From: Bacillota bacterium
GTDB lineage: Bacteria; Bacillota; Clostridia; Clostridiales; Clostridiaceae
Reading direction: 5' to 3'
Assembly (NCBI GenBank): GCA_030705885.1
Contig: JAUZPN010000011.1
Coordinates: 1-34,004 of the forward strand
Length of the DNA stretch: 34,004 nt
Shown here: in pieces, positions 1 through 34,004 of the stretch
How the letters are laid out: each line of letters starts with the position of its first letter
Position numbering within the stretch: position 1 is the stretch's first letter
Translations under genes and position numbers: made by a program
Notes under the pieces: generated by a model
The model's database searches: none
What the model saw: the letters and a program-made list of their open reading frames with translations, nothing else
Told to the model about the DNA's origin: nothing

Positions 1-473
1 ATCAGCTTAAAATCTGATGCATTATTTAAATCTATACCACAAGCTTTGTTAAATAACTTATAAAATGTTGATGCAGTATATTTACTTAATAAAGTTTCTT
101 TTCCTCTGCTTGATTTTATTCCTTCTACGACATCATAACCTTGCTCACTCCAAAGTTGTACCATCTGTGGAATCAATTCTGGTGGATGTTGTAAATCTGC
201 ATCAAGTATAATACATGCATCGTTATTAAAATTATCCAATCCAGCACAAAGGGCAGGTTCCTTTCCGAAATTTCGGCTAAATGAGATAATTGATATGTTA
301 TTAAAATCATTACTTAATCGCTGCAACTCGTTCCAGGTGTTGTCAGATGAACCATCGTTTATTAAAATGAAGTCATGATCTATTTTATGTTTTTGTAAAA
401 TAGACATTACTTTTACTACATTATTGTATATTTGCTCTCCTTCATTATATATGGGCATAAGTACGGAAATCAT
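1..473 (-). CDS. Family 2 glycosyltransferase, GtrB/DPM1-like (5' part only)
   Basis: The minus-strand reading frame starts with ATG at 473 behind a good AGAGGTGA ribosome binding site and runs off the left edge after about 157 residues. The protein opens MISVLMPIYNEGEQI, the start of a GT-A fold. It continues with ILINDGSSDNT (nucleotide-sugar binding), FSRNFGKEPAL, and ILDADLQHPPE, which contains the DxD-type metal-binding motif. The SFSRNFGKE and DADLQHPPE signatures are typical of the polyprenyl-phosphate sugar transferase branch (GtrB, YkcC, DPM1). These load a sugar from a nucleotide donor onto a lipid carrier at the inner face of the membrane. The C-terminal membrane helices that would confirm this branch lie outside the window. 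The gene is divergent from the ABC operon that begins at 875. Family is certain; acceptor and donor are unknown. Confidence 0.88.
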   Translation of the reverse strand, partial: MISVLMPIYNEGEQIYNNVVKVMSILQKHKIDHDFILINDGSSDNTWNELQRLSNDFNNISIISFSRNFGKEPALCAGLDNFNNDACIILDADLQHPPELIPQMVQLWSEQGYDVVEGIKSSRGKETLLSKYTASTFYKLFNKACGIDLNNASDFKL

Positions 474-560
474 AAAATCACCTCTTACGTTTTTACTGTT
501 TATTTTATACCATTATGTTGATAAATTATAACATATTTATATTGTCTTCACAAGGTAGAT

Positions 561-594
561 GTAGGTAGTAGGTAGGGACGGTTAACATGTTAAC
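561..594 (+). repeat. REP-like copy 1 (plus orientation) with abutting 7-bp duplication
   Basis: GGGACGGTTAACATGTTAAC lies at 575-594. The unit GTAGGTA is present twice in perfect tandem (561-567, 568-574) and touches the first G of the motif. The inverted partner is at 761-773, so the pair could frame a roughly 200-bp unit that also contains R2 copy 1. Confidence 0.8.
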
Positions 595-695
595 TATCCT
601 CGGTCACAAAGTTCTATTAAATTTACAAAAGAAGTTTCTCATTGCTACCTTTTACAAATTAATTGGAACTAAATATGATTAAGAAAAGTATATTT
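594..695 (+). repeat. R2 dispersed palindromic element, copy 1
   Basis: The element begins CTATCCTCGGTCACAAAG and ends near GGAACTAAATATGAT followed by a GAAAAGTATA tail. AGTTC near the left end can pair with GGAACT near the right end, and AAATT with AATTA inside. It lies between the outward-facing REP pair 575/773. The rest of the 401-bp gap between the glycosyltransferase and the ABC operon is AT-rich and holds nothing else recognised before the promoter. Confidence 0.65.
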
Positions 696-760
696 TAACT
701 TTTTACCTTTTAAGACATTAGTAACAAGTAATAATAAAACTAATATTTAAAATAAAAAAA

Positions 761-787
761 TGTTAACCGTCCCTTGTTTTTTGTTTT
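761..787 (-). repeat. REP-like copy 2 (minus orientation) with abutting 7-bp duplication
   Basis: TGTTAACCGTCCC lies at 761-773, the inverse of the motif at 575. TTGTTTT occurs twice in perfect tandem at 774-780 and 781-787, immediately next to the CCC end. As in all minus copies it is preceded by an A-run (AATAAAAAAA). Confidence 0.8.
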
Positions 788-790
788 CTA

Positions 791-846
791 TTGACCACAT
801 GGTCAAGAAGTGATATTATATACCTATGTAATGACCAAGTGGTCAT
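791..846 (+). promoter_or_regulatory. Promoter of the ABC/TetR operon with two TetR-type operators
   Basis: The -35 TTGACC (791-796) and -10 TATTAT (814-819) are separated by exactly 17 bp. Two palindromes of the same form overlap this promoter: TTGACCACATGGTCAA at 791-806 covers the -35, and ATGACCAAGTGGTCAT at 831-846 lies just past the expected transcription start. Their centres are 40 bp apart. The shared half-site TGACCA, with a 2-bp spacer, is typical of TetR-family operators. A TetR gene closes the operon, so autorepression with ligand-released export is the natural reading. The ribosome binding site GGGAGG follows at 861-866. Confidence 0.8.
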
Positions 847-874
847 TAAAATTTCATATAGGGAGGATAAAATA

Positions 875-1795
875 ATGATTGTCATTGAAACAAATCACTT
901 ATGCAAGAGATACGGAAAAGATAGAGGAATAATAGATGTAAACCTAGCAGTTAAACAAGGTGAAACCTTTGGATTCATAGGTCCAAATGGTGCAGGAAAA
1001 TCTACAACAATACGAACACTACTGAATTTTATATTTCCAACTTCCGGAGAGGCTAAAATAAATGGACTTGATTGTATTAAGAATAGCAAAAAAATACGAC
1101 AGATAATAGGATATCTTCCAAGTGAAGTTAATTATTATGATGATATGAATGCTGGGCAGCTATTTAAGTATTCATCAAATTTTTATAAGAAGGATTGTAC
1201 AAAAAGAATAAATGAACTTTGTGAAATTTTTCAAGTTGATAAGTCTAAAAAAGTAGGTGAAATGTCACTTGGAAATAAAAAGAAGGTTGGTATAGTACAA
1301 GCACTTTTACATGAACCTGAAATATTAATTTTTGATGAGCCAACAAGTGGGTTAGATCCTCTTATGCAAAAGATGTTTTTTAACGTTTTGAAGGAGCAAA
1401 ATAAAAAAGGAACTACTATATTTTTTTCATCACACATTTTAAGTGAGGTTCAAGAAATTTGCAGCAGGGTTGCAATTATAAAGGAAGGTAAAATCTTAAA
1501 AACTGATGAAGTATCAGTCCTTAGAAATTCGCAGTTTAAGAAAATAATGATATGTCTTTCAGAAGAGAACATAATTGATATTTCTGAAATTAATATAGAT
1601 GGTGCTGTTAATATAAAAATAGAACAAGACAAGAAAAATACAATTACATTTTTGTATACTGGCAAAATTGATGACTTACTTTATAATCTGCATAAATTAA
1701 AATTAAGTAACTTGTTAATTGAAGAACCATCACTTGAGGAGATATTCATGCATTATTATGAGAAAGAAGAGGTGAAAAATGATGAACTTATTTAA
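875..1795 (+). CDS. ABC transporter ATP-binding protein (ABC-2 type exporter)
   Basis: This 306-residue ATPase powers the permease encoded next to it. Walker A is GPNGAGKST at residues 36-44, the signature is the variant MSLGNKKK, Walker B is ILIFDEPTSGLD and the switch histidine is in FFSSHILSEVQ. The last 90 or so residues form the variable C-terminal region common to CcmA/YhaQ-type antibiotic exporter ATPases. I place the start at ATG 875 behind GGGAGGATAAAATA. An open frame reaches back to a TTG at 791, but that codon lies inside the promoter -35 and operator and cannot be the start. The gene overlaps the permease by 17 bp, so the two are translationally coupled. The substrate is unknown; toxic amphiphiles or antibiotics are typical for this arrangement with a TetR regulator. 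Confidence 0.92.
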   Translation: MIVIETNHLCKRYGKDRGIIDVNLAVKQGETFGFIGPNGAGKSTTIRTLLNFIFPTSGEAKINGLDCIKNSKKIRQIIGYLPSEVNYYDDMNAGQLFKYSSNFYKKDCTKRINELCEIFQVDKSKKVGEMSLGNKKKVGIVQALLHEPEILIFDEPTSGLDPLMQKMFFNVLKEQNKKGTTIFFSSHILSEVQEICSRVAIIKEGKILKTDEVSVLRNSQFKKIMICLSEENIIDISEINIDGAVNIKIEQDKKNTITFLYTGKIDDLLYNLHKLKLSNLLIEEPSLEEIFMHYYEKEEVKNDELI

Positions 1796-2582
1796 GAGGG
1801 AATTAAGGCAAGGATTAACAGGATTTTTAGTTTGGAGCATAACTTTAGGAATTTTAATATTTTTTACTATGAGTATATTTCCTTCTGTTTCAAGTAGCAA
1901 CATTGAATTAAATCAATATATAAAAAGTCTTCCAACTTCCATGGCTAAAGCATTAAGTCTTAATAATTTGAACATGTCGGACATGCTAAGTTTTTATAAT
2001 AGTTGCATAGGTATTTATATTATTTTATGTGCTGCAATTTATGCCATGCTTTTTGGGACAGGAATAATATCAAAAGAAATTAATGATAAGACTGTAGAAT
2101 TTTTACAATCAAAACCTATAACAAGAAGTTCAATAATAACACAAAAACTTATACCACGAATTTTTTATGTAATTGCTCTTAATATGCTCTTATTTTTAAT
2201 GACTTATTTTTCATTTGAACATGTAAAAAAATCTGATTATTCCATAGAAAAACTGCTTCTAATCTTTATAGGATATACTATTATTGAGATAACTTTTGTG
2301 AGTCTAGGATTGTTTTTATCACTAATTATTAAAAATAAAAAAATATCAACAAATTTAAGTATTTGGACTGTATTTGGAATGTATCTTTTATATATACTTG
2401 CTGGAATTTCAGATAAGTTTTCATATTTAAAATGTTTTACACCCTTTAAATATGCTGATGCATCAGATATAATAGCTGATGGAAAGCTTAAAGCAGTGTA
2501 TATTATTATACTTACTATTGTTAATATGATTTTAATAGGTGTATCATATATAATATACAACCATAAGGACATATCAGTTTAA
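1779..2582 (+). CDS. ABC-2 type permease subunit
   Basis: The 267-residue protein is very hydrophobic with about six membrane segments, the layout of ABC-2 permeases. The first segment follows a short basic N-terminus (MMNLFKRELRQG) and starts near FLVWSITLGILIFF. The next are around YIILCAAIYAML, YVIALNMLLFLM, LLIFIGYTIIEI, WTVFGMYLLYIL and VYIIILTIVNMI. The sequence KEINDKTVEFLQSKPITRSSI between segments 2 and 3 is the usual cytoplasmic coupling region. Translation starts at ATG 1779 or, better spaced from GAGGTG (1769-1774), ATG 1782. It forms the membrane half of an exporter with the upstream ATPase. The ligand cannot be read from the sequence. Confidence 0.9.
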   Translation: MMNLFKRELRQGLTGFLVWSITLGILIFFTMSIFPSVSSSNIELNQYIKSLPTSMAKALSLNNLNMSDMLSFYNSCIGIYIILCAAIYAMLFGTGIISKEINDKTVEFLQSKPITRSSIITQKLIPRIFYVIALNMLLFLMTYFSFEHVKKSDYSIEKLLLIFIGYTIIEITFVSLGLFLSLIIKNKKISTNLSIWTVFGMYLLYILAGISDKFSYLKCFTPFKYADASDIIADGKLKAVYIIILTIVNMILIGVSYIIYNHKDISV

Positions 2583-2639
2583 TAGTTATTTATAAAATTG
2601 AATTGTTATATTGTATAAACTTACGATGAGGTGATATAC

Positions 2640-3266
2640 TTGTACGAAAACTTTGAAAAACTTCCATTTGAGAAAAGAAAAAGAATTATAGATGTATGTA
2701 TAGAAGAATTTGGCGATAAAGGATATACTAATGCATCAACAAATACAATAGTAAAAAATGCAGGCATATCAAAGGGGACGCTTTTTAACTATTTTGATAA
2801 TAAAAAAAATCTTTTTCTTTTTATACTTGATTATACAACTGATTATTATGTTGATTTTATGATAAGAGAAATGAAAGTAAATAGCTCTGACTTTTTTAAA
2901 AGAGTTCTTGATTGGGCTGAACTTAAAATAAAAGTATCTTTAAATGAACCTTTAATATATAGGTTTTTTATTACAGCATATACAAATATACCAGATGAAT
3001 TAAATCAAGATATTTCAGAGAGATATAAGAAACTCTCTGAGAAAGGTTTATTCCTTGCTTTGGATGGAATAGATTATTCAAAATTCAGGGATGATATAGA
3101 CAAGCAAAAAACTATAGAACTTTTATTAATAATCCTAACCAATTTACCCAAAGAAGATATAAATAAGTTGGGTCTAAGCGATGATAAGGGGTTAAATACT
3201 ATAAATGAGAGATTTGAAAAATTAAAGGAATACGTTGATATTTTATGTAAGGTATTTTACAAATAA
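2640..3266 (+). CDS. TetR/AcrR family transcriptional regulator
   Basis: About 208 residues. The N-terminal helix-turn-helix is clear: RIIDVCIEEFGDKGYTNAST, then IVKNAGISKGTLFNYFDNKK, the classic TetR recognition helix region. The C-terminal two thirds is the variable ligand-binding domain. I prefer the TTG start at 2640, because the ribosome binding site GAGGTGAT (2628-2635) sits at the right distance; the alternative GTG 2631 is inside that site. Third gene of the operon, 57 bp after the permease. The two palindromes at 791 and 831 are the obvious operators, so it probably represses its own operon until an exported compound binds. The protein-operator link is inferred from proximity and symmetry. 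Confidence 0.9.
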   Translation: MYENFEKLPFEKRKRIIDVCIEEFGDKGYTNASTNTIVKNAGISKGTLFNYFDNKKNLFLFILDYTTDYYVDFMIREMKVNSSDFFKRVLDWAELKIKVSLNEPLIYRFFITAYTNIPDELNQDISERYKKLSEKGLFLALDGIDYSKFRDDIDKQKTIELLLIILTNLPKEDINKLGLSDDKGLNTINERFEKLKEYVDILCKVFYK

Positions 3267-3288
3267 ATACGTTTGTCTCGTTCGTTTA

Positions 3289-3307
3289 GGGACGGTTAAC
3301 ATGTTAA
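3289..3307 (+). repeat. REP-like copy 3 (solo)
   Basis: GGGACGGTTAACATGTTAA lies 22 bp after the TetR stop. No inverted partner was found within the following gap. This is the only copy without a clear tandem duplication on its outer side (only a weak TCGTTCGTT). The rest of the 390-bp gap 3267-3656 is AT-rich without recognised features except the hairpin at 3614. Confidence 0.75.
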
Positions 3308-3613
3308 TTGTAAATGATAATATATACAGCTTTAAGAATTAATTAAGTTTATGTATTTATTGACTTTACAAAATTTAGATGTTACAATTAATTCATCTTA
3401 TGAAAGTTAAGAGGAAGATTATTATGTAATAAGTAGATTTATCTAAGCAGAATTAGCGGAATTAAAGTTGTAAATTCATAAAAAATGCTATTTTTATGAG
3501 TCTATTTTTTATATTCTTGTTTAGTTTTGAGATAATTTACTTTTTATAACCATAATAATTACCTTAAAAAGAATATATCTTTTAGGTTTATTAGTGTTGT
3601 GAAAAGATTAATT

Positions 3614-3633
3614 TGCAGCACTTTTTTGCTGCA
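3614..3633 (+). promoter_or_regulatory. Hairpin just upstream of the RNA ligase start
   Basis: TGCAGCA (3614-3620) and TGCTGCA (3627-3633) form a perfect 7-bp stem with loop CTTTTT, ending 10 bp before the AGGAG ribosome binding site (3643-3647). It could affect mRNA stability or initiation of the RNA-repair operon. Its role is unproven. Confidence 0.4.
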
Positions 3634-3656
3634 TAAATTTAAAGGAGATGACTTTT

Positions 3657-4454
3657 ATGGAATTAATTTATAAATATCCAAGAACCCCTCATCTTGAAGG
3701 TTCAAGACTTCAGCAGGGAGATGAGAATTTAAATAGCATAAAATTTGAAAATATTAAAAATAAATTTTGTGTACTTGAGGAAAAAGTAGATGGAGCTAAT
3801 TGTGGGATTAGCTTTGATAAAAATGGAAAAATGTATTTACAAAGCAGAGGACATTTTTTAAATGGTGGTTATGGAGAAGCTCAATTTAATTTGTTCAAAA
3901 CTTGGGCAAATATATTTAAGTATAGTCTGTGGGAAATTTTAAGTGATAGATATGTTATGTATGGTGAGTGGCTTTATGCTAAACATACTGTATTTTATGA
4001 TGAATTGAATCATTATTTTATGGAATTTGATATATTTGATAAGGTTGAACAAAAGTTTTTAAACACTAAAAGAAGAAGAGAGATTCTTAAGAAATACTTT
4101 TTTATAAAGTCAGTACTGGTTTTAAAGAAAGGAATAATTACAAGCAAGAATGAAATTACATCAGCATTATTGAAGTCAAATTTTAAATCGGATAAGTGGC
4201 AGGAGAATCTAGAGAAAACTTGCAGTGAATTAGGATTATCTTATGAAATTGCAAAAAAGCAAACGGATTGTACTGATTTAATGGAAGGTATATATATTAA
4301 GGTAGAAGATGATAATTATGTTATTAATAGAATGAAGTATGTAAGAGCTTCGTTTTTAAATACAATTTTGGATTCTGAAACTCATTGGGCTAATAGACCC
4401 ATAATCCCTAATAAATTAAAGTTAGGAATAGATATTTTTTCTGAGGAAGTGTAG
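3657..4454 (+). CDS. ATP-dependent RNA ligase, Rnl2-like
   Basis: 265 residues, about the size of a stand-alone nucleotidyltransferase core. The adenylation motif I is EEKVDGAN with the predicted AMP-accepting lysine at K43. Further motifs are QSRG (Ia-like, near 62-65), FMEFDIFDK (III/IIIa), MEGIYIKVEDD (IV) and RMKYVR (V). This is a complete covalent nucleotidyltransferase core that should seal 3'-OH to 5'-phosphate ends of RNA or nicked duplexes using ATP. The N-terminal segment KYPRTPHLEGSRLQQGDE precedes motif I. Start is ATG 3657, 9 bp after AGGAG; ATG 3648 directly follows the ribosome binding site and is too close. The next gene, 4 bp downstream, is HD-Pnk, which prepares ends for exactly this reaction, so the two form a heal-and-seal pathway. 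Natural substrate (cleaved tRNA, rRNA or DNA) is unknown. Confidence 0.88.
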   Translation: MELIYKYPRTPHLEGSRLQQGDENLNSIKFENIKNKFCVLEEKVDGANCGISFDKNGKMYLQSRGHFLNGGYGEAQFNLFKTWANIFKYSLWEILSDRYVMYGEWLYAKHTVFYDELNHYFMEFDIFDKVEQKFLNTKRRREILKKYFFIKSVLVLKKGIITSKNEITSALLKSNFKSDKWQENLEKTCSELGLSYEIAKKQTDCTDLMEGIYIKVEDDNYVINRMKYVRASFLNTILDSETHWANRPIIPNKLKLGIDIFSEEV

Positions 4455-4458
4455 TTTT

Positions 4459-5550
4459 ATGGATATTGAAAAGTTTGTAATACAAAATAACTATAATTTC
4501 AAGGAAATAGCAAAAAAATTTAATATTATTGATAAGCTTAATGAAGTTCAGCAAAATCCTAAGTATCATGGTGAAGGTAATGTTTATAATCATACTGAAT
4601 TAGTCTGCAGTGAAGTTTTAAAGCTTAATGAATGGCAGGAGTTAAACGATAGAGAAAAAGTTATTTTATATATTTCAGCATTATTCCACGATATTGGCAA
4701 GCCTTTTACCACGCGGGAAGAAGCAGGAGAAGTAGTTTCACCTAAGCATGGTTTAAAAGGTGCTAAAATATTTAGAGATTTAGCATATAGAGAGTATGAA
4801 ATTGATTCAAATATAAGAGAACAAATAGCAGCAATAATCAGGTACCATGGCTTGCCATTAAATTTTCTTGATAGACAAAATATTGATTATGATCTTATAA
4901 AGACAGCAGAGATTACAAATATGAAACTTCTTTATTTACTAGCAAAGTGTGATTTACTGGGAAGGTATTGCCAGGATAAAGAGCTATTACTTGACAAAGT
5001 TATGTATTTTAAATTATATTCGGAGGAATTAAGATGTTTTTATGGCCATAAAAAGTTTAAGAATGATTATACAAGATTTCTATATTTTGCAGAAAATAAA
5101 GTTAGGTATGATGCAGAAATTTTTGATAATAGAAAATTTGAAGTTATAATCATGGTTGGACTTCCTTTATCAGGAAAGGACACTTATATAAATAATAACT
5201 TTAAGAAATTAAAAGTAATATCATTAGATGATATTAGAGAAGAACTTAAAATTTCATCTAATAAGGATTTTGGTCAAGTTGCAGCTGTTGCATTTAGCAG
5301 GGCAAAGGAACTTTTAAGAAAAAGAGAAGGCTTTGTTTGGAATGCTACTAATTTGAGAAGAGAAAACAGGCAGAAGCTGATAAGGTTATTTAACTCTTAT
5401 GAGGCAAAAATAAAATTTATTTATTTAGAAATTCCTTATAAAGAGTTGATTTCAAGAAGTAAATTAAGAGAAAGATATGTGCCAATTGAAGCTATAAATA
5501 AAATGATAAAAAATATGGATATGCTTGAAGGTGAGGAATTAGACAATTAA
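4459..5550 (+). CDS. HD-Pnk: HD-domain 2',3'-phosphoesterase fused to 5'-OH polynucleotide kinase
   Basis: 363 residues with two enzymatic domains. Residues 1-200 form an HD phosphohydrolase: H45, the doublet H77-D78 in LFHDIGKP, H97, H130 in RYHG and D165 are candidate metal ligands. Residues 225-363 form a P-loop kinase of the T4 Pnk/zeta class: GLPLSGKDT at 234-242, SLDDIR near 255, and lid arginines in RSKLRERY. This is the architecture described for Runella slithyformis HD-Pnk, which removes 2',3'-cyclic or 3'-phosphate and phosphorylates 5'-OH ends, and which is often encoded beside a ligase. Here it starts 4 bp after the RNA ligase stop, with its GAGGAAG site inside the ligase gene. 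The activity assignment follows the family; the biological trigger is unknown. Confidence 0.88.
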   Translation: MDIEKFVIQNNYNFKEIAKKFNIIDKLNEVQQNPKYHGEGNVYNHTELVCSEVLKLNEWQELNDREKVILYISALFHDIGKPFTTREEAGEVVSPKHGLKGAKIFRDLAYREYEIDSNIREQIAAIIRYHGLPLNFLDRQNIDYDLIKTAEITNMKLLYLLAKCDLLGRYCQDKELLLDKVMYFKLYSEELRCFYGHKKFKNDYTRFLYFAENKVRYDAEIFDNRKFEVIIMVGLPLSGKDTYINNNFKKLKVISLDDIREELKISSNKDFGQVAAVAFSRAKELLRKREGFVWNATNLRRENRQKLIRLFNSYEAKIKFIYLEIPYKELISRSKLRERYVPIEAINKMIKNMDMLEGEELDN

Positions 5551-5554
5551 GACA

Positions 5555-5634
5555 GCTAGCAGCTAGGTAGCAGCTAGGTAGCAGCTAGGTAGCAGCTAGG
5601 TAGCAGCTAGGTAGCAGCTAGGGACGGTTAACAT
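5555..5634 (+). repeat. REP-like copy 4 with five-copy 11-bp tandem array
   Basis: The unit GGTAGCAGCTA occurs five times without error at 5566-5620, preceded by one copy with a single mismatch (5555-5565). It abuts GGGACGGTTAACAT at 5621-5634. The array starts 4 bp after the HD-Pnk stop codon. This is the largest of the duplications found next to the REP motif. Eleven-bp units without spacers exclude a CRISPR. Confidence 0.85.
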
Positions 5635-5643
5635 TTTATTGTG

Positions 5644-5712
5644 ACATTGAACATTGAACAGTTAGAACAGTTAGGGACGGTTAACATGTTATTATTGACC
5701 GTCCTTTTTTAT
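5644..5712 (+). repeat. REP-like copy 5 with nested duplications; terminator-like hairpin
   Basis: GGGACGGTTAACAT lies at 5674-5687. Directly before it GAACAGTTA is duplicated (5656-5673), and before that ACATTGA is duplicated (5644-5657). The copy is followed by a degenerate inverse half, TTGACCGTCC (5696-5705), and a T-rich run to about 5712. GGACGGT/ACCGTCC can pair, so this could end the RNA-repair transcript. Confidence 0.7.
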
Positions 5713-5772
5713 TTTTTAGGATATCAGTAACAATTAATTATAAAATTGATTATAAAATAAAAAATATAAAAA

Positions 5773-5798
5773 TGTTAACCGTCCCTTTTTCCCTTTTT
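5773..5798 (-). repeat. REP-like copy 6 (minus orientation) with 8-bp duplication
   Basis: TGTTAACCGTCCC lies at 5773-5785. CCCTTTTT is present twice in tandem (5783-5790, 5791-5798), sharing the CCC end of the motif. It is the closest copy to the RAYT gene, which starts 76 bp further on. Together with copies 4 and 5 it accounts for most of the 323-bp gap 5551-5873; a TATAAT at 5833-5838 may be the -10 of the RAYT promoter, without a clear -35. Confidence 0.75.
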
Positions 5799-5873
5799 AT
5801 TTATTAGGTGGTTAAAGAATTCTATTTATGGATATAATTCAAAACAGATTAATATTTAAAGAGGTGTTGATTT

Positions 5874-6800
5874 ATGCCAAGAACAGCAAGAAAAAAAGAA
5901 GAAAGTGGAATATATCATGTTATGGCAAGGAGCATAAGTGAAATTTTATTATTTAAAACAGAGGATGATAAGAAAAAGTATTTAATGATTATAAAAGAAT
6001 ATCAAAAGATATTTAATTTTGTTATTTATGCTTATTGTATTATGGATAATCATGTTCATTTAATTATTTATTCTAATGGTGCTGATATTTCAAAAATTAT
6101 GCATTGCATCAATTTTAAATATGCTATGTATTTTAATAAAAAGTATGATAGGCATGGACATCTTTTTCAAGATAGGTTTAAGAGCAAGGTTGTAAATGAT
6201 GATAGATATTTAATTGCATTATCAGCATATATTCATAATAATCCAGTAGATGTTAATGGATATGAAAATAATCCAGAAAGCTATAGGTATTCAAGTTTAG
6301 GTTTATATTTGGGATTAAGAAAAGATGAATTTAATATTGTAAATAAAAAATTTATTTTAGATATATTTGATGAAGATAAAAATAAAGCGAAGAGAAGATA
6401 TTTTGAGTTTATAACAAAATCAACTGCTAGTAATTTAGAAGATGTAGAAAATATGAATATTGAATTTGATAATGATAAAAGTGAATATCGAAGTGAAAAA
6501 ACTATATTGATAAGAAACTATAAAATTGAAGATATAATACAATACGTAGTAGATAAATTTGCAATAAAGAAGTCATTAATTTATATAAAGTGCCAAAGGA
6601 AAACTACAAAAATAAAAGGTGCACTTATTCTTTTGCTTAGAAATTTATGTAATATGAGCTGCAAAGATATATGTAGTACATTAGGAAATATAACAAGTTC
6701 TAGAGTTTCAAAATTGTGCAGTATTGGAGTAGAATTTATAAGCAATGATGATAAATATAGTGATATTGTAGATGGATTTTTGAAATGCTATAGCCATTAA
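5874..6800 (+). CDS. REP-associated tyrosine transposase (RAYT), Y1/HUH family
   Basis: 308 residues. The N-terminal 160 residues are the Y1 transposase-like domain: the start PRTARKKEESGIYHVMAR, the HUH metal motif at H60-V61-H62 in MDNHVHLII, a tyrosine-rich helix (KYAMYFNKKY, 82-91) expected to hold the nucleophile, and GHLFQDRFKS and YIHNNPV (119-125), the hallmarks of RAYTs. Residues from about 215 resemble the DnaA C-terminal helix-turn-helix fused to many Firmicute RAYTs (ILLLRNLCNMSCKDICSTLG). RAYTs are usually single-copy, do not move like insertion sequences, and act on short palindromic REP sequences. GGGACGGTTAACA copies sit directly upstream and at three other places in the first 9.1 kb. 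Start ATG 5874 follows GAGGTG. Family is near certain; REP partnership is inferred from proximity. Confidence 0.9.
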   Translation: MPRTARKKEESGIYHVMARSISEILLFKTEDDKKKYLMIIKEYQKIFNFVIYAYCIMDNHVHLIIYSNGADISKIMHCINFKYAMYFNKKYDRHGHLFQDRFKSKVVNDDRYLIALSAYIHNNPVDVNGYENNPESYRYSSLGLYLGLRKDEFNIVNKKFILDIFDEDKNKAKRRYFEFITKSTASNLEDVENMNIEFDNDKSEYRSEKTILIRNYKIEDIIQYVVDKFAIKKSLIYIKCQRKTTKIKGALILLLRNLCNMSCKDICSTLGNITSSRVSKLCSIGVEFISNDDKYSDIVDGFLKCYSH

Positions 6801-6953
6801 ATAAATATTAACTTAATTATTATAAGAAAGTTTATAAACAAAAGATTATTAATAATTTTATATTTTCTAAATTTCAAATTCTTAATATCTAATCTTTGAT
6901 AATTATACCTAATTTCCTGAATTTCTATAATTCCCGGTTTTTTATTAAATAAA

Positions 6954-6982
6954 TTTTGAACCTTTTACTTAGATGAATACTC
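6954..6982 (+). promoter_or_regulatory. Possible ECF-type promoter of the sigma gene
   Basis: TTTTGAACCTTTT with core TGAACC at 6957-6962 resembles the TGAAAC-T-rich -35 recognised by many ECF sigma factors. A plausible -10 (TACTC region, 6978-6982) follows about 16 bp later, upstream of the ribosome binding site. If real, the sigma factor would drive its own operon. Confidence 0.3.
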
Positions 6983-7005
6983 TTATATGTGAAAGGAGGA
7001 GATGT

Positions 7006-7542
7006 ATGCAAGAAGTTGATTTGGTTATTAATGCGCAAAAAGGTGATAAGAAAGCTTTAATTGAATACATATTGAAAAGAAGAGATGAATATTACAGATT
7101 AGCTTATGTGTATGTTAAGAATCAGGAAGATTCATTGGATGCACTTCAGGAAATGATTGTAATTATATTTGAAAATATAAGAAAATTAAAAAATGTAGAT
7201 TCTTTTGTGCCTTGGAGTAAGACTATTTTAGTAAATTGTTGTAAAAATATTTTGAAAAAGAAAAATAAAGTGATTTTAGTAGAGAGCTATCAGGAAAGAG
7301 AGTTTATTGAGAACTATAAATATATAGATCAAAGTATTGATATCGAAAATGCATTGGAGAGACTTAATTTTAAACAGAGAGAAGCTATAAAATTAAAATA
7401 TTATCTTGGATATGATTATGAAACCATAGCTCAAATAACTAAAACGCCAATAGGTACTGTAAAATCCAGAATTTCTAATGGACTTAAGCTTCTTAAAAAG
7501 GTGATGAAGGTTGAAGAGGTTAGTAAAAACTATGCAAAGTAA
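7006..7542 (+). CDS. RNA polymerase sigma factor, ECF subfamily
   Basis: 178 residues, the usual ECF size. Region 2 runs through DEYYRLAYVYVKNQEDSLDALQEMIVIIFENI, with the DALQE segment that contacts core polymerase. Region 4 is LERLNFKQREAIKLKYYLGYDYETIA, then the recognition helix GTVKSRISNGLKLLKK. I place the start at ATG 7006 behind AAAGGAGGAGATGT; an open frame reaches back to ATG 6973 but lacks a ribosome binding site. The downstream DUF4179 membrane protein is the typical anti-sigma-like partner of this SigV-like group. The pair should respond to an envelope signal and redirect transcription. The stimulus is not visible. Confidence 0.9.
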   Translation: MQEVDLVINAQKGDKKALIEYILKRRDEYYRLAYVYVKNQEDSLDALQEMIVIIFENIRKLKNVDSFVPWSKTILVNCCKNILKKKNKVILVESYQEREFIENYKYIDQSIDIENALERLNFKQREAIKLKYYLGYDYETIAQITKTPIGTVKSRISNGLKLLKKVMKVEEVSKNYAK

Positions 7543-7676
7543 TTAAGAAAGGATGGTGAAAAGCTGATTTCTTAGTAAAGTATCAACAAAGCGTCTTAAC
7601 AACAATTTTATTATAAGTAAAGATATTAGAAGTAAAGTTAAGAGCTCAATGAATTTGCTTTTGGAAATCAAGTAAA

Positions 7677-8969
7677 ATGAAAAATATTGAAGAAATATTA
7701 AATAATAAAAAAATTGATATAGATCAAATAAAGGCACCAGAAAATATAGAAGGAAGGCTTTTTGACGCGTTAGATAGTGTAAAAGTTATAAAAACAAAAA
7801 ATAAAATTAATTATAAAATTGCAGCAGCAGTAATTTTATTGGTCTTATTAGTAGTGTACAGTCATGATACATTAGCTTACTTTGGAGAGAAAATAATAGG
7901 ATATGACAATATACAAAGTGGAAGCTTAGATAATCTTAATAATAATGGTATGGGGCAGAAAATCAATAAAAGTTATAAATTTTCTGATGGTACTATTGTA
8001 ACATTAGATGGAGTAATTTATGATGATAAAAATTTATATACACTATACTCTGAAAGAAATGAAGATAAAGAAATAGATAGTAGTGAGTTTGGCAGCAATA
8101 TGATTAATATTGTAGGGTGTATGGAGTATAAAAATAGTACATGTACTGGAGAAATAACTGATGATAAGAAACAAATGAATAATGTTATGAAATTTAGTGC
8201 TCCAGCTTTTTATGAGAGAAAATTAACCTTTAGTATCTGCAGAAATGTAAATGGCAAGAGTGAGACAGGAAATATTAGCTTTGTGCTTGATAGAAGTAAA
8301 GCTATAAAAAGAAGTTTAAATAAAAATATTAATAAAACTGTAACTTTAAATGGACATAAAATAAATTTTAAAACTATTTCTGTATCACCTCTTGGAATTG
8401 AGGTTAAAGGAACAATTGATTCTTTAATTGATTATGTTTTACATCATAATAATGAACAATATAATGTGAGTTTTGATGTAGTTGCAGATGATAAAGTAAT
8501 TAGCAATATAGAAAGTGGTTCAGGAAACAGTGCATCTTTAAAAGGACTTGGAAGAACATTTTATAGTGATTTTGAGGGTATAAGTTCTTTTAAAAAGCTT
8601 GAATTATCCAATATAATTTTAAATCAAACAAAATATTATAATAGTTCAGCAAAATCTTTTAATTTAAACAGCAATACTGTTAATAAAAAAATTGATTTTG
8701 ATGGCACTAGTTTTGAAGTAGAAAAAGTATTTATAGATGGAGATTCTACTTGTGTTCAAATGATTAGCGGAAAAAATGCTGAAATAATAGGTGCAGGATT
8801 TTTTATAAATGGCCAAGAAGTACATTCTGAATATAAAGACTTAGAAGAGGTAGATAATGATAAGGTAAGAGTATTATGGAGAATCTATGGCAAGGGAGAG
8901 GATATTAAGTTTAAAATTAGAGGAATTAATTATTTTTCAAAGTATGACAATAAAATTGATGTAAAATAG
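7677..8969 (+). CDS. DUF4179 family membrane protein, probable anti-sigma factor
   Basis: 430 residues. About 45 cytoplasmic residues (MKNIEEILNNKKIDIDQIKAPENI) are followed by one membrane helix (IAAAVILLVLLVVYS) and a large extracellular beta-rich region. The latter contains the DUF4179 core (KINKSYKFSDGTIVTLDGVIYD) and a second Ig-like or DUF5643-like half. In Firmicutes such proteins are encoded right after an ECF sigma gene and hold it at the membrane through the N-terminal tail. It lies 134 bp after the sigma gene. The start ATG 7677 has only a poor ribosome binding site (GGAAATCAAG), so translation may be weak. The stop codon TAG (8967-8969) is the first part of a 12-bp duplication belonging to the REP copy that follows. 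Confidence 0.75.
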   Translation: MKNIEEILNNKKIDIDQIKAPENIEGRLFDALDSVKVIKTKNKINYKIAAAVILLVLLVVYSHDTLAYFGEKIIGYDNIQSGSLDNLNNNGMGQKINKSYKFSDGTIVTLDGVIYDDKNLYTLYSERNEDKEIDSSEFGSNMINIVGCMEYKNSTCTGEITDDKKQMNNVMKFSAPAFYERKLTFSICRNVNGKSETGNISFVLDRSKAIKRSLNKNINKTVTLNGHKINFKTISVSPLGIEVKGTIDSLIDYVLHHNNEQYNVSFDVVADDKVISNIESGSGNSASLKGLGRTFYSDFEGISSFKKLELSNIILNQTKYYNSSAKSFNLNSNTVNKKIDFDGTSFEVEKVFIDGDSTCVQMISGKNAEIIGAGFFINGQEVHSEYKDLEEVDNDKVRVLWRIYGKGEDIKFKIRGINYFSKYDNKIDVK

Positions 8970-9002
8970 GAAAGCAGGTAGGAAAGCAGGGACGGTTAAC
9001 AT
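8967..9002 (+). repeat. REP-like copy 7 with 12-bp duplication covering a stop codon
   Basis: TAGGAAAGCAGG occurs twice in perfect tandem (8967-8978, 8979-8990), running into GGGACGGTTAACAT at 8989-9002. The first unit contains the stop codon of the DUF4179 gene, so the repeat sits at the very end of the coding region. Confidence 0.8.
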
Positions 9003-9005
9003 CTT

Positions 9006-9044
9006 AAAGCAAAACAGCAAAAGCAAAATAGGGACGGTTAACAT
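9006..9044 (+). repeat. REP-like copy 8 with imperfect 14-bp duplication
   Basis: GGGACGGTTAACAT lies at 9031-9044. The 14-bp segments at 9006-9019 and 9020-9033 match at 11 positions (AAAGCAAAA core). GGGACGGTTAACATTTT here pairs perfectly over 17 bp with AAAATGTTAACCGTCCC ending at 9080, giving a 50-nt hairpin between two operons. Confidence 0.75.
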
Positions 9045-9067
9045 TTTAAAAGAAATTAATAAAAAAA

Positions 9068-9116
9068 TGTTAACCGTCCCTAATCTCTAATCTCTACCTA
9101 ATCTCTAATCTCTACC
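9068..9116 (-). repeat. REP-like copy 9 (minus orientation) with perfect 18-bp duplication
   Basis: TGTTAACCGTCCC lies at 9068-9080, followed without a gap by TAATCTCTAATCTCTACC twice (9081-9098, 9099-9116). The duplication ends exactly where the TTGACA of the next promoter begins (9117). Confidence 0.85.
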
Positions 9117-9145
9117 TTGACAGGCGAGGTATATATGTATATAAT
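9117..9145 (+). promoter_or_regulatory. Consensus sigma-A promoter of the PadR operon
   Basis: TTGACA (9117-9122) and TATAAT (9140-9145) are separated by exactly 17 bp, a perfect vegetative promoter. The spacer contains the symmetric ATATATGTATAT stretch, a plausible PadR target overlapping the -10. PadR repressors commonly bind their own promoter; that link is inferred. Confidence 0.75.
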
Positions 9146-9222
9146 ATAAATCAGATAGTATAATATAACAGTACGCTAAGACAAGGCCTTAAAAATTTTA
9201 CGAAAATGAGGTGATATAAAAT

Positions 9223-9564
9223 ATGTCAATTACTTCGGATATAATAAGAGGACATACAGAAACTATAATATTAGCACATTTAGAACAAAAGGACAGCTAT
9301 GGTTATGAGATTAATAAATCAATTCAGGAAAAAACTAATAATCGATATGAACTTAAAGAAGCTACATTGTACTCAGCTTTTAGAAGATTGGAGCAGTCTT
9401 CGTTAATTTCTTCCTATTGGGGGGATGAGACTACTGGAGCCAGAAGAAGATATTACTCAATAACGTCAATAGGAAGAGAAGCACTGAAGAAAAATAGAGA
9501 AGATTGGGATGAAGCAAAGGTATTAATTGATAATTTAGTTAATGGGGGGAATAAAGATGTATGA
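9223..9564 (+). CDS. PadR family transcriptional regulator
   Basis: 113 residues, the length of the short PadR-s2 subfamily. The winged helix is well conserved: IRGHTETIILAHLEQKDSYGYEINKSI, then ELKEATLYSAFRRLEQSSLISSYWG and the wing GARRRYYSITSIGREAL. A short C-terminal dimerisation helix follows. The ribosome binding site GAGGTGAT lies ahead of ATG 9223, under the consensus promoter at 9117. It overlaps the next gene by 8 bp, so the three-gene operon is coupled. In Firmicutes PadR genes of this type travel with a permease-prefix (DUF1700-like) protein and a DUF4097 protein, as here, and probably repress them until an envelope or lipid signal appears. Confidence 0.92.
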   Translation: MSITSDIIRGHTETIILAHLEQKDSYGYEINKSIQEKTNNRYELKEATLYSAFRRLEQSSLISSYWGDETTGARRRYYSITSIGREALKKNREDWDEAKVLIDNLVNGGNKDV

Positions 9565-10210
9565 AAAATTACGTTCGAGAGTAGAAGAGCTTTTTGTTAA
9601 TGCACCTAAAACCAGAAGAGCAAATGAATTAAAGGAAGAATTAATGGCTAATCTTATTGATAAATATAATGATATGATTGAATCAGGAAAAAGCGAAGAT
9701 GATGCTGTAAATATTACTGTTGGTGGAATTGGTGATGTAGATGAATTATTAAGGGGATTAAAAGAACAGGATGTTTTCAATTATGAGCAAATGCAAAATG
9801 ATAGAAAAAAATCTGCACTGATTTTGAGTATTTCTGTAGCGATGTATATTATGAGTATTGTCGTTGTAATCATATTTAGTGAAATATTTTCAAATGATAC
9901 AATTGGGGTATGCTTAATGTTTACAATTGATGCTGTAGCTACTGCACTCATTATATATAGTTTTATGTCCAGACCTAAATACAGAAAAGAAGATAATACA
10001 ATGGTAGAAGAATTCAAGGAATGGAAGTCTGATAAGTCAAACAAAAAACAAATTTTAAATTCTATTAGGTCTATAGTATGGACAATAATTGTAGCAATAT
10101 ATCTAATTATTAGTTTTGCTTTTGGCATATGGAGCTTTTCATGGATTATCTTTATTATTGGAGTAGCTGTTGAAAGAATTATAACTTTGAGCTTTCAGTT
10201 AAAGGAGTGA
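9557..10210 (+). CDS. Permease-prefix-domain (DUF1700-like) membrane protein
   Basis: 217 residues. The N-terminal 75 residues form the helical prefix domain: YEKLRSRVEELFVNAPKTRRANELKEEL and the GIGDVDELL signature, also found fused to FtsX-like permeases and next to PadR regulators. Four membrane helices follow, at SALILSISVAMYIMSIVVVII, IGVCLMFTIDAVATALII, SIRSIVWTIIVAIYLIIS and FSWIIFIIGVAV. Start is ATG 9557 behind GGGGGGAATAAAG; ATG 9542 precedes that site and is excluded. It overlaps the padR stop. The likely role is a membrane partner or sensor of the PadR/DUF4097 module; no enzymatic motif is seen. Confidence 0.8.
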   Translation: MYEKLRSRVEELFVNAPKTRRANELKEELMANLIDKYNDMIESGKSEDDAVNITVGGIGDVDELLRGLKEQDVFNYEQMQNDRKKSALILSISVAMYIMSIVVVIIFSEIFSNDTIGVCLMFTIDAVATALIIYSFMSRPKYRKEDNTMVEEFKEWKSDKSNKKQILNSIRSIVWTIIVAIYLIISFAFGIWSFSWIIFIIGVAVERIITLSFQLKE

Positions 10211-10218
10211 TTATTTAA

Positions 10219-11175
10219 ATGTTGAAGGGTGATGATTATAAGTATAAGAATCTCACAAAAACTATGATAGTAATATGGTCATTGATTGCATTAGCATTGA
10301 TTGCATTGCTTGTTTATGGTGTTTCATCTGGCAAGCAAATATGGAATGGTTTTGGGATTAGAAATTTGGAGAATGAATCTTTAACTGTTCAAAAGAAAGA
10401 TAGTGCATCTATTGATGAAGTTAATAAAATTAAGGTTGACTTTGGAAGTGCATATGTTGAGATAATATCTACAGATAATTCAAATGTAGAGGTTGTCCAA
10501 AGTGCTAATAGGAAGCTTCGTGAAAATGAAAAATTTACTATGTCAAAAGAAGGAGATACTATTTCAATTAAAAATAATAAATTACATTTTGGATTTGGTT
10601 TTTTGAATTTTAACAGTAATGAAAAAATAGAAGTATATATACCTAAAAATTACAATAAAGATTTAAGTGTTAATTTAGCATCAGGAGATATTGATATTAA
10701 TACTGATTTAACATTAAATGATGTCAGCTATACTCAAAGCTCAGGAGATTTCAATAGTAATGGTAATATTACTGCTAATGAAATTCTTTTAAAATCTACA
10801 TCTGGCGATATTAAAATAAATGAGATAGATGTTAAATCATATGATATAGATCAAGTATCAGGAGATACAGAGATTAAATCTCTTTCAGGTTCAGGAAAGA
10901 TTAAAGACATTTCAGGAGGCTTAAAAATATATTATAAGGATATAAATGACTATTCAGATCTTAATGTTGTTTCTGGAGATGTAAAGCTCTTTATTCCTAA
11001 AGATATAAGCTTTCAATTTGATGGTAAGTGTATTTCTGGTGATATAAATTCAAATTTTGATATTAATTATAAAGACAAAAAGGGAGAATCAGCATCAGCT
11101 AAAGTTGGTGATGGACCTTATAAGAAGATAAGTGTAAATTCAACATCAGGAGATATTGATATTAATAGAAAATAG
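10219..11175 (+). CDS. DUF4097 beta-strand repeat protein, membrane anchored
   Basis: 318 residues. One membrane helix (MIVIWSLIALALIALLVYGV, about residues 15-34) is followed by an outside region built of short beta repeats. SGD recurs about every 15-25 residues (ASGDIDI, SSGDFNS, TSGDIKI, VSGDTEI, VSGDVKL, ISGDINS, TSGDIDI). That is the DUF4097 solenoid also present in LiaG-type envelope-stress proteins. Ribosome binding site AAGGAG; 8 bp after the previous gene and clearly the same operon. The repeats suggest a surface-exposed binding or scaffolding protein. Function unknown beyond the operon association. Confidence 0.85.
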   Translation: MLKGDDYKYKNLTKTMIVIWSLIALALIALLVYGVSSGKQIWNGFGIRNLENESLTVQKKDSASIDEVNKIKVDFGSAYVEIISTDNSNVEVVQSANRKLRENEKFTMSKEGDTISIKNNKLHFGFGFLNFNSNEKIEVYIPKNYNKDLSVNLASGDIDINTDLTLNDVSYTQSSGDFNSNGNITANEILLKSTSGDIKINEIDVKSYDIDQVSGDTEIKSLSGSGKIKDISGGLKIYYKDINDYSDLNVVSGDVKLFIPKDISFQFDGKCISGDINSNFDINYKDKKGESASAKVGDGPYKKISVNSTSGDIDINRK

Positions 11176-11304
11176 ATAATTTATCGATGGTAATTTATTA
11201 ATGATAGCTGATAAAAAATCCTTTTATAAATTTAGTATAACCTTGTAATTTAAGAAGAATACAGTATTTTAGTACAAGAAATTAATTATAAAGAAAGGTA
11301 AGTT

Positions 11305-11556
11305 ATGAGTGAAAATTATAAATTTTTCAGGCATGAAAAGTGTGAGTATTTTGCTTGTCATGAAGTAAAAGATGACAGCAATTTTAATTGTTTATTCTGT
11401 TACTGTCCACTTTATTTTTTAGAAGATTGCGGTGGAAATAACAGCTATATAAATGGGATAAAAAATTGTACTAATTGTATGATACCACATTCAAAAGGCG
11501 GGTATGATTATATTGTTAATAAAATAGTAGAGATTAATAAGGCAAAACAAAAATAA
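11305..11556 (+). CDS. Cysteine-rich small domain protein
   Basis: 83 residues with eleven cysteines or so arranged as CEYFACH, CLFCYCPLYFLEDCGG and CTNCMIPH, matching the Cysteine-rich small domain family (Pfam PF04071 type). Members are tiny, probably bind zinc or an iron-sulfur cluster, and some are encoded near cobalamin genes, which is not the case here. The C-terminal SKGGYDYIVNKIVE is also typical. Ribosome binding site AAAGG at the right distance from ATG 11305. It is monocistronic, ending in a strong terminator that overlaps its stop codon. No reaction is known. Confidence 0.8.
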   Translation: MSENYKFFRHEKCEYFACHEVKDDSNFNCLFCYCPLYFLEDCGGNNSYINGIKNCTNCMIPHSKGGYDYIVNKIVEINKAKQK

Positions 11557-11595
11557 TAAGACTGGAGTGATTGCTCCAGTCTTATTATTTTTATC
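11552..11595 (+). terminator. Strong rho-independent terminator
   Basis: A perfect 16-bp stem (11552-11567 with 11574-11589) around the loop TGATTG contains GACTGGAG/CTCCAGTC and is flanked by A- and T-rich arms. It can work in both directions, but the only gene reading into it here is the cysteine-rich one. Confidence 0.88.
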
Positions 11596-11626
11596 AAAAT
11601 ATCTGATTAGGATATAGATTCATATG

Positions 11627-11788
11627 CTATCCTCGGTCACAAAGTTCCACAAAATTTCTAAAAGAAGCTTTTTGCCAATATCATCTATAAATTAACCACC
11701 TATGTTGGTCACAGCACAACCACGGATGAAAATGTTGGCAAGCTATTTTCTAATTAAGTATAACTAAATGTAATGAGGAAAGTATGTT
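11627..11788 (+). repeat. R2 element, copy 2, containing a 62-bp-type module
   Basis: The 5' arm CTATCCTCGGTCACAAAG starts at 11627 and the 3' tail AACTAAATGTAATGAGGAAAG ends near 11788. Between them, 11704-11757 (GGTCACAGCACAACCACGG ... TTTTCTAATT) is the reverse complement of the tandem module at 16875-16998. Together with the terminator this fills the gap before asd. Confidence 0.65.
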
Positions 11789-11791
11789 TAA

Positions 11792-12877
11792 TTATTTTGA
11801 ATTTAAATATCCTTCAGCCTTTAATAATTCAGCAGTAAGCACTGCACCACCTGCAGCACCTCTTAAAGTGTTGTGGGCAAGACTTACATATTTGTAGTCA
11901 AATAAAGTATCTTCTCTAAGTCTTCCTGCAGTTATTCCCATACCGCCTTCAATATCTCTGTCAAGTTTAGTCTGTGGCCTGTCTGGTTCTTCCATGTAAG
12001 TTAAGAACTGCTTTGGTGCACTTGGGAGATTTAGAAGCTGAGGCTTTCCTTTATATTCTTTCCAAGCTGCTAATATTTCATCCTTAGAAGGTTTCTTATC
12101 AAAGGATACAAAAACTGCTGCCATGTGACCATCTGAAACTGGTACACGTAAACACTGAGTTGTAATAAGTGGACTTGCAGCACTTATTATTTGACCATTT
12201 TGAATGGAACCCCATATTTTTAATGGCTCAATCTCGCTCTTTTCTTCTTCTCCACCTATATATGGAATAACATTATCAATTATTTCAGGCCAGTCTGAGA
12301 ATATTTTTCCAGCACCAGAAATAGCTTGATAAGTGCAGACTAAAATCTGTTTTGGACCAAATTCTTTGAGTGCATTAATTGTTGGTACATATCCTTGTAT
12401 TGAACAGTTTGGTTTTGCTACTATAAATCCATTTTTTGTACCAAGTCTTAATTTTTGATTTTCTATTACTTGAAAATGTTCTGGGTTAATTTCAGGTATA
12501 ACAACAGGAACATCAGGAGTATGTCTATGAGCTGAGTTGTTTGAAACTACAGGAGTCTCAGCTTTTGCATATTTTTCTTCTATTGCTTTGATTTCATCTT
12601 TTGGCATATTAACAGCACAGAAAACAAAATCAACTTCATTACTAATTGTATCTATATCATTAATGTCTTTAACCACAATATTTTTAACGCTTTCAGGAAT
12701 TTCAAGACCTAGTTTCCACTTATCTTTTATATTTTCATAATATGTCTTTCCTGCAGATCTTGAGCTAGCTGCAATTGTTGTTATTTCGAAATAAGGATGG
12801 TTATTAAGCAAAGTAACAAAACGCTGACCTACAAATCCAGTACCCCCAAGAATACCAACCTTTAATTTTTTATTCAT
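11792..12877 (-). CDS. asd: Aspartate-semialdehyde dehydrogenase (archaeal/fungal-type branch)
   Basis: 361 residues, full length. It reduces aspartyl phosphate to aspartate semialdehyde with NADPH, at the branch point to lysine/diaminopimelate, threonine, methionine and isoleucine. The N-terminal Rossmann motif is KVGILGGTGFVGQRF (residues 6-20). The catalytic cysteine is C158 in AKPNCSIQGY, and the substrate-binding region contains AISGAGK and RVPVSDGH. The sequence resembles the longer archaeal/yeast-type enzyme rather than the E. coli type. Start ATG 12877 follows GAGGGGTG; a minus-strand promoter sits at 12910-12938. No lysine riboswitch was seen upstream. It is a monocistronic housekeeping gene among accessory ones. 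Confidence 0.95.
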   Translation of the reverse strand: MNKKLKVGILGGTGFVGQRFVTLLNNHPYFEITTIAASSRSAGKTYYENIKDKWKLGLEIPESVKNIVVKDINDIDTISNEVDFVFCAVNMPKDEIKAIEEKYAKAETPVVSNNSAHRHTPDVPVVIPEINPEHFQVIENQKLRLGTKNGFIVAKPNCSIQGYVPTINALKEFGPKQILVCTYQAISGAGKIFSDWPEIIDNVIPYIGGEEEKSEIEPLKIWGSIQNGQIISAASPLITTQCLRVPVSDGHMAAVFVSFDKKPSKDEILAAWKEYKGKPQLLNLPSAPKQFLTYMEEPDRPQTKLDRDIEGGMGITAGRLREDTLFDYKYVSLAHNTLRGAAGGAVLTAELLKAEGYLNSK

Positions 12878-12909
12878 TGAATTACACCCCTCTAAAAGTA
12901 TTTACTATT

Positions 12910-12938
12910 ATTATATTAATAATATCATATATGTTCAA
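12910..12938 (-). promoter_or_regulatory. Promoter of asd
   Basis: Read on the minus strand, TTGAAC (12938-12933) and TATAAT (12915-12910) are separated by 17 bp. This lies about 33-60 bp before the asd start codon. Confidence 0.65.
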
Positions 12939-12990
12939 GTTATAATAAGGTTATTTTGAAAAAAAGTAAAACTTCCTGACTTAGGATATA

Positions 12991-13080
12991 CTATCCACAA
13001 TCATAAAGTTCCGCTAAATTTCTAGAAGAATCTTCTATTTGTTATCATTTAGAAATTAAACGGAACTAAATATGATGTGA
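12991..13080 (+). repeat. R2 element, copy 3, the most complete palindrome
   Basis: TCATA/TATGA (13001-13005 with 13071-13075), AGTTCCG/CGGAACT (13007-13013 with 13061-13067) and AATTTCT/AGAAATT (13017-13023 with 13051-13057) pair in register. Symmetric 3-nt interruptions separate the last two stems. The whole element is a 75-nt hairpin ending a few bases from the proS stop codon. Confidence 0.75.
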
Positions 13081-13085
13081 AAAAA

Positions 13086-14522
13086 TTAATAAGCTTTTCC
13101 CCAGTAAACCATATGCTTTGCTTTCTGTCCGCAGCAAACGCAGGTGTCAGCAATGTGTTCCTGCTCAAAAGGAATACATCTTGATGTAGCTCCAGTAGTT
13201 TCCTTTATTTTGTCCTCACACTCTCTGTTTCCGCACCACATAGCTTTTACAAAGCCAGGCTTATTTTCAACAATGTCCTTAAATTCATTTATATCACTTG
13301 CAGAAAAAGTTTTTTCATCTCTTAAGTTCCTTGCTTTTTCAAGTAAGGAAGCTTGAATATTTTCTAAAAGTTCAGGTATTTTTGCAGTAAGCTCATCTAA
13401 AGAAACAGTAATTTTTTCTCTTGTATCTCTTCTAACTAAAACAGCCTGATTATTTTCAATATCTTTTGGACCTATTTCAAGTCTTATAGGAACACCTTTC
13501 ATTTCATATTCATTAAACTTCCAGCCAGGTGTCTTATCAGTAGCATCAAGTTTAACTCTTGCAATATTTAAAAGTTTTTCTTTAATCTCTTCAGCTTTCT
13601 CAATAACTCCGCCTTTATGAGCAGCTATAGGAATAATAACTACTTGTATTGGTGCAATCTTTGGAGGCAATACAAGTCCACTGTTATCTCCATGAACCAT
13701 AATTACAGCACCTATAAGTCTTGTTGTCATGCCCCATGATGTTTGATGTACATATTCAAGCTTTCCGGTTTTGTCAGAATATTGAATTCCAAATGCTCTT
13801 GAAAAATTATCTCCAAAATTATGAGAAGTTCCTGACTGAAGAGCTTTACCATCATGCATTAAGCTTTCAATAGTATAAGTAGCTTTGGCACCAGCAAATT
13901 TTTCTTTATCAGTTTTTTGTCCTTTAACAACTGGAATAGCTAATATTTCTTCACAATGCTTTGCATAAATATTCAGCATTTTAATTGTTTCTTCTTCTGA
14001 TTCTTCAGCAGTAGCATGTGCGGTATGTCCTTCCTGCCATAAAAATTCTGAAGTTCTAAGAAAAGGACGAGTAGTTTTTTCCCATCTAACTACAGAACAC
14101 CATTGATTATAAAGCTTTGGTAGGTCATTGTAGGATTGAATGATTTTTGCATAATGTTCACAGAACAATGTTTCTGAAGTAGGTCTTACACAAAGTTTTT
14201 CTGTAAGTTCTTCAGTACCACCATGAGTAACCCATGCAACCTCAGGTGCAAAGCCTTCTACATGTTCTTTTTCTTTCTGAAGCAGACTTTCAGGAATAAG
14301 CACTGGCATATATACATTTTCATGTCCTGTTGCTTTAAATCTTGCATCTAAGTCCTTTTGAATGTTTTCCCAAAGTGCATAACCATATGGTCTTATAACC
14401 ATAAATCCTTTTACACTTGAGTAGTCAGCCAGCTCAGCCTTTTTTACAATGTCTGTATACCATTGTGCAAAGTCATCTTCCATAGAAGTTATAGCTTCAA
14501 CAAATTTTTTGTCTTTTCCCAT
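13086..14522 (-). CDS. proS: Prolyl-tRNA synthetase, short (archaeal/eukaryote-like) type
   Basis: 478 residues. A class II synthetase that charges tRNA-Pro. The core begins [30 protein letters not shown], with motif 2 around [24 protein letters not shown] and motif 3 near [16 protein letters not shown]. The anticodon-binding domain follows. The C-terminus carries the zinc-binding-like tail with CGNREC and CVCCG and ends in YWGKAY, diagnostic for the archaeal-type ProS without an editing insertion. Start ATG 14522 follows an AGGAGG site. Expression is controlled by the T-box leader at 14566-14889. It is on the minus strand with asd but has its own promoter. Confidence 0.96.
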
Positions 14523-14565
14523 TTTAAAAACCTCCTAAGTTTAATAGCTTTTATTTTCAAAAAAT

Positions 14566-14889
14566 AAAAAAATCTCCATCCCAATTGGGACCGAGAATTC
14601 CGGTGGTACCACCCATATTAATATATTATAGAATAATCAGTTGCTTCATAACGTATAAGCTGCATTATCTATAATTATACTCACTTAAAATGATAACGGA
14701 GAACGTCCGCTGCAATTTACTATATTTTTATAGACATAATTTTAAGGATTATAACCTATTAATTATATATTCACTGCAGTACTTGAAGGCAGGTTCAGAA
14801 TACAGCTTTTAGAAATCTTTCAGCAGTGGTTTCCTTTCTGTGAAAAGCAAATATTATTACTAGTCCTTCGCATAGTATTTAATATGTTA
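14566..14889 (-). promoter_or_regulatory. Proline T-box riboswitch of proS, with its terminator
   Basis: On the minus strand the conserved T-box GGGTGGTACCACCG lies at 14614-14601. It is followed by the terminator stem TCTCGGTCCC/GGGATGGAGA and a T-run (about 14598-14566). Further upstream, Stem I is closed by GAAGG (about 14869-14865) pairing with CCTTC. Just before the 3' strand, CTGAACCTG contains the likely specifier CCT at 14793-14791, a proline codon that fits the proS gene below. Uncharged tRNA-Pro should stabilise the antiterminator and allow transcription. Confidence 0.9.
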
Positions 14890-14895
14890 TGATAT

Positions 14896-14924
14896 ATGAT
14901 AAAACATTATATGAAGAATGTCAA
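14896..14924 (-). promoter_or_regulatory. Promoter of the T-box/proS transcript
   Basis: Minus-strand TTGACA (14924-14919) and TATCAT (14901-14896) with a 17-bp spacer place the transcription start just before T-box Stem I. Confidence 0.75.
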
Positions 14925-14976
14925 TTAGTTATAATTATCAAACACAGTTAGTTCTGCTTAATTTATAAATGACATA

Positions 14977-15059
14977 ATATCCTTGGTCAAAAAGTTCCAC
15001 TAAATTTCTGAAATAATAAATCAGAAACTTTTCCAATAGTCCTTTTATAAAGTATTATA
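14977..15059 (+). repeat. R2 element, copy 4
   Basis: ATATCCTTGGTCAAAAAGTTCCACTAAATTTCTGA begins the copy (split here at position 14996 into the two conserved blocks). The TTTCTGA and TCAGAAA segments that follow can form a short internal hairpin. The right arm is degenerate. It lies between the proS promoter and the next gene; the rest of 15060-15165 is AT-rich without recognised features. Confidence 0.55.
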
Positions 15060-15165
15060 AATACAGTTTATAATAATTATTTGAAATAAAAGTTAATATT
15101 AAATATAATTAAATAAAGATCCAATAAATATTTTGAAGTAAATAAAACATTATGGAGTAGAATAA

Positions 15166-15555
15166 ATGGAAAAATATATAAATGATTTATTAGATGAACT
15201 TAAGGGAGAAGAGAATTCTTTCATACTTAATATAAGATGCAAAATAGAATGGAAGCATGATTCATTTATAAAATTGGTTAGAATAATGAGATATTATTGC
15301 AGCAACAGAGAAAATGAAGAAAAATTGGATAAGAATATAGCAGAAGGCTTTTGGTTTGTTTCATGGTTTATAAAAGATTGGACATCTCATGAAAATTTTA
15401 GAAAAACTAACAAATTTCCTGATGAGTATTTTAATAAAGCATATGAAATTATTTTTGATTTATGTTATTGGTATTTTACTCAAGAGTGCATTTTTATATC
15501 AGAAGATACTTTTAACGAAGAAATAAATGAGCTAGAAAAGATAATAAATATATGA
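15166..15555 (+). CDS. Hypothetical protein, small acidic helical
   Basis: 129 residues, not recognised. It is rich in Glu, Lys, Trp and Phe, with predicted alpha-helical segments (MEKYINDLLDELKGEE; DSFIKLVRIMRYYC; GFWFVSWFIKDWTSHENF; YFNKAYEIIFDLCYWYFTQ). There is no membrane segment and no signal peptide. The pattern of a soluble, aromatic-rich, roughly 130-residue orphan recalls immunity-type proteins, but no family match is claimed. Ribosome binding site GGAG is 9 bp before ATG 15166. The methyltransferase follows after 48 bp and may share its transcript. Confidence 0.6.
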   Translation: MEKYINDLLDELKGEENSFILNIRCKIEWKHDSFIKLVRIMRYYCSNRENEEKLDKNIAEGFWFVSWFIKDWTSHENFRKTNKFPDEYFNKAYEIIFDLCYWYFTQECIFISEDTFNEEINELEKIINI

Positions 15556-15603
15556 GCAAAAGATTAAGAAAGAAATAGCAATTTGTAGGGAGGTAAGGGA
15601 AAA

Positions 15604-16221
15604 ATGGAACAGAAAAAAATACCTTTTTGGGAGGATAGTTATAAAAACGATAATATTTCAGCGTTCGGGATTAATCCAAATCCAGAAGTAGAACAATTTA
15701 TTGATCTTTTTAATAAAAGTGGCAGAGTATTAGAAGTTGGATGTGGAGAAGCCAAAAATATATTTTATCTTATGGAAAATGGATTCAAAAATGTTTCTGC
15801 TTTTGATTTATCAGAAAATGCTATAAATAAGGTGCATAAAATAGCAGAAAAGCGAAATATTCAGATAAATGCTTTTGTACAAGATTTATGTACATTTGAA
15901 TGGAAATATAACTATGATCTTATCATTTCTTTTGGAACATTACATTTTGTTGATAGAGAAGAATGGCATAAATTTATTAATGATGCAAAAGAACATACTA
16001 AAATAGGCGGGATTCATGTTATTCAAATATTCACTGATAAGGTTGAAGCATCTGATGATATCAAAGATTTTGCAGTCGGTTTGGCAAAAGAAGGAGAATT
16101 GTTAGAGCTCTATGAAGATTGGGAAATAATTAATCACAAGGAGTTTGTTTTTGAGGATGAACATCCTAATGCTCCAAAACACTTTCATGCTACTAATAAG
16201 ATTGTGGCAAGAAAGAGATAA
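15604..16221 (+). CDS. SAM-dependent methyltransferase, class I (TehB-like)
   Basis: 205 residues. The SAM-binding motif I is VLEVGCGEAKN (residues 42-52), followed by the acidic FDLSENAI (motif II), QDLCTFEW (motif III) and YDLIISFGTLHFV (motif IV). The opening IPFWEDSYKNDN and the overall pattern resemble the tellurite-resistance TehB branch, which methylates small substrates. The substrate is not evident. Ribosome binding site GGGAGG lies ahead of ATG 15604. It is followed by a TA-repeat stretch and a deleted R2 copy. Confidence 0.85.
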   Translation: MEQKKIPFWEDSYKNDNISAFGINPNPEVEQFIDLFNKSGRVLEVGCGEAKNIFYLMENGFKNVSAFDLSENAINKVHKIAEKRNIQINAFVQDLCTFEWKYNYDLIISFGTLHFVDREEWHKFINDAKEHTKIGGIHVIQIFTDKVEASDDIKDFAVGLAKEGELLELYEDWEIINHKEFVFEDEHPNAPKHFHATNKIVARKR

Positions 16222-16292
16222 TTAAAGTTTAATTTATTGAGTAAAAAGGCACGCAGGCCTTGATAATACTATATATATATACTATATATATA

Positions 16293-16347
16293 CTATCCTC
16301 AGTCACAAAGTTCCACTAAATGTGCCCAAGGAAAGTATAGTTAACTA
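16293..16347 (+). repeat. R2 element, copy 5, internally deleted
   Basis: CTATCCTCAGTCACAAAG and TTCCACTAAAT (5' arm) are joined directly to CAAGGAAAGTATAGTTAAC, the 3' tail seen in copies 1 and 2. The middle of the element is missing. Confidence 0.6.
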
Positions 16348-16409
16348 GTTTTATAGATTTATAGAAAAGAATATGAGAAGCAAAGAAACAGTAGAAGGAT
16401 GGGAGTGTT

Positions 16410-16874
16410 ATGATTTTAAAATATATTAAATCAAAAAAAGAAGATGCAGATATGTTAATAGAAATTTATAATGCATCATTTTATGATGATTATATTAAAT
16501 ATGGAGAATGTCCTGCTTATGGCAGAACAAGAGAAAGCATGGAAACATCTATTGAGAAATTTCCTAAACTTATTATTTATTGTGATGATATCCCTGTTGG
16601 AGTTATTTCAGTTGCAAGTAGAGGAAAAGGAGAATATTATCTTGGATGCCTTTGTGTGATTCCCAAATATCAAGGTAAAGGTATTGGTACACAAGCAGTT
16701 AAATATATGTTGGGTTATTATGCAGATTGGAGTAAAATAACATTAATAACACCTGCAGACAAAGAGAAAAATATAAATTTTTATACAAAGAAGTGTGGGT
16801 TTACAATAGATGGTACGAATATGGATGGAAATGTAAAGGTAGTACATTTTATAATGGAACGATTAATCTCATAA
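16410..16874 (+). CDS. GNAT family N-acetyltransferase
   Basis: 154 residues, a complete GNAT fold. Motif A is LGCLCVIPKYQGKGIGTQAVKYML (about residues 88-111), with the acetyl-CoA pyrophosphate loop Q-x-x-G-x-G, and motif B is INFYTKKCGFTIDG. The N-terminus (MILKYIKSKKEDADMLIEIYNASFYDDY) resembles GNATs acting on small molecules. Acceptor unknown. Start ATG 16410 follows GGGAG. It stands alone, followed by a 62-bp tandem repeat. Confidence 0.88.
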   Translation: MILKYIKSKKEDADMLIEIYNASFYDDYIKYGECPAYGRTRESMETSIEKFPKLIIYCDDIPVGVISVASRGKGEYYLGCLCVIPKYQGKGIGTQAVKYMLGYYADWSKITLITPADKEKNINFYTKKCGFTIDGTNMDGNVKVVHFIMERLIS

Positions 16875-16998
16875 GTTAATTAGAGAACAGCTTGTTACTA
16901 TTTTCATCCATGGTTGTGCTGCGACCATCATGAACGGTTAATTAGAAAATAGCTTATTACTATTTTTATCCGTGGTTGTTCTATGACCAGTATTGGCG
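16875..16998 (+). repeat. 62-bp tandem repeat, two units plus the start of a third
   Basis: Units at 16875-16936 and 16937-16998 each begin GTTAATTAGA, contain ATCC.TGGTTGT and end near a G-A-C-C block. A third start, GTTAGTTAG, follows at 16999. The reverse complement of one unit is the module inside R2 copy 2 (11704-11757). Confidence 0.75.
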
Positions 16999-17100
16999 GT
17001 TAGTTAGTAAATTATATGACAGCATTTAATGATATTTGCTTCATAATTATACGTTATGACGAATTAAATGAAGTATACAGAAAGTTTGGAGGATAGTAGA

Positions 17101-17490
17101 ATGCTTAATAAAGCGAGCATAATTAAGATAATTAAAGACATGGAATTACCTTTAAATGAATATTGGATAACTTCTGGTGCAGCATTAGTAATTCATGGGG
17201 TAAAGGAAGATACAAATGATATTGATTTAGGGTGTACAACTAATTTATGGGAACATTTTTTGCAAAAAGGTTGTAATTATAGAGTGGAAGAAGATAGTTC
17301 GAAGATTATGGTAATAAATGATTCTGTAGAAATAATTAAAGATTGGTTTGTTGATGAAATAGAATTCATTGATGGATTACCTATAGGTAGTTTAGAAAGC
17401 ATTAAAAAGCAGAAGTCCAAATTAGGAAGAGAAAAGGATATTAGAGACATTAAAATAATAGATGAATTCATTAAAAATAGAAAAATATGA
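17101..17490 (+). CDS. Nucleotidyltransferase-fold protein, stand-alone
   Basis: 129 residues. The pattern GAALVIHGVKEDTNDIDLG carries the small-residue helix and the D-x-D of the polymerase-beta nucleotidyltransferase fold, followed by VDEIEFIDGLPIGSLESIKKQKSKLGREKDIRDI, where the KDxxDI segment is conserved in the minimal nucleotidyltransferases. Relatives include antitoxin-like MNTs and aminoglycoside nucleotidyltransferases. No HEPN partner lies next door, so a classic MNT/HEPN pair is not supported. Start ATG 17101 follows GGAGGATAGTAGA; the longer frame from 17068 is rejected because that ribosome binding site lies inside it. Confidence 0.75.
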   Translation: MLNKASIIKIIKDMELPLNEYWITSGAALVIHGVKEDTNDIDLGCTTNLWEHFLQKGCNYRVEEDSSKIMVINDSVEIIKDWFVDEIEFIDGLPIGSLESIKKQKSKLGREKDIRDIKIIDEFIKNRKI

Positions 17491-17602
17491 TTGGAAATTA
17501 TCAAGATAATGGTAAAACTAATCATTTTTTAATTATATAGGAAATGAAATATGTTTAAGGAGATCCTAATCCAGTTGAAAACATATCTTATAGGAGGAAT
17601 TT

Positions 17603-18232
17603 ATGAATAGCAAAAGAATTTATCCAAGATCAGGCGATAAAGAAACAATATATTTAAAATCTGTAATTACAAATCCTAATATTATTATTGGAGATTATAC
17701 TATATACAATGATTTCGTAACTGATCCAACAAAGTTTGAACAAAATAATGTGTTATACCATTATCCTGTAAATAATGATAAGTTAATAGTGGGGAAATAT
17801 TGCTCTATTGCTTGTGGAGTAAAATTTATGTTTACATCTGGAAATCATAAGATAACATCACTTTCAACTTACCCATTTCCTATATTTTATGAGGAATGGA
17901 AATTAAATGGATGTGATATAACAAACGCCTGGGATAATAACGGCGATATCGTAATCGGAAACGATGTTTGGATTGGTTATGAAGCAGTAATCATGCAAGG
18001 AGTTCATATAGGAGATGGTGCAATAATAGGCACAAGAGCAGTTGTAACCAAAGATGTCCCTCCATACACAATTGTTGGTGGAATCCCTGCAAAAGAAATT
18101 AGAAAACGCTTTCCAGAAGATGTAATAGCTAAATTAATAAAATTAAAATGGTGGAACTGGGATGATGTAACAGTTGAAAAGAATTTGCAGAATATTATGA
18201 GTGGAAATATTAATTTAATAGAAGAATTATAA
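17603..18232 (+). CDS. Vat/CatB-type xenobiotic acetyltransferase
   Basis: 209 residues, the length of the hexapeptide xenobiotic acetyltransferases (VatA/VatD/CatB). It has a left-handed beta-helix with I-G-x-x-x-x repeats: IIIGDYTIYND, IVGKYCSIACGV, IVIGNDVWIGYEAVIMQGVHIGDGAIIGTRAVVTKDV. The catalytic-histidine region FTSGNHKITSLSTYPF and the C-terminal PAKEIRKRF also match. The family acetylates streptogramin A, chloramphenicol or similar hydroxyls with acetyl-CoA. Whether this copy confers resistance is not known. Ribosome binding site TAGGAGGAATTT is strong. It is followed within 20 bp by a remnant of a HAD gene. Confidence 0.88.
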   Translation: MNSKRIYPRSGDKETIYLKSVITNPNIIIGDYTIYNDFVTDPTKFEQNNVLYHYPVNNDKLIVGKYCSIACGVKFMFTSGNHKITSLSTYPFPIFYEEWKLNGCDITNAWDNNGDIVIGNDVWIGYEAVIMQGVHIGDGAIIGTRAVVTKDVPPYTIVGGIPAKEIRKRFPEDVIAKLIKLKWWNWDDVTVEKNLQNIMSGNINLIEEL

Positions 18233-18250
18233 GTATAATTCTAATTCTAA

Positions 18251-18457
18251 TTGATAAAATCATTAGCAAGTTGTTTAAATATTGAATTATCAAACATTAT
18301 TGCATTTGGAGATGACTTGAATGACATAGAAATGCTTGAACAAGGCTATGGCATTGCAGTTTCAAATGCTGTGGAAGAAGTATTAAAAGTGGGTGATTAT
18401 GTTACTGATAGCAATGATGAAGATGGAGTTGCAAAATTTATTTATTTTATAAATTAA
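18251..18457 (+). pseudogene. C-terminal remnant of a Cof-type HAD phosphatase
   Basis: Only 68 codons remain, from a TTG at 18251 without a ribosome binding site. The peptide LNIELSNIIAFGDDLNDIEMLEQGYGIAVSNAVEEVLKVG (written here as adjoining blocks: IAFGDDLNDIEML, GIAVSNAVEEVLK, YVTDSNDEDGVAKFI) is the last quarter of a Cof/YwpJ-type HAD hydrolase. It includes motif IV (GDDLND). The normal protein is about 260-290 residues, so motifs I-III and the cap are gone. The fragment begins right after a degenerate CTAATT repeat behind the Vat-like gene, consistent with a deletion or insertion at that point. Confidence 0.8.
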
Positions 18458-18654
18458 TGTGGCTATTGGCACTATTCTATATATTAAGAAGATTTTACAA
18501 ACATAATATGAAGATGGTTTAATCTGTTCTTTTGTATAGGTTATATCTATTCTTAAAGCATTATATATACAGACATGTGATAAAATGAGTCCTTATGATT
18601 TATATAACCTTGATTATTAAGTAGAAGATTAGAACTTGGGGAGTGAGAATAAAC

Positions 18655-19149
18655 ATGAAATGGAGTAAGCAGAAAAAGATAATTGAGGATAGAATTTGTG
18701 ATAACTTGAAGAAAAGAATAAGTATAAATTTAACAAATTATAGAGCCATACATGAGCCGGAAAGTAGATTCTGGATAACATACGATGGAAAAGAGATAAT
18801 TAGTATTTCAAAAATGCAGTGGCTCAACGAATGGGTAAAGATTAGGAAAGAATATAAAGAAAGTAATGGGACAGAAAACGAATATGATTATGCAACAAAT
18901 GTTATGCAGAATAATGGTGATTATTATATAAACGATATTCTGTATTCATTATATCAGTACTTAAACTTATCAATTGATGAGGCACTTACTTCAGAAAATT
19001 TTATTATAAAGGCTCTTTCAATGATAGATAAAAGGTTAGGAAAGAGAAGATTAATAACAATGGTTTTAGATGAAAAAGAGCATCCATTGGTAAAAAAACT
19101 ATATAAAATACGATGTGATATAGAGAAAATAGATGGAATTAACTGTTAA
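18655..19149 (+). CDS. SF0329-family protein of unknown function
   Basis: 164 residues. The opening MKWSKQKKIIEDRICDNLKKRISINLTNYR and the segment RFWITYDGKEIISISKM resemble the small SF0329 family found scattered in enteric and Gram-positive bacteria. Its members begin MxWSKxKKxxExRxxDxLKxR and have no known function. There is no membrane segment. Start is ATG 18655 (GTG 18643 directly follows the GGGGAG ribosome binding site and is too close). It stands alone between the HAD remnant and the CPBP protease. The family call is from memory of the pattern. Confidence 0.65.
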   Translation: MKWSKQKKIIEDRICDNLKKRISINLTNYRAIHEPESRFWITYDGKEIISISKMQWLNEWVKIRKEYKESNGTENEYDYATNVMQNNGDYYINDILYSLYQYLNLSIDEALTSENFIIKALSMIDKRLGKRRLITMVLDEKEHPLVKKLYKIRCDIEKIDGINC

Positions 19150-19319
19150 ATATTAGAATGTATTGTCATTATATTGTGAATTAAATATCATTATTAGTTA
19201 ATTCATCTTAAAAGAATATAAACGTTGTAAAGGCTGTTTCACAAAAATAACAGTTATTTCAAAAAATCTGTAAATTTTCAAGTAATATAAAATGTATACT
19301 TCAGATTGGGGAAATCAAA

Positions 19320-20102
19320 ATGAGTGAAAAACAGATTATAAAGAGGTATTTGATTGGAACATTTTCTTTGACTTATTTTATGTGGGGGATTATTTTAATT
19401 GCTAATCAATTTGGATATTTAAAATTTGGGACCATCATATTTTGGCCGATTTATGCAATTGGAGGACTTGCATCTACAATTATGGGAGCTCTTCTTTCAA
19501 AAAAATCAGGAAAGGTTGAAAATTATATTCAACTTATAAAAGAATCTTTTACAGTTAGACAACCTGTAAAATATTATATAGTAGTATTTATTTTGTTTGC
19601 AGTTTCTTTTGGGATTCCCGCAATAAGAAATGAAATTACAAGTAAAATGAAATGGTATATGGGCATAATGTATATATTTTATATGATTTTCTTTGGCGGT
19701 TTAGAAGAAGTCGGTTGGAGGTATACATTTCAACCCGCATTAGAAAAATATTTGCCTTATGGTTTTGCATCGTGTATTACAGCTTGTTTTTGGGCAGCAT
19801 GGCATCTACCTTTGTTTTTTATGGAAGGGATGAATAAAGGAGCAAGTTTTGAAATATTTATAATAGGTGTATTTGGAATGTCATTTATGCTGGGAGCTAT
19901 TTATCGAGTTACTCACAGCCTTTGGTTATGTGTATTATTTCATGCCATGATTAATGCATTTTCGCAGGTATGGATTAATTCTAATAATATTACCAATCCT
20001 TTAATTTCAACTTGCATTTCGTCAGCTTTTAAAATTTTAGCAGCAGTAATTATAGTTTTGCTGCATAAGAGCTATGTAAACCGAAATACTCCATCAAGCT
20101 AA
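19320..20102 (+). CDS. CPBP family intramembrane glutamic endopeptidase
   Basis: 260 residues with about seven or eight membrane helices. The three signature motifs of the CaaX protease/bacteriocin-processing family are present: EEVGWR (129-134), with the paired catalytic glutamates; WAAWHLP, with the histidine near 162; and FHAMINAF. Substrate unknown; family members process or protect against peptides, or act in membrane protein turnover. Ribosome binding site GGGGAAATC precedes ATG 19320. The 293-bp stretch after it (20103-20395) contains no gene that I recognise. Confidence 0.9.
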   Translation: MSEKQIIKRYLIGTFSLTYFMWGIILIANQFGYLKFGTIIFWPIYAIGGLASTIMGALLSKKSGKVENYIQLIKESFTVRQPVKYYIVVFILFAVSFGIPAIRNEITSKMKWYMGIMYIFYMIFFGGLEEVGWRYTFQPALEKYLPYGFASCITACFWAAWHLPLFFMEGMNKGASFEIFIIGVFGMSFMLGAIYRVTHSLWLCVLFHAMINAFSQVWINSNNITNPLISTCISSAFKILAAVIIVLLHKSYVNRNTPSS

Positions 20103-20395
20103 GACCTAGCTGAAACCTTTTCAAAGTAAGTGAAAATTCAAAGTAATTGTTTGAAAATATCAAGTTCATATTGGTATTTTAAATCAAAAATTATTTGTAT
20201 AATAGGCGGCGGTATTTTTGGAAAAAGAAAAAAATAGAATTGTTATTAATACAGAAAATCATAAGGTAGGTTAAAGGTTTCTTATAAGCAAGCTGGTAGG
20301 CAATTCTCCCGGAAAAGTGCGACTTTCACAAATCTTATTTGAAAAATAAATATGAAGAGTAAATTAAAGAATATAGAAGAAGGAATGAGTGTAAA

Positions 20396-22156
20396 ATGAA
20401 AACAAGTAATTATGGTTTTGTAAAAGTAATGAGTAAAATGTATTCATTTATTAAAAAATATAAATTATTAGTTGCTACATATATTGTATTGGCTGTATTG
20501 AATATATTATTAAGTCTTGTAATGGCTAATTTAATTAATGGTTCTATAAACTCTGCAGTAAGCCATAATAAAAGTGAATTATATTATAATATTTTTCAAA
20601 TGAGTATAACTATTATAATTGGAGTTTTGATTACTTATTTTTCAACATATGCATATGGAATTTTTAAAGCACGGGTTATGATTGATATTAGGAATCATGC
20701 TATTATGCATCTTGAAAAATTCCCACTTTCATTTATGGAAAGTAATCATACTGGAGATATAATTTCAAGGTTTACAAATGACCTCGATTCAGTACAGACT
20801 TTTATAGGAGACGACTTATTTAAGACAATAATACAATTTATATCTATTATTATCATATCTGTTTATTTAATTATGATAAATTTGAAATTATATATCGCTA
20901 CTTTTATTGTTATACCTCCAGCACTCTTTATGCTGGGTGTAATCTCTAAACCGATGCAAAAGTATTTTAAAGAAGCCTCCAAAAGTCTAGGCAAGGCAAA
21001 TTCTATAGCGCAGGATTCTTATGGCGGGATTTTTATTATTAAGGCATTTAATTTAGAAAAATTATTTGAAAAAAAGTTTTCAGATAATATTAACAGGGGA
21101 TTAAAATATGACATAAAAGGAGTACATAGATTAAAGTACATGCCGCCGTGTAATATTATTCTTCGTTCTATGCCATATACTATTTGTTTAATATATGGTG
21201 CCTATTTATCAATAAATAAGGAAATATCTCCTGGAAGATTACTTTCTTTTGTATATTTAATCGGAAATATAATATCCTTTTTTGCATACTTACCATCAAT
21301 AATCAGTAGTTTAGCAAATTCTTTAGGCACTACTGAGCGTTTCTTCGAAATTCTTGATGAACCAACTGAAAGAGAAGGAGGAGAATGTTTTAAAAATCTA
21401 AATGCATTAAGTTCTGTTTGCTTTAAAGATGTTTCGTTTTCATATAATGCAGAGCAAAAAATATTAAATAATTTGAGCTTTAAAATTAACAAGGGCAGTA
21501 AAATAGCGTTGGTTGGATCTAGCGGATGCGGTAAAAGTACATTGCTAAAGCTTATTTTTGGATTTTACAATCAACAAAGCGGTGATATAGAATTGTTTGG
21601 ACACAACTCTAAAGAGTGGAACTTAAATTCCCTTCGTTCAAATATATCTTATGTATCTCAAGATGCATATCTTTTTCCAGGTTCAATATTTGAAAATATA
21701 TTGATTGGAAATTTGAATGCTGAAAAAGAGCAGGTTGTAAAGGCAGCAAAAATAGCAAATGCACACGAATTTATATTAGAATTACCTGATGGTTATGAAA
21801 CAATGGTTGGCGAAAGAGGGATTAAGCTTTCTGGAGGTCAAAGACAGCGAATTTCATTAGCACGTGCTGTTCTAAAAAATGCACCTATCATTCTGCTTGA
21901 TGAACCTACATCTGCACTCGATACACTATCTGAATCAACGGTTCAAAATGCATTGGAAAAGGTTATGGAAGGGAAAACAGTAATTATTGTAGCCCATAGG
22001 CTGTCAACAATAAAAAATGTTGATGAAATTATTGTAATGAATAACGGATGCATTGTTGAAAGAGGGACTCATAGTCAGCTTGTTGAAACTGACAGCTTAT
22101 ATGCAAAATTATATAACAATCAGTTTGATTTAAATGAAATTAATGAATCTGTTTGA
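20396..22156 (+). CDS. ABC exporter half-transporter 1 (heterodimeric multidrug type)
   Basis: 586 residues: a six-helix membrane domain fused to an ATPase, the layout of BmrA/MsbA-like exporters. The membrane part spans about residues 20-310, with the coupling segment MESNHTGDIISRFTNDLD. Walker A is GSSGCGKST near residue 374, the Q-loop is in YVSQDAYLFPGSIFENI, the signature is LSGGQRQR, Walker B is IILLDEPTSALD and the switch is AHRLST. All catalytic residues are intact. The partner gene starts 15 bp after its stop. The pair should form a heterodimer that exports drugs, lipids or peptides. Substrate unknown. Confidence 0.93.
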   Translation: MKTSNYGFVKVMSKMYSFIKKYKLLVATYIVLAVLNILLSLVMANLINGSINSAVSHNKSELYYNIFQMSITIIIGVLITYFSTYAYGIFKARVMIDIRNHAIMHLEKFPLSFMESNHTGDIISRFTNDLDSVQTFIGDDLFKTIIQFISIIIISVYLIMINLKLYIATFIVIPPALFMLGVISKPMQKYFKEASKSLGKANSIAQDSYGGIFIIKAFNLEKLFEKKFSDNINRGLKYDIKGVHRLKYMPPCNIILRSMPYTICLIYGAYLSINKEISPGRLLSFVYLIGNIISFFAYLPSIISSLANSLGTTERFFEILDEPTEREGGECFKNLNALSSVCFKDVSFSYNAEQKILNNLSFKINKGSKIALVGSSGCGKSTLLKLIFGFYNQQSGDIELFGHNSKEWNLNSLRSNISYVSQDAYLFPGSIFENILIGNLNAEKEQVVKAAKIANAHEFILELPDGYETMVGERGIKLSGGQRQRISLARAVLKNAPIILLDEPTSALDTLSESTVQNALEKVMEGKTVIIVAHRLSTIKNVDEIIVMNNGCIVERGTHSQLVETDSLYAKLYNNQFDLNEINESV

Positions 22157-22171
22157 TGGAGGAATTGAAAT

Positions 22172-23914
22172 ATGATAAATAAAACTAGAATAAATGAATA
22201 CTTTGAAATATTAAATAATATAAAGCCTAACAGATTTTTGTTTTTTACATCTTTAATATTTGACTGCATTACAGAGACAAGCTTAGTTATTCTTACTCCT
22301 ATTGCTATGAAATTCATGATAGATGCCTCAGTCAAATCTGATATAAATAATCTTAAACAAGGATTGATTATAGTTGCAGCAGTATCACTAATAGGAATGG
22401 TTATGTTTTCAGTTTTTGAATTTATTTTTTTCAGCATGGGAAATAAAACAACTGCAAAAATAAGAAGGAACCTTTTTAAGCGTATATTACATCTACCAGT
22501 ATCTTACGTTGAACAAAACCACAGCGGAGATGTTATGTCAAGACTTACCAATGATGTGAAGACTATGCAGAAGTCTTATGGATGGCCGCTTAGAAATATT
22601 ATTGTTTCAATATTTGTAGGTATTACATCTATTGTAGTAATGATGATATTAGAGTGGAGGGTAAGTATACCACTGATTATTGTTGGGTTTATATCTGTAA
22701 TTATTAATTCAAAACAACAAGGGACAATTAGAAGTATAAGCAACGATATTCAAAAAAGTACTGCTAATTATACTGAAAATCTTACGAATATTTTAAGTGG
22801 ATTTTTTACAATGAAAAGTTTTCAGCTTGAAAAAATGATGTTTAATAAAGCTGAGGAGATTAATAATAAAATACTTGACAACAATAAAAAGCTGACTAAA
22901 AGAAATGCATCAATGGAAAGTCGCAATTTCTTTTTTGGGTCAATTAATTATGTTGGAGTTGTTGCATTAGCATCTTTTCTTGCCATTAATGGTATAAGCA
23001 GTCTTGGATCTACTATTTCACTAATTTTTTTATTAGGTAATGTAAATAGAATGTTTAGCGATACTAATAGTATGATATTGCAGTTACAGGGATATTTATC
23101 AGGTTCACAAAGGGTTATGGAACTTTTAAAAACAAATGAAGAACCTCAAAAAATAAATAATATATCTGAGCATAATAAAAATATAATGATTGGATTAAAT
23201 AAGGTTTCATTTGCTTATGATGATAAAAATAACGTTTTAGATAATATAAATTTATCTGTAAAAAAAGGTCAAGTGGCAGCAGTAGTGGGACCTAGCGGCG
23301 GGGGGAAAAGTACAATCATAAAAATGATTTTAGGATACTATGCACCGTTATCTGGAAGTATTATAATTAATGAAAAGTCAATTAATAACTATACTATGAC
23401 AGAATTAAGAGGACAAATTGCTTATGTTCCACAGGATTGTTATATTTTTGATGGTACAATTGAAGAAAATATACAATATGGAAGATTAGATGCTACACAT
23501 GAAGACATTATTAACGCAGCAAAAGCGGCAGATGCTGATGAATTTATTAAAGTATTAGAAAAAGGATATGAAACTAATGTAGGAGAACGCGGAATAAAGC
23601 TATCGGGAGGTCAGAGACAGAGGATTGCTATAGCACGTGCATTTTTAAAAAATGCTCCAATACTTCTGCTTGATGAAGCAACGTCTTCATTAGATTCAGA
23701 AAGTGAACAATATGTTCAGAAAGCATTAAATAGACTTATGAATGGCAGGACAGTATTAATTATTGCACATAGATTATCTACAATTACGAATGCTGATATA
23801 ATTTATGTTATTGATAAAGGTGAAAATATAGAACAAGGAAAACATGATGAATTAGTATCTAATAATAGTTTATATCAAAAGTTATATGAAATTCAATTTT
23901 CAACAAATTTATGA
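22172..23914 (+). CDS. ABC exporter half-transporter 2 (heterodimeric multidrug type)
   Basis: 580 residues with the same membrane-ATPase fusion as its upstream partner. The coupling helix segment is VEQNHSGDVMSRLTNDVK. Walker A is GPSGGGKST near residue 373, the signature LSGGQRQR, Walker B ILLLDEATSSLD, the switch AHRLST. In many heterodimeric exporters one ATP site is degenerate; here both subunits keep consensus motifs. Ribosome binding site GGAGG lies 9 bp before ATG 22172. The 245-bp gap that follows holds only short broken frames, for example a 13-codon one at 24088. Confidence 0.93.
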   Translation: MINKTRINEYFEILNNIKPNRFLFFTSLIFDCITETSLVILTPIAMKFMIDASVKSDINNLKQGLIIVAAVSLIGMVMFSVFEFIFFSMGNKTTAKIRRNLFKRILHLPVSYVEQNHSGDVMSRLTNDVKTMQKSYGWPLRNIIVSIFVGITSIVVMMILEWRVSIPLIIVGFISVIINSKQQGTIRSISNDIQKSTANYTENLTNILSGFFTMKSFQLEKMMFNKAEEINNKILDNNKKLTKRNASMESRNFFFGSINYVGVVALASFLAINGISSLGSTISLIFLLGNVNRMFSDTNSMILQLQGYLSGSQRVMELLKTNEEPQKINNISEHNKNIMIGLNKVSFAYDDKNNVLDNINLSVKKGQVAAVVGPSGGGKSTIIKMILGYYAPLSGSIIINEKSINNYTMTELRGQIAYVPQDCYIFDGTIEENIQYGRLDATHEDIINAAKAADADEFIKVLEKGYETNVGERGIKLSGGQRQRIAIARAFLKNAPILLLDEATSSLDSESEQYVQKALNRLMNGRTVLIIAHRLSTITNADIIYVIDKGENIEQGKHDELVSNNSLYQKLYEIQFSTNL

Positions 23915-24159
23915 TTATAAACAGAAGTTTAGCATTAAGTTAAAAAACTATATAAAACTTAAGCTAAGATAACACATATGGAGACTGTTATAATAACGGA
24001 ATGCTAATGTGTAAAAATATAAAACTCATATCTAAGACATTAGTTATTTTAACAAAAGTATACTAGATATTATTAGAAGTAGTTAAGATGAATAAAGAAG
24101 AATTGAAAGAATTTTGTAATGGTGAGTGAAATTTTGTATAAAAGTTGGAGGGGATTATT

Positions 24160-24762
24160 ATGGGAAAAAAAGTGATACTCATTGGAGGTAGTCCAACGGT
24201 AGGAAAGTCTACGATTGCAATGAAATTAGCATCAGAATATGGTTATAATTGTATTTCTACAGATGATATTGGAGAAGTCTTACAAACAGTTACTGATATT
24301 AACCCCATGAAGAACATGGATTATAGAGAATATTATATAAAAAAAAGTATTGATGAATTGATAAATGATGTTGAAGAATATCATTCGAAAATTTGGCCAG
24401 CTATAAAAAGATTAATTGATATACATAGTGATTGGAGTACTCCGATTATTATTGAGGGATGGGCACTTTATCCAAGGTTATTAAAATCAGTGAAGGCAGA
24501 TAATATGGCGAGTATTTGGTTAGTTGGGAGTAGTGATCTATTTAGAGAAAGATTGATTCGTAAAGAGAAATTCTATAGTGGTGCTTCACACGCAAACTTA
24601 TTGATAGATAACTATATAAAAAGAAGTAATTGGCATAATTCTAAAATAAAAAAAGAGCTAGATGATATGGAAGAAGAATATATTATGGTAACTAAAGAAC
24701 TATCAATAGAAAAAATCTTTGAAAAAGCTTCTCGTATACTAGATATTATGGGGAGTAGTTAA
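24160..24762 (+). CDS. P-loop kinase-like protein
   Basis: 200 residues. The P-loop is GGSPTVGKST near residues 8-17, followed by the acidic STDDIGEVLQ (Walker-B-like) and, further on, IIIEGWALYP and RERLIRKEKFYSG with lid arginines. The layout resembles small-molecule kinases such as 2-phosphoglycerate kinase or chloramphenicol 3-O-phosphotransferase-like proteins. The true substrate cannot be told. Start ATG 24160 follows GGAGGGG; TTG 24145 overlaps that site and is rejected. Its stop overlaps the start of the next small frame (TAATG). Confidence 0.7.
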   Translation: MGKKVILIGGSPTVGKSTIAMKLASEYGYNCISTDDIGEVLQTVTDINPMKNMDYREYYIKKSIDELINDVEEYHSKIWPAIKRLIDIHSDWSTPIIIEGWALYPRLLKSVKADNMASIWLVGSSDLFRERLIRKEKFYSGASHANLLIDNYIKRSNWHNSKIKKELDDMEEEYIMVTKELSIEKIFEKASRILDIMGSS

Positions 24763-24905
24763 TGCTAAGATTATCGAGTGGGAGTTTCCAAAATTTCTCT
24801 GTCGAAAAGTGTTTTGATGAATTATTGAAAGCACAAGATATTTTAAATAACAATGGTTCTGTTCAAGGTTTAATTCATCGTTATTTGATTGCAGCACACA
24901 AATAA
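24762..24905 (+). CDS. Small hypothetical protein (47 residues) overlapping the kinase stop
   Basis: ATG 24762 overlaps the preceding stop as TAATG, the layout of translational coupling. The 47-residue product, opening MLRLSSGSFQNFSVEKCF and ending GLIHRYLIAAHK, is not recognised. It could be a real small partner or the remains of a longer gene. It ends 42 bp before the APH-like gene. Confidence 0.35.
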   Translation: MLRLSSGSFQNFSVEKCFDELLKAQDILNNNGSVQGLIHRYLIAAHK

Positions 24906-24947
24906 ACATAGGACAATCATTACTTATACAAATAGGGGGAAGTTAAC

Positions 24948-25757
24948 ATGATAAAAGGAAAGTTAATTGGAAGTGGTGCTACGGCAGATGTTTTCGATTG
25001 GACAGACAACACAATTATAAAAATATTTAATAATGATGAACCAGATGCAGCAATAGAACAAGAAATTAATAATACAAAATCACTGCAAAACTGTTCCTTT
25101 AAATTTCCAAAGTTTATTCAAAAGCTTGAATATGAGGGGAAAACTGCTGTTGTATATGAAAAAGTTTTTGGTACTTCCATGATGAAACAGTTGGGGGAAA
25201 ATCCACTTGCTTATAAAAAACTTGCTCAAAAGTTAGCACATCTGCATTTTGAAGTTCATAAAAATCAAGTAAATGGAATTAGGGAACAAAAACAATACTT
25301 TAAGGAACGTATTTCATGGTCAAATGATTTAACTGATGATAAGAAAGAAAGGCTATATAAATTAATTGATAATATGCCAAGCGGTGATAGCCTATGTCAT
25401 AGTGATTTTCATCCAGACAATGTTCTTAGTAATGAAGTTGAAAATTATATTATTGATTGGGCAGATTGTTGTAATGGAAATGCGTGTGCAGATGTAGCTA
25501 GAACTATATTAACATTAAAAACTGCAGAGCTTCCTGAGAATGCATCTATGTTCACAAAAATAATTATTACATTTATTAGGAATAGATTTTGTAACATATA
25601 CACTAAGGAATATTTAAAAATATCAGGTAAAACTATGAGTGAAATCAATGAATGGAATGTTGCAGTAGCTGCATATCGTATATGTGCTGCTAAGAAGGCT
25701 GAAAAAAGTACTATGCTAAAGATTATAAATGATTATCTAGAAAAAGTTAAAGAATAA
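24948..25757 (+). CDS. APH-like phosphotransferase
   Basis: 269 residues with the fold of aminoglycoside phosphotransferases/choline kinases. There is a glycine-rich N-terminal loop LIGSGATADVFDW with a lysine in IIKIF, the catalytic loop HSDFHPDN (about residues 151-158) and the metal-binding DWADC near 170. The length matches small APH-like kinases. The phosphorylated compound is unknown; aminoglycosides, macrolides, sugars or choline-like alcohols are all possible in this family. Ribosome binding site AGGGGGAAG precedes ATG 24948. The 185-bp gap after it is very AT-rich and empty. Confidence 0.85.
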   Translation: MIKGKLIGSGATADVFDWTDNTIIKIFNNDEPDAAIEQEINNTKSLQNCSFKFPKFIQKLEYEGKTAVVYEKVFGTSMMKQLGENPLAYKKLAQKLAHLHFEVHKNQVNGIREQKQYFKERISWSNDLTDDKKERLYKLIDNMPSGDSLCHSDFHPDNVLSNEVENYIIDWADCCNGNACADVARTILTLKTAELPENASMFTKIIITFIRNRFCNIYTKEYLKISGKTMSEINEWNVAVAAYRICAAKKAEKSTMLKIINDYLEKVKE

Positions 25758-25942
25758 AATTTCTGTTTAAATGGTAATTATTAATTTTCCAATTTGATAT
25801 TTTAGAAATAAATAATACTAATATTAATATATTGCTGTTAAAAAAGAGAATATATTTTATAATAATGTTAGTATAATTTTAGTAATTATGGTTATGATTT
25901 TATTGAATTTTTAAAGTATAATAAAAATGCTCATTTTGAGAC

Positions 25943-26389
25943 ATGTCCCAATATCCTGATTTAAAACTTTTAAAGAATTCAAAAGGATGTGGAAAAGTTA
26001 AAATGAAAACTATTTTAAGTGCAAAATATATTGATATGTCAATAGAAGAAGATTTGAATTTATTATGTATTGCTTTTGTAGATAATAAAAGAAATGAGTA
26101 TATTAGTTTGCAGCAAACTATTAATGCAGATGAATGTGATATTAATCTAGGAATGGGTGAGGTTTATATTGAGCATAATGATCAGTTGTATGCTTCATAT
26201 GGTGGTATAAAAAAAGTAACACTTAAAAATAGCTGTATTGACTTAATACTTGATGTAACAATTGCAGATCAGATACTTATGGGAGAGCATGTTCAGATAA
26301 TGCTTCCTGAAGAATATAGCAATATAATTGAATTGAAGGATTACTTAGAATTGATTTTTAAGCATGATCTTGATGTATTTGTATCATAA
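25943..26389 (+). CDS. Imm10-like immunity protein (orphan)
   Basis: 148 residues. The core AKYIDMSIEEDLNLLCIAFVDN, YISLQQTINADECDINLGMGEVYIEHNDQ and YASYGGIKKVTL match the pattern I know for Imm10, immunity proteins of polymorphic toxin systems: a small beta-rich protein with YISLQ, D-x-G-M-x-x-x-Y-x-E and Y-G-G-I. No toxin gene is next to it in this window, so it would be an orphan that protects against a neighbour's toxin. The start ATG 25943 has a poor ribosome binding site; ATG 26003 is an alternative that would cut about 20 residues. Confidence 0.6.
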   Translation: MSQYPDLKLLKNSKGCGKVKMKTILSAKYIDMSIEEDLNLLCIAFVDNKRNEYISLQQTINADECDINLGMGEVYIEHNDQLYASYGGIKKVTLKNSCIDLILDVTIADQILMGEHVQIMLPEEYSNIIELKDYLELIFKHDLDVFVS

Positions 26390-26609
26390 CTATCGGAGTA
26401 ATTTTGACTTCGATACTTAGAGTATAGTGCTGAATTACCAAGGAATATAGTTAACAATATGATTACATTTACTATATGTTTTCTGATATAATACATAAAA
26501 TAGAAATATTGTAAGGAAGGTATATGATACACAATTTTATTAAAAAAGAATGGTTTGTGAGAGTTTTTATAATCTTATTTCATTAAGAAATAATTATATG
26601 GAGGGGTAT

Positions 26610-26978
26610 ATGATAAAATCATGGGATAATATTTGTAATTTTTATGAACAATTTCAAGACAAAAATAATGTATTTAAGAATATGTTTAATCTTGTGACTT
26701 CTATAAAAAATTCTAAATATTCAAACTACATTTATGGATGGACTTCTATGTATGAATTATATATAGTTCAAACTAAAGTTGAATACCCATATGATGGACC
26801 AAGATTATTAATAAGTCCATTAGAGAACAATAAGCTTGAGTTTAGATATATTGATACATATTGCATTAATAGACAATGGAAGAGGATTTTTAATGCAGAT
26901 GAAGGATTTTTAAAATTAGAAAGCTTCTTTTTCAGTATTCATTGGTTTTATCCTAACTTTACAAATGATAATTCTTAA
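26610..26978 (+). CDS. Hypothetical protein, small soluble, immunity-like context
   Basis: 122 residues from ATG 26610, preceded by GGAGGGG at 26599-26605; the longer frame from 26550 contains that site and is rejected. The protein (WDNICNFYEQFQDKNNVF, then YGWTSMYELYIVQT, GPRLLISPLENNKLEFRYID, QWKRIFNADEGFLKLESFF) has no membrane segment. I do not recognise its family. Its size, solubility and position behind an Imm10-like gene suggest another orphan immunity protein, but this is inference only. Confidence 0.6.
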   Translation: MIKSWDNICNFYEQFQDKNNVFKNMFNLVTSIKNSKYSNYIYGWTSMYELYIVQTKVEYPYDGPRLLISPLENNKLEFRYIDTYCINRQWKRIFNADEGFLKLESFFFSIHWFYPNFTNDNS

Positions 26979-27075
26979 AATGTAAAAGAGATAAATGGTA
27001 TAGCTTGGAATGTTAACATGGATGATATATTCTATTTATGTATTATGATAGCAATGAATAATATATTGGATAAAT

Positions 27076-27103
27076 TTGATTAGTTAAATAATGATAGTAT
27101 AAA
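27076..27103 (+). promoter_or_regulatory. Promoter cut off from its gene by the insertion sequence
   Basis: TTGATT (27076-27081) and TATAAA (27098-27103) with a 16-bp spacer point toward the insertion sequence. Before insertion they would have stood about 60 bp upstream of the GNAT ribosome binding site now at 28914-28920. Confidence 0.45.
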
Positions 27104-27297
27104 CAATAATTATACTATTAGGTAATTGCGAAACTATTGATAAGAAATGAATAAAAGATGGCTGATAATATGCAAAATTGTTGTTAAAGATTTAAAAGCT
27201 AATTTTTCTGAGTGTTGAGAATTAGAGTTGACAAAAAAGGGTGAACAAAATAAACCTAACACATTTTCTGAATTTTAAGTGCAGGCATAGACAATAT

Positions 27298-28755
27298 TTA
27301 TGCAATCAATGGTTTTAGACTTCTGAGGTATTCATGCTTATGCATCTTATTGGCTACAATAACTGTTATCAGTTGAGATATACCGGCAAGAAGTAGATCA
27401 GCATGAAGAGTTTTTTCATTCTGAGTTTTGCGGTCTGAAATACAGTAGTTGTATTTAAAATGGTTGATGTCCTTTTCTACAACAGAGCGGATTTTATAAG
27501 TATCTTCCCATTCTTGTGTTCCTCTAGCTGTACCAGGATATGCACGTAAATTCTTTTCAGGATATATATAAAACATTCTGCCACATGGAGAATTAGTACA
27601 TGGATTTTCACAGAAAGTTAAGCGATGCTTTGTTTTAGTTACTTTATCCCATACCCATTTCATTTTAGGACATACGAATTTCATAGAAGGAATTCCAGAA
27701 CACAAGTGGGTTTTACTTCCTTCTCTCTTCATTGGAAGAGAAGGATCGAGAGGACAGCAAGGAAGACCATCTTCATTTAAAGGGCATTGTGCATCTTTCA
27801 GTTTAAGTTTGGTTTTTAAGGAAATATAAGCTTTTTCAAACTTTAATTCATGAAATATATCATGATAAATTTGAATACTATCAAAAGCAGCATCACCTAA
27901 GAAAATTTTTGGATTTAACAGCGGGTGTTTTGAAAAGAAATCCTTAAGTACTGGGATAAGTGCTTTAGAATCAGCAAGAGATTTATCCTCGTCGGGTGAA
28001 TCAGATTTTTTCTCAACAACAATATCAGGGTGAGTCTTTAGAAACTCTTGATTATAAAACGAAATATCCCGTACAATACCAAGTCCGTTGGTAATGATGC
28101 CAAACTTGAAGGAGTAGCAGAAGTGTCCATTAATATACATCTGCTGTATAGCTGGATTAGTTTCAGCATGAGAAGGCATAGATCCATAGGCAGCTTTATA
28201 AGGATCATAAGAATCGCCTAAGTTATGGGCTTTCTTAAAAACTTTAAGTTGCTTAATAATGCGATTAGCATATTTAGGGTTGTTTTCAGTTACAAAAGCT
28301 TCAATGCCTGAAGTATCGAAAATAGTCATAGAAGCAAGGTTAGCATCAATTTCTTGGCATATCGGTTCTGTAATATCAACTAAATGATCGAACATAGATT
28401 GTAAGTCCAAAAGGAAGTCCTGTTTAAAGCGAGTAAATTTAGAAGCATCCGGGACTTTAGAAAAGCCGCAAAAATCCCTTAATTCTTGTGAGAATTTAAG
28501 AAAAATGATTAAAAGGGAATCTGTTGGAATAGAAAAAATACGCTGTAAAATTAGAGCACGAAGCATAGCATAAAGCTGATATTTACGTGGTCTACCAGTG
28601 TAAGCGTAAAAATGGTTAATGAATGAAGCAGGAACTAAATTATCAAGATTAATAGTATTTTCGAGTAGAGAAAGAAACTGATATTTGTTGTTTTCAAATT
28701 TTTCTTTGCAATCAGAAAATATATCTGCCAAAGAAAGCTGTTTATGTGTTATCAT
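27298..28755 (-). CDS. DDE transposase of the IS1182-like element
   Basis: 485 residues, apparently intact. The N-terminal part has the helix-rich DUF772-type region (YTGRPRKYQLYAMLRALILQRIFSIPT and FCGFSKVPDASKFTRFKQDF). The DDE catalytic residues are likely the Asp in TIFDTSGIEAF, the Asp in IFLGDAAFDS and the Glu in SVVEKDINHFKYN. Between the second and third there is a cysteine-rich insert (CPLNEDGLPCCPLD, CPKMKW, CENPCTNSPCG), which could bind zinc and is usual in this clostridial branch. Start ATG 28755 follows AAAGGAG. It carries out cut-and-paste or replicative transposition of its own element. Confidence 0.9.
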   Translation of the reverse strand: MITHKQLSLADIFSDCKEKFENNKYQFLSLLENTINLDNLVPASFINHFYAYTGRPRKYQLYAMLRALILQRIFSIPTDSLLIIFLKFSQELRDFCGFSKVPDASKFTRFKQDFLLDLQSMFDHLVDITEPICQEIDANLASMTIFDTSGIEAFVTENNPKYANRIIKQLKVFKKAHNLGDSYDPYKAAYGSMPSHAETNPAIQQMYINGHFCYSFKFGIITNGLGIVRDISFYNQEFLKTHPDIVVEKKSDSPDEDKSLADSKALIPVLKDFFSKHPLLNPKIFLGDAAFDSIQIYHDIFHELKFEKAYISLKTKLKLKDAQCPLNEDGLPCCPLDPSLPMKREGSKTHLCSGIPSMKFVCPKMKWVWDKVTKTKHRLTFCENPCTNSPCGRMFYIYPEKNLRAYPGTARGTQEWEDTYKIRSVVEKDINHFKYNYCISDRKTQNEKTLHADLLLAGISQLITVIVANKMHKHEYLRSLKPLIA

Positions 28756-28859
28756 AAATATGTAACTCCTTTCTGAGGATATGGTGATTTTTGTTTCTTA
28801 TCAATTCAATTTTACCATAAATCTGTGAGGAGTTATTCTATTTTACAATAAAAAATATG

Positions 28860-28895
28860 CCGCATTTATGCGGTTTGCGGCGTTTCGCAAACGCC
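28860..28895 (-). repeat. GC-rich overlapping hairpins at the right IS end
   Basis: CCGC/GCGG (28860-28873) is followed by two mutually exclusive stems: GTTTGCG with CGCAAAC (28873-28879/28886-28892) and GGCGTTT with AAACGCC (28879-28885/28889-28895). They overlap the terminal inverted repeat and could be read by the transposase or shield it from outside transcription. Confidence 0.6.
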
Positions 28896-28927
28896 TAAAT
28901 TATACTATAGTAGAAAGGAGAATAATG

Positions 28928-29539
28928 ATGGAGAATATTACAATAAGAGAAGAGCGAGAAGATGAATGGTTTGAAACAGAATATATGACAAAGAGGGCAT
29001 TTTGGAATCTTCATTTTCCAGGTTGCAATGAACATTACTTGGTTCATATCCTTAGAGTCAGCGATGATTATATTCCTGAATTAAGCAGAGTTGCAGAAGT
29101 TGATGATAAGGTTGTTGGAACAATTATGTATTCAAAAGCATATGTAATGAATGAAAACAAGCAAACTAATATATTGGCTTTTGGTCCTTTGTGTATTGAT
29201 CCACAGTACCAAAATAGAGGTATTGGTGGAGAATTATTAGAGAAAACTATGCAGTTAGCAAGAGAACAAGGATATCAGGCAATTATTATATTTGGAGAAC
29301 CAGAGTATTATCCGCGTCATGGATTTAAAACATGTGATCATTTTGATATTACAACAAAGGATGGTAAAAACTTTGATGCATTTATGGGAATTGAATTGGT
29401 ACCTGGTGGGTTGGATGGAGTAAGAGGAAAATTTTATGAATCTAAAGTTTTTGAGGATATTTGTTCTGATAAAGTAGAAGAATATGATAAACTATTTCCA
29501 TATATGGAAAAACTAAAATTACCAGGACAATGGGAATAA
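28928..29539 (+). CDS. GNAT family N-acetyltransferase, YhbS-like
   Basis: 203 residues (ATG 28928; ATG 28925 is equally possible behind AAAGGAG). It resembles the YhbS type: ITIREEREDEWFETEYMTKRAFWNLHFPG opens the protein, VAEVDDKVVGTIMYSKA forms the central strand, LAFGPLCIDPQYQNRGIGGELL (split as LAFGPLCIDP and QYQNRGIGGELL) is motif A, and FGEPEYYPRHGFKTCDHF is motif B. The acceptor is unknown. The gene's original promoter lies beyond the inserted IS; TATACT of the target duplication remains 11 bp or so ahead of its ribosome binding site. Whether it is still expressed is unclear. Confidence 0.88.
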   Translation: MENITIREEREDEWFETEYMTKRAFWNLHFPGCNEHYLVHILRVSDDYIPELSRVAEVDDKVVGTIMYSKAYVMNENKQTNILAFGPLCIDPQYQNRGIGGELLEKTMQLAREQGYQAIIIFGEPEYYPRHGFKTCDHFDITTKDGKNFDAFMGIELVPGGLDGVRGKFYESKVFEDICSDKVEEYDKLFPYMEKLKLPGQWE

Positions 29540-29597
29540 TATATCACTAATAAATTCTAATTCATGAAAAATCAATTATATTTTTAGAGGCGATTTT

Positions 29598-30083
29598 ATG
29601 AGAAGAAAAGATCGAGAAGTATCAAATACAGAGGAGATAAAGCACATTATTGAAAAATGTAAGGTGTGTCATCTTGCTATGGTGGATAAAGGTTTACCAT
29701 ATGTTATACCACTTAATTTTGGATACATAATTGATAACAATTCACTAACATTATTTTTTCACAGTGCAAAGACAGGACGTAAACTTGATATATTGAATGA
29801 GAATAATGCAGTTTGTTTTGAAATGGCATGTGAAGGCAAACTTGGTTATATTGAAAATCCGTGCAATTCAGGTTATTACTTTGAAAGTGTTCATGGATTT
29901 GGTAATGTTGAGTTTATTGAGGATATAAATGAAAAGTGTAATGCACTTACACTATTTACAAAACATCAAACAAATCAGGATTTTGTTTTTACAGAAAAGC
30001 AGGCAGATAGTGTTTGCGTATTTAAGGTAGTATCAACAGATTTTGTTGGAAAGAGAAAACCAAATCCTATAAGAGATAAATGA
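29598..30083 (+). CDS. NimA-like pyridoxamine 5'-phosphate oxidase family flavoprotein
   Basis: 161 residues. The split-barrel FMN-binding family with the NimA-type pattern: MRRKDREVSNTEEIKHII opens it, CHLAMVDKGLPYVIPLNFGY is the beta-barrel core, LFFHSAKTGRKLDIL contains the histidine region, and VCFEMACEG and YESVHGFG-like strands follow. Some NimA members reduce 5-nitroimidazoles to harmless amines, but most homologues have unknown substrates. Ribosome binding site AGAGGCGATTTT. The stop codon is the first base block of an inverted, truncated R2 copy. Confidence 0.85.
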   Translation: MRRKDREVSNTEEIKHIIEKCKVCHLAMVDKGLPYVIPLNFGYIIDNNSLTLFFHSAKTGRKLDILNENNAVCFEMACEGKLGYIENPCNSGYYFESVHGFGNVEFIEDINEKCNALTLFTKHQTNQDFVFTEKQADSVCVFKVVSTDFVGKRKPNPIRDK

Positions 30084-30105
30084 ACTTTGTGACCAAAGGA
30101 TATAT
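30083..30105 (-). repeat. R2 element, copy 7, inverted and truncated
   Basis: On the minus strand the sequence reads ATCCTTTGGTCACAAAGTT, the 5' arm of R2. Only this part is present, directly at the end of the NimA-like gene. Confidence 0.55.
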
Positions 30106-30281
30106 ATTTGTGGATATGCCATACCATAAGCTATGATCTAGTTAATGATCTTTGAGTCTTTAACAAGAATCGCTATATATAATTTTACAGAAATAGAGTG
30201 GCAATTAGAAGTTTTAAATTTATTTCATAAATAGAAAGCAGTAGAATTTTATGAATTAATATAGTAGGGTGGGGTGCAGTA

Positions 30282-30758
30282 ATGATTTCATTAATAGTAG
30301 CTGTGTCAAAGAATAATGTGATAGGCAATAATGGTAAAATACCTTGGAAGATAACAGGAGAACAAAGAAGGTTCAAAGAATTAACTACAGGCAAAACAAT
30401 AATAATGGGCAGGAAATCATTTGAAGAAATAGGAAGACCACTACCCAATAGAAAAACAATACTTATTTCAAATACACAAAATATAGCAACAGAAAACTGT
30501 ACAACTGTAAAGTCCCTACCAGAAGCATTTGAGTTAGTAAAGAATGAAGATGAGGTATTTGTGGCTGGTGGTGGACAAGTGTACAATGAGGCATATCCTT
30601 ATGCTGATAGAATTTATATTACAGTTATAGATAAAATAATTAATGGCAATGTATATTTTCCACCAATAAATCTGGATGATTTTATAAAGATATATGAGGA
30701 AAGAATTGATGGAGATGTATCTTATACATATTACACTTACGAAAGAATAAAGAGATAG
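30282..30758 (+). CDS. Dihydrofolate reductase, DfrA-like
   Basis: 158 residues, full length. It reduces dihydrofolate to tetrahydrofolate with NADPH. The opening MISLIVAVSKNNVIGNNGKIPW and the active-site acid E27 (GEQ) fit DHFR, as do the NADPH loop TIIMGRKSFEEIGRPLPNR and VFVAGGGQVYNEAYPYADRIYIT. The local pattern IPWKITGEQRRFKELT is closer to the trimethoprim-insensitive DfrA12/DfrA1 types (IPWKIPGEQ, AKGEQ) than to typical chromosomal FolA. No thymidylate synthase or folate gene is adjacent, so it may be an accessory enzyme. Ribosome binding site GGTGGGGTG. Resistance is not proven. Confidence 0.9.
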   Translation: MISLIVAVSKNNVIGNNGKIPWKITGEQRRFKELTTGKTIIMGRKSFEEIGRPLPNRKTILISNTQNIATENCTTVKSLPEAFELVKNEDEVFVAGGGQVYNEAYPYADRIYITVIDKIINGNVYFPPINLDDFIKIYEERIDGDVSYTYYTYERIKR

Positions 30759-30861
30759 GTAAATAAAGAGACAATGTAGTATTTAGTGTGGAGTGTGAGC
30801 TAAATTAAGAATTTTACTAGTATTTTTAAGTAAAAGTATATAAAATGAGGCAGGCTTAAAA

Positions 30862-31347
30862 ATGGAATACAAGTATATTATTATATTAATAGTAATTATA
30901 TTATTTTTTATAATATATCTCTCATTAAAAAAGTTTGATGGAAATATTAGTGTTAATGAAAAACAGTTTTCATTAGACTCTTATGAATCAAAAGATGGAG
31001 TGAAAGCATTCTTTTTTATTAATAAGGATGGTATTATATATAAATATATAATTTATGGAAGAACTAATTATTCAGAAGTTGGGACAGACATAGTCGCTTC
31101 TGCAATTTCATCGCTATCAATAAATACCACCAATTCAATTAACAATTTTGCGGCTGTAAAGGTGGACTTTATATGCAAAGAGGTTAATTCAAAACCATAC
31201 TTAGAATGCAGCTTGAAAAAGTTCAACACTAAGCAAGGAAAATATGAGGCAGTAGTTCTAATTAAATCTCTTAAGCAAGGGCTTTCAGATATTGAAAAAG
31301 AATATGGTTCAAAATATCTTCAGGTAATAGAAAATAAGGACAAGTAA
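30862..31347 (+). CDS. Prp-like cysteine protease homologue without catalytic residues, membrane anchored
   Basis: 161 residues. One N-terminal membrane helix (residues 4-22) is followed from about residue 46 by a domain that follows ribosomal-processing protease Prp (YsxB): an N-x-D-G-x-I strand, then YGRTNYSEVGTDIVASAISSL, and the C-terminal helix GLSDIEKEYGSKYLQV. In Prp the corresponding motif is GHAxYxxxGxDIVCAAVS, with catalytic His and Cys 12 residues apart. Here the positions are R67 and A79, also 12 apart, so the dyad is replaced while the frame is kept. It should bind but not cleave. The membrane anchor is also not found in normal Prp. The normal L21-prp-L27 context is absent. Confidence 0.75.
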   Translation: MEYKYIIILIVIILFFIIYLSLKKFDGNISVNEKQFSLDSYESKDGVKAFFFINKDGIIYKYIIYGRTNYSEVGTDIVASAISSLSINTTNSINNFAAVKVDFICKEVNSKPYLECSLKKFNTKQGKYEAVVLIKSLKQGLSDIEKEYGSKYLQVIENKDK

Positions 31348-31446
31348 GGATGAGAATGAGACACTTATATTAAACAAAATAAGAGCTTTTGTTTTTCTGC
31401 TATGGAAATAGTAAACCGTCAGATATGCAAGTAGTTGGAGGATTAT

Positions 31447-31905
31447 ATGAGAAGGAAAATTAAGGGTATTGCTTTAGCCATTATCATTATGATTATTATT
31501 TTAATGGTACATAGTTTATTTAATTATATTCTAATACCTAAAATACAAAAAGAAAAAGTTTTAAAAAGCTTTACTGAAAATACTGATAAATTTGAAAGTG
31601 TACACAACTACATTTGTAAAACATATCCCATTTCAACATTTTATTCAATTGATTTTAGCAAAAGTGGAGATTCTAACCAGGCTGATAATCAGATCAAGGA
31701 TAGACTTGTTTTACAGCAGATGCAGTATATTTTTAAAAATCTTCATTTTGAATATATTGAAAATATACAAGATGATACACATTTTGTCTTTAAAGATGCA
31801 AATGGTCATTTTCAAAGTATTGATTTTACAACAGATGATATTACCAGATTCAAAGATTGGAATACAATTAAGTTAAAAGAAAATTGGTATTATAGGTCAA
31901 TATAG
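31447..31905 (+). CDS. Hypothetical membrane-anchored protein
   Basis: 152 residues from ATG 31447 behind GGAGG; the TTG at 31435 overlaps that site. A basic start (MRRKIKG) and one helix (IALAIIIMIIILMVHSLFNYI) place the rest outside the cell. The outer domain (residues 35-152) is of unknown family, with a repeated Asp/Thr-rich ending (FKDANGHFQSIDFTTDDITRF). It is 99 bp after the Prp-like gene, another anchored protein of similar size, and may share its transcript. No function can be given. Confidence 0.65.
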   Translation: MRRKIKGIALAIIIMIIILMVHSLFNYILIPKIQKEKVLKSFTENTDKFESVHNYICKTYPISTFYSIDFSKSGDSNQADNQIKDRLVLQQMQYIFKNLHFEYIENIQDDTHFVFKDANGHFQSIDFTTDDITRFKDWNTIKLKENWYYRSI

Positions 31906-31996
31906 GCATATCTCATTAAGGAGGATGAAGAAAGTGATTTATCTTATCAATTAAGACTAGGATATCATATTATTCGAGGATATTAGGATTATTATA

Positions 31997-32045
31997 TTAT
32001 CCACGGTCACAAAGTTTTAATAAAGTTCTGCAAGAAGCTTAACTA
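31997..32045 (+). repeat. R2 element, copy 6
   Basis: TTATCCACGGTCACAAAG and AATAAAGTTCTGCAAGAAGC follow the 5' arm of R2; the right arm is not clear. The rest of the 310-bp gap 31906-32215 contains a well-placed AAGGAGG (about 31918) followed only by a nine-codon frame, probably the start of a lost gene. Confidence 0.55.
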
Positions 32046-32215
32046 AAAGATGGGTTTGTAAAAAAGTGAATTTGTAAAAAATATGTGTTACTAGGTTTGC
32101 CATATGATATCTATATATTTAAAAAAGTATGAGGTTAATTTTAGAAAAGGATTAATTTAAAATAAAACTCAGCAGACTTTATTGTAATTAAGAGCATAAA
32201 ATGGGGGATTTGTCT

Positions 32216-32998
32216 ATGAAAAATATTATTGACACTATTTTATTTGATTTAGATGGTACTTTATATGAGAAAGGCAGACCTATAAAAACGGTCGTTAATA
32301 CAATCGAAATTCTAAGAAAAGAGAGAATGAAAATGGGATTCATCACAAATACAGATGGATGGCCTGTAAAATATATTCATAATAGACTAATTGATATGGG
32401 ATTTAATATCTCTCTTGATGAAATATTTACACCTATTGCAGCAGTAAGAGAATTCTTTGTCAATAATACTGATAAATCTTGTTACTGTTTAGTTAATGAT
32501 AATGTGCTTAAAAGCTTCAAAAATCTAAATATGAACGATATTAATCCAGACTATGTAGTGATTGGAGATTTTAGCGATAAAATAAGCTATGAAGAAATAA
32601 ATAAGGTTTTTAGATTTATAATGAATGGTTCTTTAATTCTGGCTCTTTCAAAAACAAAACATTATTTTCAGGATAATGGAATCAATATAAATACTGGTGC
32701 TTTTGTGAGTATGTTTGAAAATGCATGTGATAAAGAAGCTATTTTATTGGGTAAACCTTCAAAGGAATTCTTTAATATAGTACTTTCTCATTTAGGGAGT
32801 ATATCGAGTAAAACATTGGTTGTTGGTGATGATTTTACTGTTGATGTTGTTGGTGCCAAATCAATTAATGCAATAAGCGTACTTGTGAAAGCTGGTCATT
32901 ATAATGAAGATTTAATTAATAAATCTAAAGTAAAACCTGATTATATTATAGAAGATATAACAAAATTGCCAAGTCTGTTGTTGGAATTAAAAAGATGA
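32216..32998 (+). CDS. HAD-superfamily phosphatase, NagD/HAD-IIA type
   Basis: 260 residues. Motif I is ILFDLDGTLYEKG (nucleophile Asp near residue 10), motif II the Thr in GFITNTDGWP, motif III the Lys in LLGKPSKEFF, and motif IV LVVGDDFTVDVVGA. The order, with a cap between II and III, corresponds to the HAD-IIA (NagD-like) group, which dephosphorylates sugars, nucleotides or phospholysine/histidine. The substrate here is unknown. Start ATG 32216 follows GGGGG (32203-32207); ATG 32201 is rejected because it precedes that site. The GNAT below starts 30 bp after its stop, so both may be one transcript. Confidence 0.85.
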   Translation: MKNIIDTILFDLDGTLYEKGRPIKTVVNTIEILRKERMKMGFITNTDGWPVKYIHNRLIDMGFNISLDEIFTPIAAVREFFVNNTDKSCYCLVNDNVLKSFKNLNMNDINPDYVVIGDFSDKISYEEINKVFRFIMNGSLILALSKTKHYFQDNGININTGAFVSMFENACDKEAILLGKPSKEFFNIVLSHLGSISSKTLVVGDDFTVDVVGAKSINAISVLVKAGHYNEDLINKSKVKPDYIIEDITKLPSLLLELKR

Positions 32999-33028
32999 TG
33001 ATTGCTTGTATTTTTGGGGGATGATTGT

Positions 33029-33463
33029 ATGGTAAGAGAAATTGTAAAAGAAGATTTTAATGGGTTAATGGAACTTTACATGCAGCTGCATGATAATGCT
33101 ATGCCTAAAATAACACCTGAAATAATACAATTGTGGAATAGAATTTTGAAAGATAAAGAACATCATATTATTATTGCAGAAGAAGATGGAAAGATAGTTT
33201 CTTCGTGTGTATGTGTTATAATACCAAATCTAACACATAATCAGCGGCCATATGCGGTTATTGAAAATGTGATAACAGATAAAGACTATAGAAATAAAGG
33301 ATTAGCAACAGCTTGTTTGAATTATGCAAAAGAAATAGCAGTTAAAGAGAACTGCTATAAATTAATGCTATTAACAGGATCAAAGAAAGAAAGCACGTTA
33401 AAGTTCTATGAGAGAGCAGGATATAATCAAAATGACAAAACTGCTTTTATACAATGGATATAA
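33029..33463 (+). CDS. GNAT family N-acetyltransferase
   Basis: 144 residues from ATG 33029 behind GGGGGATGATTGT; the TTG at 33002 lies upstream of that site and is rejected. Motif A is YAVIENVITDKDYRNKGLATACL, with the acetyl-CoA loop R-N-K-G-L-A, and motif B is LKFYERAGYNQ. The opening VREIVKEDFNGLMELYMQLHD is typical of small-molecule GNATs. Acceptor unknown. Third intact GNAT in 17 kb. Confidence 0.88.
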   Translation: MVREIVKEDFNGLMELYMQLHDNAMPKITPEIIQLWNRILKDKEHHIIIAEEDGKIVSSCVCVIIPNLTHNQRPYAVIENVITDKDYRNKGLATACLNYAKEIAVKENCYKLMLLTGSKKESTLKFYERAGYNQNDKTAFIQWI

Positions 33464-33522
33464 GATAAATCCCATTTTTAATGTTAAAAATTACAGATGG
33501 AGAGAGGAGGTACAAATGCAAT

Positions 33523-34004
33523 ATGAAGGTTTTAGGAATTAACGGTAGTTCAAGAAAAGATGGAAATACAGCATTAATTATGAAGATTGTTTTTGAGGAA
33601 TTAGAAAAGGAAGAAATTGAAACAGAAATAATTCAATTCTGTGGAAACATAATTGAGCCATGTAAAGGGTGTTTTGCATGTAAGGGAAAGGGTAACTGTG
33701 TTTTTAGGAAGGACATGTTTTATGAATATTTTGAAAGAATGAAGGTAGTAGAAGGTATTATTTTAGGTTCACCAGTCTATTCAGCTGATGTAACAGCAAA
33801 TATGAAAGCCTTTTTAGAAAGGGCAGGAGTTGTTGTTGCAACAAATCCAGGATTACTTAAACATAAAGTTGGAGCTTCTATATCAGCTGTTCGTAGAGGT
33901 GGAGGAATGACGGCAGTAGACACAATGAATCATTTTTTATTAAACAAAGAAGTTATTATAGCTGGTTCTACATATTGGAATATGGTTTATGGAAAAGATG
34001 TAGG
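33523..34004 (+). CDS. NADPH-dependent FMN reductase / iron-sulfur flavoprotein-like (3' end outside window)
   Basis: The frame starts with ATG 33523 behind GAGAGGAGG and is still open at the right edge (160 codons visible). The N-terminus KVLGINGSSRKDGNT is the FMN phosphate-binding loop of the flavodoxin-like reductases. Next come CKGCFACKGKGNC (cysteines that in some relatives hold a 4Fe-4S cluster), then GIILGSPVYSADVTANMKAFLER and VGASISAVRRGGGMTAV. It likely transfers electrons from NAD(P)H through FMN. Another ATG at 33516 is out of frame and ends after 8 codons. Confidence 0.87.
   Translation, partial: MKVLGINGSSRKDGNTALIMKIVFEELEKEEIETEIIQFCGNIIEPCKGCFACKGKGNCVFRKDMFYEYFERMKVVEGIILGSPVYSADVTANMKAFLERAGVVVATNPGLLKHKVGASISAVRRGGGMTAVDTMNHFLLNKEVIIAGSTYWNMVYGKDV

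Follow-up and report, generated by a model that had tools for sequence, protein, structure and literature searches.

Copies of a short repeat, GGGACGGTTAACA, in a Clostridiaceae genome carry tandem micro-duplications of their flanking DNA, with a strong bias towards the side of the GGGAC end. The effect is confirmed as real and general, as it is also seen in distant Firmicutes. The duplications have defined breakpoint positions, are associated with a TIRYT-type transposase and vary in copy number. This pattern suggests that TIRYT, or a block made by TIRYT, keeps adding small duplications, with both place and direction fixed. In the preferred reading, to which a probability of roughly 0.48 is assigned, the tandem copies would be the product of a cut-copy-rejoin side reaction of this enzyme.

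Motif copies and duplications in the window

The window, i.e. the whole analysed stretch of 34,004 nucleotides, contains nine exact copies of the motif, all of which had been located by the original prediction.

575..587, + strand: motif GGGACGGTTAACA
761..773, - strand: motif GGGACGGTTAACA
3289..3301, + strand: motif GGGACGGTTAACA, without duplication
5621..5633, + strand: motif GGGACGGTTAACA, upstream of the TIRYT gene
5674..5686, + strand: motif GGGACGGTTAACA, upstream of the TIRYT gene
5773..5785, - strand: motif GGGACGGTTAACA, upstream of the TIRYT gene
8989..9001, + strand: motif GGGACGGTTAACA
9031..9043, + strand: motif GGGACGGTTAACA, upstream repeat imperfect only
9068..9080, - strand: motif GGGACGGTTAACA, inverted partner of the 9031 copy

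The sequence GGGACGGTT(AACA/CT) is a short repeat flanking, and scattered by, TIRYT-type Y1 (HUH) transposases. The earlier label "REP-like" has to be replaced, since this is a TIRYT flanking repeat and not a palindromic REP of the GTAG type: the GTAG consensus that marks RAYT/REP membership was not found at the motif, and there is no stem in Clostridiaceae. Many motif copies are arranged as inverted dimers.

Exact abutting duplications were found on the GGGAC side at seven of the nine sites, in agreement with the original prediction, and at none of the nine on the opposite side. The copy at 9031 has an imperfect duplication only, and that at 3289 has none.

562..575, + strand: 7-bp unit TAGGTAG x2, abutting the motif at 575 and overlapping it by 1 nt
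774..787, - strand: AAAACAA x2 (TTGTTTT x2 on the + strand), low complexity, abutting the motif at 761-773
5557..5622, + strand: 11-bp unit TAGCAGCTAGG x6, ending 2 nt inside the 5621 motif
5657..5674, + strand: 9-bp unit AACAGTTAG x2, ending 1 nt inside the 5674 motif
5782..5797, - strand: 8-bp unit x2 of low complexity (AAAAAGGG type), extending 3-4 nt into the 5773 motif
8967..8990, + strand: 12-bp unit TAGGAAAGCAGG x2, starting with T and ending 2 nt inside the 8989 motif, no microhomology
9079..9114, - strand: 18-bp unit x2 (AGAGATT x2 within), ending 2 nt inside the 9068 motif

The array at 5621 counts six copies in the frame ending at the motif GG and five (GGTAGCAGCTA x5) in the frame used originally. 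Two of the seven duplications (761 and 5773) are of low complexity.

The transposase and its link to the motif

5874..6800, + strand: TIRYT, a 308-aa Y1/HUH transposase with a C-terminal DnaA-type HTH, by domain matches and alignment

The HUH domain matches Pfam Y1_Tnp (E 6e-17), and both N59-H60-x-H62 and Y119-IHN-NP, the class 2 tyrosine motif Y---NP, are invariant across nine homologues. At the C-terminus, residues 218-282 match Bac_DnaA_C with an E-value of 7e-4 and 20.1 bits, which is below the gathering score of 31.5; a match to this family is present in six of the nine homologues. The score against the RAYT/REP equivalog NF047646 of NCBIfam is 57.1 bits, under its cut-off of 80, and no PDB sequence match to the TIRYT profile was found. 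Motif copies flank TIRYT genes here and in relatives; GGGGACAG fits the TIRYT inverted-repeat consensus GGGGWSAS, and GGGGACGG deviates from it at one position. Judged by its motifs, domains and flanking repeats, the predicted protein is a TIRYT, TnpA-Y1 subclass 2.1.2 (HUH, Tyr, DnaA-type HTH), and not an E. coli-type RAYT.

The proposed link between the motif and the nearby Y1 transposase was borne out across genomes, as TIRYT is present in 35 of the 36 genomes with at least four motifs and in 25 of the 159 others (Fisher 3e-21). The same type of duplication is also found at distant TIRYT loci, whose inner motif is a different one, GGGACGGTTCT. The presence of TIRYT is nevertheless not sufficient, because motif-rich psychrophilic Clostridium with TIRYT genes has few duplications.

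Side bias and controls

With a score that tolerates imperfect repeats, duplications were detected in the window's own genome on the 5' (GGGAC) side at 16 of 40 scorable sites, scored on sequence stretches, and on the 3' side at 2 of 40. At randomly chosen non-coding positions, all over 200 bp away from a motif, the rate was 2.5 %, which gives a binomial P of about 1e-15 for the 5' side. Equal sides or a random-position frequency, named by the original prediction as evidence against it, were thus not observed genome-wide (16:2 and 2.5 %). Its claim that the side is always the same stands as a strong, genome-wide bias but not as an absolute rule, with exact duplications distributed 52:4 by side in all genomes first examined.

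Several of the compared genomes are drafts or MAGs. The side ratio was 24:5 in genomes of the Haloimpatiens group (n = 98 sites), 10:2 in Peptococcaceae BRH_c4b (G199) and 8:1 in Formimonas (G195). A replication set of 117 new sites yielded 18:2 for exact and 23:5 for imperfect duplications. The effect is lineage-dependent: it is strong in the window's own genome and the Haloimpatiens group and weak in psychrophilic Clostridium, where imperfect duplications at 113 sites were distributed 9:6 and exact ones numbered 3 of about 113. Duplications are also rare at the GGGACGGTTATCA variant in the own genome.

At the level of the pattern, these data refute chance, composition or an assembly artefact, and the probability left to such an origin is negligible. 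The flanks are AT-rich, assemblies are draft and low complexity affects two of the seven duplications in the window, but controls at random positions, at shifted positions and on the opposite side all argue against it, and the bias towards the same side recurs in the Formimonas genome, which is a single contig, and in a genome of five contigs (G032).

Structure-driven slippage at a hairpin of the repeat or of its inverted partner is largely refuted and very improbable as well. It would suit the many motif copies in inverted dimers and the motif's position as the loop of a real stem-loop in G195 and G199 (z about 8). However, the motif of Clostridiaceae lies in no stem (z of -0.3 in the own genome), and duplications occur at lone copies whose 3' flank shows no inverted copy (L002 1762, L004 2729, L007 11680). 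Duplications were found at 0 of 30 other strong intergenic hairpins, ruling out general hairpin stalling, and at 0 of 51 REP hairpins of E. coli K-12, ruling out a general RAYT/REP property. The GGGACGGTTCT loop in G195 and G199 had pointed to the 5' arm of the stem as the duplicated unit. As a general account this was rejected, because Clostridiaceae have no such stem and yet show the strongest effect.

Copy-number variation and breakpoints

Unit number varies, both between contig ends and between related species, in the comparison of strains and orthologous sites that had been proposed. Two overlapping contig ends of the own assembly, which differ by 1 SNP in 321 bp, carry TATCAG x3 and x4, respectively. 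At orthologous sites, units of 10-12 bp were gained in G132 (compared to G120 and G083) and in G135 (compared to four relatives), each without a longer intermediate. Indels at most 15 bp from the motif numbered 28 on the 5' side and 5 on the 3' side in 49 orthologue pairs with at least 85 % identity, which were drawn from other genera and are not independent. These copy-number differences support the earlier notion of a process acting repeatedly at the GGGAC end.

Units start 4-11 nt upstream of the motif, and in 63 of 80 events they end 0-2 nt into it. Since the unit mostly takes in one to three G of the motif, the breakpoint lies just inside GGG, which corrects the original placement. Longer tandem arrays of flank, motif and spacer, similar to BIMEs, could in principle have lost most of the motif by internal deletion, leaving X-G..-X. 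Units with long motif prefixes do occur (GGGACGGTTAA, GGGACG; L081 18779, L238, L215), and arrays of 44-56 bp are common in some genomes. This decay is nonetheless quite improbable, as only 0-2 nt of motif are found in those 63 of 80 units and the gains in G132 and G135 are direct.

Among 73 two-copy events, microhomology is zero in 34 and at least 1 nt in 39, the latter consistent with slippage (mean 1.36 nt, 0.41 expected). Of 34 unambiguous events, 24 have N^T as their left breakpoint (10.2 expected; 0 of 20,000 permutations as high), whereas ordinary tandem duplications show no preference for T (124/314 vs 119.5 expected). By lineage, the discovery set has a T start in 20 of 24 events in Clostridiaceae and in 4 of 10 in other TIRYT lineages, where units often begin at C. 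The T preference was kept as a Clostridiaceae-only feature because the replication set gave 4 of 10 (2.5 expected, P = 0.2).

The main rival to the preferred reading is a roadblock without a cut, in which a replication or repair polymerase would stall at the motif bound by TIRYT or another protein, and the nascent strand would slip back 7-12 nt. Short insertions are commonly tandem duplications, and both the clustering of unit ends within 0-2 nt of the motif edge and the 39 events with microhomology fit this explanation. It is considered unlikely, although it deserves more weight than the others: microhomology is zero in 34 events, slippage does not predict the T start in Clostridiaceae, and a block met from both directions should duplicate the inner side too, in contrast to the observed 52:4.

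The two breakpoints differ in context (N^T vs G^G). This argues against a sister-copy exchange, in which TIRYT would cut within GGG on one sister, 4-11 nt upstream on the other, and join the two crosswise without DNA synthesis, since one enzyme should use one type of site. Such an exchange is improbable, even though TnpA-REP enzymes in vitro cut REPs at several neighbouring positions and join them again (PMC8266576), microhomology would not be needed, and arrays of whole motif-plus-spacer units (22-56 bp) were found.

Proposed mechanism

For the cut-copy-rejoin reaction, we infer nicking, extension and rejoining by TIRYT, and the choice of strand, from breakpoint sequence and polarity. HUH enzymes leave a 3'-OH upstream, from which synthesis or strand transfer can start, and a 5'-phosphotyrosine downstream; E. 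coli TnpA-REP cleaves at C|T, with the tyrosine on T (PMC8266576). Motif-bound TIRYT would nick one strand nearby, in Clostridiaceae probably 5' of T and 4-11 nt upstream, and would hold the 5' end as a phosphotyrosine, with the 3'-OH left at the flank. A polymerase would then elongate this 3'-OH by about 7-12 nt, up to the edge of the TIRYT-bound GGG, and rejoining of the elongated end to the held 5' end would leave the segment present twice. Arrays would arise by repeated rounds of nicking, extension and rejoining, and a rare longer extension would copy the motif as well, giving units of 21-25 bp. The product would be no different if the other strand were nicked at CCC and extended into the flank.

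Relation to known systems

TIRYTs and their TIRtrons (De Nocera 2013, PMC3733652) correspond to TnpA-Y1 subclass 2.1 (2.1.2), or RAYT group 1 (Quentin 2018, PMC6006769). The system described here shares with them the Y1/HUH transposase with a DnaA-type C-terminal HTH, a gene between inverted repeats close to GGGGWSAS, and repeats scattered as singles, dimers and clusters. The available parts of these two papers, however, neither describe one-sided tandem micro-duplications nor list high-copy Clostridiaceae and Peptococcaceae families with the present motif. REP/BIME systems with a RAYT (TnpA-REP) in E. coli and Pseudomonas likewise have a domesticated Y1 transposase adjoining its own repeats, and tandem clusters that take in flanking DNA are known for them (PMC3733652, PMC3116915). 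In contrast, the Clostridiaceae motif has no GTAG foot or palindromic stem, and its tandem unit is mostly flank without the repeat, a duplication seen at none of the 51 E. coli REPs. IS200/IS605 elements (IS608, ISDra2) rely on HUH chemistry too, their 3'-OH and 5'-phosphotyrosine ends lying on a defined side of the element, but their transposition is precise and leaves no tandem flank copies. Rolling-circle initiators (HUH Rep) are alike by analogy only, in that nicking, primed extension and rejoining are carried out by the same active site, whereas about 10 nt would be copied in the proposed model and no replicon is involved. A literature search for the motif or for side-specific duplications found no published description.

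Domesticated Y1 transposases of the TIRYT class are widespread, and the consulted portion of the literature demonstrates no reaction for them in the cell. The genome-wide mutational footprint, with its side, breakpoints and recurrence, provides a direct in vivo read-out of TIRYT-class activity. It is conceivable, at somewhat less than even odds, that TIRYTs act as chromosomal "tandem writers", which would nick, extend briefly on a template and rejoin, each round adding a flank copy of roughly 10 nt, always on the 3'-OH side of the motif, and so produce one-sided, self-extending microsatellites without microhomology. If TIRYT does copy and rejoin its flank, new tandem repeats would have, beside ordinary slippage, a further source that is defined, directional and independent of microhomology.

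One-sided duplications in the genome

The 13-nt motif GGGACGGTTAACA, which has a GGGAC end (5' side) and an AACA end (3' or inner side), occurs at 43 sites across the assembly (3.0 Mb, 249 contigs, completeness 78%), compared with 0 occurrences of its reversed control string. Nine exact sites lie in the window (contig C13, G+C 28.7%), matching the earlier observation in number and position, and seven of them carry an exact tandem duplication adjoining the GGGAC side, as had also been claimed.

Features of the window
575, 761, 5621, 5674, 5773, 8989, 9068: motif, exact abutting duplication on the GGGAC side
9031: motif, imperfect duplication
3289: motif, no duplication
5874-6800 (+): 308-aa Y1 transposase gene, directly 3' of three motif sites
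27298-28755 (-): DUF772 transposase, weak IS1182-like match under the curated cut-off
599, 11632, 16298, 32002 (-): MITE-like element

Two of the seven duplications (761 and 5773) are of low complexity, and none of the nine sites shows a duplication on the AACA side. At the 40 sites in the genome that could be scored, 17 exact duplications lay on the 5' side and none on the 3' side, while a mismatch-tolerant score that leaves out low-complexity cases gave 16 and 2. The claim that the side never differs is better put as a strong bias: 3'-side cases occur under the tolerant score and in other genomes. Random positions, named beforehand as a comparison that could refute the idea, fell far short of these 16 sites: 2.5% of non-coding positions more than 200 bp away from every motif score, corresponding to an expectation of about 1 in 40 (binomial P about 1e-15), and chance is poorly supported as an explanation. 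Since the inner side of the repeat plays no part in this control, a constraint there does not account for the 5'-side excess.

Two other dispersed repeats were observed. A sister motif family, GGGACGGTTATCA, with TTATCA replacing TTAACA, has about 20 sites and few duplications in this genome, and may be the repeat of a different transposase. The MITE-like element, about 105-115 bp with long inverted ends (TATACTATCCTCGGTCACAAAGTTCCA ... TGGAACTAAATGTGACCGAGGATAGTATA), also occurs in the DNA stretches L002, L004, L007, L010, L013, L106, L112 and L113; Rfam gave no match to it in the window, L002, L004 and L112. One of its ends adjoins the GGGACGG motif at 575-600.

Transposase identity and distribution

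The 308-aa protein matches the Y1_Tnp domain (E 6e-17) and has a C-terminal Bac_DnaA_C-like stretch, which scores below threshold and is matched by six of nine homologues; its HUH residues N59-H60-x-H62 and its Y119-IHN-NP motif are invariant in all nine. It had been taken for a RAYT. It misses the cut-off of the NCBIfam REP-transposase equivalog (57 vs 80 bits); judged by its sequence, it fits TnpA-Y1 subclass 2.1.2. Quentin et al. treat this subclass and the De Nocera et al. TIRYTs as one, and the flanking-repeat consensus published for the latter is GGGGWSAS (PMC6006769, PMC3733652). The GGGGACAG variants of this genome fit that consensus, whereas GGGGACGG is off by one base. Transposase and repeat are of a known kind, TIRYT/TIRtron. 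Two further such genes in this genome (contigs C90 and C7) have inward-pointing motif copies on either side of each.

The motif is present in 47 of 195 genomes of the Clostridiaceae family. The proposed link to a nearby Y1 transposase is supported by TIRYT carriage (E <= 1e-70) in 35 of 36 genomes with at least four motifs vs 25 of the 159 others (Fisher 3e-21). Duplications on the 5' and 3' sides numbered 24:5 at 98 sites of three genomes (probably Haloimpatiens lingqiaonensis, Clostridium sp. KNHs214 and a third) and 9:6 at 113 sites of psychrophilic Clostridium (C. frigoris, C. bowmanii and others). A search for related proteins led to distant TIRYTs with the repeat GGGACGGTTCT and again one-sided duplications, at 10:2 of 30 sites in Peptococcaceae BRH_c4b (G199) and 8:1 of 57 in Candidatus Formimonas warabiya (G195); loci in Desulfobacteraceae SURF_67 and Bacillota AS08 are likewise one-sided. 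Comparison of both sides, also suggested beforehand, gave unequal counts: 52:4 exact duplications in all earlier site sets pooled without the TIRYT-locus set, then 18:2 exact and 23:5 imperfect at 117 new sites (G197, additional G199 sites, Lutibacter sp. B2 and Anaerophilus).

Hairpin slippage, in which a stem at the repeat would cause the duplications, is poorly supported. In G195 and G199 the flanks of GGGACGGTTCT are mutually reverse-complementary (ATTCAATTCA-GGGACGGTTCT-TGAATTGAAT; z about 8 vs shuffled partners), but no stem surrounds the motif in this genome and other Clostridiaceae (z near 0; maximum 2.9, in psychrophilic Clostridium). A stem is unnecessary for the duplications, since they are strongest where none exists. 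Duplications were found at either foot of 0/30 strong intergenic hairpins and at the GTAG foot of 0/51 E. coli K-12 REPs. In the G195 and G199 loci (L214-L263), GGGACGGTTCT forms a constant loop and the stem covaries, differing by subfamily (GTGAGTCAG/CTGACTCAC, TGCGACAG/CTGTCGCA, ATTCAATTCA/TGAATTGAAT).

Copy-number change

Copy number at the motif flanks changes within the assembled population and between related species. Contigs C109 and C234 share 321 bp at their ends. Apart from one SNP, the shared stretches differ only by TATCAG x3 vs x4 beside a GGGACGGTTATCA motif; they are therefore two versions of one locus. Among orthologues, AAAAGTTGGGCT-AAAGTTG|GGGACGG in G132 contrasts with a single copy in G120, and AAATAAGTAG-AAATAGTTAG|GGACGG in G135 with a single copy in G083 and the other relatives compared. 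Within 15 bp of the motif, indel events numbered 67 (5') vs 28 (3') in 103 orthologous pairs, which share species and are non-independent, and 28 vs 5 in the 49 likewise non-independent pairs at least 85% identical.

In psychrophilic Clostridium the motif clusters in a single 20-25 kb region, every 1-3 kb, with a TIRYT gene within (G120:C1:37570-60882, G132:C1:4771072-4793471, G083:C1:4105650-4127711, G135:C5:57320-76151), and orthologous sites match up across species. Separately, the end of contig C79 (L104 958-1367) and the start of C191 (L108 1-410) are 98.5% identical over 410 bp, which suggests that strains are mixed in the assembly.

Anatomy of the units and possible mechanism

Of 80 exact events, 63 have a unit reaching 0-2 nt into the motif, 13 one reaching 3-5 nt and 4 one reaching 7 or 11 nt. 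The unit starts 4-11 nt upstream in 76 of them, and its length is mostly 6-12 bp. The unit is therefore the flank plus the first one or two G of the motif. Larger units of 21-22 bp contain most of the motif, and larger arrays consist of 44-56 bp REP+spacer units. The extreme case of a flank-plus-motif array is a 25-bp unit, GGAAATTTAGGGACGGTTCTTGTAA, repeated 25 times at exact spacing and extending past the contig end (G199 C19:85225-85835, L321). Decay of longer arrays, which would make the short duplications remnants, is poorly supported.

The first unit base is T in 24 of 34 unambiguous events (10.2 expected; 0 of 20,000 permutations reach 24), namely 20/24 at Clostridiaceae-type loci vs 4/10 elsewhere, and in 4/10 of a replication set mostly from other lineages (P 0.2). 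No such preference is seen among ordinary tandem duplications of the same DNA. The T preference, together with the absence of inner-side events, speaks against the main rival, polymerase slippage at a TIRYT roadblock, which is favoured by a slight excess of junction microhomology (mean 1.36 vs 0.41 expected; absent from 34 of the 73 two-copy events) and is considered rather unlikely.

When an HUH enzyme cuts, the upstream side is left with a 3'-OH and the downstream side with a 5' end linked to the tyrosine; E. coli TnpA-REP cleaves C|T (PMC8266576). Given the observed position, side and recurrence of the duplications and their TIRYT association, a family of nick-copy-rejoin models on either strand is assigned slightly less than an even chance (about 0.48) of explaining them. 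The TIRYT would sit on GGGACGG and nick the DNA a few nt further upstream, in Clostridiaceae 5' of T. A polymerase would then copy the short flank as far as the bound motif, and the extended end would be joined back to the 5' end that the enzyme has kept. Each round would add one copy of the flank plus 0-2 G, without microhomology, always on the GGGAC side and repeatably. Nicking the other strand at CCC and extending from there into the flank would yield an identical product, indistinguishable in these data.

No description of one-sided, ongoing micro-duplication was found in the literature searched, which left out most subscription journals and preprints. The mutational behaviour at the motif makes the function of the TIRYT enzyme class testable.
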